In this document: piece after piece, positions 1 through 64,000 of the stretch
Layout of the letters: every line of letters begins with the position of its first letter
Numbering within the stretch: the stretch's first letter is position 1
From: Herpetosiphon geysericola
GTDB lineage: Bacteria > Chloroflexota > Chloroflexia > Chloroflexales > Herpetosiphonaceae
Reading direction: 5' to 3'
DNA length: 64,000 nt
Assembly: GCF_001306135.1 (NCBI RefSeq)
Contig: NZ_LGKP01000032.1
Span: 1-64,000 of the forward strand
The notes under the pieces: generated by a model
What the model was told of the DNA's origin: nothing
The model's database searches: none
What the model saw: only the letters and a program-made list of their open reading frames with translations
Translations under genes and position numbers: made by a program

Positions 1-232
1 GTGTACAGGAATGTATGAGAGGCACCGTCGAGACGAGGCGGACAACTGGGGTGCTGTGGAGGCCGTGTGAACGGTAGAGCAGACACCCGCAGAAAGCCAA
101 GCGATCATCGGTTGCCGCGCGTCGGCAGGACGCGGTGTGGCCAGAGGATGGTTGCATGGCAGGCAAGACTGGCATTGATGTGCGCTATGCGAATGAAGAA
201 GTCGTCAGCTATGGGTGATTGGAGCGAGGGCG
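1..232 (+). rRNA. Diverged, probably decayed 3' end of a 23S rRNA
   Basis: The stretch just before the 5S gene has the landmarks of a 23S 3' end in the right order. These are a sarcin-ricin-like loop (GAGAGG preceded by TGTAT instead of the near-universal AGTAC, around 12-23), a GAAAGCC-AAGCG segment near 101-112 matching the conserved GAAAGCATCTAAGC, and a tail CAGCTATGGG...GAGCGAGGGC near 206-231 matching the usual CAGCTGACGGGTACTAAT...GAGCGAGGGC. Between the landmarks the sequence is shorter and very different from a normal 23S. The mutated ricin loop argues for a degraded or strongly divergent copy. The assignment rests on motif order and position, not on an alignment. The 5' part lies outside the window. 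Confidence 0.5.
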
Positions 233-240
233 AACAATTT

Positions 241-355
241 GGTACGTGTCGAGGTGGTTGTGCCCCACGCTGCTCCATCCCGAACCAGGCCGTGAACGCG
301 ACACACACCGAGGCTACTGCAGCACCCGCTGTGGGAACGTAGGGGGATGCGTACC
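241..355 (+). rRNA. rrf: 5S ribosomal RNA
   Basis: A 115-nt segment carries the bacterial 5S landmarks: a terminal helix GGTACG/CGTACC, the CCATCCCGAAC loop, a CCGTGAACGC segment (normally CCGTGAAACGC), CTACTGCA and GTGGGAACGTAGG. It follows the 23S-like tail and is followed at once by a strong hairpin terminator, the expected order of an rRNA operon end. The terminal helix is fully complementary, but helix II seems to hold internal mismatches and there is an extra C in the CCCGAACCAGG loop. It may therefore be a diverged or decaying copy like the 23S piece next to it. Confidence 0.8.
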
Positions 356-364
356 ATTCCAGAT

Positions 365-397
365 AGACTCCGTTGGATTTCCAACGGAGTCTTCTTT
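365..397 (+). terminator. Terminator of the rRNA operon
   Basis: A perfect 12-bp stem (AGACTCCGTTGG / CCAACGGAGTCT) with a 4-nt ATTT loop is followed by TCTTTG on the + strand. The other strand has no T-run after the stem, so it most likely ends rRNA transcription and not dapB. Confidence 0.8.
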
Positions 398-401
398 GTG
401 G

Positions 402-1205
402 TTAATCTAAATCTAAGACCTGCTCTAAACCACGCTTCAAGCCCACAAATGTATTGACTTTGCGAATTGCCAATAACGCACCATCAATATATGGCTCTGC
501 TCCATTGCCTGCCTCATGGCGCAGGATCAGCTTTTGGTCGGGCATACCAAATATTGCTTCAATACTAATCACGTAGCCTGGCAAGCGCACTGAATGCACT
601 TGTTGCTCAGCCATCCGCGCTCCTCGGGTTGCTTGTTCGCCTACAATCTCTTCGGTTGGCACGGTTTGGGCTGATTCGCGCACTTGACCTAAGCGAAAGG
701 CCAGTTCTCGGGCTGTGCCGCTTGGCGCATCGATTTTCTTGTCGCTGGCATAATCAATAATTTCGCTATGCGCAATGTAGCGGGCTGCAATCGAGGCAAA
801 TTTTTGCAATAAGACGACGGTTAATGCAAAGTTGCCGACTGCTAGCACGCCACGTTGAGCTTTCAAGGCTGCTTCGTGAATTGTGGCATAGGCATCATCA
901 TCTAAGCCCGATGTGCCAATGACCACATGCGCTCCGCTTGCCAAGGCTTGCAACACATTATCCAAGGCAACAGCTGGCTTGGTGTATTCGACAAAGACAT
1001 CGCAGGGCTGGCTCAGCGCCTCGCTGGCCGTAGCAAAGACTGGACAATTCAGCGCAGGCTGATTCAACACAGCCCCCAACTCTTGGCCTGCATGGCTGCG
1101 TGAAACCGCCGCTACCAAGCGCAAATCATTGGTTTTGGCAAGGCCTTGGGCCAGCGCCGAGCCTGCCCAGCCTGTTGCTCCTGCTAAACATACACGAATC
1201 GACAT
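402..1205 (-). CDS. dapB: 4-hydroxy-tetrahydrodipicolinate reductase (DapB) family, atypical active site
   Basis: DapB reduces the dihydrodipicolinate precursor with NAD(P)H in the diaminopimelate/lysine pathway in the cytoplasm. The 267-aa length fits. An N-terminal Rossmann loop (GATGWAG, residues 9-15), a GTSG motif near 97, the signature KKIDAPSGTA (156-165) and the C-terminal VLDLD support the family. At residues 153-154, where Escherichia coli DapB has its catalytic His159-His160 pair, this protein has Ala-Ser; the lysine matching Lys163 is kept. It may be a Chloroflexota variant or a paralogue with another substrate. The start is the ATG behind AGGAG with a 7-nt spacer; an in-frame start further upstream has no ribosome site. 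Confidence 0.8.
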   Translation of the reverse strand: MSIRVCLAGATGWAGSALAQGLAKTNDLRLVAAVSRSHAGQELGAVLNQPALNCPVFATASEALSQPCDVFVEYTKPAVALDNVLQALASGAHVVIGTSGLDDDAYATIHEAALKAQRGVLAVGNFALTVVLLQKFASIAARYIAHSEIIDYASDKKIDAPSGTARELAFRLGQVRESAQTVPTEEIVGEQATRGARMAEQQVHSVRLPGYVISIEAIFGMPDQKLILRHEAGNGAEPYIDGALLAIRKVNTFVGLKRGLEQVLDLD

Positions 1206-1253
1206 AAGCATTCTCCTAGTAAGTTGATGTGATTTAATAATACAAGTTAAATG

Positions 1254-1290
1254 AAAACCCCCGTTGCTCAATTGAACAACAGGGGTTTGG
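1254..1290 (-). terminator. Terminator after groEL
   Basis: On the - strand an imperfect stem AAACCCCTGTTG / CAACGGGGGTTT with a 10-nt loop is followed by TTTTCATTT, just behind the groEL stop codon and before dapB. It separates the groESL transcript from dapB. Confidence 0.75.
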
Positions 1291-1309
1291 TGTTGCCGAT
1301 TGGGCTGGA

Positions 1310-2956
1310 TTAGAAATCCATGCCGCCCATGCCACCCATACCGCCACCAGGAGCTGGGGCTGCATCCTTTTCAGGAATATCGGCGACCAAGGCATCGGTG
1401 GTCAAGATCATCGAGGCAATCGAGACGGCATTTTGCAAGGCCGAACGGGTTACCTTAGCTGGGTCGATGATGCCCATTTCAACCATTGAGCCATATTCGC
1501 CAGTGATGACGTTGTAGCCAAGGGTTGAGTTATTTTGATCTTTTTGCAAGCGGCGCACGGTGTCGATAATTACGGCACCATCTTCACCTGCGTTGCGAGC
1601 CAATTGGCGAATTGGTTCTTCCAAGGCGCGGCGCAAGATCAAGATTGCAGCTTTTTCGTCTTGGTTTGCTGGCTCAACGCTATCCAACGCTGGCAATACG
1701 CTCAACAAGGCAATCCCGCCACCAGGCACGATACCTTCTTCAACTGCTGCCCGAGCGGTTGAGAGCGCATCTTCGACGCGGTGCTTGCGTTCTTTCAATT
1801 CTGGCTCGGTTGCAGCCCCAACTTTGAGCACTGCTACGCCACCAGCCAATTTGGCCAAGCGTTCTTGCAGTTTCTCGCGATCGAAATCGCTGGTGGTGGT
1901 TTCAATTTGAGCACGAATTTGTTCGATCCGAGCTTTGATTGCATCTTCGTCGCCGCGGCCTTCGATAACCGTGGTTTCGTCTTTGTTGGCAATCACGCGG
2001 CGAGCGCGGCCCAAATCTTCGACCGTGGCGCTATCAAGCTTGCGGCCAATTTCTTCGCTGATAACCGTACCACCGGTGAGGATGGCGATATCTTGCAACA
2101 TGGCTTTGCGGCGATCGCCGAAGCCAGGAGCTTTGATTGCCAATACGTTGATCGTGCCGCGCAATTTGTTCAACACGAGGGTTGGCAAGGCTTCGCCGTC
2201 GATGTCTTCAGCGATAATCACGAAGTTCTTGGTGAATTGCAAGACCTTTTCGAGCACTGGCAAGATTTCTTGGATCGAGCTGATCTTCTTGTCGGTGATC
2301 AAAATGTATGGGTCTTCCAAATCTGATTCCATGCGGTCGCTGTTGGTTACGAAGTAGGCTGAGATGTAGCCACGATCGAATTGCATACCTTCGGTATATT
2401 CGGTTTCGTAGCCCAAGCCTTTGCCTTCTTCAACGGTGATAACACCGTCTTTGCCAACTTTGTCCATCACTTCAGCAATCAAATCGCCAATTGACGAATC
2501 GGCAGCTGAGATGGTAGCAACGCTTGAGATATCGGTGCGATCGTTGACTGGCTTGGCCAAATCGCGGATTGCTTGCAACAAGACGGCGGTGCCTTTGTCC
2601 AAGCCACGCTTGATCATCATCGAGTTAGCGCCAGCAGCCACTTGGCGCAAGCCTTCGTGGACAATTGCTTGAGCCAAAACGGTAGCGGTGGTGGTACCGT
2701 CACCAGCAACGTCGTTGGTTTTGGTTGCAGCTTCAACCAACAAGCGTGCGCCCATGTTTTCAAATGGGTCTTTCAATTCGATTTCTTTAGCAACAGTAAC
2801 GCCGTCATGGGTTACGGTTGGTGAGCCGAATTTTTTATCGATAGCGACGTTGCGACCGCGTGGGCCCAAGGTCGTCTTAACTGCATCTGCAACCACGTCC
2901 ACGCCACGTTTGAGGGCGCGGCGGGCATCTTCATTAAAAGCAACTTGCTTTGCCAT
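1310..2956 (-). CDS. groL: 60-kDa chaperonin GroEL
   Basis: The ATP-driven folding chamber; with GroES it encloses unfolded cytosolic proteins. The protein is 548 aa, the standard length. It shows the N-terminal nucleotide site (TTLGPRGRN and DGVTVAKE, then [12 protein letters not shown] near residue 86), the hinge and GGGIALL motif (near 414), and the Gly-Met-rich flexible C-terminal tail ([11 protein letters not shown]). The start codon lies 11 nt behind AGGAGG. It is the second gene of a groES-groEL operon with a 38-bp spacer and is expected to share the CIRCE-controlled promoter upstream of groES. Confidence 0.99.
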
Positions 2957-2994
2957 TGTTAAATAATCCTCCTAAGAAGCGTCGCGAATTAGCC

Positions 2995-3297
2995 TTAGCC
3001 TTGAACGACGGCCAAAATATCTTTTTCAGCCAAAATCAAATAATCTTCGTCGTCCAACTTGATCTCGGTGCCAGCATACTTGGCAAACAACACGCTATCG
3101 CCAACTTGCACTGCAACTGGCACTCGCTTGCCGTTATCATCCAACTTGCCTTCACCAACAGCCACAACGATGCCTTCTTGAGGTTTTTCTTTGCTCGCTG
3201 TGTCGGGCAGGAACAAGCCACTCTTGGTTTTTTCTTCTTTGGCTTGAGGCTTGATCACCACACGATCGGCCAAGGGGCGAATCCGGAAATCAGACAT
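2995..3297 (-). CDS. groS: 10-kDa co-chaperonin GroES
   Basis: The heptameric lid of the GroEL chamber. The 100-aa protein has the family N-terminus ([13 protein letters not shown]), the mobile loop (residues about 19-31, [11 protein letters not shown]) and the C-terminal [14 protein letters not shown] strong AAGGAGG ribosome site sits before the ATG. First gene of the groESL operon, with a sigma-A-type promoter and CIRCE operators immediately upstream. Confidence 0.98.
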
Positions 3298-3324
3298 GAT
3301 AATGTGTCCTCCTTAGTTGACCAT

Positions 3325-3351
3325 TTAGCAATCTACTGTGATGAGTGCTAA
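3325..3351 (-). promoter_or_regulatory. CIRCE operator 1 (HrcA site) in the groES leader
   Basis: TTAGCAATC-N9-GAGTGCTAA compared with consensus TTAGCACTC-N9-GAGTGCTAA: one perfect arm and two mismatches in the other, with the exact 9-bp spacing. It starts about 12 bp downstream of the -10 box of the groES promoter, so bound HrcA would block transcription start. Confidence 0.9.
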
Positions 3352-3362
3352 ATCCAAGTGTT

Positions 3363-3391
3363 AGTGTATGTGCTTCTGTTAAGCTTGTCAA
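3363..3391 (-). promoter_or_regulatory. Sigma-A-type promoter of groESL
   Basis: On the - strand TTGACA (3386-3391), a 17-bp spacer and TACACT (3363-3368) form a near-consensus promoter. It is flanked on each side by a CIRCE element (3325-3351 and 3400-3426), so the groESL promoter is bracketed by HrcA operators. Confidence 0.88.
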
Positions 3392-3399
3392 GGCTTGGT

Positions 3400-3426
3400 T
3401 TATCACTCTTGGGCTGAGAGTGCTAA
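3400..3426 (-). promoter_or_regulatory. CIRCE operator 2 upstream of the groES promoter
   Basis: TTATCACTC-N9-GAGTGCTAA has one mismatch to the CIRCE consensus and exact 9-bp spacing. It lies about 9 bp upstream of the -35 box of the groESL promoter. Confidence 0.88.
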
Positions 3427-3501
3427 AGCGATTTAGCCCATTCTGAAGGTCAAAAACCGTGCTACTTGGCTCATTTATTTGCGTTAAGCGATTGTTAGAA
3501 T

Positions 3502-3528
3502 TTAGCAAAATCGTGCTGCGAGTGCTAA
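3502..3528 (+). promoter_or_regulatory. CIRCE-like element 3, upstream of the sigma-factor gene
   Basis: TTAGCAAAA-N9-GAGTGCTAA: one arm perfect, the other matching 6 of 9 positions, spacing exact. It is closer to the divergent sigma-factor gene than to groES. A weak + strand promoter (TTTATT-N16-TAGAAT, about 3470-3497) ends just before it, so it could place the sigma gene under HrcA. The weak arm makes this the least certain of the three sites. Confidence 0.6.
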
Positions 3529-3617
3529 TTTGCCCAAGCTTGTTACTTTTTGGGCGTGCCCAACGATGTATTGAGTGCAAGGCCATGGCGATTCACACAC
3601 CAGAGGAGGCTGACGAT

Positions 3618-4205
3618 ATGGCATTGATTCATCGCTTGGTTGCTGAACGGGCGCCATTCGATCAGCAAACGTTGGAGGATCACCGTGATGTGGCGTTGGC
3701 AGTGGCGGGCGATCACGAGGCCTTTGTGCGCTTGTACCAACGCTATATCACGCCGGTCTATCGCTTTCTTGTGGCTCGTTTGCAGCAGCACCACGATGCA
3801 GAGGAAGTCGCAGCCCTAGTCTTCGAGCGCGCGTGGCAAAGCCTTGGTCAATTCAAGCCCAATGGCCCATTCATCGGCTGGTTATTTACGATTGTGCGCC
3901 GCTGTTTAGCCGATTTTTATCGGCGCGGCCAACGCCGTCAACAGCAAACCCAATTATCCGATGACCTTGCCAGTCAGCAATTATCGCCCGAATTGACCAT
4001 GCTGGCGCTTGAACAACAGGCCTTGTTGCAGCAAGCTGTGGCCCAACTTAACCCTGAACAACAGGAGTTGCTTCAACTGCGCTTTTTTGCCCAACTGCCC
4101 TATGCAACGATTGCCCAAATTGTCGGCAAACGTGAGGCTGCGGTCAAAATGGCCGCCTATCGCGCGCTTGAACAACTCAAACGGAGGCTCGCCGATGACC
4201 AATAA
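3618..4205 (+). CDS. ECF-type RNA polymerase sigma factor
   Basis: A 195-aa sigma-70 family protein with region 2 (about residues 25-95: FVRLYQRYITPVYRFL, EEVAALVFERAWQ, FIGWLFTIVRRCLADFYRR) and region 4 (about 130-185: LNPEQQELLQLRFFAQLPYATIAQIVGKREAAVKMAAYRALEQLKRRL). It has no region 1 or 3, typical of group IV. The ATG at 3618 is chosen because GAGGAGG lies 8 nt before it; an in-frame ATG at 3585 lacks such a site. Its last 11 bp overlap the next gene, a membrane protein that is probably its anti-sigma factor. The divergent groESL promoter region with CIRCE sites suggests a stress role, which is inference. Confidence 0.9.
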   Translation: MALIHRLVAERAPFDQQTLEDHRDVALAVAGDHEAFVRLYQRYITPVYRFLVARLQQHHDAEEVAALVFERAWQSLGQFKPNGPFIGWLFTIVRRCLADFYRRGQRRQQQTQLSDDLASQQLSPELTMLALEQQALLQQAVAQLNPEQQELLQLRFFAQLPYATIAQIVGKREAAVKMAAYRALEQLKRRLADDQ

Positions 4206-5115
4206 TTTCGATCTTGAGCGCGCGTTGGCTGAGCTAGAAAACGGCGCACTTGGCCAACAGCTCAATGGGCAAGCCCAGCGGTTTAGCCCAGCACCAGCAA
4301 CAATTCAACGAATTCAGGCTGGACTTCAGCCACCAGTAAAGCGAGGCAATGGTATGCAAGCATTCTTTCAACGTCGCCCAGCGCGGGTTTTGGCACTGGC
4401 TGTCTGTAGCGTCGCGGTTGGTTTGGGCTTAATATTTGGGCTGAATCAACCAACCAGCAGCGTTTCAGCAGCCGAGTTGATTCAACGCGCCGAAACCTTC
4501 GCCAGCCAGCCAATTGTGGCCAATGGCAAGGCGCGGCATATTGCAATTGAAATTTCAACCACCCGTAGCGATGGCCAAATTGGTGAGCACTATCGCGATG
4601 AGATTTGGCTAGTGCAAGGCCAATCGCATATTTTGCTCTATCAGCCAGCCCGCCAATCGCTGAACGGGCAACCAGTTGGCTATCAAATGGGGCCAACGAT
4701 CGTCGATGAAAACTACTTTTGGAATTACAACGCCCACGACAATACTTCGGTCAAAGCGCCGTTCGATGAATGTTCGTTGAGCTTGGAACAGTGGGTAGGC
4801 GAAGGCGCTTTTGGCTCAGAGAGTAATTTTTCCAATGCCGCAATTATTGGCACTGAAGAACTTGCTGGGCGTCAGCTTACCATTGTCGATCTTGGCAGCA
4901 CTATTGGTAAAGCCTGGATCGATGCCAATACTGGCCAGATTTGGAAATTTACCAGTAGCCAGACCTACGAAGGCATAACAACCGAAACCTTGGTGCAATT
5001 TGTGGTTGATGAAACGCTTGAATTGGATGCACTGCCTGCTGAATGGCAAACTTACACTGCGCCTGCTGGTAGCCCAATTATCGAACAAACCACGCCATAC
5101 TGCATCTATGGCTAG
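4195..5115 (+). CDS. Probable membrane anti-sigma factor, no zinc finger
   Basis: A 306-aa protein with a short cytoplasmic N-terminus (residues 1-60), one transmembrane helix (about 64-83) and a 220-residue extracytoplasmic domain with beta-rich character (SAAELIQRAETFASQ ... EEIAGRQ-like sensor segments), resembling outer-domain anti-sigma factors. The His-x3-Cys-x2-Cys motif of ZAS-type anti-sigma factors is absent. The start ATG lies inside the end of the sigma gene (ATG...TAA overlap of 11 bp) behind GGAGG, so the two are translationally coupled. That coupling is the main reason for the role assigned. Its stop codon shares the tetranucleotide CTAG with the convergent next gene. Confidence 0.7.
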   Translation: MTNNFDLERALAELENGALGQQLNGQAQRFSPAPATIQRIQAGLQPPVKRGNGMQAFFQRRPARVLALAVCSVAVGLGLIFGLNQPTSSVSAAELIQRAETFASQPIVANGKARHIAIEISTTRSDGQIGEHYRDEIWLVQGQSHILLYQPARQSLNGQPVGYQMGPTIVDENYFWNYNAHDNTSVKAPFDECSLSLEQWVGEGAFGSESNFSNAAIIGTEELAGRQLTIVDLGSTIGKAWIDANTGQIWKFTSSQTYEGITTETLVQFVVDETLELDALPAEWQTYTAPAGSPIIEQTTPYCIYG

Positions 5116-5645
5116 CTTTCGAGCGATTCGAGGCGCAGTACCGTCGCGCCTTGATCGTTAACTTCGACAATCATCACCGCGCAGCCTGCCTCAATTGCTC
5201 GGCCACCGATCGCCCGGGCGTTAATGCGAGCTGCGCCTTTTTGATGTTCATAGGCAACAACCCCAAAGCCCTCTGCTGGCAGCGCTTCGACCACCACGCC
5301 TAGCTGGCCGATTGGCCCAACGTTGCTGGCAGCTGAACTAGCCTGCTGGACAATGCTGCGCTCGATAATCATGCGATAGAGCAATAAACCCACTGCCAAG
5401 CCACCAGCCAGCGCAATCAGGCCGCTGAGCCACCAATTGACCCCAGCACCACGGGCCAAAAAGCCCACCCCAGCCGCCGTAATCAGCCAACTTGCCAACA
5501 CCAACGGCTGAATAAACAACCAGCGCGATGAGCGTTGCATTTGTTCGAGCGAGGGCCAGAGCGCTTGGCGGCGAGCCTTGGTAATGATGATGATCAGCAA
5601 ACCCAAGCCAAATGCTGCCAGATAAAACCATTGATCAAGCGTCAA
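5112..5645 (-). CDS. NfeD-like membrane protein
   Basis: About 177 aa: three or four hydrophobic segments in the first 95 residues, then a soluble C-terminal domain (GPIGQLGVVVEALPAEGFGVVAYEH...) with the OB-fold pattern of NfeD C-terminal domains (IGxxGVVxxxLxPxGxV). NfeD proteins usually partner a stomatin/SPFH protein or carry a serine protease domain; neither is adjacent here. The start is uncertain: a TTG at 5645 has AAAGGA 9 nt upstream, while a TTG at 5666 directly abuts the upstream stop codon. Confidence 0.65.
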   Translation of the reverse strand: MTLDQWFYLAAFGLGLLIIIITKARRQALWPSLEQMQRSSRWLFIQPLVLASWLITAAGVGFLARGAGVNWWLSGLIALAGGLAVGLLLYRMIIERSIVQQASSAASNVGPIGQLGVVVEALPAEGFGVVAYEHQKGAARINARAIGGRAIEAGCAVMIVEVNDQGATVLRLESLES

Positions 5646-5666
5646 AGCGAGCGATCCTTTCAGCAA

Positions 5667-6416
5667 TTAATCAGCAAGCTGCGCCCAACCTGTTGCAAGC
5701 CAGCGAGCTAGATTTTCGCGCCCGTTGTGGCGAGCAGTAGCGGCGGCCTCGTGCCACGCATAGCAAATCGCATAGTGCTCAACTTGCCAGCCATGAGCGT
5801 TGCGCTCGACGATCGCATAGCGTGCATGCGGGCTGCCTGCTTGCATAACGTGAGGGTACGGTAGATCATCATTATACGCGGGAATTCCAACACTGCCTGG
5901 ATTGACGATTAATTGGCCGTTGGCCAGCTGAACTATGCGCGCACTATGGCTATGGCCACAGACGATCAGCGATTGGCTGATGCCTTGGATTGCGGCGCTA
6001 ATTGCTTCTTCAGAATGTAAAAACACTCCGTGTGGTGTTACATGCTCCAACAAATAGGTGGTATCGCTGGTTGGTGTGCCGTGGCAACAAAACATATCAT
6101 CAACAATTGCGGTTGCTGGCTGCTTGGCAAGCCAAGCTCGCTCGTTTGGGCCTAAATCGGCCTGCACAAAGCGATAACTGAGGTTTTTTTGCGCTGATGA
6201 AACTTCCTCGAATAGCAGGCGATCTTGGTTGCCACTAATTGAAATGTTGGCAATGTGCGCCAGTTGTTCAGCGCACCAGCGTGGTTACAGCACACTATAC
6301 ACACTATCGCCAAGATTGATGACCTGATCAACATTGCGTTGAGCAAGATCAGCCAAAACTGCGGCTAAGGCCAAGCGATTGCCATGAACATCGGCCAAAA
6401 GTGCCCAGCGTGGCAT
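5667..6416 (-). pseudogene. Metallophosphoesterase (YfcE/MJ0936-like) interrupted by one stop codon
   Basis: The reading frame from an ATG at 6416, 7 nt behind GGAGG, starts MPRWALLADVHGN (metal ligands D-x-H), continues to NLGDSVYSVL and meets TAA at 6285-6287. The same frame then goes on without shift through ISGNQDRL (GNxD motif), CCHG, CGHSHS (GHTH-like motif) and NPGSVG, ending at 5667. All calcineurin-type metallophosphoesterase motifs are present over 249 codons, so a single base change produced the break (GAA or CAA to TAA is most likely). It could be a true pseudogene, a recent mutation or a sequencing error. The substrate of this family is usually a phosphodiester or nucleotide. Confidence 0.85.
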
Positions 6417-6494
6417 ATGCAATCCTCCAATTTGATTGTATGGTTTGCTGATAGGCTCTGATTATAGTCGAGATAGACTGTTTGATGATTTTCC

Positions 6495-7118
6495 CTAGCA
6501 GCTGGCAGGGCGGGTATAGCCGCGATTGAGCCAATTGATGATCGTGCCACTTTGATAGAGTTCGAGGCACGAAAGGCTGCCAAGGTCGAATTTCCATTGC
6601 CAATAAAGCTCGAGCGGCGTTTGAAATACGTGGCAGCATAAGACTTGCAGGCTGGTGGCATGGGCAACCAGCAGGACACAACGTCCAGCGTAATGCGCAA
6701 TGAGATCGTTGGTGGCTGCTTGAACCCGTTCGGCGACAGCTAAGAGGGTTTCGCCTTGGGGAGCGGGAATGTGCAATGGGTCGGCCCAATGCGCGCGGGC
6801 TTGCTCAGGATTTTGATCTAAAACTTGGCGATAGGTCAAGCCTTCCCATTCGCCATGATCAATTTCGTGCCAACGGGGATCGCTGGTAGCTTGATGTTGC
6901 GGTAGCGCACGCGCCAGCGTTTCGGCTGTGCGGCGTGCGCCACTGTGAAGCACAATTTCTGGAGTTTCCTCGCTGAGCCACCGCCCAAGCTGCAATGCTT
7001 GAGCATGGCCGCGCTCGCTAAGCCCTTCATCAGCACGACCTTGGTAGCGTCCCGCTTCATTCCAAGCGGTCGCACCATGACGGGCGAGTAGCAAACGCAG
7101 GCCTCGTGGATCGGTCAT
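6495..7118 (-). CDS. Histidine phosphatase family protein (phosphoglycerate-mutase-like)
   Basis: 207 aa, with the N-terminal phosphorylated-His motif RHGATAWN (near residue 11), the arginine motif SGARRTAETLA, the acid motif HEIDHGEWEGLT and the second histidine in VAHATSLQ. The motif set is that of cofactor-independent small-molecule phosphatases such as CobC-type or broad-specificity enzymes; the substrate cannot be deduced. The ATG at 7118 follows the aminotransferase stop codon by one nucleotide, and no separate ribosome site is seen, so translation is probably coupled to it. The in-frame stretch upstream of 7118 overlaps the aminotransferase and is not real. Confidence 0.88.
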   Translation of the reverse strand: MTDPRGLRLLLARHGATAWNEAGRYQGRADEGLSERGHAQALQLGRWLSEETPEIVLHSGARRTAETLARALPQHQATSDPRWHEIDHGEWEGLTYRQVLDQNPEQARAHWADPLHIPAPQGETLLAVAERVQAATNDLIAHYAGRCVLLVAHATSLQVLCCHVFQTPLELYWQWKFDLGSLSCLELYQSGTIINWLNRGYTRPASC

Positions 7119-7119
7119 A

Positions 7120-8442
7120 TTACTTGACGCGCTCCAAAATTGCGCGCATCCGTGGGATACATTGCTCGACATCGGCGATTGAAACCGCGCCAACCGAGAG
7201 CCGCATCCAGCCAGTTTCTTGGCGCAGGCCAAAGGCTTGGAATGGCACCAAGGCCACGCCTGCTTGCTCCAGCAAAATATCGCCAATTTGGGCGTTGCTG
7301 GTAATTGGCACGCCATCAAGGCTCTTGCCAACCAAATCGAATTGAGTTGAAAGATAAATTGCGCCTTGCGGGGCAATTGCATCAACTGGCAAGCCAGCAG
7401 CCTTCATTTCTTGCACTGCGTTGTAAATCAAATTCAGGCGGGCGCGAACTTCGTTATGCATATTGGCATAAAAATCGTCGAGCACTTCGACTGAATTCAA
7501 AATATGCGCCGTGGCTTCTTGCTCTGGGTGGGGTGCCCATGCGCCAACGTGATTCAAGAACGCTTTGATGCGATCGGTGATGTGGGGTGGTGCTACAACC
7601 CAGCCAACCCGCAAGCCGGTCGCTGCCCACGATTTAGAAATCCCATCAATGAAAATCGTGTAGGCAGCCATTTCGGGCATTACTTCGATTGGCGTAACGT
7701 GGCGAATATCACCAAGCTGCAATTCCCAATAAATTTGATCGTAAACCAAATAGAGCAAACGTAACCCAAGCTCTTTGCGGCGAGTATTTTCATTCACGAT
7801 CAATTCGCTGATTTTGCGCAATTCCTCTGGCGAGATCATCGTGCCAGCTGGATTGAGCGGCGAGTTAATCGAGATCAAGCGCGCTTCTTGGATGAATGGC
7901 TCAAGCAAGGCAGCGGTCGGCAAAAAGCCGTCTTCTGGGCGGGTTGGAACCTCAATCGCCTTTGCGCCACACAAATAGGCATAGTGATTGTTGTTCCACG
8001 ATGGCACTGGGTAAATCACCGTTTCACCTGGATCGATCAAAACGCCATAGGCGGCGTAGAGGCCAGGCCGCGCGCCAGAGATGATCTGAATGCTTTCCAA
8101 GGGATAGCGCAGACCCAAACGCTTTTCGTAGTGGGCAAGCACTGCTTTGCGCAATGCCAACACTCCTTCGGCGGGCGGGTAATTGGTGCGGCCAGCGCTA
8201 TACGATTCAATCGCTGCATCGCGCAACGCTTCAGGAATAGGAAACTGTGAAGGCGCAAAATCACCGACGGTGAAATTACAGACTGTGCGGCCTTGGGCTT
8301 GCAACGTGCGGACATTACCGGCAATTCGCAAAATTTCAGAACCAACCATGCCACGCGCCATTGCGGAGATCGATTGGCTGCTCAGTTCAGTTGATGTTGG
8401 CTCGAAATATTCAGCAGCATCAACCGTTTCAATCAGTGTCAT
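7120..8442 (-). CDS. Class I/II pyridoxal-phosphate aminotransferase
   Basis: A 440-aa fold-type I aminotransferase of the aspartate-aminotransferase group. The PLP lysine is in ISKSWAATGLRVGW (K270), the substrate-binding arginine is in GWMRLSVG near the C-terminus, and the NSPLNPAGT motif is near 195. The substrate is not clear from sequence. SD GAGGAG lies 8 nt before the ATG. It is first in a two-gene unit with the histidine phosphatase. The 60-residue N-terminal part before the large domain is slightly longer than usual for AspC-type enzymes. Confidence 0.9.
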   Translation of the reverse strand: MTLIETVDAAEYFEPTSTELSSQSISAMARGMVGSEILRIAGNVRTLQAQGRTVCNFTVGDFAPSQFPIPEALRDAAIESYSAGRTNYPPAEGVLALRKAVLAHYEKRLGLRYPLESIQIISGARPGLYAAYGVLIDPGETVIYPVPSWNNNHYAYLCGAKAIEVPTRPEDGFLPTAALLEPFIQEARLISINSPLNPAGTMISPEELRKISELIVNENTRRKELGLRLLYLVYDQIYWELQLGDIRHVTPIEVMPEMAAYTIFIDGISKSWAATGLRVGWVVAPPHITDRIKAFLNHVGAWAPHPEQEATAHILNSVEVLDDFYANMHNEVRARLNLIYNAVQEMKAAGLPVDAIAPQGAIYLSTQFDLVGKSLDGVPITSNAQIGDILLEQAGVALVPFQAFGLRQETGWMRLSVGAVSIADVEQCIPRMRAILERVK

Positions 8443-8570
8443 TGCTACACTCCTCGATGTTTGGGAGGAACAGTTTGGCTTGCGGGACGATTTCGCGTCC
8501 CTAAGTATAGCAGATGTGCTACGGGTACAATCAGCGACAACTTTGTGAACGAATGTAGGACAAATCGGCG

Positions 8571-8810
8571 ATTAATCCACGAAGGGCACGAAGAACGCGA
8601 AGGCTATGTTTCGCCACGAATTCCACGAAGAATTGACTAATAGCCTCAAACCAAGAGCCATGCTTTCTCTGCGCCTCTGCGTTAAAGGTTTGATCCACGA
8701 AGGGCACGAAGAACGCGAAGGCTATGGTTCGCCACAGATTGCACAGATTTTTTAGGATTATGTTCTCTGTTCTATGCTCTATGTTCTTACTCCCTGACCT
8801 CTGACCCCTA
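8571..8810. repeat. Modular repeat tract A
   Basis: Spacer filled with imperfect short direct repeats: CACGAAGggCACGAAGaaCGCGAAG (twice), GCCACGAATTCCACGAA, CTCTGCGCCTCTGCGTTAAA, GCCACAGATTGCACAGATT, TATGCTCTATGTTCTTA and CCTGACCTCTGACCCC. On the - strand the tract starts at the stop codon of the methyltransferase gene at 8808-8810. No coding capacity is seen; apparent reading frames are runs through repeats. Confidence 0.9.
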
Positions 8811-9704
8811 TTTATACCGATCGTAATATTTGGCCCGATAGGGCGAGCGCAACAGTTCCAAACCATCTTTGAGCCGAAAACTGATTTTTCGCAAGCCCAT
8901 TTTGAGGCTAGTTGGTAAGCGGCGACGAACTGGCGTGGTGAGCCGACTAGCCAATGATGGTCGGCGGGCGCCAGTGCCAGCCTGCCAAACACTCACATAA
9001 TCGCTTTGTTGCACTTTGAGGCGTTCGATTGGCGTGGCGCTAATTCGTTTGGCTTGAACCAATAAAAAGGCTGGACGGCGATTTTGCAACGTAACCCGCC
9101 CGCCAACTGCCTTGGGGTCGTGCACCCGATACCACGGCGCATGCGGATACATCTCGAAAACATACATTTTTTCCAGCTGATAGCCATTGTCGGGCGTCAA
9201 AATGCGCCAAAATAACTCTGGCGAAAATTGATAAAAGCCATGGCCAGCCATATTGTTGCACGGCGTAATCGCCAGAAAATGGCCACCTTCAGCAACCATG
9301 TTTAAGCTATTTTGTAGCGCGATTGGCAAATTGAAGATATGTTCAAGCGTGCCACCATCAATCACACAGCTAAATCGGCCATGCAACTCAGTGGGAATTG
9401 GCTGATTCAGATCGTGCAATATCGTTGCTGATTCATAATCGGAAAAATCGATTGAATCGGCGCTGCTGGCTCCAAGGTAATGGAGCAGCGGCTCGGCAAA
9501 AAGTGGCTCGCCATCAACAGCATCGCGGGTGAGGGTTTGGGCCACAATCGGTGGTAAGGTCTCACCTACTTCGGCAAAAACTTGTTGTAAATCGTACACC
9601 CCAAGGTGCATTCCCTGACGGCCTAGGGTTAAACTCTGTTTAAACTGGACACCAGTACTTCGGGCTTCCAAAAGGAAGCGAATAGTATTAGTTTCAAATC
9701 CCAT
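8808..9704 (-). CDS. Methyltransferase-like protein
   Basis: 298 aa. A central segment IDGGTLEHIFNLP followed by ALQNSLNMVAEGGHFLAITP and NNMAGHGFYQFSPELFWR (about 130-185) resembles the second half of a class I SAM methyltransferase fold found in cell-surface sugar methyltransferases. The classic glycine-rich SAM loop is not evident, so catalytic function is unproven. The basic C-terminal 60 residues are rich in Arg/Lys. I chose the ATG at 9704 behind GGAG because the 15 codons upstream lack a ribosome site. It is divergent from the cupin gene at 9768. Confidence 0.55.
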   Translation of the reverse strand: MGFETNTIRFLLEARSTGVQFKQSLTLGRQGMHLGVYDLQQVFAEVGETLPPIVAQTLTRDAVDGEPLFAEPLLHYLGASSADSIDFSDYESATILHDLNQPIPTELHGRFSCVIDGGTLEHIFNLPIALQNSLNMVAEGGHFLAITPCNNMAGHGFYQFSPELFWRILTPDNGYQLEKMYVFEMYPHAPWYRVHDPKAVGGRVTLQNRRPAFLLVQAKRISATPIERLKVQQSDYVSVWQAGTGARRPSLASRLTTPVRRRLPTSLKMGLRKISFRLKDGLELLRSPYRAKYYDRYK

Positions 9705-9767
9705 AAAAGCTCCATAGTCAGGGCGAAAACCATCGCCTATAATGACCATAATCAGCGGAGGTTGCCT

Positions 9768-10220
9768 ATGTCACAGCTTGCCGATCATACCATGCTCTTG
9801 GAATGTCCGATCGCAAACGCCCCGCATAGCCAGGTTGCGGTCAAGCTCACTGGCTCGGATACCGATGGCGCGTTTTCCTTAGTTGAATATACTAGCTTGC
9901 CTGGAACCGATGTTATGCAGCATATGCATACCCGCGAAGATAAAACCTTTATTATTCAAGCTGGAGTTTTTGAGTTTTTGATCAATGGCGAGACGATTAT
10001 TGCCAAGGCTGGGGCTACGATTGATCTGCCGATGGGCGTGCGACATGGCTTTCGCACCCTTGGAACCAGTCCCTGTGTTGCATTAATAGTTGCAGCTCCT
10101 GCTGGTTTCGAATACTATTTCCATGATTTCAGCGATGCCATTCAACAATTTGGTTTGCCACTGCCTGCTGCCGCCTTAGCGCAGTTGAATCAGGCGTATG
10201 GGATTATTTTTGAAGAATAA
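9768..10220 (+). CDS. Cupin-domain protein
   Basis: 150 aa with a single cupin fold. Motif 1 is in MQHMHTREDKTFIIQAGVFEFLING (metal ligands H-x-H...E), motif 2 in GATIDLPMGVRHGFR. The role is unknown; many such proteins bind small molecules or act as dioxygenase-like enzymes. The ATG at 9768 is preferred over the TTG at 9762 because GGAGG stands 6 nt before it. It lies 12 bp ahead of the NlpC/P60 gene, so the two may be cotranscribed. Confidence 0.8.
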   Translation: MSQLADHTMLLECPIANAPHSQVAVKLTGSDTDGAFSLVEYTSLPGTDVMQHMHTREDKTFIIQAGVFEFLINGETIIAKAGATIDLPMGVRHGFRTLGTSPCVALIVAAPAGFEYYFHDFSDAIQQFGLPLPAAALAQLNQAYGIIFEE

Positions 10221-10232
10221 GGATTCATCACT

Positions 10233-11405
10233 ATGCCCCGATTGCCAATCCTAGCGCGGGATCGGCGGCGATTGCAGATCGCTGGCTGGTTGCTTGGCGC
10301 TGGGTTAACTGTGCCTTTGCTGCTGTGGTGGACGTTTCCCGCAACCTCGCTCGCCCCAATTCCGCCAACTGCAACGCCGCAAATCGTTCGGGTTGGTGCC
10401 ACCCTCGATGAGCCGATTCCTGCCGATTGGCAAGCGCCGGTGTTGAATCCTGAACTCGAAGCCCAAGCTTTGGCTATTCCCGAAACCTTACCCTTAACCA
10501 GCAGTTTGTTGGCCGCGCCAATTTCTGCTGATACGGTGTTTACCACCACGATTGCAGGCTTGGTTGCAAGTGATGAATTGAATTTGCGCGATGGCCCAAG
10601 CGTTGATTATTTGCCCATGGCGATTTTGCCCAACACCACGCCGCTAACCGTGGTTGGCCGCTTTGAGGGCTGGCTGCAAGTGGTCACACCGCAACGGGCT
10701 TTGGGCTGGGTTGATGATAATTATGTGGCTTTGGCTAGCTCGGTGCAAGCGTTGCCCCAAATTGCTGAGCACGCCGACCCAAATCCGGCTTTATTGGCTG
10801 AACTAAATGTTGAACGAGCGAATGTGCGAGTCGCGCCCCAAACTGGCTCGGATATCATCACGACCTTGGGCTCTGAGCAAGGCCAGGTTAATTTGCTGCA
10901 ACAACGTGCTGGCTGGTTTAATGTGCGTACCAACGATGGCACTGAGGGCTGGGTTTCAGCTGAGCTTTTACACGCAGATGACTATATTTTACGCCGCGTG
11001 CCAACCTTGAGTGCCTCGCCCAACGCGCTTGAGGCAGTGCGTTTGGCCAGCAAATACGTTGGCTATCCCTATGTTTGGGGTGGCGAAACTCCGCGCGGCG
11101 GCTTCGATTGCTCAGGCTTGGTGTTGTATGTTTATGGCAAATTGGGCATTGATATGCCGCACAGCGCCGCTGAACAATGGACTGGTGGCTATGGCCAAAA
11201 AATTACTAGCCAACGCGATTTAGTGCCCGGCGATATTGTCTTTTTCAAAAATACCTATAAAAAAGGCGTGAGCCACGTCGGGATTTATGCTGGCAATGGC
11301 AACGTGATTCAGGCTCTCTCCGAAAATTTGGGCATTCGCGTTTCCGATTTATCGAATAGCTATTGGAATAGCCGCTTCGTGGGGGCAATTCGGCCTTTTC
11401 CCTAG
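10233..11405 (+). CDS. SH3-domain NlpC/P60 peptidoglycan endopeptidase
   Basis: A 390-aa cell-wall hydrolase that should cut peptide stems of peptidoglycan outside the membrane. There is an N-terminal signal anchor (about 15-36), two bacterial SH3 domains (about 105-170 and 188-247, with NLRDGPS and NVRVAPQTG starts) and a C-terminal NlpC/P60 domain (about 263-388). The catalytic Cys293 is in FDCSGL and His348 in VSHVGIYAG. The third triad position, usually His, is Gln360 (NVIQAL). Its last four bases CTAG are shared with the stop of the convergent STAS gene. Confidence 0.93.
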   Translation: MPRLPILARDRRRLQIAGWLLGAGLTVPLLLWWTFPATSLAPIPPTATPQIVRVGATLDEPIPADWQAPVLNPELEAQALAIPETLPLTSSLLAAPISADTVFTTTIAGLVASDELNLRDGPSVDYLPMAILPNTTPLTVVGRFEGWLQVVTPQRALGWVDDNYVALASSVQALPQIAEHADPNPALLAELNVERANVRVAPQTGSDIITTLGSEQGQVNLLQQRAGWFNVRTNDGTEGWVSAELLHADDYILRRVPTLSASPNALEAVRLASKYVGYPYVWGGETPRGGFDCSGLVLYVYGKLGIDMPHSAAEQWTGGYGQKITSQRDLVPGDIVFFKNTYKKGVSHVGIYAGNGNVIQALSENLGIRVSDLSNSYWNSRFVGAIRPFP

Positions 11406-12487
11406 TTCATGGCCGATTGCAAATCGCGGTAGATTGCTACATGCTCAAACACAATCCCCAAGTTGACCAAGGCTTGGGCCACTTCAGGCCGCACGCCAAT
11501 CAAGGCAACCTTGGCTCCTAGCAACTGCGCCGAATCAACCAAGCGCAATAAACCAGTTGCCACATCGTTATCAAACCACGAAAGCCCCGTCACATCGAGC
11601 AATAAGCGTTGAGCACGGCGCTGTTGAATTTCGCCCAATGCAATCACCTGCAAATCGCGCAAGCGTTCGTTATCAAGCGTCCCAACAATTGGCAACACCA
11701 GCGTATCGCCGCTGACTGGTAGCACTGGCACGCTGAGTTCGCGAATTGTTTGGCGTTGTTGCTCAATTTGGGCCACATAGGCTGCTTGTTCTTGATTCCG
11801 TTGTTGTAATTCGACAAGCGTGTGTTGCAATTGCTCTGTTCGCTGGCCAACTTGTTGCTCCAACGAAGCCCTTGATTCCTCCAGCGAATAATTAATTCGT
11901 TTGACCTCGCGCACGGTCAAATTCAAGCGTCGATGAAAACTAAATAATAACGAAATGATCATGGTCACAATCGGCGTTCCAGAGGTAATCATAATCAACA
12001 AGACATTAATTTTTGGGTAATTATATTGATCATTGAAAATAAAACCTAAGAAAGTTACAATGATAACCGAAATCCATGCCATAATGCTAATTTGTTTGAG
12101 ATGATGGCTATTGACAAATTGTACAGCAATAATCAACATCAAAAAAACATATAAAACACTCAGTGGCCATTCGATTGGGTTGAAAAAAGTAATGATCATT
12201 GGCAATACAGTACAACCAATAATCATCAGATAGATACTTTGCTTAATTTGATTACGTCGAGCAAAAAAGCGCCCAGCAATAAAAAATAAGCCTTGGACAA
12301 GCACTGCAAAGCCACTTAGGGGGATTTTTGATTGCATGATGAAATCTGATGCATCAGGGATGATCACGGTGAGCGTCACGCCAATCAATAACCCGACATA
12401 AATCGCGATGGCAGTTAATCCCAAATAACGGCCTAAACGCAGGTGATCAGGCTGTTGATCGGGATCAACGGTGCGAGTGCTTTGCAT
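11402..12487 (-). CDS. Membrane STAS-domain protein, RsbR-like
   Basis: 361 aa: about six hydrophobic helices in residues 20-205, a coiled coil (about 210-255, ending at EQQRQTIRELSVPVLPV), and a C-terminal STAS domain with the RsbR-type core LLLDVTGLSWFDNDVATGLL and LIGVRPEVAQALVNLGI. RsbR proteins are sensory subunits of stressosomes; here the sensor is membrane-embedded. No RsbS or RsbT gene is near. The domain is closely similar to that of the HAMP-STAS protein at 50121-51356. SD AAGGAA lies 8 nt before the ATG. Confidence 0.85.
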   Translation of the reverse strand: MQSTRTVDPDQQPDHLRLGRYLGLTAIAIYVGLLIGVTLTVIIPDASDFIMQSKIPLSGFAVLVQGLFFIAGRFFARRNQIKQSIYLMIIGCTVLPMIITFFNPIEWPLSVLYVFLMLIIAVQFVNSHHLKQISIMAWISVIIVTFLGFIFNDQYNYPKINVLLIMITSGTPIVTMIISLLFSFHRRLNLTVREVKRINYSLEESRASLEQQVGQRTEQLQHTLVELQQRNQEQAAYVAQIEQQRQTIRELSVPVLPVSGDTLVLPIVGTLDNERLRDLQVIALGEIQQRRAQRLLLDVTGLSWFDNDVATGLLRLVDSAQLLGAKVALIGVRPEVAQALVNLGIVFEHVAIYRDLQSAMN

Positions 12488-12551
12488 AGATTTAGTTCCT
12501 TTAGCAACACAGTAGTGCTATTGTATCAAATTTTGGCCACTTGCAGACATA

Positions 12552-12580
12552 ACAAAAAGGCAGCCAAGCTTGGCTGCCTT
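12552..12580 (-). terminator. Terminator after the 70-aa protein gene
   Basis: A perfect 24-bp palindrome (AAGGCAGCCAAG / CTTGGCTGCCTT) followed on the - strand by TTTTTG. It lies between the 70-aa gene and the STAS gene. Confidence 0.85.
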
Positions 12581-12604
12581 GCATTGATTAGGTAGTGACT
12601 GAAA

Positions 12605-12817
12605 TTATTCTTTGTTGCCAAATAGCCCGCCGAGCAAGCCCTTGGCTTTGTCGGCAACATCCATCACGTTTTCGCCAGTTAGGAAGCCTTCAACTTGACC
12701 ACGCAAACCTTCTGGCAATTTGTCACCCAAAAAGCCCTTGACTACTTCAACCGCCTTGTTGGCTTGTTCTTCGCTTAAGTTGGCCTTTTGGACGAGTTGG
12801 GCAATTAATTCTTTCAT
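12605..12817 (-). CDS. Small helical protein of unknown function
   Basis: 70 aa, predicted almost fully helical: an N-terminal amphipathic helix pair (ELIAQLVQKANLSEEQANKAVEVVKGFL), a central KLPEGLRGQVEGFLTGE and a glycine-rich end (KGLLGGLFGNKE). It resembles small stand-alone proteins seen in many bacteria whose role is not known. It has TAGGAG before the ATG and its own terminator, so it is expressed as a single-gene unit. Confidence 0.75.
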   Translation of the reverse strand: MKELIAQLVQKANLSEEQANKAVEVVKGFLGDKLPEGLRGQVEGFLTGENVMDVADKAKGLLGGLFGNKE

Positions 12818-12892
12818 TGGTCACTCCTACGCTGCAAAAATCCTAACACTCAGAGTGTAGGCTCAAAAGTTTACCTCAACGTTAACGAATGG

Positions 12893-14818
12893 TTAGAAAG
12901 CCTTGGCTTTGGCTCGCTCGCGGCCATAAACCAAAATATCGTCGAGAAAGCGCGAAGGATTGCGGCTGTTGCGCTGGCGTTTTTTGGCATGCGAAAGATA
13001 GAGTTGTTCGCCAGCCCGCGTCAAAGCGACATAACACAAACGGCGTTCTTCTTCCACCCCGCCTGCTTCAACCAACGAGCGTTCGTGGGGCAGCGTGCCT
13101 TCTTCTAAGCCCGCCACATAGACGATTGGCCATTCCAAGCCTTTGGCTCCATGAATTGTCAGCAGTTGTACCGCATCGCGCTCATCTTTGTCCTCGACAT
13201 TGGTCAGCAAGGCAATTTCTTGCAAAAATGCCGCAAGGTTGGTATGTTCGCCCGCAGCCACCCGCAACTCTTCCAAGTGGGCGAGGGCATCGCTGCGCTC
13301 AGGGTCGTTCCAATCCTTTTCGATCATGGCTTGGTAGCCGCTTTCTTGCAAGACGGTTTGCAGCAAGCCTTCTGGCGGGTAGGTTCCGCTGGCCAATTTG
13401 CGCCAACGATAGATTTTGCGTGCCCAATCGCTGACAGCTTGGCTCGCCCGATCGCTGAGTCCTTCCCAGGTCTCGCGCTTCAAAATCGCTTCGCCAAGCG
13501 GTAAGCCCAAGGCCGCAGCTTTGCTGGTGAGATGGGCAATTGTGTTGGCGCTAATGCCACGGGCTGGCACATTGATAATTCGATTCATGCTCAGGCTGTC
13601 GCTGGGATTAGCAATAATTCGCAAGAAGGCCAAGGCATCGCGAATCACCCGCCGATCGTAAAAGCCTGCTTGGCCTTTGAGCGAATAGGGAATCCGCGCT
13701 TGGCGTAAGGCGGTTTCCAGCCCTCGGCTCATATGCCGCGAGCGATAGAGAATTGCAATATCTTTGCTGCGGCGGCCTGTGCTGAGCAAACTGCCAATTG
13801 ATTTGGCGATAGCATCGGCCTCAGCACGATCGTCTGCTGCTTCATTGATCACCAAAGCTGGCACTGGTGGCGAACGGCGAGCCGCTTTCAAGGTGAGCGC
13901 TGGCACGGCCACCGAATGGCGCATCACAGCGTAGGCTGCATCAAGAATTTCTTGGCGCGAACGATAATTGGTCAGCAACTCAACAACCTGCGCTTCGGGA
14001 AAATCGCGGGTAAAGCGATTGATAATCGTGTAATCGGCGTTGCGAAAGCCATAGATCGATTGTTGGGCATCGCCAACCGCAAATAATGAGCGTGGACGCT
14101 TGCCAACAGGTCGCGAAAGCAACTCAAGCAAGGCATATTGCGCCGAATCGGTATCTTGATATTCGTCGACCAGCACATGCGCCCAGCGCGATTGAACTTC
14201 GTCGAGCACATCGTGATGCTCAAACAGCAGCTTATAGGTCATCACAATCATATCGTCGAAATCGACGGCATTCGAGCGCTCAAGTTGGCGTTGATACGTT
14301 CGATAAATCGCCGCCGCATACTGGCTCAGCGGATCGTTGGCCATCTGGCGGGCGAGAGTTGGCGGCTGCATACGGCTTTTGAAGCGTGAAATCAAATTCA
14401 GCACTTGCGGCGCTTCAAGATCATGCGGCATGCGCCCAGTGTAGCTATCCATAGCTTGTTGCACGAGTTGCAACTGCTCATCGCCAGCGTAGATTGTAAA
14501 ATTGGCGGTGTAATTGCGAATGCGCCCAGTAATATGCTGGCGTAACAATTTGCCACAGATGGCGTGAAAAGTTCCGGCGGTGAGGCCACGGCTGCGCTTG
14601 CCCAGCAAATCGCGCAAACGAGTGCGCAACTCACTAGCCGCTTTGTTGGTAAACGTCACCGAAACAATCGAATCGGAGCTTGCGCCCTGTTCGATCAGAT
14701 AGGCGATGCGGTAGGTGAGGACGCGGGTTTTACCGCTGCCTGCGCCAGCCTTGACCAAAACAGGCCCAAGCTGCGCCATAACCGCCGCCCGTTGTTCGCT
14801 GTTGAGAGTATCAAACAT
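12893..14818 (-). CDS. UvrD/PcrA-type ATP-dependent DNA helicase
   Basis: A superfamily 1A 3'-5' helicase of 641 aa. Motif I is AGAGSGKTRVLTYR (near residue 24), motif Ia FTNKAASELRTR, motif II VDEYQDTD, motif III GDAQQSIYGFRNAD, motif IV LTNYRSRQEI, motif V LLTIHGAKGLEWP and motif VI RLCYVALTRA. It is shorter than UvrD/PcrA (about 720 aa) and lacks their C-terminal extension. Such enzymes act in nucleotide-excision repair and removal of RecA or stalled polymerases. The ATG at 14818 is preferred; the six codons upstream lie in repeat sequence. Confidence 0.93.
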   Translation of the reverse strand: MFDTLNSEQRAAVMAQLGPVLVKAGAGSGKTRVLTYRIAYLIEQGASSDSIVSVTFTNKAASELRTRLRDLLGKRSRGLTAGTFHAICGKLLRQHITGRIRNYTANFTIYAGDEQLQLVQQAMDSYTGRMPHDLEAPQVLNLISRFKSRMQPPTLARQMANDPLSQYAAAIYRTYQRQLERSNAVDFDDMIVMTYKLLFEHHDVLDEVQSRWAHVLVDEYQDTDSAQYALLELLSRPVGKRPRSLFAVGDAQQSIYGFRNADYTIINRFTRDFPEAQVVELLTNYRSRQEILDAAYAVMRHSVAVPALTLKAARRSPPVPALVINEAADDRAEADAIAKSIGSLLSTGRRSKDIAILYRSRHMSRGLETALRQARIPYSLKGQAGFYDRRVIRDALAFLRIIANPSDSLSMNRIINVPARGISANTIAHLTSKAAALGLPLGEAILKRETWEGLSDRASQAVSDWARKIYRWRKLASGTYPPEGLLQTVLQESGYQAMIEKDWNDPERSDALAHLEELRVAAGEHTNLAAFLQEIALLTNVEDKDERDAVQLLTIHGAKGLEWPIVYVAGLEEGTLPHERSLVEAGGVEEERRLCYVALTRAGEQLYLSHAKKRQRNSRNPSRFLDDILVYGRERAKAKAF

Positions 14819-14829
14819 AGTTTTTTCGG

Positions 14830-14972
14830 AAGGCAAAAATCAGAAGTCAAAAGTCAGAAGAGTACATAACATTGATCAACTCTGAAGATTGCTAGTATTT
14901 AATCAAACGCTATCAAAAAATAAGGCAAAAATCAAAGGTACAGCATTCTGCCCTTTGACTTTTGCCTTTTGA
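14830..14972. repeat. Modular repeat tract B
   Basis: Short AAGTCAAAAGTCAGAAG-type repeats at one side and TTTGACTTTTGCCTTTTGACTTAG at the other enclose an AT-rich core without coding capacity. On the - strand the tract starts right at the TAA stop of the SAM hydrolase gene (14974). Confidence 0.75.
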
Positions 14973-14973
14973 C

Positions 14974-15792
14974 TTAGCTTACAAAGCGAATGCGGAGGCT
15001 ATCGCCGATGCCAACGCCGAGCATGCGGGCTGCATTGCCGTTGCGCACCGCCAATTCGAGCCGTTCGCTGGAGCCAAAGAGCGCCATCACCATGCCCCAC
15101 TCGCTATCGGCGTAAGTGCGGCAAATTCGGCCAATTCGCTGATCGAGAATGCCGATTTCGACTTGCTCGATGCTGCCATGCTGGGCAATAAAATCGCGGG
15201 TGATGTTAGTAATACAATTACCAAAATTATCAACGTGGATGATTCGGCCTTCCCATGCATCATCAAGGCGATGGCGTGGCTCGGCTAGCGGCAACTCGAC
15301 CAATTCAGCCAATGGGTTGCCAAGTTCTTCAGCTTTCACGCCTTTGGAAAGATGGGCCGCAACTGGGGCGAAAATATCGCGGCCATGGAAGGTTGCGCTC
15401 ACGTTAGGCAACCACCAGCGCGTATCGCTCAGTTCGATCAACTGCAATTGCTCGCGGCCAAATTCTGCCACAAGGTCTTTCCACACATATGAAAGTACTC
15501 CGTTATCGGGAGCCACAAAGGCCCAGCGTGGCGAACATAACGCCACGGCCTTGCGATCGCCGCCCACCCCTGGATCAACAATTACCAAATGGACAGTGCC
15601 ATCGGGAAAATAACGATAGCCTGTGTGCAATAAATAGGCTGCTTGGGCAATCCGCTGCGCATCAATTTCATGGGTTACATCGATTAAAGTTGCCTGCGGA
15701 TTAACCGAGAGAATCACTCCTTTAAGCACAGCGCTATACGCATCAACACTGCCAAAATCGGTAGTTAGGGTCAAGATTCCATTCGGTTGCAT
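14974..15792 (-). CDS. SAM hydroxide adenosyltransferase (DUF62 / SAM hydrolase)
   Basis: 272 aa of the fluorinase/DUF62 family that splits S-adenosylmethionine to adenosine and methionine with hydroxide. Visible motifs are TTDFGSVDAYSAVLKGVI (residues about 8-25), the conserved Asp-Arg-His set (IDVTHEI near 38; VDPGVGGDR; TFHGRDIFAPVAAHL) and HVDNFGNCITNI. The ATG at 15792 has a close GGGAG; a TTG ten codons upstream is possible. It stands alone between two repeat tracts. Confidence 0.93.
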   Translation of the reverse strand: MQPNGILTLTTDFGSVDAYSAVLKGVILSVNPQATLIDVTHEIDAQRIAQAAYLLHTGYRYFPDGTVHLVIVDPGVGGDRKAVALCSPRWAFVAPDNGVLSYVWKDLVAEFGREQLQLIELSDTRWWLPNVSATFHGRDIFAPVAAHLSKGVKAEELGNPLAELVELPLAEPRHRLDDAWEGRIIHVDNFGNCITNITRDFIAQHGSIEQVEIGILDQRIGRICRTYADSEWGMVMALFGSSERLELAVRNGNAARMLGVGIGDSLRIRFVS

Positions 15793-15854
15793 AAACTCCC
15801 GCCAATAGTTTGCGTAGGTCAATTGTTGTTAACGCCGTTTAGTATACGAGAATG

Positions 15855-16160
15855 CGTAGCGAAAGGCAAAATAAAGGATGAAGGATGAGGGATGAGGGAT
15901 GAAGTGAAAGCTTGAAACCACGAAGCACGCGAAGATCGCGAAGGTTAAGTTTTTCGCCACGAATTGCCCGAATTGTACGAACAATATTCCGATAGCCGAT
16001 AGTCATACTTTTCTCTGCGCCGCTACGTTAAGCATTTGATCCACGAAGGACACGAAGGCTAGGTTTTTAGCCATAGATTATTTGGATTATTTTCCAATAG
16101 CCAATAGCCTGATACCTATGTGCTATGCTCTCTGTTCTATGTTCTCTCTAATGTGACTTT
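15855..16160. repeat. Modular repeat tract C
   Basis: Begins with GGATGAAGGATGAGGGATGAGGGATGAA, then CCACGAAGCACGCGAAGATCGCGAAGG, GCCACGAATTGCCCGAATTG, CGATAGCCGATAG, CTCTGCGCCGCTACGTTAAG, a second CACGAAGGACACGAAGG, AGCCATAGATTATTTGGATTA, and TATGCTCTCTGTTCTATGTTCTCT. It fills the divergent spacer between the SAM hydrolase and murT. No promoter stands out in it. Confidence 0.88.
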
Positions 16161-16212
16161 TATGCTATCCTACTCTCCAGAAAGTATGGGCTGGTTGTGA
16201 CTGAGGATAATC

Positions 16213-17604
16213 ATGACACTACGTGAGCAGGTTGCATTAAGTGTTGCGCAGCTAGCGCAATGGGCAAGCCGCCAATTTGGCTTTGGTGGCGGCACAAATT
16301 TACCTGGTCGAATTGCACGGCGGGTTGCGCCCGACGTATTGCGGCATCAGGCGCAGCGGCTCAATGGCGGCGTGATGCTCATTTCTGGCACCAACGGCAA
16401 AACCACGACCAGCCGCATGATCGCGGCTATTTGTAGCCAAGAAGGCCAGCCTGCATTACATAATCGGGCTGGCGCAAATTTGATCACTGGGCTAACCGCT
16501 GCCACCCTCGATCTAGGCATTTGGGGCGAGCCGCACTATCAACGGGCCTTGTTCGAGGTTGATGAGGCCCATTTGCCCGCCGCCATCGCCGAAACCCAGC
16601 CCCGAGTGGTGTTGCTGCTCAATCTCTTCCGCGATCAGCTTGATCGCTATGGTGAGGTTGATACGCTGGCCGCAAAATGGCAAAAGGTGCTTGCCACGCT
16701 GCCCCGCACAAGCACCGTTGTGTTGAACGCCGATGATCCTGCAATCGCCGATTTGGCAACTGGCTTGCAAGCCAACGTGCTTTTTTATGGCCTCGAAGAT
16801 ACGCGTCATGGCAACGATGCGCTGCGCCATGCAGCCGATTCGATTTTCTGTCGCCGTTGTGGCCAGCCCTATCGCTATGATCCTGCCTATTATGGCCATA
16901 TTGGGCGCTATCACTGCCCCGCCTGCGGTCATCGACGGCCAGAGCCGCACATTGGGCTGCGCCAATTGGAGCTTGATGGCACGCGCGGCAGTACCTTGCG
17001 CGTCGTGTTGAATCAAGCTCAAGGCCAGCAAGCGCTCGAATTAACCTTGCCGTTGCCTGGGCTTTACAATGCGCTCAATGCCTTGGCTGCGATTGCCGCC
17101 ACCAGCGCCTTGGATGTGCCGTTGCCAATTATTCGCGCTGCCTTGGAGCAATTTAGCGCCGCCTTCGGGCGGATCGAACGCTTTGACTATCAGCAAAAAC
17201 AGGTTTTGATGGCTTTGATTAAAAATCCGATTGGCGCAAGCGAAACTGTGCGCATGATTACCAGCGGGAGTCAAGCGCCGCTTAACTTGATGATTGCAAT
17301 TAACGATAAAATTGCCGATGGCACTGACGTTTCATGGCTTTGGGATGCAGATTTTGAGGCTTTGGCTGGCCATACTCAACAGATTGTTGTGAGCGGCACG
17401 CGGGCGGCTGATATGGCGAATCGGCTGAAATATGCTGGGATTGACCAGCAACAAATCCATGTCGAGCCCGATTTGGCACAAGCTTTTGATCGAGCAATTG
17501 CCAACGATACAGCCTTGACGATGCTGCCAACCTACACGGCCATGCTCGAAATGCGCGAGGTCTTAGTCGATCGCGGCGTGCTCAAGCCATTTTGGGAAAG
17601 CTAA
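16213..17604 (+). CDS. murT: Lipid II isoglutaminyl synthase, MurT subunit
   Basis: MurT is the Mur-ligase-like subunit that, with the glutaminase GatD, amidates the alpha-carboxyl of glutamate in lipid II. It is 463 aa: a Mur ligase ATP site (SGTNGKTTTSRM, near 58), a four-cysteine zinc ribbon inserted in the central domain (CRRCGQPY ... CPACGH, about 213-238), and a C-terminal DUF1727 with the catalytic aspartate segment INDKIADGTDVSWLWD. A GAGGAT site precedes the ATG by 4 nt. GatD normally follows in the same operon; here a cupin gene follows 18 bp downstream, so the partner must be elsewhere. Confidence 0.93.
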   Translation: MTLREQVALSVAQLAQWASRQFGFGGGTNLPGRIARRVAPDVLRHQAQRLNGGVMLISGTNGKTTTSRMIAAICSQEGQPALHNRAGANLITGLTAATLDLGIWGEPHYQRALFEVDEAHLPAAIAETQPRVVLLLNLFRDQLDRYGEVDTLAAKWQKVLATLPRTSTVVLNADDPAIADLATGLQANVLFYGLEDTRHGNDALRHAADSIFCRRCGQPYRYDPAYYGHIGRYHCPACGHRRPEPHIGLRQLELDGTRGSTLRVVLNQAQGQQALELTLPLPGLYNALNALAAIAATSALDVPLPIIRAALEQFSAAFGRIERFDYQQKQVLMALIKNPIGASETVRMITSGSQAPLNLMIAINDKIADGTDVSWLWDADFEALAGHTQQIVVSGTRAADMANRLKYAGIDQQQIHVEPDLAQAFDRAIANDTALTMLPTYTAMLEMREVLVDRGVLKPFWES

Positions 17605-17622
17605 TAGCTGGGGGAAATGCTG

Positions 17623-18033
17623 ATGTCTGAACAAGCCGATTGCGTGATTATCCGGCCCAATGAACAACATGGATTTGCTGGTAAACAAGGGCTGAACTAT
17701 TTTGCTGGTATTGCCGCCGAAACCGCAGGCTCGCAGGCGCTGTGTATGCACATGCTGCGCATGCCTGCTGGCGCACGAGCCAATGCCCATCACCACGAAA
17801 ACCACGAAACCGCAATTTATATGCTGAGCGGCACAGTTGAAATGTATTATGGTCATCAATTAGAGCGCCATGCAGTTGTGCATGCTGGTGAGTATGTGTA
17901 TATTCCCGCTGGCATGCCGCACTTTCCCTTCAACCCATATGCTGAAGAAGCAGTGGCGATTATTGCCCGTACCGACCCCAACGAGCAAGAAAGCGTCGTG
18001 CTGCGCCCAGATTTGGATGGGTTGCGGGCGTAG
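17623..18033 (+). CDS. Cupin-domain protein
   Basis: 136 aa, single cupin. The motif ANAHHHENHETAIYMLSGTVEMYYG carries the metal ligands (HHH...E), and GEYVYIPAGMPHFPFN the second motif. Likely a metal-dependent small-molecule binding or isomerase-type enzyme; the substrate is unknown. The ATG at 17623 is favoured by the GGGGGA site 7 nt upstream; an ATG two codons earlier is too close to it. Probably cotranscribed with murT. Confidence 0.8.
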   Translation: MSEQADCVIIRPNEQHGFAGKQGLNYFAGIAAETAGSQALCMHMLRMPAGARANAHHHENHETAIYMLSGTVEMYYGHQLERHAVVHAGEYVYIPAGMPHFPFNPYAEEAVAIIARTDPNEQESVVLRPDLDGLRA

Positions 18034-18039
18034 GGTTTT

Positions 18040-18196
18040 TAACCACGAAGGACACGAAGCGCACGAAGTAAGGCTATAGGCTCTGATTAGCTGGATTTTA
18101 ATTAATCCCTGCCAGCCAAAAGCTTATAGCCATGATTCCTCTGCGCCTCTGCGTTAAAACTCATCCCTTACCTCCTATGCTCTATGTTCTTACTCA
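18040..18196. repeat. Modular repeat tract D
   Basis: AACCACGAAGGACACGAAGCGCACGAAG, a GGCTATAGGCTCTG / AGCTTATAGCCATG pair, CCTCTGCGCCTCTGCGTTAAAA, CTATGCTCTATGTTCTTAC and CTCATCCCTTA. Convergent spacer. The - strand gene at 18194 takes its TGA from the GGGATGAG repeat unit. Confidence 0.88.
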
Positions 18197-18973
18197 TCCC
18201 TTAATCATAAACGTGCCATACATATCGCTTTGATCGTCGTCTGCTTGGCGATCGTCCTCGATAACCCACATGCCATCAATTTCGTTCCATTCGGAGAGCC
18301 GTTGCAAGCCTGGCTCAAGCAGCGTCCATGGCGCAATAAACTGGTTGAGTTGGGCAACTGTACGCGGATAAATGGGGCTGCCCATGGCCTGATAGCGCGC
18401 CAGTAATTCTTGCAATTTGGGGTTGGGATTTTCGGGCAGGGTAAGCCACGACATGGCGAGTTGCGAGCCAGGGCTGCACCAATTGTATAGGCGTTGCAGC
18501 GTTTGGCGCAACACCTGATCATCTAAAAAATAGGAAACCCCAATGATGCAGATTGCCAACTTGCGCTCGCCTGCAAAATGTTGGTCGGCTTGGGCCAAAA
18601 TGGATTCAAGCTCGGCAATATCGGCGTGGTGATAAATAACTCGAGGATTGTTGCCGATAATTTCACGCGCATAGGCGACGGTGGCCTGATCATAATCGTT
18701 GTACAGCACCAAGGCATCGGGGCGAATTTCGTGAATATAACCTTGGGTCGGCAAGCCGCTGGCCAAATCAAGATAGCGGGTAAAGCCCGCATCGGCCAAA
18801 CGATTGATCGCAATATCCAAAAACCAACGATTTAAGCGCGCGCCATTTTCAATCGTTGGAATCATCTGCACCAAGCGTTCTGCTGCCGCGCGATCAACTG
18901 CAAAATTGTGGCTCCCACCCAACAAATAATCGTAAATTCGGCCTGCATTCGGTTGCGATGGATCAAATTCCAC
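18194..18973 (-). CDS. SAM-dependent methyltransferase, DUF574/Methyltransf_19 family
   Basis: 259 aa. The family start SQPNAGRIYDYLLGGSHNFAVDR (residues about 5-28), NRWFLDIAINRLAD, DLASGLPTQG (SAM-binding Gly loop) and VLYNDYDQATVAYAR match this group, common in actinomycetes and Chloroflexota. Substrates are mostly unknown. The GTG at 18973 is chosen because GAGGAG lies 8 nt before it; an earlier GTG overlaps the ribosome site. The final codons and stop come from repeat tract D. Confidence 0.88.
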   Translation of the reverse strand: MEFDPSQPNAGRIYDYLLGGSHNFAVDRAAAERLVQMIPTIENGARLNRWFLDIAINRLADAGFTRYLDLASGLPTQGYIHEIRPDALVLYNDYDQATVAYAREIIGNNPRVIYHHADIAELESILAQADQHFAGERKLAICIIGVSYFLDDQVLRQTLQRLYNWCSPGSQLAMSWLTLPENPNPKLQELLARYQAMGSPIYPRTVAQLNQFIAPWTLLEPGLQRLSEWNEIDGMWVIEDDRQADDDQSDMYGTFMIKG

Positions 18974-19087
18974 GGCCAGCACTCCTCAACCTATAGCATG
19001 TTTTTATTCTTACGATTTGCTGCATTCATAAAAACTAACACTTATTAATATAGATCGTAGCGCGCAATGCTGCTCTTTTCAAGAGAA

Positions 19088-20614
19088 TTATTGTCCTATT
19101 TTGGCCTCAGATGCTTGCTTGATCCGAAAGCTATCGATCATGCCAAAGGCGAGCCATGTGACCATGGCAATGTCGCTGGAGAAATAGCCTTGATCAACCC
19201 CGCCATGCAGCCAGCCAGCTACTAAGGCTGCAATCGCTGCGAGCGCTAACCAACGCTCAGGCTGAGCGCTATGCCAAATCTGCCAGCTATGCCGCAGACT
19301 GCGCCATGCCAAACTGGCAAAAATGATTAAGCCTACAATTCCAACCCGCAACCATAGATCAAGCAGCAAGTTATGCGGATGGGCGGTGTTGCGCTCTGCA
19401 AGGTCGTTGGCCAGCGCTGGCTCAATATAGCCCCGATTATATTGGGGATTAAAATAGAAATAAAATTGATCAAGCCCAATGCCCAAAACTGGATGATCGC
19501 CAATCATGGCTGCTGCTGAACGCCAAATGCTCAAGCGTGCTGAGCTTGAATCGCCAGTGACGCTCAAACGTTCAGGCCCACTCAACGACGAATAGAGCAA
19601 CAACCCACCAAGCACCACGCTGGTGATCAGCGGCAGCCACCAACGCCGTGGCAAGCAACTCAGGCCAATTAATACTAAGGCTACTGCAAAACGTGCACCC
19701 TTGGAATAGGTCAACATCAGGCTGAGCACCAAGACACTGCTGACCCCAAGATAGAGCACCGACCACGCCGCCGTTTGCCAGTTGCGCTTGCGCCAAAATT
19801 GCCACAAGGCCCAAGCAGCAGCCACAACCGCCAACATACTCGCCCGATCCATCCACAGTGCCAAATTGTTGGGGTGGCAATAGACCGATGAGGTGCGTTT
19901 GGTGCCGCCAGAATCAACGATCAAATCGCTAAAACACATGCCCGTGCCATCAATCGGCGTCCAATCGAGGTCGCGCCATTGCAAAATGCCAATTACTGCC
20001 ACAATTGCGCTGCCAGCCAGCAAGCCCCAAAGCAGCCAACGCCGCACAGGGTAGCGCGGTTGCCAATACAGAATCAAGCCATACAACAGCAATGGCTCGA
20101 CGATCATCCAGCGCCATTCGCGCCATGCCTCTGCTTGGCCTTCAGGTACCGCCAGAGTTGCAGCAAATGTCGCAATCAGCAGCCAAGCCAAGGGCAGCAG
20201 CAGCATGCGCCAATGTTCGCGCCACCAAACTCGCCATACCGTGCGTCCACGCAGCAAGCGCCAGCCAAGATCAAGCGTAGTTACGCCCAAAACAACCAGT
20301 AACAGCAGTTCGTGCAAGGGAAAATATTTGCCATCGATAAACGGAAAGTCTCCATCCCAAAAGCCGCGCGAGCGATAGTTGAAAGGAATTGTTGCGGCCA
20401 CGCCAGCCAAGCCAATTTCAGGGCGTAACCAAGCAAGCGCCGCAAAAAGCGCCAGCAGCGCCAGCGCAAAGAGCAAATTATGCGCAGCAGCCTCATCGAT
20501 GCCAACCAAGGGCGCAAAGCGTTTTGGTCGATACAAAGCCAAAATTGCTAAAGCCGCGATGCCGCTAACCCCGACAGTTGCCAATGGATGCCAACGCCAA
20601 CGTGCAAGCATCAT
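19088..20614 (-). CDS. O-antigen ligase/polymerase-like membrane protein
   Basis: A 508-aa polytopic protein with about 11-12 membrane helices and, near residues 375-430, the Wzy_C/ligase pattern (MIGDHPVLGIGLDQFYFYF ... NTAHPHNLLLDLWLRVG). Such proteins join or transfer polysaccharide on the outer face of the membrane. The ATG at 20614 overlaps the TGA of the upstream gene (ATGA), behind AAAGAGA, so it is coupled with the glycosidase gene. Together they suggest assembly and trimming of a surface polysaccharide or slime. Confidence 0.85.
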   Translation of the reverse strand: MMLARWRWHPLATVGVSGIAALAILALYRPKRFAPLVGIDEAAAHNLLFALALLALFAALAWLRPEIGLAGVAATIPFNYRSRGFWDGDFPFIDGKYFPLHELLLLVVLGVTTLDLGWRLLRGRTVWRVWWREHWRMLLLPLAWLLIATFAATLAVPEGQAEAWREWRWMIVEPLLLYGLILYWQPRYPVRRWLLWGLLAGSAIVAVIGILQWRDLDWTPIDGTGMCFSDLIVDSGGTKRTSSVYCHPNNLALWMDRASMLAVVAAAWALWQFWRKRNWQTAAWSVLYLGVSSVLVLSLMLTYSKGARFAVALVLIGLSCLPRRWWLPLITSVVLGGLLLYSSLSGPERLSVTGDSSSARLSIWRSAAAMIGDHPVLGIGLDQFYFYFNPQYNRGYIEPALANDLAERNTAHPHNLLLDLWLRVGIVGLIIFASLAWRSLRHSWQIWHSAQPERWLALAAIAALVAGWLHGGVDQGYFSSDIAMVTWLAFGMIDSFRIKQASEAKIGQ

Positions 20615-22236
20615 ACAATTCTCTTTCGTACTAGGACGCTCCAAAAACGCTTCAATGCTATTATCAAGCCGAGCCAAAGCCCAAATGGAATGCTGGCCCA
20701 AAGCCACCACCACGCCCGTTGGCGGCTAATCGTCAGCGCTTGCCAATCGCCGCGAATCCGCAACTGATGCTGGCCTAGTTCGCCCTCAAAGTGTTTGGTT
20801 GTAAGCACTTGGCCATCAACTTCTAGCTCAATTGGGCCTGCACTTTCGACGCTCAGCCGTTCGCCCCACCAATTTGCCACGTATTCGTCGCTGTTTTGCC
20901 AGAGTAAATCAGTTGGCTGATAACGGCCAATGCCCAATTGGGGTGCTTGATTCAGATACGACTTGACGGCGCTATAGGCTGGCAGTTCAGCCCAATCGCT
21001 CTTGAGCAAGGCAAAATGAATCGTTGGATCTTCGGGTGAGAAGCCAACCCCAGGCCGCAAAAACCAAATATTCATCGCGCCCAGCCATGGCCATTCTTGG
21101 CGTGCTCGTTGCAAATATTCAACCAGATATTGGGCTTTTTGTTCTTCGCTGACTGGCGCGCCATATTGGGTCGCCACTGGTGAGCTGTTCCAGCCAAATT
21201 CGCTAATCCAAACCGCTTTATGCTCGTCGCCATAGCGCTCCATCACTTCGCGCAGCAACACCACCCGCGTTACATCAGTGCGCGAATCGAGCGGGCGTTG
21301 CCAAAGTTTATTGCGCTTCAACGAACCATCGGGGTTGAGCACTGGGCGCACATAGCGATTTTCGGTCGCTGGCTGGCCAAGGCCATAGCCCTGCGCACTG
21401 AAAATATCAAAATAGGCCGACCCGCCGCGCTCGTAGATTTGGGCCAAAAATTCGAGATCGTTCTTGGCTTGCCAATCGAAGCCATCAGCAGGCGTAAGGC
21501 TCGGGAAGATGATGATTGCATCAGGGTTGGCGGCTTTCGCGCTGGTATAGCCAAGTTTCAATAATTCGATAAATTCAGCAGGATTGGGATCGGCCCAATT
21601 CCACTCGTGGCCATAATTTGGCTCGTTCCAAATTTGAAAAAAGCGCACTTTGCCGCGATAGCGCTCAACCACGGCATTCACGTAATCGCCATAATCTGCA
21701 TAATTATCGGGTGGGCCAGTCGAGCCAGGGTCTTGCTCGCGTTTGGCGACGCGAAAACTCTCCATCGGCAAGTTTTGGCGTGCCCAGCTTGGCGGGCGAT
21801 CAAGCCGCACGATCAGTTGCAAATTGCGGGCTTGGGCGGCGGCCACAATCCCATCGTATTTCGTCCAAGCTGAGATTGCATCGTTTTGGTCGACCGTGCC
21901 ATCGCCATTGTAATCGTGGCGATAATCGCGAAAATCGTTTTTGGCGTGAATCTCAATATCTTCCCAAGGAAATTGCACGCGCAGCCAATAAAACCCAGCA
22001 GCTTTGGCTGTATCGAGGGTGCGCGAAATCACCTCGGGCGCTTCGAGGTGTAAATTGGGCAAATTCACGCCGCCTTGTGGCACATTGGCCCAAGCAATTG
22101 CTTGATCGACGTGGGTGCTTACGCCACGCCATTGCTCATTTTCAAGCCACGACCAAACGGCGAGGCTGCCTGCGCAAACCCCAACGATGAGAAGCCAAAA
22201 GAGTGGTTGGAATCGAAAAAATCTGCTTCGTTGCAT
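20611..22236 (-). CDS. Membrane-anchored GH-A clan glycoside hydrolase
   Basis: 541 aa: a signal anchor (about 10-30), a TIM-barrel with acid/base Glu205 in IWNEPNYG and nucleophile Glu346 in WISEFGWNSS, then a C-terminal beta domain and a second membrane helix (about 512-530). The two Glu residues place it in clan GH-A (GH39/GH5/GH53-like). The substrate is unknown. The ATG at 22236 lies only about 4 nt after the predicted transcription start and has no ribosome site. Operon with the ligase-like gene. Confidence 0.85.
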   Translation of the reverse strand: MQRSRFFRFQPLFWLLIVGVCAGSLAVWSWLENEQWRGVSTHVDQAIAWANVPQGGVNLPNLHLEAPEVISRTLDTAKAAGFYWLRVQFPWEDIEIHAKNDFRDYRHDYNGDGTVDQNDAISAWTKYDGIVAAAQARNLQLIVRLDRPPSWARQNLPMESFRVAKREQDPGSTGPPDNYADYGDYVNAVVERYRGKVRFFQIWNEPNYGHEWNWADPNPAEFIELLKLGYTSAKAANPDAIIIFPSLTPADGFDWQAKNDLEFLAQIYERGGSAYFDIFSAQGYGLGQPATENRYVRPVLNPDGSLKRNKLWQRPLDSRTDVTRVVLLREVMERYGDEHKAVWISEFGWNSSPVATQYGAPVSEEQKAQYLVEYLQRARQEWPWLGAMNIWFLRPGVGFSPEDPTIHFALLKSDWAELPAYSAVKSYLNQAPQLGIGRYQPTDLLWQNSDEYVANWWGERLSVESAGPIELEVDGQVLTTKHFEGELGQHQLRIRGDWQALTISRQRAWWWLWASIPFGLWLGLIIALKRFWSVLVRKRIV

Positions 22237-22246
22237 AGCGCAGGCC

Positions 22247-22275
22247 ATTATCAACCAGCGTTGCAGGCTTGTCAA
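22247..22275 (-). promoter_or_regulatory. Promoter of the glycosidase-ligase operon
   Basis: TTGACA (22270-22275), 17-bp spacer, GATAAT (22247-22252). The start codon at 22236 is 10 nt from the -10 box, which predicts a nearly leaderless mRNA. Confidence 0.8.
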
Positions 22276-22282
22276 AAGCCTA

Positions 22283-22312
22283 AAAACAAAAAATCACCGT
22301 CAAAACGGTGAT
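22283..22312 (-). terminator. Terminator of tRNA-Pro
   Basis: Stem ATCACCGT / ACGGTGAT with a TTTG loop, followed on the - strand by TTTTTGTTTTT. It sits 4 nt after the tRNA 3' end and just before the promoter of the next operon. Confidence 0.9.
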
Positions 22313-22314
22313 TG

Positions 22315-22392
<78 letters not shown>

Positions 22393-22403
22393 ACAACGCT
22401 AAG

Positions 22404-22432
22404 ATGATACACCATGGCTTGGTAGTTGTCAA
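22404..22432 (-). promoter_or_regulatory. Promoter of tRNA-Pro
   Basis: TTGACA (22427-22432), 17-bp spacer, TATCAT (22404-22409). The mature tRNA 5' end at 22392 lies about 11 nt downstream of the -10 box. Confidence 0.85.
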
Positions 22433-22483
22433 AGCTGCGCTAGGGTATTTGTTGCAAAATTGTAACGTGCTGGGGGCTGGTTT

Positions 22484-22750
22484 TGAGCCACGAAGCTTTT
22501 TTCGCCACGAATTCCACGAATTGCACGAATGAGTATTTTTTAGCCACAGATTGGCACAGATTATGGGGATTATGTCCTCCTAGCCCATAGCCTAGCGCCA
22601 TGGTTTTTAACTCGCCCTTTTTGGCTTCTGACTTTTGACTTTTGCTTTCATCCCTCATCCTTCATCCTTCGTTCTGCTCTGCGTTGAATGCTCTACGTTC
22701 TATGCTCTACGTTCTGCCTTCATCCCTCATAATTCATCCTTCATCCTTCT
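22484..22750. repeat. Modular repeat tract E
   Basis: GAGCCACGAAGC, CGCCACGAATTCCACGAATTGCACGAATG, AGCCACAGATTGGCACAGATTATGG, CTCCTAGCCCATAGCC, TTCTGACTTTTGACTTTTGC, CATCCCTCATCCTTCATCCTTC (twice), and CTCTACGTTCTATGCTCTACGTTCT. On the - strand it starts at the TAG stop of uvrC, continuing AAGGATGAAGGATGAA. Confidence 0.9.
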
Positions 22751-24674
22751 ATAAAAGTCCTTTGATCTCCTCGGCGGCTTTGCGGGTCATGCCGGGCACG
22801 GCGGCTAGCTCCTCGATGCTGGCATTGCGAATGCCATCGAGCGAGCCAAAGGCGTTGATCAAGGCTTTTTTGCGTTTGGGGCCGATGCCTGGAATATCTT
22901 CCATCGTCGAGCGCAGCATGCCTTTTGTGCGCAACTTGCGGTGATAGCTAATCGCAAAACGATGAGCTTCTTCATCGATCCGCTGCACAAGATGCAAGCC
23001 AGGATCGTTTTGGGCAAAGGCGATTGGCACGCGCTGACCTGGCTTGACCAAGCCAAACGGCAAGTGGCCTTTGGTATCGCCCTTGACCAAGCCAACCACC
23101 GGAATATGCTCGAAGCCCGCTGCGGCCAAGGTTTTGGCGGCTGCATTCACTTGGCCAATCCCACCGTCGATCAAAATCAGATCAGGCAGGACTGTCCAAG
23201 TTTCATCGTTGCTAGCTGGCTCGGCGCTTGCTTGCTCTGCTGGCTCTGGATCAGCGCTTTGGCCCGTATCATCGGCACGAGCAAAGCGCCGTTGCAGCAC
23301 TTCGCTGAGCGAGGCCACATCGTTTGCGCCTTCGACGGTTTTGATTTTGAAGCGGCGATAGTGCTTTTTGGCTGGCTCGCCCTGCTCGAACACCACCATA
23401 CTGCCCACCGAATTGGTGCCTTGGGTATTTGAAATGTCGTAGCATTCGATGCGTTGCGGCAATTCGGCCAAATTCAAGACATCGCGCAATTGGCTTAATC
23501 CAGCTGTTGCTCGTTGTTCGGCGTTGAGCCATTGTAAACGCAGTTGATCGAGGGTTTGGCTGGCATTACGGGCGGCCAAATCGACCAAATCTTTTTTATC
23601 GCCGCGCCGTGGCACTTGCAAACTGACCTTGTGCCCGCCCTTGCTTTCCAGCCATTGCTCGATAATTTGGGTTTCTTCGGGATAATCGGGCAGCAGAATA
23701 TTGGGCGGAATATCGGCGGCTGCATCATAAAATTGGGTTAAAAATGAACTCATTAAGGCTTCTGGATGTTCTTCCTCAGTGCCTTGCAGGGTAAACGGCT
23801 CCGAACCAATGAGTTTGCCGCCGCGAATATAGAAAACTTGGACGACTGCTTTGCCTTCATCGCGGGCAAAGGCAATCACATCTTGGTCGCTGGCGGCGGT
23901 ATTGAGCACCTTTTGGCGCTCCATCACCCGCTCAACCGCTTTGATTTGGTCGCGCACATAGGCTGCGCGTTCGAATTGCAAATCTTCGGCGGCTTGGTTC
24001 ATTTTTACTTTGAGATCGCGCAAAATTGCCTCGGGCTTGCCGCTTAAAAATAACCGCACTTGATTAATCGCCGTGCTATATTCTTCGGTGGTGCAATTAT
24101 TGGCACATGGCCCAAGACAGCGTTTAATATCATAATACATACAAGCTCGATTCATTCGAGCATGCTTTTTAAACATATCATCGTTACATAAGCGAAACGC
24201 AAATAATTTATTTAATAATTCAATTGTTGCATAGACGCTGCTGGCTTTGGCAAATGGTCCAAAATAAATGCCCCCATCTTCGAGCACTTTGCGCACACGT
24301 AATACCCGTGGCCATTCTTCCTTGGTAATTTTAATATATGGATAACTTTTATCATCTTTGAGCAATACATTGTAGCGTGGGCGATGCTTTTTGATTAGAT
24401 TCATTTCTAAAAGCAAGGCTTCTAGCTCGGTGTCGGTGGTAATAAATTCAAAATCGGCGATATTTTGCACCAAACGGCGGGTTTTGCTGGTCAGGCCGCG
24501 TGGCGCACCAAAATACGAGCGCACCCGATCGCGCAGGCTTTTGGATTTGCCCACGTAAATGATCGTATTGGCTTGATCGCGGTAGATATACACGCCTGGG
24601 GCAAGCGGCAAGTTGCGCAAGCGCTCTTCAAACAGCGCATGATTGGCAATATTAGTATGGGATAAATCTGGCAT
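22749..24674 (-). CDS. uvrC: Excinuclease ABC subunit C (UvrC)
   Basis: 641-aa dual-incision nuclease of nucleotide-excision repair. It has the N-terminal GIY-YIG domain (GVYIYRDQANTIIYVGKSKS, about 28-47) and four cysteines in the CNDDMFKKH...CMYYDIKRCLGPC region. The UVR/UvrB-binding motif (NQAAEDLQFERAAYVRDQI) is near 215-235, and the RNase H-like nuclease (IECYDISNTQGTNSVGSMVVF; LILIDGGIGQ) follows. Tandem helix-hairpin-helix motifs close the C-terminus (IPGIGPKRKKALINAFGS, VPGMTRKAAEEI). A 30-residue acidic insertion (about 463-490, QSADPEPAEQ region) precedes the LIDGG motif. AGAGGTG stands 5 nt before the ATG. Confidence 0.98.
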   Translation of the reverse strand: MPDLSHTNIANHALFEERLRNLPLAPGVYIYRDQANTIIYVGKSKSLRDRVRSYFGAPRGLTSKTRRLVQNIADFEFITTDTELEALLLEMNLIKKHRPRYNVLLKDDKSYPYIKITKEEWPRVLRVRKVLEDGGIYFGPFAKASSVYATIELLNKLFAFRLCNDDMFKKHARMNRACMYYDIKRCLGPCANNCTTEEYSTAINQVRLFLSGKPEAILRDLKVKMNQAAEDLQFERAAYVRDQIKAVERVMERQKVLNTAASDQDVIAFARDEGKAVVQVFYIRGGKLIGSEPFTLQGTEEEHPEALMSSFLTQFYDAAADIPPNILLPDYPEETQIIEQWLESKGGHKVSLQVPRRGDKKDLVDLAARNASQTLDQLRLQWLNAEQRATAGLSQLRDVLNLAELPQRIECYDISNTQGTNSVGSMVVFEQGEPAKKHYRRFKIKTVEGANDVASLSEVLQRRFARADDTGQSADPEPAEQASAEPASNDETWTVLPDLILIDGGIGQVNAAAKTLAAAGFEHIPVVGLVKGDTKGHLPFGLVKPGQRVPIAFAQNDPGLHLVQRIDEEAHRFAISYHRKLRTKGMLRSTMEDIPGIGPKRKKALINAFGSLDGIRNASIEELAAVPGMTRKAAEEIKGLL

Positions 24675-24717
24675 TTTCGCACCTCTGTGCTAATTATACC
24701 GCATCTTTGCCGAACAT

Positions 24718-24752
24718 GTTAAAAGCCGACTAGCCTGCTCTGCTAGTCGGCT
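24718..24752 (-). terminator. Terminator after the ADC-like gene
   Basis: Perfect 10-bp stem AGCCGACTAG / CTAGTCGGCT with a 9-nt loop, followed on the - strand by TTTTAACA. Confidence 0.85.
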
Positions 24753-24766
24753 CAAGCCTAGAAAAT

Positions 24767-25444
24767 TTATACCTTCAGCAGTTCGCCAAAATCGCCACGG
24801 CCATTGCCTAAGCCAGAGATCGAATAGCCCGAAACGCCAAATTTGGCCCACGCGCCACTCGCCGGAAAGAAAGGTCGAATTTTACGGGTGATGCCAACTG
24901 TGCCAGCAAAGCGTGCTGGAATTCGATACAGTTCTTGCTCGTGCACAACCAGCACATCGAAATTCATGCCCACATTAAAGCCATTGATTTTTTTGGGAAT
25001 GCCTTCGAAACTCAACAACAAGCGGCCTTGTTGATCGGCGCTAATCCGGTCGCGGCTAGGATTCGTCCATGAAATGCGGGCTAATTCTTTGGGCAAGTGC
25101 CAAATGTTGCGTCCGCCAGCCACCGATTCATCTAAATCGACGACGAGGCCGTGAATCCAAATTGCGGGACGTGGGCCAAGCTTGAGCACCAAGCCACAGG
25201 CAGCCTCGCCATAGTGCAAGGTTGAGCCTGTGCCATATTGACCAACCAACGAAAACCCCAAACTGCGGCCTGCTGGTAGCCAAAGTGGCTTAAGCGGCGC
25301 TGGCAGCAAGTCGGCGACAGCGTTACGTTTGACTGGATGCACACACCAAACCCATGTTCCTTGCATGACCCATGGTGCTGGCGGATAGCTGGTTGTGGCT
25401 GCAATACGGTCGGCTTCGACCGTCGAATCGTAGAGGGCGGACAC
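24767..25444 (-). CDS. Acetoacetate decarboxylase-like protein
   Basis: 225 aa. The overall pattern matches the ADC family: APLKPLWLPAGRSLGFSLVGQYGTGS near the start, YGEAACGL, and GRNIWHLPKELARISW (about 112-127). The Lys of LPKEL matches the lysine neighbourhood of the Schiff-base site. ADC-like folds also occur in proteins with other activities, so decarboxylation of acetoacetate is not assured. The GTG start follows GAGG by 7 nt and lies 9 bp after the upstream gene, so the two are likely cotranscribed. Confidence 0.75.
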   Translation of the reverse strand: MSALYDSTVEADRIAATTSYPPAPWVMQGTWVWCVHPVKRNAVADLLPAPLKPLWLPAGRSLGFSLVGQYGTGSTLHYGEAACGLVLKLGPRPAIWIHGLVVDLDESVAGGRNIWHLPKELARISWTNPSRDRISADQQGRLLLSFEGIPKKINGFNVGMNFDVLVVHEQELYRIPARFAGTVGITRKIRPFFPASGAWAKFGVSGYSISGLGNGRGDFGELLKV

Positions 25445-25453
25445 AGTTATACC

Positions 25454-26206
25454 TCATAATGCGCCAAGCAGCGCAGCAAATGGATTATCGGTATCATCAT
25501 CTGGATCATCGGCCACGGTTTGGCGCTTGATCGGCGGCGGGCTAGGAACTTCTTCATCGTCATCAAGCGCCCAATCGAGATGCAACGGGCGATCGCCAGC
25601 CATGGCAACTAATTGAGCGAGGCTAAATCGTCGAATGCTAATCTGATCTGGCCATTGTTGGGCTTGTTCAGGATGTTCGATTAGGTGGAAGCGACTTTGA
25701 TCGCCAATGATATCAGCAATGGTTGGCGGTGGGGTATGCGGTGCATCGGGGCTACGCATCAACGCTTGAACGGCCTCAGCATCAGGAATGCCAGTATCGA
25801 CCAATAGCAAGGTTGTGTAGACCCGGGGAATAATTAATTGCAGGGCTGCGCGAATGTCGTGGAGTTGGGTTGCTGCTTTACGAATTGTATGCGCTGAACG
25901 ACTAGCTTTGACCTCAAACACATGTACGCTGCGCCCAACCTCCACCAAGGCATCAATTTCGCGATATTTACGAATAGTTTGGCGGCCACTGCGCTCGTCG
26001 TATTCGAGAATTCGGCGCTCGGAAAGCGCTTGACCCTGCGCTGCGAGCCATTCGCGCAGCAACTGTTCGGCTTCGCCGCCAAACAAATCGCGCTGCCGCG
26101 GTGGCCGAGTTGCCCGCTGATTCTCCCGAGCAATCGTCATTTGTTCAACAAACGCCCGATACTGCGGGTCGTCGAAGGTTGTGAGTCGAGCACGCACAAA
26201 TCGCAC
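25454..26206 (-). CDS. PD-(D/E)XK nuclease-fold protein of unknown role
   Basis: 250 aa. Residues about 80-105 read YREIDALVEVGRSVHVFEVKAS, the restriction-endonuclease-fold signature (a catalytic Asp, then E-x-K on the next strand). A conserved Glu lies in the preceding helix (GGEAEQLLREWL), as in Holliday-junction resolvases and NERD-type domains. The C-terminal third is proline- and acid-rich. There is no methyltransferase or other restriction component nearby; the downstream partner is the ADC-like gene. The start is the first ATG, with no strong ribosome site. Confidence 0.65.
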   Translation of the reverse strand: MRFVRARLTTFDDPQYRAFVEQMTIARENQRATRPPRQRDLFGGEAEQLLREWLAAQGQALSERRILEYDERSGRQTIRKYREIDALVEVGRSVHVFEVKASRSAHTIRKAATQLHDIRAALQLIIPRVYTTLLLVDTGIPDAEAVQALMRSPDAPHTPPPTIADIIGDQSRFHLIEHPEQAQQWPDQISIRRFSLAQLVAMAGDRPLHLDWALDDDEEVPSPPPIKRQTVADDPDDDTDNPFAALLGAL

Positions 26207-26244
26207 AGTTGCAATCCCCCACTAAACTATCTGTATGCTACCAC

Positions 26245-26745
26245 ATAGAAGAAAGGATGAAGGATGAAGAGCAGGATTCAAAAGGCAAAAGGCAAAGGAC
26301 AGAAATCAAAAAAAGAACAGAGAGCAAAGAGCATAGAACAGAGGAAAGGATGAAGGATGAAGGATGAGGGATGAAGGATGAAAGGCTATTGGGAACATAA
26401 GCATAAAAATCTGTGGCTTAAATAATTATCATTCGTGGAATTCGGGCAATTCGTGGCAAAAATCAAACCTTCATGCCCGTCGTGGATCAATCATTAGAAC
26501 GCAGAGACGCAGCGAACAGATGGCTGTTGGCTTTGGGCTAGCGAAAGTATCATCAGGGAAATCTGTGCCAATCTGTGGCTAAAAAAGGGATAAGGCTCTA
26601 GGCTAGGGGCTATCAAAACATTGAATGAAAATTCAACCAATCTCCGATAACCAAAAGTCTGTAGCCTATAGCCAATTCCCTCTTCGTGTTCTTCGCGCTC
26701 TTCGTGGTTTCTATGCTTCGTGCTCTTTGTGCGCTTGGTGGATCA
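26245..26745. repeat. Modular repeat tract F, the longest in the window
   Basis: About 500 bp, mostly in opposite orientation to the other tracts: GGATGAAGGATGAAG, AAAAGGCAAAAGGCAAAGG, GAGCAAAGAGCATAGAAC, a second GGATGAAGGATGAAGGATGAGGGATGAAGG, AATCTGTGGC (twice), ATTCGTGGAATTCGGGCAATTCGTGGC, AACGCAGAGACGCAGCG, GCTCTAGGCTAGGGGCT, CTTCGTGTTCTTCGCGCTCTTCGTGG and TGGATCAAAACTCA. The - strand gene at 26743 has its TGA inside the TTTTGATCCACC boundary. No gene is seen in it. Confidence 0.9.
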
Positions 26746-27285
26746 AAACTCAAATCGGCGTGGCGCTGCTGGAGCACGATCATTATCCGCTGGCTGCAAT
26801 TGATATTGCCACCAACCAACATCATGCCACTGGCCATGTTTGAAACCGGCTTGGCGAAACACTCCAACCGGCGTAAAACCAATTGCCTCGTGCAAGCCCA
26901 CACTTTTGGTATTCGGCAAGGTGATGCCTGCGTAGGCTGAATAATAGCCTAGCGCTTGAAGCTGCTGCAAAAGCTGTTGATAGAGCGCCCTGCCAACGCC
27001 TTGACGCTGAGCACTATTGGCCACATAGACAGTCGTATCGACCGACCATTGATAGGCTGGGCGGCTACGATGTTGGCTGGCGTAGGCATAGCCCTGCACC
27101 TGCCCTTGCGCATCAGCCCAAACCAACCAAGGATATTGTTCAAGAGTTTTGTTAATTCGCTGTGCAATTTCAGTGCTTGTCGGGGCAACGACTTCAAAGG
27201 AAATCACCGTTTGTTCAACAATTGGCGCATAAATTGCGTGAATTGCAACTGCATCAGCCAACGTGGCAACCCGAATGCTTGGCAT
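26743..27285 (-). CDS. GNAT N-acetyltransferase, phosphinothricin-acetyltransferase-like
   Basis: 180 aa with the GNAT acetyl-CoA loop QRQGVGRALYQQLLQQL (about 110-126) and the Pat-subfamily pattern VSFEV near residue 29, RSRPAYQWSVDTTVYV (about 91-107), GITLPNTKSVGLHEAIGF and FKHGQWHDVGWWQ. Homologues acetylate phosphinothricin, methionine sulfoximine or related amino acids; which one cannot be told. SD GAGG lies 5 nt before the ATG. Confidence 0.88.
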   Translation of the reverse strand: MPSIRVATLADAVAIHAIYAPIVEQTVISFEVVAPTSTEIAQRINKTLEQYPWLVWADAQGQVQGYAYASQHRSRPAYQWSVDTTVYVANSAQRQGVGRALYQQLLQQLQALGYYSAYAGITLPNTKSVGLHEAIGFTPVGVFRQAGFKHGQWHDVGWWQYQLQPADNDRAPAAPRRFEF

Positions 27286-27300
27286 AACGACCTCATCTAG

Positions 27301-27336
27301 AAAAAGCCCTTTTCATGATAGCTGAAAAGGACTTTA
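27301..27336 (-). terminator. Terminator of the CoA-transferase unit
   Basis: 13-bp stem (AAAGTCCTTTTCA / TGAAAAGGGCTTT, one mismatch) with a 7-nt loop, followed by TTTTT on the - strand. It is 120 bp downstream of the CoA-transferase stop, leaving room for the small frame at 27347-27436. Confidence 0.85.
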
Positions 27337-27346
27337 GTGGTTTGAA

Positions 27347-27436
27347 CTAGGCTGCATCTGCTTTGAGCGTTGGCAGCACTTCAGGCTCGCGCGCTTGATC
27401 AACGACCACAGGTTTGCTTGCGTTTTTCAACGACAT
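27347..27436 (-). CDS. Possible 29-aa peptide gene
   Basis: Between the CoA-transferase stop codon and the terminator lies a frame starting ATG 5 nt behind AAGG and ending TAG. The peptide begins MSLKNASKPVVVDQ and ends LPTLKADAA. The codons follow local usage (GCGCGC, CTG, GTG). It is not in a repeat tract and explains the long 3' region before the terminator. There is no recognised family. It could be a chance frame. Confidence 0.35.
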   Translation of the reverse strand: MSLKNASKPVVVDQAREPEVLPTLKADAA

Positions 27437-27457
27437 TCGCGCCTTATTGCAATCACA

Positions 27458-28624
27458 TTATTGTGATTCTGATTTGGCGTTTGTTGCGAACTGTTGGCGA
27501 ATTGCCCGGCTATGTTGGCCCAATAATGGTGGCGCCAAACGAATACTTGCAGGAGTTGCTGAGAATTTAAAGGGTATCCCCAACAGCTTCAAATCGCCAA
27601 TGGTTGGGTGCTCTATGTTCACTACCATCTCACGGGCCAAGACCTGCGGATCGTTCAACACCTGACCAATAGTACGCACAGCCCCAACCGGAATGCCTGC
27701 TGCTTGAATGAGCTTAACCCACTCGGCGCTTGGTTTTTGGCTAAATTGCTGCTTGAGCAAGGCTACCAATTCGCTGCGATGCTGCACGCGTTGCGGGTTG
27801 GTGCTAAAACGTGGGTCGTCTGCCCAAGCTGGTTGTTCCAAAACAGCGCACAAACTTTGCCATTGGCGATCGTTACCAACTGCCAGCGCAAACGCGCCAT
27901 CGCTAGCCTCAAAGCTTTGGTAGGGCACAATCGTCGGGTGCGCATTGCCATAACGCATTGGCTCCTCGCCAGTTATTAAGTAGGCGCTGCCAACATTGGC
28001 TAGCCAAGCAACCTGCGATTCCAACAACGAAATATCAATATGCTGGCCAAGCCCTGTCCGTTCGCGGGCATACAAGGCCGCCAAAATTGCGTTGCTTGCC
28101 AACATTCCGCTCGTTAAATCGACAACCGCCACCCCAACTTTGCTGGCCTCGCCGTTGGCAGGCCCAGTGATGCTCATCAAGCCTGCGGTTGCTTGGACAA
28201 TAAAATCGTAGCCTGGCAGCTCCGATTCTGGCCCGCTGGCGCCCATACCGCTGATTGTCAGCGTGATCAAACGGGGATTTTGCGCCCGCAAACTGGCTAA
28301 ACTCAAGCCAAATCGTTCGAGTGTGCCTGGGCGAAAATTCTCGACCAAGATATCTGCTTGATTGGCAATAGTGCGAATCAATTCAGCATCGGCGGCAGTT
28401 TTAAGGTCGGCAACCAGCGAGCGTTTATTGCGATTGACCGCCAAATAATAGGCACTTTCGCCAGCAACAAATGGCGGCCCCCAGCGCCGAGTATCATCAC
28501 CTTGTGGGGCTTCGACTTTGATCACATCGGCCCCAAGATCACCAAGAATCATGGTGCAATATGGGCCTGCCAGCACGCGTGAGAGGTCGAGCACCAGCAG
28601 GCCTGCGAGCGGAGAACTCAGCAT
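27458..28624 (-). CDS. CaiB/BaiF family III CoA-transferase
   Basis: 388 aa. The family start LDLSRVLAGPYCTMILGDLGADVIKVE (about 12-38), the RNKRSLVADLK motif, VENFRPGTLERFG, the GYDFIVQATAG region and the segment VVDLTSGMLASNAILAALY containing the catalytic aspartate are all present. It transfers CoA between carboxylic acids (formyl-CoA:oxalate or carnitine-type); the acids are not predictable. The ATG at 28624 lacks a clear ribosome site. Confidence 0.9.
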   Translation of the reverse strand: MLSSPLAGLLVLDLSRVLAGPYCTMILGDLGADVIKVEAPQGDDTRRWGPPFVAGESAYYLAVNRNKRSLVADLKTAADAELIRTIANQADILVENFRPGTLERFGLSLASLRAQNPRLITLTISGMGASGPESELPGYDFIVQATAGLMSITGPANGEASKVGVAVVDLTSGMLASNAILAALYARERTGLGQHIDISLLESQVAWLANVGSAYLITGEEPMRYGNAHPTIVPYQSFEASDGAFALAVGNDRQWQSLCAVLEQPAWADDPRFSTNPQRVQHRSELVALLKQQFSQKPSAEWVKLIQAAGIPVGAVRTIGQVLNDPQVLAREMVVNIEHPTIGDLKLLGIPFKFSATPASIRLAPPLLGQHSRAIRQQFATNAKSESQ

Positions 28625-28846
28625 TGAGCAGTACCATTAACTAGAGGAAGCAGCAGCTTCCTTGGGCGAATTATGCAGCGCAACCATACAACGAGCCAGT
28701 ATTTTGAGCAAATGCTGGGTCAGGAGCATTGGTTTGGCTTGATTATCGCCACATGGATGCAAAAATCGTGAATAACAGCATGCCAATTCGCGAGAAGCTG
28801 GGGTACACTTAATACTGTTTCAACTTCTGGATAGGAGTGGTGTGTT

Positions 28847-29416
28847 ATGATCGATTTTGGGCCATTGAAGGACGGTACACAAACCTTGGGCGAGCTTGGG
28901 GCCAGCCTAAGCAAGCAAGATCTTTGGGATGCAACCGATGAGATGATTGGCGATCTGCTGAGTTTATTAACCGATGCGGTTGACGCTGATATTGTTTTCG
29001 TCCCATCCGATCCCAAGGCCAACGATCCTGGGGCTTCCGAGGAAGAACGGGATATGGCTTGGACTTTTGGCCATTTGATTTGCCATATTACCGCTGGCAA
29101 CGAAGAGGCTGCTTTGACCGCCTTGGCGATGGCTTCGGGCATTTTGCCCAACGAACGCTTGCGCTATGAAATGCCATGGCAGGATTTGCAAACTGTTGAG
29201 CAAGCCCGCCAACGCCTCGAAGAAAGCCGCCGTATGTGCCTCAGTATGCTCGATGCATGGCCCGACCAGCCGCATCTTGAAATTAGCCAAGTGATCTACG
29301 AGGGGTGGGGGCCGCTCAACGCCCATGGTCGCTACTTCCTTGGCTTGAAACATACCAACGATCATGTTGAGCAGTTTCACGAAACGATGCGCCAAGCCAA
29401 AGCCGCCCGCAGCTAA
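28847..29416 (+). CDS. DinB-superfamily protein
   Basis: 189 aa, mainly helical, with histidines spaced as in the DinB/YfiT four-helix metal site: GHLICHI (about 75-81) and LKHTNDHVEQFH (about 173-184). DinB-like proteins include thiol-dependent transferases and many of unknown function. TAGGAG lies 9 nt before the ATG. A hairpin terminator follows. It stands alone. Confidence 0.75.
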   Translation: MIDFGPLKDGTQTLGELGASLSKQDLWDATDEMIGDLLSLLTDAVDADIVFVPSDPKANDPGASEEERDMAWTFGHLICHITAGNEEAALTALAMASGILPNERLRYEMPWQDLQTVEQARQRLEESRRMCLSMLDAWPDQPHLEISQVIYEGWGPLNAHGRYFLGLKHTNDHVEQFHETMRQAKAARS

Positions 29417-29432
29417 ATAACCGTAACCACGT

Positions 29433-29476
29433 AGCAAGGACACATCGCAATTAAGCTGATGTGTCCTTGCTGTTTA
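29433..29476 (+). terminator. Terminator after the DinB-like gene
   Basis: Perfect 14-bp stem AGCAAGGACACATC / GATGTGTCCTTGCT with an 11-nt loop, followed by GTTTAAC (weak T-run). Confidence 0.7.
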
Positions 29477-29595
29477 ACCCCTGACCTGTCCCTTTGGAAC
29501 ATAATCATGCGACCAAAGTCGGATATTGTTATGCACATTTTAGCATATACTATATAGTCTGCTGGTTCGGGATAACCAACACAAAGGAGGCATGC

Positions 29596-31362
29596 GTGAA
29601 GCATCTAGATCAGTATCGACGGTTACTGGCGCACTTAAAGCCCTACCCTAGGCAAGTGTTCTATGCCTATGGCTCAACCCTCTTGGCAGTCGGCTTAAAC
29701 ATTGCAATTCCCCAATTGCTCAAACAAGCGATTGACGAAGGGATTGCCAGCGGCTCTAGTCGAGCTTTGCTAATCACTGCGCTGATTATTTTGGGCGTGG
29801 CAGTTGTGCGGGTTATTTTCGGCTTTGCCCAACGCTATTATAGCGAGTGGCTGAGCTTTCGGGTGGCCTACGATTTGCGCAATCGTTTTTACGATGCGAT
29901 TCAACGGCTGCCATTTTCGTTCCACGATCGCTCGCAAACAGGCGACCTGATGAGTCGCGCGACCAGCGATATTACTGAAACCGAGCGTTTTGTCGGGGTT
30001 GGGCTACTCGAACTTAGCTCGACCATGCTCTTGCTTTTCGGCATTATCGTGGCCATGCTGGTGGAAGATTTAACCTTAACTGGCTTGGCACTTTTGCCCT
30101 TGCCCGTGCTGTTGTATGCCACAATTCGCTTTGGCAACACCGTCGAGCCGCTGTTTACCAAAATTCAAGAGCAAATGGGCAAGCTCTCGACCATGATGCA
30201 AGAAAGCCTAACTGGCATTCGCGTGGTCAAAGCCTTTGCCCGCGAGCCATATGAACTAGAAAAATTTGATCGCGATAATGGCGAGTGGTATAACCGCCGT
30301 TTTGCCGTGATTCGCATTTGGGGCAATAGCTGGCCCTTTTTCAACTTTTTGGTCGCGATCAGCGTGATTATTTTGCTCTGGATTGGCGGCCCGCAAGCGA
30401 TTGATGGCACGATTACGGTTGGCTCGTTATTCGCCATGATTAGCTATGTGCTGTTGTTGAACAACCCAGTGCAACGCTTAGGCTTTACCGTCAACTTGGC
30501 AGCGACGGCAGTTGCTAGCTCGGCCCGCGTGTTTGAAATTATCGATACCTACGATGAATTGGCCGATAAAACCAATGCTCAGGGCTTGGAGCATGTGCAG
30601 GGCCACGTCAAATTTGAGCATGTGTCGTTTGCCTATCGCGAAGGTGGCCGCCCAACCTTGCACGATGTTTCGTTCGAGGCCAAGCCAGGCCAAGTGATCG
30701 CCTTGATGGGGCCAACTGGCTCTGGCAAAAGCACGATCACCAACCTGATTCCACGCTTCTACGACCCAATTGAAGGTCGGGTGTTGGTCGATGGCCACGA
30801 TGTGCGCGATTTGGCAATTAAGAGTTTGCGTGAACAAATTGGAATTGTGCTGCAAGATTCATTCTTATTCAGCTCAAGCATCGCCGACAACATTCGCTAC
30901 GGGCGGCCCGATGCTAGCGACGAAGAGGTGATTGTAGCGGCCAAAGCCGCGCGCGCTCACGATTTTATTCTCAATTTCGGCGAAGGCTACCAAACTAAAG
31001 TTGGCGAGCGTGGCGTGACGCTTTCTGGTGGTCAGCGCCAGCGCATCGCAATTGCCCGCGCCTTGTTGCTCAACCCACGGATTTTGATTTTGGACGATTC
31101 GACATCAAGCGTAGATACCGAAACCGAGCACTTGATTCAGCAAGCGCTCGACCAATTGATGCAAGGGCGCACGACCTTTGTGATTGCCCAACGCTTGTTG
31201 ACGCTCAAAAATGCCGACCAAATTTTGGTGCTTGATGCTGGCAAAGTGGTGCAACATGGCACGCACGAACAATTATTGGCCCAACCTGGCCTCTATCGCA
31301 CCATCTACGATCTGCAACTCAAAGATCAAGAGGAAAGCCTTGTTGAAGAACAAAGAGCATAG
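29596..31362 (+). CDS. ABC exporter subunit A (degenerate ATP site)
   Basis: 588-aa half-transporter: six membrane helices (about 20-300) and a C-terminal ATPase. Walker A is GPTGSGKST (about 372-380) and the signature is a normal LSGGQRQR (about 476). Walker B is ILILDDSTSSVD, with Asp in place of the catalytic Glu, and the switch histidine is Gln (FVIAQRL, about 530). These changes mark the non-catalytic half of a heterodimer; the next gene is its partner. The GTG start behind AAAGGAGG fits; the upstream in-frame extension has no ribosome site. The last codons (EQRA-stop) come from repeat tract G. The exported substrate is unknown (multidrug or lipid-like). Confidence 0.93.
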   Translation: MKHLDQYRRLLAHLKPYPRQVFYAYGSTLLAVGLNIAIPQLLKQAIDEGIASGSSRALLITALIILGVAVVRVIFGFAQRYYSEWLSFRVAYDLRNRFYDAIQRLPFSFHDRSQTGDLMSRATSDITETERFVGVGLLELSSTMLLLFGIIVAMLVEDLTLTGLALLPLPVLLYATIRFGNTVEPLFTKIQEQMGKLSTMMQESLTGIRVVKAFAREPYELEKFDRDNGEWYNRRFAVIRIWGNSWPFFNFLVAISVIILLWIGGPQAIDGTITVGSLFAMISYVLLLNNPVQRLGFTVNLAATAVASSARVFEIIDTYDELADKTNAQGLEHVQGHVKFEHVSFAYREGGRPTLHDVSFEAKPGQVIALMGPTGSGKSTITNLIPRFYDPIEGRVLVDGHDVRDLAIKSLREQIGIVLQDSFLFSSSIADNIRYGRPDASDEEVIVAAKAARAHDFILNFGEGYQTKVGERGVTLSGGQRQRIAIARALLLNPRILILDDSTSSVDTETEHLIQQALDQLMQGRTTFVIAQRLLTLKNADQILVLDAGKVVQHGTHEQLLAQPGLYRTIYDLQLKDQEESLVEEQRA

Positions 31363-31430
31363 AACATAGAGCATAGGACTTTGGTGGTGTTTTTTGACTT
31401 TTGACTTCTGCCTTTTGATTTTATGAGGGT
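31341..31430. repeat. Modular repeat tract G between the two ABC genes
   Basis: GAACAAAGAGCATAGAACATAGAGCATAGG followed by TTTTTTGACTTTTGACTTCTGCCTTTTGATTTT. It encodes the last residues and TAG stop of the first ABC gene and separates two subunits that would normally be closely spaced. Confidence 0.88.
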
Positions 31431-31435
31431 TTTCC

Positions 31436-33289
31436 ATGACAACCAAAGCTTTAGTGCCGTCGCGCAAGCGCGATGATGAAATAGAAAAAAAGGTCGCCGA
31501 TTTATTGCCCAAGGACGATGAAAATAGCTTGGGCAAGGCCTACGATCCGCGTTTGATGCGCCGTTTATTGGCCTTTATCGTGCCCTACAAACGCACCATG
31601 GTTGCAGCAATCGGGCTGATGATTATTGGCACGGTGCTGTCGGTGGTTTCGCCGTGGGTCATCGGCCAAGCAATTGACGTAGGCATCAAGGCCAAAGCGC
31701 TCAATTCGCTCTACACCTGGACGATTATTTTTGCGGTGGTTTCGTTGGGCGAATGGCTCTCGAACCGCTCGCGGATTCACTTATTGGCAGTGGTTGGCAC
31801 GGGCGTGGTAGCTGATGTACGCTCAGCGCTGTTTCGCCATTTGCAGCGTTTATCGCTCAATTTTTACAATCGTTATAGCGTTGGCCGCTTGATGAGCCGC
31901 CTGATCTCCGATGTTGATGTGTTGCAAGATTTTGTTACATGGTCGATTACTGGGCTAACTCGCGCAACCTTCTCGTTGGTGGGCATCACGATTGCCATGC
32001 TCTGGCTGAATTGGAAATTAGCGCTGGTCACCTTTGCCGTGCTGCCAATTATGGTCATCGTGACCAACTACTGGCGGGTGCGGGTGCGTCAAGCCTATCG
32101 CTCAACCCGCGAACGAATCGCCTTGATCAACGGCTATTTGAACGAATCGATCTCAGGGATTCGGGTGACCAAGAGTTTTGTGCGCGAAGAGGCCAACGGC
32201 GAGCACTTCGACGATCTCAATCGCTCGTATTTCAATGCTAACACCAGCGCCGCGCGTTTGGCCGCGACCTTCTTTCCCGCTGTCGATTTCATGGGTTCGT
32301 TGGCAACGGCCTTGGTGGTGGGCGTTGGTGGTTGGTTGGTGGTCGGCGATGAGCTAACGCCTGGGGTATTGGTGGCGTTTGTCTTGTATGTCAGCCGTTT
32401 CTTCGACCCAATTTTGGAGTTGGCGCAACGCTACAACACCTTTCAATCGACCATGGCTTCATCGGAGCGCATGTTTGCCTTGCTTGATACCGAGCCAGAT
32501 ATGCTTGACGCGCCGAATGCCAAAATCTTGCCAGCAGTACGTGGTCATGTGATGTTTGACCATGTATCGTTTGGCTATGCTGATGGCGAGCCAGTGTTGC
32601 GTGATGTGACCCTCGAAGCCCAGCCTGGCGAGACGATTGCTTTGGTTGGCGAAACTGGGGCTGGCAAAAGCACGATTATTCGTTTACTTGGGCGTTTCTT
32701 CGATGTAACCGATGGCGCTGTGCTGGTCGATGGCCATGATATTCGCGAAGTAACCCAAGCCAGTTTGCGCCAACAACTGGGCATTGTGCTGCAAGATACC
32801 TTCCTCTTTGGTGGCAGCATTAGCGATAATATTCGTTATGGCCGTTTGGATGCCAGTGATGAGGCTGTGATTGCCGCCGCCAAAGCGGTTGGCGCCCACG
32901 AATTTATCGAGCGCATGCCCGAAGGCTACAACACCGATGTTGGCGAAAATGGGGTGAACTTGAGCGTTGGCCAACGCCAAATTCTCTCATTTGCCCGTGC
33001 GTTGTTGGCCGACCCACGCTTGCTGATTTTGGATGAAGCGACCAGCAGCGTTGATACCACGACCGAGCGCCAAATTCAGGCCGCTTTGGATACGCTGATG
33101 CGGGGCCGAACCAGCTTTGTAATTGCCCACCGTTTGAGCACAATCACCAGCGCCGATAAAATTGTGGTGCTTGATCGTGGCCAGATTAGCGAAATGGGCA
33201 CCCATGCAGAGTTGCTAGCCCGCAAAGGCCGCTACTACAACCTTTACACCATGCAATGGAGCAAAGGCAACGGTACGATTGGCGAGTAA
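31436..33289 (+). CDS. ABC exporter subunit B (catalytic ATP site partner)
   Basis: 617 aa: a charged N-terminal extension (about 1-45), six membrane helices, C-terminal ATPase. Walker A GETGAGKST (about 405), Walker B LLILDEATSSVD with normal Glu, and the switch His in FVIAHRLSTI are intact. The signature is LSVGQRQI instead of LSGGQ. In a dimer with subunit A this altered signature faces A's altered Walker B, so all deviations gather in one ATP site and the other stays consensus, as in BmrCD or TM287/288. GAGGG lies 6 nt before the ATG. Confidence 0.94.
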   Translation: MTTKALVPSRKRDDEIEKKVADLLPKDDENSLGKAYDPRLMRRLLAFIVPYKRTMVAAIGLMIIGTVLSVVSPWVIGQAIDVGIKAKALNSLYTWTIIFAVVSLGEWLSNRSRIHLLAVVGTGVVADVRSALFRHLQRLSLNFYNRYSVGRLMSRLISDVDVLQDFVTWSITGLTRATFSLVGITIAMLWLNWKLALVTFAVLPIMVIVTNYWRVRVRQAYRSTRERIALINGYLNESISGIRVTKSFVREEANGEHFDDLNRSYFNANTSAARLAATFFPAVDFMGSLATALVVGVGGWLVVGDELTPGVLVAFVLYVSRFFDPILELAQRYNTFQSTMASSERMFALLDTEPDMLDAPNAKILPAVRGHVMFDHVSFGYADGEPVLRDVTLEAQPGETIALVGETGAGKSTIIRLLGRFFDVTDGAVLVDGHDIREVTQASLRQQLGIVLQDTFLFGGSISDNIRYGRLDASDEAVIAAAKAVGAHEFIERMPEGYNTDVGENGVNLSVGQRQILSFARALLADPRLLILDEATSSVDTTTERQIQAALDTLMRGRTSFVIAHRLSTITSADKIVVLDRGQISEMGTHAELLARKGRYYNLYTMQWSKGNGTIGE

Positions 33290-33565
33290 GAACAATACAA
33301 CATAGAGCATAGAACAGAGGGGACGCTAGAGAATTTCGGTTCTCAGCGTCCCTTCTATTGATCCACGAAGAGCACAAAGGGCACGAAGCATGGGAACCAC
33401 GAAGAGCACGAAGAGTCACGAAGATAGGATTATAGGCTATAGGCTATTGGATGTTCCAACTCATCCTCGATAGCCCATAGCCATCAGCCATGCCTTCATT
33501 GCGCCGCTGCGTTAAAGTGCTCTTGCTTCGCTTTCCTGAAATCTGACTCCTGAAACATATTTTGA
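33287..33565. repeat. Modular repeat tract H
   Basis: Starts at the stop codon of ABC subunit B (TAAGAACAATACAACATAGAGCATAG), then, after an embedded terminator, GATCCACGAAGAGCACAAAGGGCACGAAG, AACCACGAAGAGCACGAAGAGTCACGAAG, TATAGGCTATAGGCTATTGG, GATAGCCCATAGCC, CATTGCGCCGCTGCGTTAAA and CTGAAATCTGACTCCTGAAAC. No gene in it. Confidence 0.88.
33319..33358 (+). terminator. Terminator of the ABC exporter operon, embedded in repeat tract H
   Basis: Stem GGGACGCT / AGCGTCCC extended by GAGAA / TTCTC with one bulged A and a TTTCGG loop, then TTCTATTG. It is 30 bp downstream of the stop codon, with a short repeat module lying between stop and stem. Confidence 0.8.
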
Positions 33566-33582
33566 CTATTGCTTGCAGGTGC

Positions 33583-34542
33583 TTATTTTTTGATCGGTCT
33601 GGTTTTGGTTTCAATGGTTGGTGTAATTGGCTGCTTGCTTACGGTGAATTCGATAACTGTACTATTAAGTTTCCATTCGGTTGTATTGCTGGCTGGAGCG
33701 CCAACAATCGCCAATTTGTGGAAGCCTAGTTTTGGTATCCATCTTTGATTGGTCTCGACAAAGGTATAGGGTGGCGTATGATCAATTGGATAGGGGGACT
33801 CGTCATCAAGCAGAAAGGTGACATGGCCAATCGTCGGAGGATTTGTATGCACCTGAAGATTAAAATGCTTGGTTGGTAACGAATCAAGGATAATAATTGC
33901 CGGATCAGGCATGGGATCAAAGCCAGGAATCGGCAGGTTGGTATCGCCATCAAGCAAACTCACCCCTACAATCTCGATGCTTGGGGCAATTGTCGGAATG
34001 ATCAGCGTTGGCCAAACAGTGGTGGTTGGATTGAGCATAATTGGCGTGCCATTGAGATCAGTCCATTGATAGGTTTCTAGATTGAAGAGTGCTTCAAAAT
34101 GAACGCCCACCGAAATCACCAGCGATGGCAGCATTTCCCGCACAATCGTCAAGCCACCTAAATCAACCGGAAAATGGAATTCATTGATAAACTCACCATT
34201 TTTATAAACAGTGAGATAGCCCGATATAATTGCATAATTCGCAGGTTTATGGATGACTCCATTGCCTTCGACGAAAACATCGGTGCCATTAACCAGCCCA
34301 TGCCAGCAATTAATGATAAATCCTGGCGGGCCTGGCTCTTCGATATAGTTCTTGCATTCTTTTTGGGCAAAAAGCCGATATTCTTCGGTTGGCGTGTTTG
34401 CAATTGGTTCGTAAGTGACGAATGGCGATGGTATATTGAGGCTGGTTGGTGTGGTATTTTGGTCTAAACTGGTTTGATTGCGGCTACAACTCACTGCCAA
34501 CAATCCAACCAGTAGCAATCCAATGAGCAACCGATAGCGCAT
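33583..34542 (-). CDS. Secreted lipoprotein of unknown function
   Basis: 319 aa with a type II signal peptide: basic MRYR, hydrophobic core and lipobox LAVSC (Cys19). A Thr/Pro-rich linker follows. The rest is predicted beta-rich, with a last segment (IEIVGVSLLDGDTNLP onwards) looking like an Ig-type domain. I recognise no family. The ATG at 34542 is favoured by GAGAGG 7 nt upstream. It stands alone between two repeat tracts. Expected to be anchored on the outer face of the membrane. Confidence 0.75.
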   Translation of the reverse strand: MRYRLLIGLLLVGLLAVSCSRNQTSLDQNTTPTSLNIPSPFVTYEPIANTPTEEYRLFAQKECKNYIEEPGPPGFIINCWHGLVNGTDVFVEGNGVIHKPANYAIISGYLTVYKNGEFINEFHFPVDLGGLTIVREMLPSLVISVGVHFEALFNLETYQWTDLNGTPIMLNPTTTVWPTLIIPTIAPSIEIVGVSLLDGDTNLPIPGFDPMPDPAIIILDSLPTKHFNLQVHTNPPTIGHVTFLLDDESPYPIDHTPPYTFVETNQRWIPKLGFHKLAIVGAPASNTTEWKLNSTVIEFTVSKQPITPTIETKTRPIKK

Positions 34543-34667
34543 GGTAAACCCTCTCAACAGTGCTCAATCAACGAAGGGAATTTTGTTGAGGGATTGAGCA
34601 TGCTACTAGCCTAAATCGTAGCCCCAAGCCCAAGCAATGATAATTGGCTGAGAATGCGATTATAGTG

Positions 34668-35130
34668 AGCGACGAAGCGCACGCCAATTGCTTTTTTAAT
34701 CCACGAGGGACACGAAGAACGGGAACCGCGAAGGGCACGAAGATCACGAAGGCTGAGTTTTTTTGCCACAGATTGGCACAGATGATGAGGATTATGTTTC
34801 CGATAGCCAAGAATTTTTAGCCACGAATTGCCCGAATGACCTGAATAATGTTCCGATAGCCTAGAGCCATTAGCCCATAGCCATGGGTTTTTAGCCACAG
34901 ATTGCCCAGATTATTGAGATTATTATTCTGCTAGCTCATAATAGCCATCGCTTCTCTGTGCCTCTGCGTTAAGAAACCGATCTCCAGCCCTCAATTACCG
35001 ATCCCCAACACCTATGTTCGCTCTTCTTTGCTTTATGTTCTTTTTTGCCCTCATCCCTTCCTGTGTTCTATACTCTTTTTTGACTTTTACCTTCTGCCTT
35101 TTGCTTTTGCCCTCATCCTTCATCCCTAAT
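34668..35130. repeat. Modular repeat tract I
   Basis: About 460 bp: GATCCACGAGGGACACGAAGAAC-type units, GCGAAGGGCACGAAGATCACGAAGG, GCCACAGATTGGCACAGATGATG, AGCCACGAATTGCCCGAATGACC, GATAGCC / AGAGCCATTAGCCCATAGCC, AGCCACAGATTGCCCAGATTATT, CTCTGTGCCTCTGCGTTAAG, CTATGTTCGCTCTTCTTTGC, TTTTTTGACTTTTACCTTCTGCCTTTTGC and CCTCATCCTTCATCCC. It fills the divergent spacer between the lipoprotein and the DinB-like gene. No gene is seen. Confidence 0.88.
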
Positions 35131-35170
35131 TTAAGCTACTATTAGCGCCTAAGCTGATTTGCGAGGTTGT

Positions 35171-35629
35171 ATGCGAAATCTAATTCTCAAGCTCATTGCC
35201 CAATTCTTTTTCATTCGGCCAGCCAAAAACCGTACCTATGGCGATTATGAGAAGCTTTTGACCGAAAGTGGTGCGGCGATTGAACAGCGCACGAATAACG
35301 CCAGCGACCTGCCCGAAAATCGCCAGCAACTGCGGCATATTATCGGCATCGAACGTTGGGGCGTGCAGCGGCTCAAAGTTTGTTTTGGCGAGCCATTTAA
35401 TCGCGATGAATACGAGGCCTATGCGCCAGCAGAAGATCGCTCATGGCCGCAATTAATCGCCGATTTCAAGGCCACCCGCCAAGAAACGATTGCCTTGGCC
35501 AAACGCTTTGCGCTTGAACAACCAAGCAGCGACGTGGTTGAACACAACGATTTTGGCCCGCTCAATGCCCGTACATGGCTGCAATATCTCTATTCCCACG
35601 CCGCTAAAGAGGCCAAAGGCTTGCGCTAA
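35171..35629 (+). CDS. DinB-like small protein
   Basis: 152 aa, helical; ERWGVQRLKVCFGEPF, WPQLIADFKATRQETIALAKRF and the C-terminal GPLNARTWLQYLYSHAAKEAKGL follow the pattern of DinB-superfamily proteins in which the last helix carries a metal-ligand histidine. The assignment is weaker than for the gene at 28847. The ATG at 35171 stands 4 nt behind GAGG. A hairpin terminator follows within 60 bp. Confidence 0.6.
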   Translation: MRNLILKLIAQFFFIRPAKNRTYGDYEKLLTESGAAIEQRTNNASDLPENRQQLRHIIGIERWGVQRLKVCFGEPFNRDEYEAYAPAEDRSWPQLIADFKATRQETIALAKRFALEQPSSDVVEHNDFGPLNARTWLQYLYSHAAKEAKGLR

Positions 35630-35687
35630 ACTGCCAACTTGAAGCTGCTAGCCAAAAACATGCAGATTGCTAAAATCTGCTACCATA

Positions 35688-35716
35688 AAGCGCCATTGCC
35701 TGCGATGGCGTTTTGT
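35688..35716 (+). terminator. Terminator after the small DinB-like gene
   Basis: Stem CGCCAT / ATGGCG (35691-35710) with an 8-nt loop, followed by TTTTG. Confidence 0.65.
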
Positions 35717-35776
35717 TGTGCCAACCAACCCTCATCGCTATGCCGCGTGCGTTTGGCATGGCTCAAGGAGTAGCGT

Positions 35777-36787
35777 GTGAAATTATTTAAAGCCAAAGCA
35801 CCAATGCGGATTGGTTTTTTTGGTGGGGGCACTGATGTTAGCCCCTATGCAGAAGAACATGGCGGCAAGGTGCTCAATTGTACGATTGATAAATATGTGC
35901 GCTGTATGCTCAAGCCCACCGATCAGCCTGGCATTACGATTCGCTCGCTCGATTTGAGTGCGGTTAGTCGGGCGATGACTGGACGTGAATGGTCTGGCAA
36001 GCTCTCGTTGCCCCAAGCGGTGATCGATGCCCACCCCGAGATCAGCGGCGTTGAAATTACGATGTTCAGCGATGTGCCACCAGGTTCAGGTTTGGGTTCA
36101 TCATCGGCCTTGGTGGTGAGCATGCTCAAACTGCTCGACACCGCCTACAACCTCAAGCTCGATGCCTATGAAATGGCCGAATTGGCCTATCGGATCGAAC
36201 GGGTTGATTTGGGGATTCCAGGCGGACGCCAAGACCAATATACCGCTGTGTTTGGTGGCATGGCTGTGCAGCACTTTGGCGGGCCGCAGGTCATTATCGA
36301 GCGCGTAGCAACCAACGAAGATGCCTTATTGGAATTAGAATCGTGCTTGATTATTGGCTATGTGCGCGATCGCAAGCTACTGACGCACAACTTGGTGCAA
36401 GACCAAGTGCGGCGTGTGACCGAAGGCGAAACTTTGCGCCTACACGATGAAACTAAAGCCATGGTCGACGAAGGTGCGAAGCTTTTGCGCCGTGGCCAAA
36501 TCAAAGAATTTGGGAAACTCCTGCACCACGCTTGGGAAATTAAAAAAGCCTTTTCGCCACATATTGCGCCGCCGATTGTCAACGAAATTTACGATCTTGC
36601 GCTGCGCCAAGGTGCGTGGGGTGGCAAATTATCTGGTGCTGGTGGCGGTGGTTTTATGTGCTTCTGCGTGCCATTCAGCAAACGGCTGCAACTTGAGGCG
36701 GCCTTGATTGAAGCAGGCGTGACCGTGCGCCCGTTCTCGTTTACCAAGCAAGGCGTGCATGCTTGGAGCGTCGAAGAAGACGATTAA
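35777..36787 (+). CDS. GHMP sugar kinase, HddA-like
   Basis: 336 aa with the GHMP ATP loop PPGSGLGSSSALVVSML (about 100-117), the N-terminal APMRIGFFGGGTDVSPYAEEHGG and the C-terminal KLSGAGGGGFMCFC. This pattern matches D-glycero-D-manno-heptose 7-phosphate kinase and related sugar-1-kinases. No heptose isomerase, phosphatase or nucleotidyltransferase is nearby, so the true sugar substrate is open. The GTG start follows AAGGAG by 6 nt. Strong terminator downstream. Single-gene unit. Confidence 0.88.
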   Translation: MKLFKAKAPMRIGFFGGGTDVSPYAEEHGGKVLNCTIDKYVRCMLKPTDQPGITIRSLDLSAVSRAMTGREWSGKLSLPQAVIDAHPEISGVEITMFSDVPPGSGLGSSSALVVSMLKLLDTAYNLKLDAYEMAELAYRIERVDLGIPGGRQDQYTAVFGGMAVQHFGGPQVIIERVATNEDALLELESCLIIGYVRDRKLLTHNLVQDQVRRVTEGETLRLHDETKAMVDEGAKLLRRGQIKEFGKLLHHAWEIKKAFSPHIAPPIVNEIYDLALRQGAWGGKLSGAGGGGFMCFCVPFSKRLQLEAALIEAGVTVRPFSFTKQGVHAWSVEEDD

Positions 36788-36790
36788 TAA

Positions 36791-36834
36791 TTAAAGCCCA
36801 AGTGACGATGGATGAAGGTCGCTTGGGCTTTAAT
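36791..36834 (+). terminator. Terminator after the GHMP kinase
   Basis: 16-bp stem TTAAAGCCCAAGTGAC / GTCGCTTGGGCTTTAA with one mismatch and an 11-nt loop; the right arm supplies the T-run. Confidence 0.85.
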
Positions 36835-36899
36835 CACATAAAGGTTTAGCCTGATCCTCTGTATTTTTTGAACTTCGCTTTGTTCAGTAGGAGGAATGT

Positions 36900-38309
36900 A
36901 TGCAGCATGGACGACGTTGGTGTTCGGTGGTCGGCCTTTTGGCTCTAGTCCTTTTCCCCGTTATTATCCACGCCCAAGAACCACAAGCGATTCCCGCTAA
37001 GAATCAATTCAATCCGCCAGCCCATGATCCATTCGGTGTAACGACGACCAACCAAACAAACCCCAAGAGTTCTAACGAGCCAGATATTTATGGCGCTTTA
37101 GCCAGCGGCAGCGCTGCCCAATGCGGTAGTGGAATTACAAATTGGACAACGACCTCAGCTGCGTTGATTCCGATTGTCAGTTGTAGTTTGACCTTCTCGG
37201 AGCCTGGCTTTGTCTATCTGGCTGCTTCGGCCTCGCTTGGCATTGCTAGTGAAAGTAGCAGTTATGAAGCATACTTTCGGCTGGGTGTCGATAGCACCAG
37301 CGGCGATCCTGGCACTGAGCGTTGGCTCAATATTTATACCGACAGTAGCGATGGCACCGATAAAAACCTAGCGGTCTCAAAGATTGTTGGGGTTACGGCG
37401 GGAACCCATAATTTCTATTTTCTTGGTGCGCGCTTCTCAGCAAGCGGTACGGTCAATCTTTACAATCCAATTTTGAGTGTGCTCTATTTTCCAAATTCAA
37501 GTCCAATCAAAGCCTGTAACGCCAACCTCAATGGCAATTGGACAACCAGCAGCGAGACCTTAACCGAAATTAACAGTTGTAGCTTGAATTTACCCCAAGC
37601 TGGCCATGTTTACATGAACGCCAATGCCTCTGCTTCATTTGTCAATCAAGCCTACGAAGTTGAAACCCGCCTGGCAATTGATACAACCAACGTCGCCGGA
37701 AGCTATCGCTGGACAAATATTGAGAGCGATACAGGCGATGGGACTGATGAATCGGTGGCTACCAGCCAGCTGATGCCAGTGACCAGTGGCACGCATTCGT
37801 TTAAGTTCTTGGCAGGGCGCAGCGCTGGCACAGGCACGGTCAATTTGTTTGATCCTTCGTTGAGTATTATTTACTTTCCAGCAGGAGCAGTTAATGCAGT
37901 GCGCTGTGGTCAAGGCGGCGCTGGCAGCTGGAGCAACGCGATTAATACATTTTCGACCTTGGCTTCGTGTTCGATGCTCACTGGCAATGGCGTTGTATTT
38001 ATGGATGGTAACGCCTCAGCAGGATTAAACAGCGCTAGCGGTGCTGCTTGGGAAGGCTTGTTCCGCTTCAGTATTGATGGGACTGGCCTAGCAACCACCG
38101 ATCGCTGGATTAATGTCTATCCTGATAGCGGCGATGGCACTGATCGAGTGATCAATAGCCAAGGCTTAGCCTTGCTCTCCCAAGGTGTGCATAGTTTTGC
38201 CTTTACTGGCCGACTTTATGCAGGCACAGGCACTGCTCACGTCTATCGGCCAGCGCTGATTGTGCTTGCTTCGCCAACCAAGATTTTCATCCCAGCGGCA
38301 ATTAAATAA
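36900..38309 (+). CDS. Secreted protein with three tandem beta-rich repeats
   Basis: 469 aa: signal peptide (about 1-25, cleavage after IIHAQ), a 40-residue low-complexity linker, then three repeats of about 125-130 residues (near 75-205, 208-335, 340-462). Each has the order: Cys near the start, a W-x5-8-L-x4-5-CS segment, G-x-V-(Y/F)-(L/M) with a following A-SA, then RW-x-N-(I/V)-Y-x-D-(S/T)-x-DGTD, V-x-(A/S)G-(T/V)-H-x-F, and GT-x-(N/H)-(L/V). Two cysteines per repeat could form a disulfide. I know no named family. The DGTD segments suggest calcium-stabilised lectin-like or jelly-roll domains, which is inference. SD AGGAGG. Confidence 0.8.
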   Translation: MQHGRRWCSVVGLLALVLFPVIIHAQEPQAIPAKNQFNPPAHDPFGVTTTNQTNPKSSNEPDIYGALASGSAAQCGSGITNWTTTSAALIPIVSCSLTFSEPGFVYLAASASLGIASESSSYEAYFRLGVDSTSGDPGTERWLNIYTDSSDGTDKNLAVSKIVGVTAGTHNFYFLGARFSASGTVNLYNPILSVLYFPNSSPIKACNANLNGNWTTSSETLTEINSCSLNLPQAGHVYMNANASASFVNQAYEVETRLAIDTTNVAGSYRWTNIESDTGDGTDESVATSQLMPVTSGTHSFKFLAGRSAGTGTVNLFDPSLSIIYFPAGAVNAVRCGQGGAGSWSNAINTFSTLASCSMLTGNGVVFMDGNASAGLNSASGAAWEGLFRFSIDGTGLATTDRWINVYPDSGDGTDRVINSQGLALLSQGVHSFAFTGRLYAGTGTAHVYRPALIVLASPTKIFIPAAIK

Positions 38310-38321
38310 TCGGCTAAAAGT

Positions 38322-38356
38322 AAAACGGCTGAGGTGGTTGCCTCAGCCGTTTTTGT
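38322..38356. terminator. Bidirectional terminator between convergent genes
   Basis: Stem AAAACGGCTGAGG / CCTCAGCCGTTTT with a 6-nt loop. T-runs follow on both strands (TTTTTG on +, TTTTAC on -), between the repeat protein and the 626-aa gene. Confidence 0.9.
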
Positions 38357-38358
38357 GT

Positions 38359-40239
38359 TTATTCGTCGTCAGCGTCGAAGTTGTTACTATCGTTGCTGGT
38401 TTCGTCTTCTGGTGGTGGGAAGTAAATGACTGCCGCTTCCTCGACGAGGAAATCTTGCTCTTCGGCCAATTCGCCCAGCAAATAGCTGCGGGTTGCTGGC
38501 CGTTGGACATTGACCCCCAAGAACAGATCATCGATGCTTAGCTCGAAGCCAGCGCGATCGCCTGGGCGTGGTTGGCCAACTTGCTCCAACACATAGCCAG
38601 CGGTTGTGGCTAAGCGGCGGCGTTCGCCCGACGTCAAGACCTTCATGTTCTTGAGCCGTGGCAAGCGTTCTTGGCTGGCAATCAAATCGTTATCAGCATC
38701 GCAGTAGAAATTGTGCTTAACGAAGGCATAGCGGCCTTTTTTATCGTCTTGTTGCAACAACTTCACTTCAGCGCCGCTGGTTTCTTCATATTGCAGCGTC
38801 CAAACACTTGGGTCATCGGTTGCCGAAAGCGTAATCAACGCGCCAGGCACCAAATGTTCCTTGAAGAAATCTTCGAGGCCATGCAACCAGCCACCGCGGT
38901 TGGCGGTTGGGTAGCGCAATTCAGCCAAGTAGAAACTATAGTGCTGTGGCGATTCGATCCGCAAAATGGCCGTGCGTTGTTCTGGCAACAATGGTTGTGG
39001 CAACAAGGCCTTCAAGGCTGCATCGTAGGGCAATACGCCGTATTCCCATTCGAAGAAGCTCAAGAAGCGGCTGAGTTGGCGATTTTGCTTAATATCAGCG
39101 GCGCTGGTTTGGCTCAAGCTATCATCGAATTGCGGAGTTTCTTCGAGGAAGCTATAAAACTGACCAAGCTCGCTGGTTTTCAAGCGTTTGGTGCCAACTG
39201 CTGGCAAGCCTTTGGCGCTCCACAAGCGTGCGCCTTGCACCCCAACAAACTCGAAATCTTTTTCGCGATTCAAGCGATAATTCAAGGCAAAGCGGAAGGT
39301 GACATAATCGTTATCGCGGGGATTTCGATAGTACACATCGCTCAAAATTGACGTATCGGGCATTGGCTCGCCTTGTTCCACGATATACTCGCGGATGCGG
39401 CGCAAATCGCCTTTGCTGAGAGTTGGGATATTTTCTTCAGCAAAATATTCATCACCAAAGGCCACAATCCGGCGCAATGGGTCATTATCGATTGCTTGCG
39501 ATAAAGCTGCTTGAATGCTGTTGCCATGCTCGGCCAAAATTGCTTCGACCGATTGGGCAAAATCAAGTGCTTCGCCGTTTGGCAGAACCAACGAGGTTGA
39601 GTTGGCAACCGGAGCTGGAGCTGGCTTTTCAACAACGATTGTTGGCGCAACCGTGGCTGGCGCAGCTTCGACTGGTGCAACAACTTCTTCGAAGGTTTCA
39701 TCCTCATCAGCGTCATCAGTGGGGCTAGCCAAGGCTGGCGTGATGGGATTGATAATTTCGCCTTCTTCGCCAGTTGTTGGCGAGCGTTGCTGCCAATAAT
39801 CCGAGATAAAGACTGGCTCAATCGTGGTTAAAGCAGGGCGAGTACGGGTAATCACCACGCTCAAATCATCGATTGGCAAGGGATTTTCTGGCTCGTGCAG
39901 CCGTTTGGCAAAGCTATGGCGTGTATCGATTTGAGGCTCGGTGTAGTAGCCGAGGCGGGTTGTGGCATAGACCACTTGCTCGCCCTCGTCAATGCGCCGA
40001 AAAATTTGGCTATTGGCTTCAAGGGCGGCGCTGATGCTGGCTTCTAAGGCACTGGCATCAACCCCATCTTGGCTGGCGATAAACGCTGCAAGATTGGCTA
40101 CGGTTTGGCGAACCGGAACATTTTCGGGAAAAAAGGCACTTTGCAGCATCATCACATTGAAGGCACGCTCAGCCAGCGTTTGCTGCTCGCTGCTACCATT
40201 CCATGTTGGTTGAGCCGGTGCATTGGTTGGACTACTCAT
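38359..40239 (-). CDS. Large protein of unknown function with winged-helix-like segments
   Basis: 626 aa, cytoplasmic, no membrane helix. Residues about 20-95 (LAERAFNVMMLQSAFF ... FRRIDEGEQVVYATT) look like a winged-helix or HARE-type domain. Residues about 130-210 are an acidic, Ala/Pro-rich linker. A second unit near 295-345 (ILSDVYYRNPRDNDYVTFRF, then DFEFVGVQGARLW) has the same helix-helix-strand outline. Residues 425-530 are beta-rich, and the last 25 residues are Asp/Asn/Glu-rich. I do not recognise the family. It is coupled by an ATGA overlap to a 52-aa gene upstream. DNA or RNA-polymerase binding is a guess from the domain outline. Confidence 0.7.
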   Translation of the reverse strand: MSSPTNAPAQPTWNGSSEQQTLAERAFNVMMLQSAFFPENVPVRQTVANLAAFIASQDGVDASALEASISAALEANSQIFRRIDEGEQVVYATTRLGYYTEPQIDTRHSFAKRLHEPENPLPIDDLSVVITRTRPALTTIEPVFISDYWQQRSPTTGEEGEIINPITPALASPTDDADEDETFEEVVAPVEAAPATVAPTIVVEKPAPAPVANSTSLVLPNGEALDFAQSVEAILAEHGNSIQAALSQAIDNDPLRRIVAFGDEYFAEENIPTLSKGDLRRIREYIVEQGEPMPDTSILSDVYYRNPRDNDYVTFRFALNYRLNREKDFEFVGVQGARLWSAKGLPAVGTKRLKTSELGQFYSFLEETPQFDDSLSQTSAADIKQNRQLSRFLSFFEWEYGVLPYDAALKALLPQPLLPEQRTAILRIESPQHYSFYLAELRYPTANRGGWLHGLEDFFKEHLVPGALITLSATDDPSVWTLQYEETSGAEVKLLQQDDKKGRYAFVKHNFYCDADNDLIASQERLPRLKNMKVLTSGERRRLATTAGYVLEQVGQPRPGDRAGFELSIDDLFLGVNVQRPATRSYLLGELAEEQDFLVEEAAVIYFPPPEDETSNDSNNFDADDE

Positions 40240-40394
40240 CGCCCTTCCTCCTCAACCACCAGCGAGCGCAAAATTTCGACATATTTCGCGGTGATCGCTT
40301 CTAACGTTTGAGGCTGGTTGGATGTCCGCAACCATTGGATCAGACGTTCCAAGCCAGTTTCACCGAGTCGAATTGATTTAACATCAATTGGCAT
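40236..40394 (-). CDS. 52-aa protein coupled to the 626-aa gene
   Basis: The frame starts ATG at 40394 (MPIDVKSIRLGETGLE...) and ends TGA at 40236, overlapping the next start codon as ATGA. Inside it, GAGGAGG stands in the right place as ribosome site for the downstream gene. The peptide is predicted helical with a central RLIQWLRTSNQPQTLEAITAKY and an acidic end. No own strong ribosome site is seen. The promoter with TATAAT at 40506-40511 lies about 110 bp upstream. Function unknown, presumably linked to the 626-aa protein. Confidence 0.6.
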   Translation of the reverse strand: MPIDVKSIRLGETGLERLIQWLRTSNQPQTLEAITAKYVEILRSLVVEEEGR

Positions 40395-40505
40395 ATCGGT
40401 CTGTGTTCTCCACCAAGCCCCAAATTGCTAGGGCATGGTTCTAATAAAGAGTCATTACAGTAGGCGCAAATGGTTATGACCCCATCTGGCGATGCGGTAA
40501 CGGCT

Positions 40506-40514
40506 ATTATACCA
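40506..40514 (-). promoter_or_regulatory. Extended -10 promoter of the 52-aa/626-aa operon
   Basis: TGG-TATAAT on the - strand: a perfect -10 with the extended TGn element and no good -35 at 17 bp. It predicts a leader of about 105 nt. Confidence 0.6.
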
Positions 40515-40626
40515 TACAACCGCTGATTGCATGCGGAATCAAGCTAACACCACACCAACTCTGTTCGATGCTCTATGGGTACTGGTTCATCCCGTTAACC
40601 ATCGCAGGGAAGGTTTTCTATCGATT

Positions 40627-40693
40627 CACCACCCTTCCGTCCCGCCTCAAGGCGGGAAACGCAGGGGGCTTTAATCCCCCTGCACCCCCTCAA
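40627..40693 (+). repeat. Two-hairpin repeat element, copy 1
   Basis: CACCCTTCCGTCCCGCC-TCAA-GGCGGGAAAC followed by GCAGGGGG-CTTTAAT-CCCCCTGC and ACCCCCTCAA. It contains two stem-loops of 6 and 8 bp. A second, inverted and partly decayed copy is at 57128-57193. The rest of the 40.40-40.89 kb spacer holds the promoter at 40506, repeat tract J and no gene. Confidence 0.8.
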
Positions 40694-40751
40694 GGACAAT
40701 CCGCGACCAAACTGCATCCATTGATGAACCTGCGGATAGGTGGGGGACAGT

Positions 40752-40842
40752 AAAAACCGACCCTTGGAATGCTGCTGTTGTTAATCCAATAAACCAGTAC
40801 ATCTACGCTCTATGTTCTTTGCTCTATGTTCTCATCCTAGCG
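40752..40842. repeat. Modular repeat tract J
   Basis: GTAAAAACCGACC, then AATCCAATAAACCAGTACATCTACGCTCTATGTTCTTTGCTCTATGTTCTC. The AATCCAATRAACCARTACATCTAYG module is shared with tract M (58985-59010). Confidence 0.8.
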
Positions 40843-40891
40843 TATACATTGTGCGTAGAATGAAACTGAATCGCATTCAGGAGTTCGCGCT

Positions 40892-41629
40892 ATGAGAATT
40901 ATTAAACGGATTGCCCTTGGTTTGCTGACCATCATTGTGCTGTTCGGGCTTGGGTTTGTATTTTGGGCAAGTATGGCCGCAGAACCCATGTCTACCGCAA
41001 CTGCGGCGTTGGTGTCTGATCAAACGGTTACGGTCACGCAGGGCGATTGGCTGATTTTTGAGCCAACAACTGCGCCAACCACTGGCTTTGTTTTTTATCC
41101 TGGGGCGCGGGTTGCCGCCGCCGCCTATGCGCCCATGGCCCACGAATTGGCCCAAGCTGGCTATCTGGTGGTGATTGTGCCAATGCCGCTAAATATGGCG
41201 ATTTTTGGCGCGAATCGCGCCGATGCGGTGCTTGCAGCCTATCCCCAAATTGAACATTGGGCGATTGGTGGGCATTCGTTGGGTGGGGCGATGGCAGCCA
41301 AATATAGTTATGAACATGCCGAGGCCATCGATGGCCTGATTCTTTTGGCTGCGTACCCCACTGCTAGCAATAGTTTGGCCGATCGGCAGCTTGCCAGCGC
41401 CATGATTTATGCCAGCAACGATGGCTTGGCAACCTTGGAAGACATTGAAGCAGCCCGCCCGTTGATGCCTGCCACGACCAAGTGGGTCGAAATTCAGGGC
41501 GGTAACCATGCTCAATTTGGCTGGTATGGCGAGCAAGTAGGCGACTTGCCAGCCACAATCGACCATGCAGAGCAACACAAACAAACCGTCCAAGCTGCGC
41601 TAGACGTACTCCAACAACTTGATCAATAA
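40892..41629 (+). CDS. Membrane-anchored alpha/beta hydrolase
   Basis: 245 aa: an N-terminal membrane helix (about 5-27) then an alpha/beta hydrolase with nucleophile Ser in GGHSLGGAMAA (about 129-139) and a late His in IQGGNHAQFGWYG (about 205-217). The segment VFYPGARVAAAAYAPMAHELAQAGYLVVIV matches dienelactone-hydrolase-like carboxylesterases. It probably acts outside the membrane on esters. AGGAG stands 8 nt before the ATG. The GT39-like and GH114 genes follow with gaps of 33 and 2 bp, so this is the first gene of an apparent operon. Confidence 0.88.
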   Translation: MRIIKRIALGLLTIIVLFGLGFVFWASMAAEPMSTATAALVSDQTVTVTQGDWLIFEPTTAPTTGFVFYPGARVAAAAYAPMAHELAQAGYLVVIVPMPLNMAIFGANRADAVLAAYPQIEHWAIGGHSLGGAMAAKYSYEHAEAIDGLILLAAYPTASNSLADRQLASAMIYASNDGLATLEDIEAARPLMPATTKWVEIQGGNHAQFGWYGEQVGDLPATIDHAEQHKQTVQAALDVLQQLDQ

Positions 41630-41662
41630 TGCTGCACGATCTTGAATAGGTTGGCTGATTGC

Positions 41663-43708
41663 ATGGATGAGCGTTTTCGTTGGTGGCCGACAAGCAGTCG
41701 CTATCGACTCATATTAATTGTTTTGCTGGTTGGGGCGGCGGCGGTACGTTTGGGATTATGGCTCTTGCCAAGCCACCAACCAGCCAATGATGAAGTTGAA
41801 TACCTCGCGGTCGCCCGCGATTTGTTGGCTGGCAATGGCTGGCGTTTTTACGCTTCGTATCCATGGTTGCGTGCGCCGCTGTACCCATTGTATTTGGCTG
41901 CAACCCTCTGGCTGAGCAATAACGATCCCCAAATTGCGCTCTTGTTTAATATCGGGCTGAGCCTCTTCCACGTGTGGTTGTTGTGGTTGCTTGGGCGCGA
42001 ATGGGCTGGCGATCAGGCCAAAGCAGAAAAAGTTGGTCTTTGGACAGCTGGCTTGGCAAGCGGTTTGCTGACCTTCGCTACCTTCGCCAATTTATGGATG
42101 AGCGAAACGCTGTGGAATGTGCTATGGGCTAGCAGTTTGTTGCTGATTTTGCGTTGGCAACGCAGCAAGCAATTGCGTTTTGCGTTGTTCGCAGGCTTGA
42201 CAATTGGCCTAACAATTTTGACCCGCTCATTGCCAATGGCCTTTTTGCCAGTGCTGCTTGGCTGGATGTGGTGGAATTGGCGGAGTTGGCGCAGTGTGCA
42301 GCATGGCTTGGCCTTGGGCTTGGTCACCTGCGCGGTGATTGCGCCATGGTCGCTGCGCAATTGGCTAGCCTATGGGCGCCTCATTACGGTCGAAACAGGC
42401 TTTGCCTATAATCTTTGGGCCTTCAGCGAGCCGCCGCTTGAGCTAAGCGAAATCAACACCATCCTTGCGGCGATTCCCAATCCTGCTGAGCGCGCCGATT
42501 ATGCTTCGGCCCGTGGCCGCGAGTTGTTGGCGGCTGATCCAAGTATTTTGGCCCGCAAACCATGGACAAATACCGTCTATTTGTGGCGCATCAAGCCGAT
42601 TGAAGATCGCTTTTTGCAAGCCAATTATTATAGCGACGTTGCTTTGCCCTACCTGCTTGTGGCTTTGATTTTCGATGATTTTTGGTATATCGCTTGCGTA
42701 ATTTTGGCGCTGTGGGGCTTTGGGCGTGCGCCGCGTGATGATCGTTGGTGGTTGGGATTGCTGTGGGTTGGCTATATCGTTGGCAGCACAATGTTTACCC
42801 ATGGCGAGGCCCGTTATCGCCAGTTTTTCTGGCCAATTATGCTGATTTATGCAGCATTTTGTTTAGCAAAAGTACGCATCACTACGCCAATTTGGCAACG
42901 CTTGGCAGCAACTGCGCTTGGGTTGATTATTGGTTGGGTGATTATCGATCATTCGCCGTGGCAATTGCTGCAACAACAAGTTCAGCGTGGTTGGTGGCAT
43001 TGGCGTGCAGATCAAGCGCTTGCTGCTGGCGATTTGCCCCAAGCAGAGGCTGCAAGTTTAAAGGCACTCAACACATTGCCCTCAGCAGATAGTTGGTTGG
43101 CCTTTGCCGATATCAAAACTCAATTTGGCCAACCAGATGCAGCCCTCGAAGCCTATATTGCCGCAACCAATCACAATCACGATTATCCTTTGGCCCATTA
43201 TCGCCTAGGCAAATATCTGCTTGAACGCGGCGACCAAACTGCTGCCAGCAACGCATGGGCCAATCAGTATGTTGATAGCAGCAGTTTGCTGGCGACGGCG
43301 TGGCAGGCAGCCGATCGGCCAGCTGAGCATTGGCTTGACGTGGGCGCTGGCTTGGATATTGGCTTAATTGATGGCTTTTATCCAGCTGAAAGCTTGGCCG
43401 AGAGCACTGCGCGCTGGTCGATGGCCAAGGCCAAGCTTCGTTTGCCAGCTGGTAAAGCAACAATGTTACGTTTACGCTTGTCTAATCCACGGCCTATCGA
43501 TGCCCCAGCGGCCAAACTGGGCATTTGTGTTGCGGCTACCCAGTGTGTTCAGTTCGACGAGCTTGGGGCTGAGTGGCGAGTATTCCACGTGCCGCTCGCT
43601 GCTAGCCAGCATGAACGGCAAATTGAAATTTTGGCCCAACCATGGCAACCTGCGAGCGACCAACGTCAGCTTGGGATTGTGCTCGATTGGGTCGAAGTAG
43701 TGAGGTAA
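41663..43708 (+). CDS. GT39/ArnT-like membrane glycosyltransferase with TPR-like tail
   Basis: 681 aa: about 10-11 membrane helices in residues 15-430 with the first-loop acidic motif ANDEVEYLAVARDLLAG and the RAPLYPLYLA segment typical of lipid-phosphate-sugar-dependent glycosyltransferases. About 100 residues of TPR-like helices follow (RADQALAAGDLPQAEAASLKAL), then a beta-rich extracytoplasmic end. It would transfer a sugar outside the membrane. The ATG at 41663 is preferred to a TTG seven codons earlier. Middle gene of the hydrolase-GT-GH114 operon. Confidence 0.85.
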   Translation: MDERFRWWPTSSRYRLILIVLLVGAAAVRLGLWLLPSHQPANDEVEYLAVARDLLAGNGWRFYASYPWLRAPLYPLYLAATLWLSNNDPQIALLFNIGLSLFHVWLLWLLGREWAGDQAKAEKVGLWTAGLASGLLTFATFANLWMSETLWNVLWASSLLLILRWQRSKQLRFALFAGLTIGLTILTRSLPMAFLPVLLGWMWWNWRSWRSVQHGLALGLVTCAVIAPWSLRNWLAYGRLITVETGFAYNLWAFSEPPLELSEINTILAAIPNPAERADYASARGRELLAADPSILARKPWTNTVYLWRIKPIEDRFLQANYYSDVALPYLLVALIFDDFWYIACVILALWGFGRAPRDDRWWLGLLWVGYIVGSTMFTHGEARYRQFFWPIMLIYAAFCLAKVRITTPIWQRLAATALGLIIGWVIIDHSPWQLLQQQVQRGWWHWRADQALAAGDLPQAEAASLKALNTLPSADSWLAFADIKTQFGQPDAALEAYIAATNHNHDYPLAHYRLGKYLLERGDQTAASNAWANQYVDSSSLLATAWQAADRPAEHWLDVGAGLDIGLIDGFYPAESLAESTARWSMAKAKLRLPAGKATMLRLRLSNPRPIDAPAAKLGICVAATQCVQFDELGAEWRVFHVPLAASQHERQIEILAQPWQPASDQRQLGIVLDWVEVVR

Positions 43709-43710
43709 CG

Positions 43711-44538
43711 ATGCGTCGCTCTTGGTTAATTGGGCTTGGCTTGGGGTTGATCTTGGTAACGGTGCTTTTCGCGCGGCCACTGAGCCAACGAGCATTTTTG
43801 CCAATTGCCCAACGCAATGCGTGGTGGCAACCAGCGGTTAATTCAACCATGCAATTGCAATTTAGTGGCATGCCGCTTGATCTTTCCCATGCCGTAACCG
43901 TCTATGATGTGGATTTGTTTGATACGAGCAGCGCAACTGTGAGCCAATTGCAGAGCCAAGGCCGCAGAGTCGTGTGCTATATCAATGTTGGCGCGTGGGA
44001 AGATTGGCGAGCAGATGCGAATGCTTTTCCAAGCAGCGTGTTGGGCAACGATTACGAGGGCTGGCCTGGCGAAAAATGGCTTGATATTCGCCAAATTGAG
44101 CTGCTTGCGCCGATTATGCGCGCACGGATGGATGAATGCAAAAGCAAAGGCTTTGATGGCATCGAGCCAGATAACATCAATGGCTATCAAAACCCAACTG
44201 GTTTTAGCCTGAACGCCAACGATCAATTGGCCTATAATCGTTGGCTGGCCAACGAAGCCCATAGCCGTGGCTTATCGATTGGATTAAAAAACGATTCCGA
44301 GCAAGTTGACGAGTTGTTGGCGTATTACGATTGGGCCTTAACCGAGGATTGTTTTGATCAAGGCTGGTGTGGCGAATTAAGCCCATTTATTGCTGCTGGC
44401 AAGCCAGTTTTTGCCATTGAATACACTGATACTGGGGCGCAAACCAGCCAATTTTGCCCTCAAGCCCGCCAATTGGGCATTAATGCCATGCTCAAGCATC
44501 GTGAGCTTGATGCCTATCGCGTCGGCTGTGAACAATAG
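43711..44538 (+). CDS. GH114-like endo-alpha-1,4-polygalactosaminidase
   Basis: 275 aa: signal anchor (about 5-25), then a TIM-barrel of the GH114/TM1410 group with VTVYDVDLFDTSSATV, RRVVCYINVGAWEDWRADA, EKWLDIRQ, the acidic pair in GFDGIEPDNINGYQN and VFAIEYTD. The founding enzyme cuts polygalactosamine. It is exported and starts 2 bp after the glycosyltransferase, suggesting processing of an extracellular polysaccharide made by the neighbour. SD GAGG overlaps the upstream stop. Confidence 0.88.
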   Translation: MRRSWLIGLGLGLILVTVLFARPLSQRAFLPIAQRNAWWQPAVNSTMQLQFSGMPLDLSHAVTVYDVDLFDTSSATVSQLQSQGRRVVCYINVGAWEDWRADANAFPSSVLGNDYEGWPGEKWLDIRQIELLAPIMRARMDECKSKGFDGIEPDNINGYQNPTGFSLNANDQLAYNRWLANEAHSRGLSIGLKNDSEQVDELLAYYDWALTEDCFDQGWCGELSPFIAAGKPVFAIEYTDTGAQTSQFCPQARQLGINAMLKHRELDAYRVGCEQ

Positions 44539-44539
44539 C

Positions 44540-44576
44540 AATGGTGCGGGATAATGAATGTTCATCCCGCACCATT
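44540..44576. terminator. Bidirectional terminator between convergent genes
   Basis: Perfect 13-bp stem AATGGTGCGGGAT / ATCCCGCACCATT with an 11-nt loop, between GH114 and DUF983. T-runs are weak on both sides. Confidence 0.75.
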
Positions 44577-44587
44577 CCTCCTTTATT

Positions 44588-44959
44588 TTAGCCGCGTTCG
44601 TCTTTGCCAGTTTCAAGGTCGCCAGTTGCAACCATGAGGCCCAGCCATAGGCCACGGGCAAAGCGATAAAAGATGATATGAAAAATCGACATGACAACCA
44701 GCAAGGCCAATAAGCCCATCATCAGCTGGTCGCTGGCATAAATTACCAAGAAAATGCCGCCAATAAAGCCCAAAAAGATGGTGAGCACAATGTTAATGCC
44801 CATTGCCCCAGTGCTTTGATTGCCCGTGGCTTCGTAGCCAACGCCGCAAACGCTACAATTTGGGTGAATATCGTAATAACTGCGAAACAGTTTACCCTTG
44901 CCGCACAACGGGCAACGCCCAATAAAGCCACGCAGCATTGCTAAAAGAAAGTTTCCCAT
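44588..44959 (-). CDS. DUF983 membrane protein
   Basis: 123 aa. The N-terminal RGFIGRCPLCGKGKLFRSYYDIHPNCSVCGVGYE (about 10-43) carries two CxxC pairs, probably a zinc ribbon, followed by two membrane helices (about 55-100). This is the DUF983 architecture; function unknown. AAGGAA lies 4 nt before the ATG. Single-gene unit. Confidence 0.85.
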   Translation of the reverse strand: MGNFLLAMLRGFIGRCPLCGKGKLFRSYYDIHPNCSVCGVGYEATGNQSTGAMGINIVLTIFLGFIGGIFLVIYASDQLMMGLLALLVVMSIFHIIFYRFARGLWLGLMVATGDLETGKDERG

Positions 44960-45111
44960 ACTATTCCTTAATGATGTGACAACGCTGGCACATCGTTCAC
45001 TACTTCAGTTAAGGGCATTATACGCCCCAAACTCCAAGCAAAAGCTAAAAACAGGCCCTAAATCGACTGATCCTGTTTAGCATACGTGATTCTTGGGCTT
45101 TGTCTATCGAG

Positions 45112-45532
45112 TTTAGAGCGGAGTTGATCCACGAAGAGCACGAAGCGCACGAAGGTTGAAACCGCGAAGGACGCGAAGATCACGAAGCACATTTTTTCGC
45201 CACAGATTGCCCAGATTATTTTTGATTAGGTTCTTCCTAGCCACGAATTCCACGAATTGCACTAATGATTAGATTATTTTAGCCACAGATTGCCCAGATT
45301 GTTTTGATTATGCTTTCAATAGCCAAGAGCCTAGAGCCAATAGCCATACTTCCCTCTGCGCCTCTGGGTTAAAAACGTGATCGATGAAGCATACAACGGC
45401 TTTATTATTTCGCTACAGATTCCACAGATTATTTTGATTTTTGCCTTCTGCCTTTATGCTCTATGTTCTATGCTCTATGTTCTGTTGGCTTTATGCTCTA
45501 TGTTCTATGCTCTATGTTCTGTAACCCGCTGC
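45112..45532. repeat. Modular repeat tract K
   Basis: GATCCACGAAGAGCACGAAGCGCACGAAGG, ACCGCGAAGGACGCGAAGATCACGAAG, GCCACAGATTGCCCAGATTATT (twice), GCCACGAATTCCACGAATTGCAC, CAATAGCCAAGAGCCTAGAGCC, CTCTGCGCCTCTGGGTTAAAA, CTACAGATTCCACAGATTA, CCTTCTGCC, and four copies of TATGCTCTATGTTCT. It runs into recD2: the last residues and stop of RecD2 are read from the terminal units. The part at 44960-45111 is plain AT-rich upstream sequence of DUF983. Confidence 0.9.
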
Positions 45533-47670
45533 ATCAGCCCAGTGATGCGTTGGACACTGCGGCGCTGGGCAATGGCAAACTCGACCGCCTGCCAATCGCC
45601 AGTCAAAATGACCAATTGGCGGGCGCGGGTAATTGCCGTATATAGCAAAGGTCGATTGAGCAGCACATTGTAATAGCGTAGCATTGGCACAATCACCACC
45701 GGGTATTCCGAGCCTTGGGCTTTATGGACGCTAATTGCATAGGCCAAGGCCACTTCATCAAATTCATTCCATTGATAGACCACCGTGCGCGTATCATCGA
45801 AATAGACGCTGACGGTGCGTTCATCGTGGTCGATGCTTTGAATCAGCCCCAAATCGCCGTTGCTCACATCGAGATCATAATTGTTGCGGGTCTGAATCAC
45901 CCGATCGCCTTCGCGAAACAGGGTTCCTGCAAGAGTTGCTTCTTGCAGATTTGGCTTGGCCGGATTGAGCGCTGCTTGCAGTTGGCTATTAAGTTCGAGC
46001 ACACCAGCTGCGCCGCGATGGGTTGCCGCCAACACTTGAATATCGCGCAAGGGATCGAATTGGGGAAACTGGCGCGGAATACGGGTTGTCAACAACTCAA
46101 CGATCATCGCGCTACATTCAGCAGGATTGCTGCGCGGAAACCAATAGAAATCGCCGCGATTGACACTCGGCAGTTGGCCTTGATTGATAGCGTGGGCATT
46201 GGTAATAATTTGGCTATCGGCTGCTTGGCGAAAAATCGTATCCAAATGCACGGTTGTGATGCTGTTGCTCGCCAATAAATCGCGCAGCACCGCGCCAGCC
46301 CCAACCGCTGGCAATTGATCGGGGTCGCCAACCAAAAGCAAATGAGTGGTTGGCGCCAAAGCCTTAACCACATGATGCGCCAACAAAATATCGAGCATTG
46401 AAGTTTCGTCAATGACCACCAAATCGGCGGCTAAGGGATTGTGCTCATTGCGGCCCCAGCGGTCGTTGCCAGCGCCGCCAGCATATTCCAAGGTGCGATG
46501 CAGCGTGGCTGCTGGATGATTGGTCGTTTCGCTGAGGCGGCGGGCAGCGCGACCAGTGGGCGCGGCCAAAATTGTGCGCAAACCTACCTGTTGCAACAAA
46601 GCCAAAATCGCCTGCACCGTTGTTGTTTTGCCAGTCCCAGGCCCGCCAGTCAGTAACACTACTTTTGAACGCAATACGGCGAGCACTGCTTCTGCTTGGC
46701 GTTCGCTTAAATCGAAATTGGCGTTATGCAACTGGCGCAGAATAATGGCATCGCTTTGCTGCTTGAAACGCAGTTGAATTGCGCTGGGCAATTGTTGCAA
46801 GCGTCGCAAATTGGCGGCCAACTCGGTTTCTGCATGGTAATAAGCTGGCAAATAAACCAAATCGCCATCGAGCACCAACAAGACCGCTTCGGTGGCAAGC
46901 GCCAATTGTTCAGCAATCAAGTTACGCGGCAATTCCAAAATGGCTTGGGTTTGTTCGATTAATGCTGCTTGAGGTAGGGCGCAATGGCCTTCGCTGTTAG
47001 CAACTGTGCCGAGGGTATAGCGCAAGCCAGCAATCACCCGACTTGGCGCATCGCGAGCTACGCCTAAGGCTTGGGCAATTTGGTCGGCGCTTGGAAAGCC
47101 AATGCCTTCAATTTCCAAGGCAAGCCGATAGGGGTCGTGCTGTACAATGTGGCTGGCTTGCTCACCGTAATGGCGAAAAATTCGCAACGCCAAACCTGTG
47201 GTCAGCCCAACTGCTTGGCCTAGCTCCAACAAGGCCTTGATGGAGCGTTGCTCTTGCCAGGCGGCGATAATTGCAGCGATTTTCTTGGTGCCCAAGCCTT
47301 TGACCTCGCGCAAGCGTTCGGGCGTTTGGTCGAGCACATCGAGAGTTGCTTCGCCAAAAGTGTCGGCAATGCGTTGGGCATTGACTGGGCCGATGCCAGG
47401 TAGCAAACCAGAAGCCAAGTAGCGCACAATGCTTTCGTTGCCAGTTGGGCGGGTGGTTTGATAGCTGCTGACCTCAAATTGCCGCCCATGGGTGCGATGC
47501 TCAGTCCATTCGCCTTCGAGCTGCAAACTTTCGCCCACTTGCACATCGGGCAAGCGCCCAACAATCGTGATCACACTGCGCTGGCCTTGGGCTTTCAAAC
47601 GCGCCACGGTATATCCCGTTTCTTCCGAGCGATAGGTGATGCGTTCTAAGTTGCCAGTTAGTTGCGCCAT
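45505..47670 (-). CDS. recD2: RecD2/TraA-type 5'-3' DNA helicase
   Basis: 721-aa superfamily 1B helicase. The N-terminal OB-like domain (LTGNLERITYRSEETGYTVA) is followed by helix-hairpin-helix repeats (LPGIGPVNAQRIADTFG, VKGLGTKKIAAIIAAW, IEGIGFPSADQIAQALG). Walker A is GGPGTGKTTT, motif II is VIDETSMLD, then GDPDQLPAVG, and the C-terminal AISVHKAQGSEYP and LYTAITRARQ. Acts in replication-fork or mismatch repair without RecBC. The C-terminal TEHRA-stop is encoded by repeat tract K. ATG at 47670 chosen over an upstream codon lying in repeat sequence. Confidence 0.95.
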   Translation of the reverse strand: MAQLTGNLERITYRSEETGYTVARLKAQGQRSVITIVGRLPDVQVGESLQLEGEWTEHRTHGRQFEVSSYQTTRPTGNESIVRYLASGLLPGIGPVNAQRIADTFGEATLDVLDQTPERLREVKGLGTKKIAAIIAAWQEQRSIKALLELGQAVGLTTGLALRIFRHYGEQASHIVQHDPYRLALEIEGIGFPSADQIAQALGVARDAPSRVIAGLRYTLGTVANSEGHCALPQAALIEQTQAILELPRNLIAEQLALATEAVLLVLDGDLVYLPAYYHAETELAANLRRLQQLPSAIQLRFKQQSDAIILRQLHNANFDLSERQAEAVLAVLRSKVVLLTGGPGTGKTTTVQAILALLQQVGLRTILAAPTGRAARRLSETTNHPAATLHRTLEYAGGAGNDRWGRNEHNPLAADLVVIDETSMLDILLAHHVVKALAPTTHLLLVGDPDQLPAVGAGAVLRDLLASNSITTVHLDTIFRQAADSQIITNAHAINQGQLPSVNRGDFYWFPRSNPAECSAMIVELLTTRIPRQFPQFDPLRDIQVLAATHRGAAGVLELNSQLQAALNPAKPNLQEATLAGTLFREGDRVIQTRNNYDLDVSNGDLGLIQSIDHDERTVSVYFDDTRTVVYQWNEFDEVALAYAISVHKAQGSEYPVVIVPMLRYYNVLLNRPLLYTAITRARQLVILTGDWQAVEFAIAQRRSVQRITGLMQRVTEHRA

Positions 47671-47671
47671 A

Positions 47672-47797
47672 GTAAAGTCAAAAGGCAAAAGTCTTCACTT
47701 CGTGATCTTCGCGTCCTTCGTGGTTTCAGGCTTCGTGCCCTTCGTGCCCTTCGTGGATCAATAATCCAAATCCTATGTTCTATGCTCTCTGTTCTCA
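47672..47797. repeat. Modular repeat tract L
   Basis: AAGTCAAAAGGCAAAAGTC, CTTCGTGATCTTCGCGTCCTTCGTGG, GCTTCGTGCCCTTCGTGCCCTTCGTGGATCAATAA, CCTATGTTCTATGCTCTCTGTTCTCAC. On the - strand the tract starts at the TGA stop of the NERD gene (TGAGAACAGAGAGCATAG). Confidence 0.88.
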
Positions 47798-49102
47798 CTT
47801 CTTCGGTACTTGCACCGTCCACAATTGGCCGCCAAATGGCTCGTTGAGCAATTCGATGGTTAAAGTATTGGCATTTGAATTGACTGAGCGTGGAATCGTT
47901 GCCGTGCCAGTGCTCATTTTGCCGTTGCGCACGCGAATAGTTTGGCGTTCTTCGCGCAAACGATAGACAATCCCGCTGGTATCGCTGACCGCAATATTAT
48001 TATTCGTTAGGCCCAATTGCACAATTCCCGGGGTGGTATTTTGCACGCTCCAATGCAGCACGATCTGATCAGCGCAAAATTGCACCCGATCAAGGGTTAC
48101 TGCCACATAGGCCTCTTCGCTGGCGCGACTATCGATCGTATACCATTGATAGGAAACAGGATCACGGGCTTTGCGAATGGTCTGGCCAAAGGTGGTGATA
48201 CAGCCGCTTGGCGTTGGCGAAGCCGCCGGAACTGGAATTGTGCCATAGATCTCAGGCGTTGGTGCATTTGAGATAATCGTAATATTGCGGCCCTGCACCA
48301 GCACCAAAATCAACAAGAGCGAAATAACCGCCCAACCTAATACATTGAAGCGGGTGCGCAGCGAACTATCGCGCACCCGTTGTTGCCAGGTTTTGGGCAA
48401 TGCTGGCTCGATAACTGGCTCTGGCACAACAATTGGCTCAGGCACGATAACTGGCGGCGGCGGATCAGAAGGCGTGTCATCCCACGCGGGCATGACCCCA
48501 GCCACCAATTGATTAACCTCTTCCCAGATCGAGCAATTCAGCAAACGCGGAATCTTGAGCATTTCCTCGTCGGTGAAGCTAATTTCGTCGGTGCGCTCAG
48601 TCACTAAGTGGGTTGGTAATTCATCTAAGCCCTTGACATTGACCCGCCAATCGAGATTAATTTCCGAGCCACGCTCCAAAATAGGCGAAATTACGATCAG
48701 GCGTTTGCATGCGCGAAAATCGGTTTGGCTGGCCTTTTGCTCCGACATAATTTCGTGCTGATGGTCGTGCAAGAAATTCCGCACCGCGTAGTAATAGGCA
48801 ATCACTTGATTGTAGGGATTTTTGCGGCCTTGATTGAGCCATTTGACCGAACCTGAGCTACTGACAACCTTCCAGCGCCCATTGACCGAGCCATAAACCT
48901 TGCCATCGCAGTGCTTCATTTCGACAATAAAGACTGCATCGTTCTTTAACACCACAAGGTCAATGGTATGGCCACCGACGCTAAAATTCGCCAGCATGAC
49001 ATATAGGCCTTCCAAGCGGTCGAGACCGTTGGCTAAGGCAATAATTGCTTTGCGCTCATTGGGGTGTTCGGGCTTTTCGCCAATCCAAACTTGAACGGCC
49101 AC
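47795..49102 (-). CDS. NERD-domain membrane protein
   Basis: 435 aa. Residues about 10-95 form a NERD nuclease-related domain: HPNERKAIIALANGL, HTIDLVVLKNDAVFIVEMKHCDGKVYG (Asp, then E-x-K). A proline-rich linker (about 235-265) precedes one membrane helix (about 288-306), and a C-terminal beta domain of about 130 residues should be outside. The stretch KWLNQGRKNPYNQV matches the extended NERD core. Biological role not known. The GTG at 49102 is chosen because GGGAG stands 7 nt before it; the longer upstream frame lacks a ribosome site and family similarity. Confidence 0.85.
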   Translation of the reverse strand: MAVQVWIGEKPEHPNERKAIIALANGLDRLEGLYVMLANFSVGGHTIDLVVLKNDAVFIVEMKHCDGKVYGSVNGRWKVVSSSGSVKWLNQGRKNPYNQVIAYYYAVRNFLHDHQHEIMSEQKASQTDFRACKRLIVISPILERGSEINLDWRVNVKGLDELPTHLVTERTDEISFTDEEMLKIPRLLNCSIWEEVNQLVAGVMPAWDDTPSDPPPPVIVPEPIVVPEPVIEPALPKTWQQRVRDSSLRTRFNVLGWAVISLLLILVLVQGRNITIISNAPTPEIYGTIPVPAASPTPSGCITTFGQTIRKARDPVSYQWYTIDSRASEEAYVAVTLDRVQFCADQIVLHWSVQNTTPGIVQLGLTNNNIAVSDTSGIVYRLREERQTIRVRNGKMSTGTATIPRSVNSNANTLTIELLNEPFGGQLWTVQVPKK

Positions 49103-49257
49103 GGGTACGCTCCCTAGCCAAAAAAGAGCTAATTCTGTGCTTATATTATCATTGTTTCGTTGCTGCGTGCATTGACGAATTGTTAAAAATAGTTGAAAAA
49201 GCAAAAGTATGCAATAATGGATTGGATTTTTGATTCACGCTGATGTGGAAAAGCAAC

Positions 49258-50037
49258 ATGTTAATTACGATTGATATTGGCAATACGAATAGCAAAATCG
49301 CCGCATGGGATGGCGATCAGATGGTGGCGCATTGGCGGTTATCGACCCAACGCCAAAAATTAACCGATGAATATGCGGTTTTGGTGCGCAGTTTGTTTGA
49401 GCTGCGGGGCATCTCGATTAATCAGATTGAGGGTTGTGCAATTTCGTGCGTTGTGCCGCCATTAACCAGTGTTTTTAGCGAATTGAGCCGCACCTATTTG
49501 AATGTTGAGCCAGTGGTCATTGGCCCAGGCATCAAAACTGGTATGCGTTTGTTGATCGACACGCCGCGCGAACTTGGCGCTGATCGGGTTGCCAACTCGG
49601 TAGCTGCCTTTCGCCGCTACGGCGGGCCAGTGATTGCAATTGCCTTTGGCACAGCAACAGCATTCGATGTGATTTCTGCTGAAGGCGATTATATTGGTGG
49701 GGCAATTGCACCTGGGATTGGCATCTCTGCTGATGCGTTGTTTCGGGCTGCCGCTAAGCTCTATCACGTCGAATTAGCCCGCCCGCCACGAGTGATTGGC
49801 AAAAACACCTCGCACTATATGCAATCGGGGATTGTTTTGGGCTATGCGGGTTTAGTTGAAGGCTTGGTTACGCGCATGTGGCAGGAGCTTGGCGCGCGTG
49901 GCACGGTGGTGGCAACTGGCGGCCAAGCAGAAGTTATCGCCGATATTATTGCTGGCGAAACTCATGTGATCGATCACGTTGATCCATGGCTTACTCACGA
50001 AGGCCTGAAGATGATTCACGCCATGAATCGCCAATAA
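49258..50037 (+). CDS. coaX: Type III pantothenate kinase
   Basis: First step of coenzyme A synthesis: phosphorylates pantothenate. 259 aa with the ASKHA phosphate loop MLITIDIGNTNSKIAAWDG (1-18), SCVVPPLT, the GADRVANSVAA motif with catalytic Asp, AIAFGTATAFDVIS, GGAIAPGIGIS and the late VVATGGQAE. CoaX needs a monovalent cation and is not inhibited by CoA. The ATG at 49258 matches the family start; the ribosome site is weak (GGAAAAG). Monocistronic, with a terminator. Confidence 0.97.
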   Translation: MLITIDIGNTNSKIAAWDGDQMVAHWRLSTQRQKLTDEYAVLVRSLFELRGISINQIEGCAISCVVPPLTSVFSELSRTYLNVEPVVIGPGIKTGMRLLIDTPRELGADRVANSVAAFRRYGGPVIAIAFGTATAFDVISAEGDYIGGAIAPGIGISADALFRAAAKLYHVELARPPRVIGKNTSHYMQSGIVLGYAGLVEGLVTRMWQELGARGTVVATGGQAEVIADIIAGETHVIDHVDPWLTHEGLKMIHAMNRQ

Positions 50038-50048
50038 GTGCCCGATTA

Positions 50049-50115
50049 AATCAGCCCATGGTTTGTGTTGCAGCCTGCGCAGAGCAGAAGCACCAACCAT
50101 GGGCTGATTGTTTTG
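50049..50115 (+). terminator. Terminator after coaX
   Basis: 15-bp stem AATCAGCCCATGGTT / AACCATGGGCTGATT enclosing a GC-rich loop of about 30 nt, followed by GTTTTG. The long loop is unusual. Confidence 0.75.
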
Positions 50116-50120
50116 ATTGC

Positions 50121-51356
50121 TTAACTATGGCGTTCGGCGTAGGCAATGCCTGCTTGCAAGGTCGCCTCAACCACCAAACTATTGAAATTCATGCCGGTGG
50201 AAACGAGCGCTTGGGCAACTTCTGGCCGAATGCCAACCAACATTGGCTCGCTGCCCAATAGCCGCACGCTATCGATCAGCTCTGAGAAGGCTTGGCTGAC
50301 CAAATTGTCAATTACTGGCACGCCCGTAACATCGATAATAATCCAGCGCGGGCGGTCGCTTGAGATGCGGCCAAGCACGTTGGTTTGTAAGGTTTTAAGC
50401 CGTTGTGGGCCTAGTTCGCCAATTAATGGCACAACCAACATGCGCTTGCCAACAGGCAAAATCGGCACACTCATTGAGCGAATAATTGCCCGTTGATTTT
50501 GAATCGTTTCGAGTTGGGCGGCTGCATCGCTGCGGGCAGTTTCGGCCTCGTTGCGCGCTTGATCGACGCGTTCAACCTGATCGCGTAAGGCTTGTTGCTC
50601 GCTGTTGATACTATCGAGCAAATGGTTGAAGGCCACCACCACATCGCCAATTTCATCGAGGCGCTTGACCTCGGCCCGTTGCTGATAATCGCCAGCAGCC
50701 ACGGTTTGGGCAGTTTGTTGCAATGCGCGAATTGGCTTGAACACCATATATTGAAATAAGATCATCAGCCCGATCAGCGCTAAAAGGGCAATTCCCCCAA
50801 GCACATTCATATAGCGCAAGGGGTTGTTGGAGATATTGGCGCGGCGTTGAACGCCCTCATCGGTGACTAAATCGCGGTACGCTTTGAAGCGGGTATCGAA
50901 GGATAAATTCAAATCGCGCACTTGGTCGAAGCGGCGCTCAATCACACGGGGATCATCGGTAGCAGCTTTATCGATAAAAAGTTGCGTATCTTCAATAATC
51001 GATTGGACTGAACGGCGCAGCGCAACATACGATTCTTGGGTTGGCTGATTGGTGTCGCCAGTCAAGCCATCCATCACGCCAATCAGGCGTTCAGTTTCGC
51101 GCACCCAGCCAGTCCGCGAGAGCAAGTATTGATCATCCTTGGTTTGTAAAAAGGCTAGTGTATTTTGGGTAACGCCTTGAGCGCTAGTTTGCAACCGCAG
51201 CAATGAATCGAGCTGCGGAATCGTTTGATCGATCAGCGCCTCGACATCAGTGCGATACTTACCCAGTGACCAGCGGGCAATGAGATTGGCACTGCCCACC
51301 ACAATCACCAGAATGATCAGGCCCAAGCCAAAACGTTGACGAATCGATGAACGCAT
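50121..51356 (-). CDS. HAMP-STAS membrane sensor, RsbR-like
   Basis: 411 aa: membrane helix (about 8-28), an extracytoplasmic four-helix-type sensor (about 30-180), second helix (about 188-208), HAMP (VFKPIRALQQTAQTVAAGDY), coiled coil (about 250-290) and a C-terminal STAS domain (IIIDVTGVPVIDNLVSQAF, MLVGIRPEVAQALVSTGMN). The STAS part resembles that of the protein at 11402-12487, while the sensor is different. In RsbR proteins this domain builds a stressosome with RsbS and is phosphorylated by RsbT. No such partners are in the window. GAGG precedes the ATG by 4 nt. Confidence 0.88.
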   Translation of the reverse strand: MRSSIRQRFGLGLIILVIVVGSANLIARWSLGKYRTDVEALIDQTIPQLDSLLRLQTSAQGVTQNTLAFLQTKDDQYLLSRTGWVRETERLIGVMDGLTGDTNQPTQESYVALRRSVQSIIEDTQLFIDKAATDDPRVIERRFDQVRDLNLSFDTRFKAYRDLVTDEGVQRRANISNNPLRYMNVLGGIALLALIGLMILFQYMVFKPIRALQQTAQTVAAGDYQQRAEVKRLDEIGDVVVAFNHLLDSINSEQQALRDQVERVDQARNEAETARSDAAAQLETIQNQRAIIRSMSVPILPVGKRMLVVPLIGELGPQRLKTLQTNVLGRISSDRPRWIIIDVTGVPVIDNLVSQAFSELIDSVRLLGSEPMLVGIRPEVAQALVSTGMNFNSLVVEATLQAGIAYAERHS

Positions 51357-51434
51357 AATGCCTCAGTGTAAATAGTGTTGATACGATCAATGCGATTATG
51401 CTGTTGTTGATTCGTTGAGCGTTGCAACAATGGC

Positions 51435-51674
51435 TTATAACACCATTTGGGCGGCCCGCCCCGCAACTAGGAAGCAAAACAGCGCAACGGCGACTGTCCA
51501 ACCGACCCCACCCAAAACTGCTCCTACGCGTGCGCCGACACTAGGCCGAGCTTCAATTAAGCGTGGAATAATTTCCTTGGTTAGGGTGCGATAGCCTGTC
51601 GCTAACAAAACGGCTCCAAGCACAAGATGCGCTAAGCCAAAGCCTAAAATGCCGAGATTGCCAATCAGCTGCAT
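51435..51674 (-). CDS. Small two-helix membrane protein
   Basis: 79 aa: hydrophobic helices at about 5-27 and 52-73 joined by a basic loop (TKEIIPRLIEARPSVGARVG). No recognised family. SD AAAGGAG lies 10 nt before the ATG. It is downstream of azlD by 70 bp on the same strand and could be an extra member of that operon. Confidence 0.65.
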   Translation of the reverse strand: MQLIGNLGILGFGLAHLVLGAVLLATGYRTLTKEIIPRLIEARPSVGARVGAVLGGVGWTVAVALFCFLVAGRAAQMVL

Positions 51675-51744
51675 ATTGTGTCGTCTCCTTTGTCGATCAA
51701 GGATGCTGCCTCTCTATTCTACGGGAGAACTGCCCGACCTGCAA

Positions 51745-52044
51745 CTAATTGAGCAGCAAAAACACGATAAATCCAGCAACTAGGGTTGGTATTACTTGAC
51801 GGCTATACCAAGCTACAATGATCGCAATTGCCCCAGCTGCCATTTTGGGATTAATCAGATCAATCTGCTGATTGCTAATCGCTAAATCACTGGCAATAAT
51901 CGCCGCCAACACTGCCGCTGGCACAAAGCGCAGGCCGCGCTGAATGATTGCTGGAAAGTCGGCGTTATTCAGCAGCCCAATGAACGAATAGCGAATCCCA
52001 AAGGTGATCACGCCAATCACCACAATCGTGAGCCACAGACTCAT
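51745..52044 (-). CDS. azlD: AzlD branched-chain amino acid export subunit
   Basis: 99 aa, three to four membrane helices, with the AzlD pattern TFGIRYSFIGL and RGLRFVPAAVLAAIIASDL. Small subunit of the AzlCD exporter for branched-chain amino acids. Its ATG overlaps the azlC stop as ATGA. Coupled translation. Confidence 0.9.
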   Translation of the reverse strand: MSLWLTIVVIGVITFGIRYSFIGLLNNADFPAIIQRGLRFVPAAVLAAIIASDLAISNQQIDLINPKMAAGAIAIIVAWYSRQVIPTLVAGFIVFLLLN

Positions 52045-52727
52045 GCTTGCTTCCCTTCAATCGCTAAGCCAACCCCAATGCCCACGACTGCCGCTGCCAT
52101 TAAATCGAGTTTGTAGGGCAAACCAGATGCAAGCACCGCCACGCTGGCCCCAGTTACCGCCGCAGCAATCAGCGCTTTATCACGCAAGATTGGAACCACA
52201 ATGCCAATGAATGTGAGCGCCGCCGCAATATCCAAGACTGGCATAGGCGGCAGTTGACTGCCAACCAAAATACCAATTGCTGTGCTGATTTGCCATGAGA
52301 TCCAGAGCATAAAGCCAGCCCCAAAAAAGAACCAATGACCATGTTCAGGGTCGTTGCGTTCTTGATAGTTGGTAATCGCCACCGCATAGGCTTCGTCGGT
52401 CAGCAAATAGGCCAACAGTACCTTCCACCAGCGGCTGAGCGGTTGCACATACGGCGCAAGCGAGGCGCTATACAAGGCATGGCGTAAATTGACCACCGTC
52501 GATGTGAGAATAATCGCCAGATTGGGCGAAAATGCACCAAACATTTGGGCAATAATCATTTGTGAGGAGCCGCCAAATACAATCGTCGACATAGCTTGAA
52601 TGAACCATGGCGATAAGCCAAGTTTTAATGCAGTTACCCCATAAATAATCCCAAACGGAATTCCGCCAATAATAATTGGTAGCTCGGCTTTGGCTCCGGC
52701 CAACCATGCTCGGTACTTTGGCTGCAT
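52041..52727 (-). CDS. azlC: AzlC branched-chain amino acid exporter
   Basis: 228 aa, about 7 membrane helices. AzlC motifs: AELPIIIGGIPFGIIYG, STIVFGGSSQMIIAQMFGA and LRHALYSASLAPYV, then LTDEAYAV. Large subunit of the exporter. GAGGAAG precedes the ATG. Promoter not evident. Confidence 0.93.
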   Translation of the reverse strand: MQPKYRAWLAGAKAELPIIIGGIPFGIIYGVTALKLGLSPWFIQAMSTIVFGGSSQMIIAQMFGAFSPNLAIILTSTVVNLRHALYSASLAPYVQPLSRWWKVLLAYLLTDEAYAVAITNYQERNDPEHGHWFFFGAGFMLWISWQISTAIGILVGSQLPPMPVLDIAAALTFIGIVVPILRDKALIAAAVTGASVAVLASGLPYKLDLMAAAVVGIGVGLAIEGKQA

Positions 52728-52743
52728 GCACGCTTCCTCAGCT

Positions 52744-52776
52744 AAAAAAAGAAGCAGGCTGTGCGACCAGCCTGCT
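52744..52776 (-). terminator. Terminator after the alpha/beta hydrolase at 52796
   Basis: Perfect 9-bp stem AGCAGGCTG / CAGCCTGCT with a 6-nt loop, followed on the - strand by TCTTTTTTT. Confidence 0.9.
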
Positions 52777-52795
52777 CAACAATCATGCCATATCC

Positions 52796-53650
52796 TTAGA
52801 GACTTTGCAGAAACGCCGTGACTCCTTGGCTGGCTAGCTCTGGCTGCTCGATGAAATAGCAATGACCGCTCCCAGGGATTAACTGGAATTCTGCATTGGG
52901 CAGCAAATATGCCAGCAATCGCCCGTTGCCAATTGGCACCAAGGCATCTGCATCGCCATGTTGCACCAGCGTTGGGTGTTGAAGCTTGGGCAGGCGCTCG
53001 ATCGTGCTGTGATTCATAATTGCGCTCCATTGGCCCATAAAGCCATGCGCTGGGCCATGATTGCGCATCCCAACCTCGATATATTCTTCGATGACATCGG
53101 GATGGGCGGCAACAAAGGCCGGAGCAAAATTAAAGCGTACGCTATCGTGCATCACTTGCTCCGCGCTTTTTTGGGTTCCGCTGAGCATCAATTCCAATAC
53201 CCAAGCTTCTGGGGCAAGGTTGCTCGCTTCGGCCTGAAACTCGGCGGGCAGGGTTGGAATAGCGCTTGGGTCGTTGGTGGAGTGCGAGAGCGTACAACCC
53301 AAGACCAAGCCTTGCACTCGTTCTGGGTAATTCAGCGCCACATGTTGGGCGATCATCCCGCCCATTGAAACGCCCCAAACGTGGGCGCGCTCGATGCCAA
53401 GATGATCAAGCAAGCCAATGGCATCGGCGGCGAAATGCTCCATGCTATAGGCGGTGAAATCAGTTGGGGCAGTAGTTTGGCCGACCCCACGATTATCGAA
53501 ATAAATCACTTGAAAATGGTCAGTTAAGAATGGCAACTCTTTGCGCCAGCCATCGAGCGTGCCGCCCAAACCCATAATTAACAGTAAGGGTGCGCCGTTT
53601 CCAGCGACTTCATAATTGAGCGTAATGCCATTAATTGCAGCCTGTGGCAT
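52796..53650 (-). CDS. Alpha/beta hydrolase
   Basis: 284 aa. Oxyanion region LLLIMGLGGTLDGW, DNRGVGQTTAP, nucleophile Ser in WGVSMGGMIAQHVA (about 93-106), acid Asp in HGDADALVP and His in PGSGHCYFIEQP. Resembles the 3-oxoadipate enol-lactonase/haloperoxidase-like group; the substrate is open. It ends a run of same-strand genes from 55418, with a 24-bp gap after the DUF2085 gene, so it may be cotranscribed with the thiol-redox genes. Confidence 0.88.
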   Translation of the reverse strand: MPQAAINGITLNYEVAGNGAPLLLIMGLGGTLDGWRKELPFLTDHFQVIYFDNRGVGQTTAPTDFTAYSMEHFAADAIGLLDHLGIERAHVWGVSMGGMIAQHVALNYPERVQGLVLGCTLSHSTNDPSAIPTLPAEFQAEASNLAPEAWVLELMLSGTQKSAEQVMHDSVRFNFAPAFVAAHPDVIEEYIEVGMRNHGPAHGFMGQWSAIMNHSTIERLPKLQHPTLVQHGDADALVPIGNGRLLAYLLPNAEFQLIPGSGHCYFIEQPELASQGVTAFLQSL

Positions 53651-53674
53651 GCCAAGATACCTCCAAAAAATTCA

Positions 53675-54568
53675 CTAAGCCACTGAGCGTTCCATGATGA
53701 TTCGCAGCCACGCCAATAAGCCAAATTCAATTGCCGTCATCACACAGGCAACCATTGCTGGGCGGGCCAGTTGGGTCAAGCGCACAACCGTATTTTCGCT
53801 GCGGGTAATCATCGCAATAATCATAATATTGACGATAAACATCACGCTGAGAATGCCCACTGTGCTGAAGATTGCCAATGGATAGGCGATAAACGGCGAG
53901 GCCAGTTGGGTCAGCACAAACAGACAAATCGCTACCGCCACCAAAATTGCGTAATCGCGCCACCCGCCAATAATTCGTTGGTCGGTGCGGGCGTTGGCGC
54001 GCACGCTAATGTTGAAGGCAAATAAGATCATCGTGCCCATGCTAATGCCCATCGCCAAGCCAGAGAGAATGCGCAAGATTGGCTGCGGTGTGTAGAGATT
54101 GTAGTTGCCAATATCAAGCAGCAGCGAGTTAAAGCCATCGCTGCCCATCCAGCCAACGCTCAGAATCAGCACAATCCCAATGGCCAAGGGTGGCAATTTG
54201 GCGGCGCGGCCACGGCCCATCGCAACCAAGGTGATAATCGTCGCCAAAAAGCCGCTATATAAGCCAGTATTGCGCTGACAGAGCGGCATCATCGTGCCGC
54301 CAAGGCTTAAGGTATGTTCCTTGGAGCAAACGCCATGCACCACCCAGCTGAGTTTTTCGGTGAATCCACCAGGAATCAAAAACAGGCCAGCGATGGTCAA
54401 GGTCAACAAGACGCCGAGCAAGCCCCATAAGGCTGGGCGTTCATCGCGCTCTGGCAGCGGTTTGGGCTTCCGTGCTTCTTGCACCAGCACTTCGCGCTCG
54501 GCTTTGCGGGCTTCAACTTGCTGCTTGGCCTTTTCAAGCACTAAACGATTGAGATCACGGTCATTCAT
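53675..54568 (-). CDS. DUF2085 membrane protein
   Basis: 297 aa: a charged N-terminal coiled segment (about 1-42) then six or seven membrane helices. A first loop VVHGVCSKEHTLSLGG...MPLCQRNTGLYSGF (about 77-106) matches the DUF2085 signature with two cysteines and a following Gly-x-Tyr. The function of DUF2085 is unknown. CAGGAG stands before the ATG. It lies downstream of a TlpA-like thioredoxin and a glutaredoxin-like gene, hinting that its loop cysteines are redox targets (inference). Confidence 0.8.
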   Translation of the reverse strand: MNDRDLNRLVLEKAKQQVEARKAEREVLVQEARKPKPLPERDERPALWGLLGVLLTLTIAGLFLIPGGFTEKLSWVVHGVCSKEHTLSLGGTMMPLCQRNTGLYSGFLATIITLVAMGRGRAAKLPPLAIGIVLILSVGWMGSDGFNSLLLDIGNYNLYTPQPILRILSGLAMGISMGTMILFAFNISVRANARTDQRIIGGWRDYAILVAVAICLFVLTQLASPFIAYPLAIFSTVGILSVMFIVNIMIIAMITRSENTVVRLTQLARPAMVACVMTAIEFGLLAWLRIIMERSVA

Positions 54569-54609
54569 GATCGGGCTTACTCCTGCTACTTGGGGGTTGG
54601 TTTCAGCGC

Positions 54610-55161
54610 TTAGGGTTGCCCAAAATCGCTGATCAGCTTATTGGCTTGCGAGCGGCTGATGGCGCCAACATGGATTTTTTGCACCAGCCCATCGCGGTCG
54701 ATAAAGTAGGTTGTGGGCAGATAATTGACATTAAAGGCTTTGCTAATGCTGCCATCGCGATCAAGTGGCAATACATAGCTTACCCCAACTTCGCTGGCAA
54801 AACGCTGCACAACCTCGGCATTTTCATCTTTGTTCACACCAATAAAGACCACATCTTGGCGTTCGCGGGCAATTGCCTCGAAATCGGGCATTTCGGTGCG
54901 GCATGGCACACAAGTAGTTTGCCAAAAATTGAGCACCACGACTTTGCCGCGAAAATCGCTGAGCGCGACTTTTTTGCCTGCTTGCTCATAGCTTAGCTCG
55001 GGAATTTGCTCGCCAATTTGCACCGTACCTTCGGCCAAACTCAAATTTTGGGCGAGGCTTACGGTTGCGGCTGGCAGGCTTTGTGCTGTGGAGCTGGTTT
55101 GACTGGCACATGCAGCCAGCAGGCATACAATCAATCCAAATGAGGCTAAACGGCCTAGCAT
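54610..55161 (-). CDS. TlpA/ResA-like thioredoxin lipoprotein
   Basis: 183 aa: lipoprotein signal with lipobox LLAAC (Cys18), then a thioredoxin fold with VVVLNFWQTTCVPCRTEMPDFE (Cys84 and Cys87), the central insertion and the cis-proline in VNYLPTTYFID. Extracytoplasmic thiol reductase, as in cytochrome c or disulfide maturation. AAGGAG before the ATG. It follows the glutaredoxin-like gene by 2 bp. Confidence 0.93.
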   Translation of the reverse strand: MLGRLASFGLIVCLLAACASQTSSTAQSLPAATVSLAQNLSLAEGTVQIGEQIPELSYEQAGKKVALSDFRGKVVVLNFWQTTCVPCRTEMPDFEAIARERQDVVFIGVNKDENAEVVQRFASEVGVSYVLPLDRDGSISKAFNVNYLPTTYFIDRDGLVQKIHVGAISRSQANKLISDFGQP

Positions 55162-55163
55162 GG

Positions 55164-55418
55164 TTAAACTCCTTGATTTGGATTCGGTATAGAGTTGAGT
55201 GCATTGCGGATGGTAGTCTCATTAAACGGATAGTACCAAGATTGGGCTGCAATTTGCAGCACAGGTATCTTATACTTATAACGCTCATACACCGTTATAT
55301 CATCGAGAATATTGATACAGACCAGCTGAGCCTGAAACTCGTGGGCTAGCGCTTCTAGCCACTGCTCGGCTTCGTCGCATAAATGACACCCTGGACGCAT
55401 ATAAAGCTGCCAATCCAT
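55164..55418 (-). CDS. Glutaredoxin-like protein (DUF836 type)
   Basis: 84 aa with YMRPGCHLCDEAEQWL (active Cys11 and Cys14, C-x2-C), and the cis-proline in YKIPVLQI. Small cytoplasmic thioredoxin-fold protein of the glutaredoxin-2-like family. AGGAGGG precedes the ATG. First gene of the glutaredoxin-TlpA-DUF2085 run. Divergent from the hydrolase at 55491. Confidence 0.9.
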   Translation of the reverse strand: MDWQLYMRPGCHLCDEAEQWLEALAHEFQAQLVCINILDDITVYERYKYKIPVLQIAAQSWYYPFNETTIRNALNSIPNPNQGV

Positions 55419-55490
55419 AATGACCCTCCTAGCATGCTATTGTACCGCGTCCACGCTCAACGAGTGTATTGTTTTGGAAGGAGCTTGCTC

Positions 55491-56285
55491 ATGCCCCCGA
55501 TTGACGTTCGTGGCCATAGTTTGATGTACGATGATACTGGTGATGGCGAAGTTGTGCTGTGTATTCATGGCTTCCCGTTCAATCGCTCAATGTGGGATGA
55601 AGCCCGCATGGCCTTGGCTAGCCGCTATCGGGTGCTTAGCCCCGACCTGCGCGGCTTTGGCGAATCGAGTGGCAGCGATAGTTGGACGCTCGACGATCAG
55701 GCTAACGATTTGATCGAATTGTTGGATCGTTTGGGCATTGATCGCGCTGCGGTACTGGGTTTATCAATGGGTGGCTATATTGCTTTGAATTTGGCGCGGC
55801 GCTATCCAGAGCATTTGTGGGCAATGGTGTTAATTGATACCAAAGCCACAGCCGACAACTACGAAGCCAAGCAAAATCGGCTTAAAACTGCTGAGACCGC
55901 TCTCCGCGAAGGTGCTGCACCGATTGCCGCCCAAATGCTGCCCAAATTGCTCAGCCCTGCTAATGCAGATGATCAGCGTTTAGTTGAACGGCTGAACAGC
56001 ATGATGCTCACGACGAATCCCAAAACGATTGCCAACGCCGCCCATGCCATGGCCAGTCGCCCCGACTCAACCCAATATCTTTCGACGATGGCGATGCCAA
56101 GTTTAGTAATTGTGGGCAACGACGACCAAATTACCACGCCCCATGATGCGCATGCGATGGTTAATGCCTTGCCAAACTCCAGCTTGGTCACAATTCCCGC
56201 TGCTGGGCATATGAGCGTACTGGAGCAACCAGAAATTGCCTATGGGGCAATTCGCGCCTTTTTAGAACAAGCCCACAATGCTTGA
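55491..56285 (+). CDS. Alpha/beta hydrolase
   Basis: 264 aa. Oxyanion segment VVLCIHGFPFNRSMW, DLRGFGESSG, nucleophile Ser in VLGLSMGGYIALNLA (about 90-104), acid Asp in VGNDDQITTP, His in AAGHMSVLEQP. Same broad group as the protein at 52796 but not closely alike. The ATG at 55491 lies 7 nt behind GGAAGGAG; the longer upstream frame is antisense to the glutaredoxin gene. The carbonic anhydrase gene follows 63 bp downstream. Confidence 0.9.
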   Translation: MPPIDVRGHSLMYDDTGDGEVVLCIHGFPFNRSMWDEARMALASRYRVLSPDLRGFGESSGSDSWTLDDQANDLIELLDRLGIDRAAVLGLSMGGYIALNLARRYPEHLWAMVLIDTKATADNYEAKQNRLKTAETALREGAAPIAAQMLPKLLSPANADDQRLVERLNSMMLTTNPKTIANAAHAMASRPDSTQYLSTMAMPSLVIVGNDDQITTPHDAHAMVNALPNSSLVTIPAAGHMSVLEQPEIAYGAIRAFLEQAHNA

Positions 56286-56348
56286 TTGGCATTGTGCTTA
56301 TCGCTATAATCAGCAAATTGGATTATCGCTATCGAAGGAGTTGTGCTC

Positions 56349-57065
56349 ATGGATTTGGGCAAACTATCGCGCCGTCAATTTTTAGGCGCCTCTGGCATTG
56401 TGACGTTAGGTTTGTTGGCTGGTTGTGGAGCCGAAGAAACACTTCTGCCTGCTGCAACGATTGAGCCAGCTGAATTTAACGCCGATAGCGCATTACAACT
56501 GCTCAAAGATGGCAATGCCCGTTTTGTAACCAATCGCACGATTGATCCCAACCAAGACCCAAATCGACGCAGCACGACGGCCAAAGGCCAAAAACCGTTT
56601 GCTACAATTGTTGGTTGCGTCGATTCACGGGTTGGCCCAGAAGTAGTGTTCGATCGCGGCATTGGCGACTTGTTGGTGGTGCGTACTGCGGGCCATGTGA
56701 TTGATGCGGTCGAAATTGGCAGCATTGAGTTTGGCGTCGCCGAGTTGGGTACGCCGCTGGTGCTGGTGTTGGGCCATCAAAAATGTGGTGCAGTCAATGC
56801 CACGATCGAATCGATCGAAAGCAACACGCCAGCCCCCGACCAAATTGTTTCGATTGTGGAGCATATTCGGCCAGCCTTCGATGCAGTCACCGCCACTGAC
56901 AATGAACCTGCTGATTTGCTTGATGCTGTGGTGCGCGAAAATACCAAGTTGACCGTTGCCGCCCTGAAAGCAGCGCCGTTGTTGGTCGAGCTTGAAGCAG
57001 CTGGCAAAGTGCGCATTATTGGCGGCTACTATAGCCTCGATAGCGGCATAGTCGAGTTTTTCTAG
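56349..57065 (+). CDS. Exported beta-class carbonic anhydrase
   Basis: 238 aa. The start MDLGKLSRRQFLGASG has a Tat motif (SRRQFLG), and LLAGC (Cys26) is a lipobox, so the enzyme should be exported folded and lipid-anchored. Zinc ligands: Cys in GCVDSRVGPE (about 89, with the Asp-Arg dyad), His and Cys in GHQKCGAV (about 142-145). Converts CO2 and bicarbonate on the outer face. It is closely related to the cytoplasmic copy 300 bp downstream. ATG at 56349 lies behind AAGGAG. Confidence 0.93.
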   Translation: MDLGKLSRRQFLGASGIVTLGLLAGCGAEETLLPAATIEPAEFNADSALQLLKDGNARFVTNRTIDPNQDPNRRSTTAKGQKPFATIVGCVDSRVGPEVVFDRGIGDLLVVRTAGHVIDAVEIGSIEFGVAELGTPLVLVLGHQKCGAVNATIESIESNTPAPDQIVSIVEHIRPAFDAVTATDNEPADLLDAVVRENTKLTVAALKAAPLLVELEAAGKVRIIGGYYSLDSGIVEFF

Positions 57066-57127
57066 GAGATAAGATTCCCTGAGCTTTCCAAGTTCATCAC
57101 AAACTCATTGTTCGCCAGCAATCGAAA

Positions 57128-57193
57128 TTGAGGGGATGCAGGGGGATTAAAGTCCTCTGCGTTTCCCTCCGGCGCAGGGACAGAAGGGTGGCG
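57128..57193 (-). repeat. Two-hairpin repeat element, copy 2 (inverted)
   Basis: On the - strand: GCCACCCTTCTGTCCCTGCGCC..GGGAAACGCAGAGGACTTTAATCCCCCTGCATCCCCTCAA, matching copy 1 at 40627-40693 with several changes that weaken both stems. It lies in the 307-bp gap between the two carbonic anhydrase genes; nothing else is recognised there. Confidence 0.78.
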
Positions 57194-57372
57194 AAAAAAC
57201 GCATACAATTAAAATCCCTTTGCCTGCACAACATGCGATGTTGCGCTAAGGGAATGCTGAATTAACATAGTCTTTAGATACACATCTTGGGTAGCGGAAC
57301 CATAACTGTGTTGGAGCCACTGTTTGCTATGCTGGGAGCAAGGCTGCTTTGCATACAAGGAAGGGTTTTCCT

Positions 57373-58011
57373 ATGGCTCCACCAGTTGTTTTACCAGATC
57401 TGCAAACATTAACCGTTGATGCGGCGGCGGCGCTGGCTTTTTTACTTGCTGGTAACGCGCGTTTTGTCGCCAACCATCCTCTCGATCCTCATCACGATAG
57501 CCTCTACCGCCAACAATTAACCCAAGCTCAACATCCTTTTGCTATGATCCTCGGCTGCATCGATTCGCGGGTGATTCCTGAATTGTTGTTTGATTGTGGT
57601 TTTGGCGATTTGTTGGTGATTCGCACGGCAGGGCATGCAATCGATGAAGTGACGGTTGGCAGCATTGAATTTGGCGCTGATGTGCTGGAAATTCCGTTGC
57701 TGGTGGTGCTTGGCCATGAGCATTGTGGGGCGGTCAAAGCAACAATTTCGATGCTTGATCAGCAGCAGACTGCGCCCGATCGGATTGCTGTTTTAGTTGA
57801 TCATCTGCGGCCTGCGGTTGCTGAAATTGATATTCATGATCCAAATCGATTGGATGCAGCGATTCGGGCAAATGTGCTGCATACGGTGGTGGAGTTGCAG
57901 CAGATTCCATTATTGGCCCAACGTGAGCACGCTGGGTTGCTGCGCATTGTGGGAGCCTACTATAGTTTGGTGAGTGGCGCAGTCGAATTACTGACTACGC
58001 CACATGGCTAA
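57373..58011 (+). CDS. Cytoplasmic beta-class carbonic anhydrase
   Basis: 212 aa without signal peptide. Zinc ligands Cys62 in GCIDSRVIPE and His/Cys in GHEHCGAVKA (about 115-118). Motifs IRTAGHAIDEVTVGSIEFGA and GAYYSLVSGAVEL are shared nearly residue for residue with the exported copy upstream, so the two arose by duplication. The ATG at 57373 has GGAAGGG about 7 nt before it. Confidence 0.93.
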   Translation: MAPPVVLPDLQTLTVDAAAALAFLLAGNARFVANHPLDPHHDSLYRQQLTQAQHPFAMILGCIDSRVIPELLFDCGFGDLLVIRTAGHAIDEVTVGSIEFGADVLEIPLLVVLGHEHCGAVKATISMLDQQQTAPDRIAVLVDHLRPAVAEIDIHDPNRLDAAIRANVLHTVVELQQIPLLAQREHAGLLRIVGAYYSLVSGAVELLTTPHG

Positions 58012-58013
58012 GC

Positions 58014-58727
58014 CTATTTTTCTTCGATCGTGACGGTCAAAATTGCATCGCCAGGTGCGCCGCCCATGCCTGGATCGCGGGGCGTAATTTGATCAACCAC
58101 ATCTTGGCCAGCGGTAACTTGGCCGAAGATTGTATAGGCATCGGGGGTCAAATGCAACGCTGGAGCCAAGGTGATGAAAAATTGTGAGCCATTGGTATTT
58201 GGGCCAGCGTTTGCCATTGCCAAAACCCCGGGCTTATCGAACAGCAAATTGCTGGTTTTATCTTCGTATTCGTTGACAAATTCATAGCCTGGGCCACCCA
58301 TACCGGTGCCGGTTGGGTCGCCACCTTGCGCCATAAAGCCAGGAATCACACGGTGGAAGGTTACATTATCGTAAAAACCTTCGCGGGCCAAGAACACAAA
58401 GTTATTGACCGTGCGGGGGGCATTTTTGGCGTTGAGTTCAATCACAATATCGCCTTTTTGGGTTTTGAGCGTGGCGATGTATTGCTTATTGACATCAATC
58501 GTCATTGCTGGTTCGCTGGCATATTGCTTGGACGAACCTGGATTCGTGTTGCTGCCAGTATCGCTTGGAGCCGTCGTTGGGCGGCCAGTGCTGGCCTCGG
58601 TTGGGGCAACTTCGGCAGTTGGTGCGCTGGTTGGGCGCGGCTCAAGCGTTGGCATTGCGGTTGATTCTGCTGAACCACAGGCGGTTAATACAAGCGCTAA
58701 AAGCGCAATCGTGGTTGTTCGGCGCAT
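58014..58727 (-). CDS. Cyclophilin-type peptidyl-prolyl isomerase, lipoprotein
   Basis: 237 aa: lipobox LVLTAC (Cys17), a Thr/Pro/Ser-rich linker (about 20-75), then a cyclophilin domain with FHRVIPGFMAQGGDPTG, GPGYEFVNEY, LAMANAGPNTNGSQFFI and YTIFGQVTAGQDVVD. It assists folding outside the membrane. GAGGAG lies 10 nt before the ATG at 58727; the much longer upstream frame runs through repeat sequence and is rejected. Converges on the second carbonic anhydrase with a 2-bp gap. Confidence 0.95.
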   Translation of the reverse strand: MRRTTTIALLALVLTACGSAESTAMPTLEPRPTSAPTAEVAPTEASTGRPTTAPSDTGSNTNPGSSKQYASEPAMTIDVNKQYIATLKTQKGDIVIELNAKNAPRTVNNFVFLAREGFYDNVTFHRVIPGFMAQGGDPTGTGMGGPGYEFVNEYEDKTSNLLFDKPGVLAMANAGPNTNGSQFFITLAPALHLTPDAYTIFGQVTAGQDVVDQITPRDPGMGGAPGDAILTVTIEEK

Positions 58728-58779
58728 TCGTTTGATACTCCTCACAGGACATAAAAAATTCACCGTGGGATTATAGCAC

Positions 58780-59037
58780 GGGAGTGAGAACAAAGAGCAA
58801 AGAACAAAGAGCATAGAGCATAGAGCATAGAGCATAGGGTTGAAACCGCGAAGAGCGCGAAGAGCACGAAGGGCGACGGGCTTTAACGCCGTGGTTCTTG
58901 CGCAATGCGTCGGTAAAAACCGATGCTCCCCTCGCCCGCGTTCAGTGGGAGAGGGGCTGGGGGTGAGGGCATGTCCAGCGTTGCCAATCCAATGAACCAA
59001 TACATCTATGTTCTATGCTCTATGTTCTTTGCTCTCA
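58780..59037. repeat. Modular repeat tract M
   Basis: GAACAAAGAGCAAAGAACAAAGAGCATAGAGCATAGAGCATAGAGCATAGGG, GAAACCGCGAAGAGCGCGAAGAGCACGAAGG, a GGTAAAAACCGA unit, the CCCTCGCCCGCGTTCAGTGGGAGAGGGGCTGGGGGTGAGGG motif, then AATCCAATGAACCAATACATCTATGTTCTATGCTCTATGTTCTTTGCTC. It abuts the TGA stop of the - strand phosphatase at 59035. No gene. Confidence 0.88.
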
Positions 59038-59658
59038 TTCGCCTTTGGCAAACACCCCATCGAGGTGGGCTGCATCGTTGACCCGCAAAACGCGCCATTC
59101 ATCGCCATGGGCCACAATTTCGACGAATGCGCCGTTATCGAGCCACAAACGGCCAAAATGGCGCAGTGGGGCTTCCAACAGATGGCAAACCAAGGCTCGA
59201 ATAGCCCCACCATGCGAAACTGCGACCACAGTTTGGCCGCGATGATTGGCTACGAAATGATCGAATGCGTTGGCCATGCGTTGTTGCAACTCTCGATACG
59301 ATTCGCCATTGAGCCGTTGAGTGCTGTCGGGGTTGAGTTTGATTAATTGCATATGATCGGGAAAGAGATCGTGCAATTCCTCTGGCGTGTGGCCAGCCCA
59401 ATCACCATCGTTAATCTCGCGTAAATCGCTCAATGCTAGGGGCGCCAGCCCAATGTGTGCGCCAATGATGCTGGCAGTTTCCCAAGCGCGGGCAATATCG
59501 CTGGCATAAAGCTGATCAATTGTTAATGTGGCGAGCCGCTGACCAGCACGTAACGCTTGTTCGCGTCCACGCGCATTCAAGGGAATGGGCAAATGGCCTT
59601 GATAACGACGTTCAGCATTCCAGGCTGTTTCACCATGACGAACCACGATCAACCGCAT
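59035..59658 (-). CDS. Histidine phosphatase family protein
   Basis: 207 aa with VVRHGETAWNAERRYQGH (His in RHG near residue 8), SDIARAWETASII, REINDGDWAGHTPEEL and VAVSHGGAIRAL. Closer to broad-specificity phosphatases (PhoE/GpmB type) than the paralogue at 6495-7118. SD GAGG 7 nt before the ATG. Confidence 0.92.
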   Translation of the reverse strand: MRLIVVRHGETAWNAERRYQGHLPIPLNARGREQALRAGQRLATLTIDQLYASDIARAWETASIIGAHIGLAPLALSDLREINDGDWAGHTPEELHDLFPDHMQLIKLNPDSTQRLNGESYRELQQRMANAFDHFVANHRGQTVVAVSHGGAIRALVCHLLEAPLRHFGRLWLDNGAFVEIVAHGDEWRVLRVNDAAHLDGVFAKGE

Positions 59659-59718
59659 AAGACGACCTCGCTTGACACTAATGCTAGGCTATTGTATCAA
59701 AGCCAAAACTTGGCTTCG

Positions 59719-59747
59719 TTGTCAAATCAATCTCTCCTCGCTATAAT
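59719..59747 (+). promoter_or_regulatory. Promoter of the SH3 membrane protein gene
   Basis: TTGTCA (59719-59724), 17-bp spacer, TATAAT (59742-59747). The leader to the ATG at 59811 is about 57 nt. Confidence 0.85.
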
Positions 59748-59810
59748 ACGCCCTAAAGCGATAACTTTGCATTTTTTAGTAACCCACACTTCGTGGGGGA
59801 GGCGAGCCGA

Positions 59811-61037
59811 ATGTCTCAAGTTGCCTTAACACCACGTTCTCAGCCAACGACTGTTTGGCAGTTACGGCGCAAAAAAGTCCCCGATCAACTTTCGTTGCCT
59901 GCTGACTACGTTCCAACTGACTATACCTCCTTGCCAACCCCCGAAGAACCCAAAAAAGGTGGTGGGCTTGGCATGATTTTGGTCGGCCTTGTGCTGCTGC
60001 TGGTGCTTGGTGCGGTGGCCTATGGCGTAATCAGCCAAGGTGGTGACGAAGAAATTGTGCCAACCCCCGTGGCCCAAACCGCGCTCGATATTGAGCGGGC
60101 CAGCATGATTGTAAGTGATGGCAAGTTAACGGCTCAAATCAACATTAGCACAGATGCCCCTGACAATAGCCAAGTGGGCGCAATCTTATTGGAAGATGGC
60201 CGCCCCTTTGAGTTTTTTGATACCGATGCCATGACCACGACTGTGGCTGCTGGCAAAGCGCGGTTAACTATTCCCGAAATCGAAGACCACGAAGATGGCC
60301 GCAAATCATCGGAATATACTGTCCAAGTGACGGTTGCCAACGCTGAGGGTGCGGTTTTGGCCACAGCCAACGAACCAATTGAAATCAAGGGTGATGCTCT
60401 TGATCGTTTCTTGGGCGATGCAGGGGTGACTCCAGTCGATGTTACTCCAACGGTTGAGTCAACTGAGCCAGTTTCTGGAACCGTCGTGCCAACCCCAGCT
60501 GATGGTTCGACGCCAGTAACCCAAGTTACTCCGCCAGTTCAACCAACTGTCGTTGCTGGTGGTGTGCCAGTGCCATTGGATAATGTTGTGATTAGCCGCC
60601 CAGGCATTATTTACACCACCCCATATGGCCCAGCCAACCAACGTGGCAACGTGACCGCTGGCGAAATTGCGCGGATTGTCGTGAAAATGCCAGTCAACGG
60701 CGAAGTGTGGTACTTGGTAGCGATTAGCCAAAGCGGCCAATCGGGCTGGCTTAATAGCAGCACGATCGATTTGCCTGCTACTGAAGTTAACAAAATTACC
60801 CCAGTGAGCGGCGATGCACCATTTGCCGTAACCTTCAATGGTGGTAATGTGCGCTCAGCGCCTGGTGCCGCGGTTGTCACGACGGTCGATGCAGGTGTAA
60901 ACCTGACTTTGACTGGTCGCAGCAGCGATAGTGCTTGGTTCAAAATCAAGCTTCCCGATGGCACCGAAGGATGGGTCGTTGGTCAGATCTTGACTATCAA
61001 CCCTGCGGTGCTAAATACCATCCCTGTAGCACCATAA
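59811..61037 (+). CDS. Membrane protein with two extracytoplasmic SH3-like domains
   Basis: 408 aa: a 55-residue cytoplasmic N-terminus, one membrane helix (about 56-77), a beta-rich domain (about 95-205), a Thr/Pro/Val linker (about 210-255) and two SH3b-like units (about 260-320 and 335-400, the second with NVRSAPGAAVVTTVDAG and WFKIKLPDGTEGWVVG). SH3b domains usually bind peptidoglycan. No enzyme domain is present. The ATG at 59811 follows GGGGGAGG by 8 nt. An ATPase gene follows downstream. Confidence 0.82.
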   Translation: MSQVALTPRSQPTTVWQLRRKKVPDQLSLPADYVPTDYTSLPTPEEPKKGGGLGMILVGLVLLLVLGAVAYGVISQGGDEEIVPTPVAQTALDIERASMIVSDGKLTAQINISTDAPDNSQVGAILLEDGRPFEFFDTDAMTTTVAAGKARLTIPEIEDHEDGRKSSEYTVQVTVANAEGAVLATANEPIEIKGDALDRFLGDAGVTPVDVTPTVESTEPVSGTVVPTPADGSTPVTQVTPPVQPTVVAGGVPVPLDNVVISRPGIIYTTPYGPANQRGNVTAGEIARIVVKMPVNGEVWYLVAISQSGQSGWLNSSTIDLPATEVNKITPVSGDAPFAVTFNGGNVRSAPGAAVVTTVDAGVNLTLTGRSSDSAWFKIKLPDGTEGWVVGQILTINPAVLNTIPVAP

Positions 61038-61056
61038 AAAACAGGACTAAGCATCC

Positions 61057-61086
61057 TTGACTCAGCAAAAACCCGTGGGATACAAT
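61057..61086 (+). promoter_or_regulatory. Promoter of the ClpB-D2-like gene, overlapping a terminator
   Basis: TTGACT (61057-61062), 18-bp spacer, TACAAT (61081-61086). The -10 box falls inside the loop of the terminator hairpin at 61067-61103. The leader to the ATG at 61138 is about 45 nt. Confidence 0.72.
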
Positions 61087-61103
61087 AGTCTCACGGGTTT
61101 TGC
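61067..61103 (+). terminator. Terminator after the SH3 protein gene
   Basis: Stem AAAACCCGTG / CACGGGTTTT (extended imperfectly by GGA/TCT), loop containing TACAAT, then TGCC; the T-run is the end of the right arm. Confidence 0.7.
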
Positions 61104-61137
61104 CATGGTTGCCGTATCTGTCTTGGAGGTTAAACGT

Positions 61138-62319
61138 ATGGATGAACAGCAAAAAACACCGATCAGCGGTTCCATGCAACGAGCGGTGCGCGGTGATAAA
61201 AACCCACTCGATGCGGTTGAACAAGAATTACGCAGCAGTGTCTTTGGCCAAAATCGGGCGATCGAAAGCTTAATTCGCGCCTTAAATCGCGCCCGCTTTG
61301 GGTTTAGCGCTGGCAGCCAGCAACGCCCACGCGCAACCTTGCTTTTTCTGGGGCCAACTGGCGTTGGTAAAAGTGAATGCGCCAAGCGCTTAGCTGCCTT
61401 TTTGCATCCGCAAGGCGGTGGCTTCCTCAAGCTCGATTGTTCGCTGTTTAGCCAAGGCCACGAAGTTTCAGCCTTGCTTGGCGCTCCTCCCTCCTACGTC
61501 GGACGCGATCAGAAGCCATTGCTCGACCCCGATTTAATCGAGCAAGAAAATGCCGTGATCTTGTTTGACGAAATTGAAAAAGCAACATCCGAGCTGTGGA
61601 ATTTGTTGTTGCAAATTATGGAAGATGGCGAGATTACCTTGCTCAACGGTGGGCGCAAAGTTTCGTTCCAACGCGCTATTGTTATCATGACCACGAATGT
61701 TGGCGCTCAGGAAATGGCAAATTATGTCTCGCAACGCACGATTGGCTTCCGCACTCCCAATCGGGTCGTCGAATCAACCGGCCAACAAATTTACCAAATC
61801 GGCTTTGAATCGCTGCAAAAGGTCTTTAGCCCTGAATGGATCAACCGGATCGATGAAATTATCGCTTTCCGTCCATTAAGCAGCGATACCTTGCGCCAAG
61901 TGCTCGATCGCATGGTTGCCGAATCGAATGATCAATATCGCCGCCATGGGGTTGAAATTAGCCTCAACGAAGAAGCGCGCGATTATATTTTGCGTCGTGG
62001 TTTCGACCCACGCTTTGGGGCGCGCCCATTGCGCTCTCGTTTGATGAAGGATATCGATGCTCCGTTGGCCGATTTGCTGGCTTCGGGCGGGATTCCGAAT
62101 GGAGCGAAAGTGCAAATCGTGGTCTCTGAAGAAGAAGCCAAAGATGGGAACAACCTTGATTTCTTCTACGAGCCTGATGCTACCTTAGCCGCGTTTGCCG
62201 CCGATTATGCAGCCCAACAGCAGCAAGCGCCTCCATCAGTCCGCGAAGTCGCAGGGCCACCATCTCACACTCCAGGCCCTTCGATCGCCCGCTCGACCGA
62301 AAATAATAATCGGCGCTAG
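61138..62319 (+). CDS. Single-ring AAA+ ATPase related to ClpB/ClpA domain 2
   Basis: 393 aa: Walker A GPTGVGKS (72-79), a pore-loop-like GAPPSYVGRDQ (about 116-124), Walker B ILFDEIEKA (Glu145), sensor-1 TTNVGA, arginine finger in SPEWINRIDE (Arg237) and sensor-2 GFDPRFGARPLRS (about 295-308) with the Clp D2-small domain. The N-domain, first ATPase domain and M-domain of ClpB, and the zinc domain of ClpX, are missing. The C-terminal 40 residues are Gln/Pro-rich. It could be an unfoldase or a dedicated disassembly factor. TTGGAGG stands 8 nt before the ATG. Confidence 0.88.
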   Translation: MDEQQKTPISGSMQRAVRGDKNPLDAVEQELRSSVFGQNRAIESLIRALNRARFGFSAGSQQRPRATLLFLGPTGVGKSECAKRLAAFLHPQGGGFLKLDCSLFSQGHEVSALLGAPPSYVGRDQKPLLDPDLIEQENAVILFDEIEKATSELWNLLLQIMEDGEITLLNGGRKVSFQRAIVIMTTNVGAQEMANYVSQRTIGFRTPNRVVESTGQQIYQIGFESLQKVFSPEWINRIDEIIAFRPLSSDTLRQVLDRMVAESNDQYRRHGVEISLNEEARDYILRRGFDPRFGARPLRSRLMKDIDAPLADLLASGGIPNGAKVQIVVSEEEAKDGNNLDFFYEPDATLAAFAADYAAQQQQAPPSVREVAGPPSHTPGPSIARSTENNNRR

Positions 62320-62334
62320 TGCGAACTGCAAACC

Positions 62335-62373
62335 AAAGCCCCGCTCCTCCGTTTGGGAAGAGCGGGGCTTTTT
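62335..62373. terminator. Bidirectional terminator between convergent genes
   Basis: Perfect 12-bp stem AAAGCCCCGCTC / GAGCGGGGCTTT with a 13-nt loop, followed by TTGG on +. It separates the AAA+ gene from rsgA. Confidence 0.88.
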
Positions 62374-62394
62374 GGTTTATCGGCAAGCAATTGC

Positions 62395-63315
62395 CTAAAA
62401 GCGTTGGCTAGCGCTTTGTTCGGCGGTTTGATCACGTAATTTTACATAACTTTGATGGCGCGCTGCGCTGATTTGACCAGCTTCAACCGCTGTCAAGACT
62501 GCGCATTCTGGCTCGTGGGTATGGGTGCAATCGCTAAATTCACATTGGTCGATAAACGGGCGGAATTCGCGGAAGCACCATTCGAGTTCATCTGGCTCCA
62601 TTTGATACAGGCCAAGCTCGCGAATCCCAGGCGTATCGGCCACGAAGCCGCCAGCATGCAAAGGTACCAATTCGCCAGCAACGGTGGTGTGCTGGCCTTT
62701 ATTAACTGCATCGCTCACATCGCCAGTCCGCAAATTTAAGCCTGGTTGAATGGCGTTGAGCAAACTCGACTTCCCAACCCCAGAAGGGCCAGTAAAAGCC
62801 GAAATTTTATTATGAATTGCTTCTTGAACTTGCTCGATGCCTTGGCCGGTGGCGACACTGGTATAAAACATCGGGTAGCCAATTTGTTCGTAGATATTGA
62901 AAACCTCTTGTTTGCTCTCGCTGGCTAAATCGCATTTATTGGCGATAATCGCCACATCGAGGTTGTTGGCCTCGGCAATCACCAAAAAGCGATCGATCAT
63001 GCGCACATGGGGCTCAGGGTGAGCAACAGCAAAGGTAATTAACACAATATCGAGGTTGGCGACAATCACTTGTTCAAAGCGGGCACCTTTGATTGCGGTT
63101 CGCGCAAGCTTGCTGCGCCGTGGATAAATCTCTTCGACAGCGCCCTCGCCGGGCATGGTTGGGGTAATGCGCACATAATCACCGAGCGTTGCGAGGTCGC
63201 TATATTGTTTGGTTTTTTTGAGCCGCCCGCGCAGGGTGCAGCGCAAGGTTTCGCCAGTTTCGTCGAGTTTTACCCAGAAAAAGCCACTTTGGGCCCGCAT
63301 GATTGTTCCGTTCAT
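62395..63315 (-). CDS. rsgA: Ribosome small-subunit GTPase RsgA
   Basis: Late 30S maturation GTPase. 306 aa: N-terminal OB domain (about 1-65), a circularly permuted G domain in the order G4 NKCD (126-129), G1 GPSGVGKS (176-183), G3 DTPG (227-230), then a zinc knuckle (Cys258, Cys263, His265 or His267, Cys271). GGAGCG before the ATG. It starts one base after the upstream ABC fragment, so that fragment was probably the previous gene of an old operon. Confidence 0.97.
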   Translation of the reverse strand: MNGTIMRAQSGFFWVKLDETGETLRCTLRGRLKKTKQYSDLATLGDYVRITPTMPGEGAVEEIYPRRSKLARTAIKGARFEQVIVANLDIVLITFAVAHPEPHVRMIDRFLVIAEANNLDVAIIANKCDLASESKQEVFNIYEQIGYPMFYTSVATGQGIEQVQEAIHNKISAFTGPSGVGKSSLLNAIQPGLNLRTGDVSDAVNKGQHTTVAGELVPLHAGGFVADTPGIRELGLYQMEPDELEWCFREFRPFIDQCEFSDCTHTHEPECAVLTAVEAGQISAARHQSYVKLRDQTAEQSASQRF

Positions 63316-63663
63316 TCACGCTCCTTCAATGCTTTGTTCAGTTGTGTGATCATGGTTTTGCTCCATAGAATTACTATCTTTGTCTATAAAATCTTCGTCG
63401 GCCACCGGGCGGCCTGTGAGCGGCATAAAAACGGCGTCCATTAAGGTTTCTAAGGCGCTCAGATGCTTAAAAATCGTAGCCTCGATGCTGAACCAATAAG
63501 CATTTGACTGCTTTCTCGTCGTTGCGCAGAGCAAGGCCAAAACCGGAATCTGGCCAGAATCGGCAATTAGTAAAGTTGTGATCAAGCGAATCAAGCTTGA
63601 TTTGCTTGAACCATTGGCCCCGAGCAAGCCAAAAATTTTGCCTTCGGCCACATCGAGGCTCCC
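63316..63663 (-). pseudogene. Remnant of an ABC transporter ATP-binding protein
   Basis: The frame reads SLDVAEGKIFGLLGANGSSKSSLIRLITTLLIADSGQ, the Walker A region of a DrrA-type ATPase with one changed glycine (GANGSSKS). After about 20 unrelated residues it continues with SALETLMDAVFMPLTGRPVADEDF, which matches the C-terminal end of such proteins. The Q-loop, signature, Walker B and switch histidine (about 150 residues) are missing, and an in-frame TAA lies right before the fragment. It is an internally deleted, non-functional gene. Confidence 0.78.
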
Positions 63664-63892
63664 TTAATCAAGCGCAACGCCCGAGTGTATGGTTGGAATG
63701 TGGGCGACGAGTGAGCCAATCTTTGACTTCACTCGTGCCACATTGTTAAGCGCTATGGCACCCCTAAAGCGGGTGCTTGATTGTTGTACTCCATCCAATG
63801 CTTGCACGAACCGGTCAACTGCTAGGGATGCTAGCAATTCCATGATATGCGATAGATGGAATCGATCAACACTCGCTCTTCGTTGAGGAGAA
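63664..63892 (-). other. Unassigned sequence between two gene remnants
   Basis: An open frame crosses this stretch on the - strand (segment RRASVDRFHLSHIMELLAS... to HSGVALD) and ends at 63664. It has no recognisable domain, no ribosome site, and its upstream part overlaps the GNAT remnant in another frame. Codon use is less biased than in neighbouring genes. Probably joined debris. Confidence 0.4.
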
Positions 63893-64000
63893 TTATCGAC
63901 GTTTGCTGGCGTGGTCGTCGCTGACATGTAACTCCAAGCGCCGGAAGCCAAGTTGATCGAAGGCCAAGTCGACCAAACGGCCAATGCGGCTAGTTTGATC
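63893..64000 (-). pseudogene. Fragment of a GNAT acetyltransferase, cut by the window edge
   Basis: The frame entering from the window end reads SRIGRLVDLAFDQLGFRRLELHVSDDHASKRR and stops at 63893. It matches the acetyl-CoA-binding helix and following strand of RimJ-type GNAT enzymes (IGRxLVxxAFxxLGxxRLELHVxxxNxxS), but the usual C-terminal RLYEKxGF part is missing. Probably a 3'-truncated gene; the 5' part lies outside. Confidence 0.6.

Follow-up and report, generated by a model that had tools for sequence, protein, structure and literature searches.

Two overlapping genes on the reverse strand of a 64,000-nt stretch of the Herpetosiphon geysericola genome (contig NZ_LGKP01000032.1, positions 1 to 64,000; hereafter the window) encode proteins of 52 and 626 amino acids. 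The pair is real and more important than first stated: these are class-wide core genes of the Chloroflexia and have a fused counterpart in other Chloroflexota classes, a distribution that an earlier note on this DNA had missed, and the large protein carries an unsuspected, predicted B3-type barrel. We infer that the pair makes up a phylum-level core factor of the Chloroflexota that acts on nucleic acid, with transcription or the organisation of the chromosome as its likeliest setting, and give this reading a probability of about 0.5. One would not expect a bacterial protein of housekeeping type to have the B3 fold of plant development regulators, and such a protein would be another place to seek the origin of plant B3 domains.

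The gene pair and its flanking signals

The 52-aa ORF (40236-40394, reverse strand) is followed by the 626-aa ORF (38359-40239, reverse strand), which overlaps it, the ATGA at 40236-40239 holding both the stop of the first and the start of the second. The earlier note had described the pair and its ATGA overlap, and its coordinates, strand, lengths and overlap all proved exact; it had also recognised no family, and no family in Pfam, NCBIfam, PHROG or PADLOC was found to cover the pair. About 111 nt before the small ORF is an extended -10 element (TGGTATAAT, 40506-40514, reverse strand; letters checked), which had been proposed as the promoter. This element is conserved in class loci, as an exact TGnTATAAT occurs at most 300 nt upstream in 11 of 42 loci, a set that includes close relatives, against 0.09 expected from shuffles. 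A generic -35/-10 scan gave no site at this position (40506-40514). At the other end, a hairpin of 14 pairs with T-runs (38322-38353, strand given as ".") lies between the pair and a convergent gene and is likely the shared terminator of the convergent genes; it is listed for the forward strand, and we infer its use on the reverse strand. The convergent neighbour itself (36900-38309, forward strand) encodes 469 aa with a signal-like start and, by eye, about three similar repeats.

Domain layout of the large protein

AlphaFold models of the window protein (mean pLDDT 84.6, pTM 0.63) and of a distant relative (mean pLDDT 87.8, pTM 0.74), whose alignments share no sequence, both show a winged helix, a barrel at the centre and a helical part at the C-terminus. 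In the window protein, encoded throughout on the reverse strand, a predicted N-terminal winged helix (residues 14-100; 39940-40200; fold-search Z up to 8.4) is followed by an acidic linker with a net charge of -16 and low pLDDT (residues 101-227; 39559-39939), mostly disordered, and by a middle helix and winged helix (residues 228-345; 39205-39558). Within the latter, residues 268-344 match winged helices at Z 6.9-7.4, and the whole segment is conserved with relatives from other classes (hhalign probability 99.0). Next come the predicted B3-type pseudobarrel (residues 385-489; 38773-39087), found in the two separate models, and a C-terminal helical, winged-helix-like part read from the secondary structure of the model (residues 537-607; 38419-38631), for which the profile match between classes has a probability of 81.5. 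The protein ends in an acidic tail of net charge -8 (residues 608-626; 38362-38418). The two winged-helix-like segments of the earlier note, for which structure prediction had been set as the test, thus appear in the model at residues 14-100 and 268-344, with winged-helix Z scores mostly below 8 in the fold search of the window protein, and both the linker and the tail that it had described as acidic are present. The note had held a confident match to a known enzyme family to be incompatible with its proposal, and none was found. When profiles were searched by sequence against solved structures, chance matches alone were returned (best E 0.24 and 0.27).

The acidic tail had been likened in the note to that of RNA polymerase delta factors. 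If the protein were a delta-like, RNA-polymerase-associated factor, the winged helices would bind polymerase, and nucleic acid would face competition from the acidic linker and tail. The strongly acidic character of the protein (net -44 for the window protein as a whole), with its linker and tail, fits this proposal, as does the fact that the relative's middle winged helix matches the RNA polymerase delta structures 8x6g (Z 7.4) and 9a6y (Z 7.0); however, both scores fall in the range that the tool states to be unspecific. Unlike delta, a protein with a HARE-HTH domain and an acidic tail, the large protein has several extra domains and no sequence match to it. The 43 class members show four Pfam families at E 0.1, none of them PF05066 (HARE-HTH), which turned up in a single one of the 36 relatives with an E-value of 0.14. 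Further, the acidic tail is not conserved, its net charge varying from -15 to +2 across the class, and no polymerase core genes were recognised next to the pair in the loci read. We therefore regard a delta-like role as unlikely.

A predicted B3-type barrel

The B3-type barrel at residues 385-489, which the earlier note had missed, is the best-supported domain of the predicted structure. Its top fold matches are plant B3 domains, ARF1 (Z 10.3, 2.7 A over 102 residues) and FUS3 (Z 10.0), and the barrel of the relative (residues 305-403) matches FUS3 (Z 10.7, 2.6 A over 98 residues), ARF5 (10.6) and VAL1 (10.6). The likeness to plant B3 domains thus extends over about 100 residues at Z 10-10.7 and rmsd 2.4-3.0 in two models, with modest Foldseek E-values of 2.8e-3 for the window protein and 3.3e-2 for the relative. 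Between classes the barrel profiles match with a probability of 98.0. At the level of sequence, the barrel of the other classes has a weak profile similarity to nine plant B3 sequences, confined to the C-terminal half (score 29.2, against a maximum of 18.2 in 100 shuffles), and the B3 profile of the class itself scored 19.1 against plant B3, which is at the 95% level of the shuffles (maximum 22.1). No match of PF02362 to the genome of the window was found at E 1 or below, and B3 is absent from the Pfam families listed for the 43 class members and the 36 members from other classes. Given this weak sequence support and the lack of a PF02362 match, the large protein has a B3-type fold by prediction, one that is not filed in PF02362. 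It differs from plant B3 proteins in being bacterial, in placing the barrel between winged helices, in having no Pfam B3 match and in being acidic in the class.

The B3 fold is mainly known from plant transcription factors and from the recognition parts of bacterial restriction enzymes (PMC4081073, PMC6599366). Among open-licence papers, our literature search found neither a B3 domain in Chloroflexi nor a report of this protein.

The bacterial B3 structures matched by the barrel are the restriction enzymes LlaJI, BfiI, NgoAVII and UbaLAI, which would fit a recognition subunit, derived or orphan, from a restriction or defence system. LlaJI.R1 is matched at Z 8.8 and 8.9, BfiI at 7.2 and 7.8 and NgoAVII at 7.0, which is lower than most of the plant B3 matches. 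Defence genes are usually patchy, but the large gene is universal in the good genomes of the class, and there is no PADLOC match. No match was found in plasmids with the window protein or the relative as query, nor in phages and viral contigs with the other-class relative or its profile. Unlike the restriction enzymes, the large protein has no match to a nuclease family, none being among the Pfam matches of the large protein, the class members or the relatives; absence from the fold-match lists is no proof of this. A restriction or defence origin is therefore highly improbable.

Fold searches with the relative also bear on a translation- or RNA-associated role, in which the winged helices and an extra small beta domain of the relatives would bind RNA or the ribosome. 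Foldseek returned elongation factor P (6rji and 3tre, probability 0.98-0.99) and the C-terminal winged helices of SelB (1lva), and the nucleotide conservation of the pair is comparable to that of the S12 locus (see below). However, the E-values of these matches are 0.3 and worse and the barrel fits DNA-binding domains far better, so that we consider this role improbable.

Charge of the barrel

Domain charges and conservation were determined on the 43 rows of the class alignment (A1) and the 36 rows of the alignment of other classes (A2), the latter being without three of the 39 other-class ORFs found. The net charge of the barrel is negative in all 43 class sequences (-10 to -2, mean -6.1) and positive in 33 of the 36 sequences from other classes (mean +5.9). 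For comparison, the plant B3 domains used as a yardstick range from -1 to +11, and one paper describes an extensive region of positive charge where B3 domains bind DNA (PMC9391945). The putative DNA-arm loops, placed by motif only, read FEWEYG and RYPTxNRGG in the class and PHxRAG and WVVR in the other classes. The acidic barrel, together with FEWEYG at the equivalent of the first DNA arm, argues against ordinary B3 DNA binding in the Chloroflexia, and canonical DNA binding by the class barrel is doubtful; of all the evidence, the barrel charge speaks most strongly against simple DNA binding there. Now acidic in this class, the barrel may be a contact site for a protein partner, or may touch nucleic acid solely at the conserved RxPxxNRGG loop. 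A bolder and less probable version of our proposal is a vertically inherited phylum-level factor built on a plant-type B3 barrel outside restriction, in which the basic form would bind DNA, the acidic form of the Chloroflexia would be a protein-contact module and a fused helix-turn-helix would have become the separate 52-aa subunit. If true, the B3 domains of plants would have a bacterial source or sister outside restriction.

Distribution and gene neighbourhoods

Searches located the large protein in 148 of the 158 class genomes, including all 93 of good quality (completeness of 90% or more, contamination of 5% or less), and in 59 of the 60 nearest genomes. Relatives at 90-97% protein identity are in H. 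giganteus, H. llansteffanensis and H. aurantiacus. Across the phylum, a single-sequence search matched 55 of 251 genomes, the class profile A1 matched 87 of 300 and the other-class profile A2 matched 139 of 399. Outside the class lie 74 of these 139 genomes, among about 322 such genomes; most of the other-class genomes are, at a guess, Anaerolineae. Three of the 74 match the N-terminal half only, reaching roughly residue 260 in the other-class form (G263:C6:50639-51373, G228:C6:32670-33422 and G480:C45:22996-23745), suggesting a split gene or a version without the barrel. A scan of species genomes with short exact peptides of one protein gave 20 loci, Chloroflexota by title except for one MAG labelled Gracilibacteria. 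The phyletic profile thus shows a pair that is conserved through the class and has relatives in other Chloroflexota classes. The earlier claim that the pair is special to its group holds in that it is restricted to the lineage as far as testable, but it is not special to Herpetosiphon, being class-wide and present in other classes. Core genes found in every good genome of a class and unseen by family libraries are uncommon and usually hint at lineage-specific basic machinery.

The relatives in other classes are 520-600 aa long and equivalent to the C-terminal two thirds of the large protein, and the homology between the two groups spans about 360 residues (probability 99.8). A second conserved gene, of 140-150 aa, immediately follows the large one in 39 of the 40 loci from other classes; the 40th has no intact large gene. 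Locus L160, which has no intact ORF, was dropped. In several loci this gene overlaps the large gene by ATGA (for example L126:5030-5482). Its product has no significant Pfam match and possibly a winged-helix C-terminus, and it was found in the class in only one of 100 genomes, by a weak match (E 8e-4 over 43 residues).

Within the class, a HEAT-repeat gene (Pfam HEAT_2) is present in 28 of the 36 stretches read, in 20 of which it was called immediately downstream, and is usually followed by genes that we read as PIG-L-like, FemX-like and MurE-like. These neighbours do not point to transcription. The conserved downstream order could instead indicate a cell-wall or divisome-linked role, in which the domains would be pure protein-interaction modules cotranscribed with the HEAT, FemX-like and MurE-like genes, and the acidity of the domains in this class is in keeping with it. 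However, in Herpetosiphon the HEAT block lies elsewhere in the genome (in that of the window intact, on contig 12) while the pair itself stays intact, and the other-class loci are without this context. A cell-wall role accordingly seems distinctly improbable.

The small protein and its fused form

The small gene was found in 89 of 90 loci examined, a number in which the same genomes are included more than once, and in the one remaining locus (L048) the contig begins within the large gene. Searching the DNA upstream of the large gene with an iterated profile identified the small gene in 86 of the 90, and a search of the whole locus in three more. The spacing of the two ORFs ranges from a 4-nt overlap to gaps of more than 100 nt. 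Over profile positions 14-48, the small protein aligns with the large protein of other classes at a score of 32.8, compared with 15.3 for the best of 60 column shuffles, and with the N-terminal segment alone at a probability of 93.9; in the distant relatives it thus appears as an N-terminal fusion. This N-terminal segment is in turn similar to the middle winged helix of the window's class, over the first half of that domain (probability 80.8). From the segment alignment and this likeness, the small protein is read as a wingless helix-turn-helix half-domain, separate in the Chloroflexia and fused in the other classes.

The pair would then be two pieces of one Chloroflexota core factor working on nucleic acid. 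The large protein would arrange winged helices around the B3-type barrel, and the small protein would act with it as a detached helix-turn-helix piece, which in other classes is fused to its N-terminus. The 52-aa and 626-aa proteins would bind each other, and their complex would act on DNA or on the transcription machinery. The split and fused forms of the small protein offer a ready two-subunit test.

Nucleotide constraint and the leader

Compared with the three most distant Herpetosiphon genomes, the large gene has a dN of about 0.05 and a dS of about 0.45, and the small ORF has no nucleotide differences from five other Herpetosiphon genomes (six genomes identical). Both ORFs are coding and under constraint. 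The small ORF was considered as an ultraconserved element, which we rejected, as the S12 locus of the same genomes behaves alike: the longest identical runs are 158-351 nt at the S12 locus versus 175-183 nt here. Because of this similarity, we take the unchanged small ORF to reflect strong constraint or codon bias rather than a special element. The low dN/dS, together with nucleotide identity at the level of ribosomal protein S12, indicates an important and probably well expressed gene.

A 5' leader of about 110 nt (40395-40505, reverse strand) is well conserved within Herpetosiphon, unlike the DNA upstream of it, which is unalignable in the more distant species. Leader and small ORF together (40236-40505) are almost frozen in nucleotides across Herpetosiphon and have a fold z of -2.45. 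They could hold an RNA or autoregulatory signal, although conservation at S12 is similar. An Rfam scan gave no match at the leader or the pair and one sub-threshold match outside the pair. This match, to whalefall-1 RNA (E 0.032), overlaps a repetitive intergenic element with a GC-rich hairpin core that lies directly upstream of the pair (40590-40760) and has 46 matches in the genome of the window.
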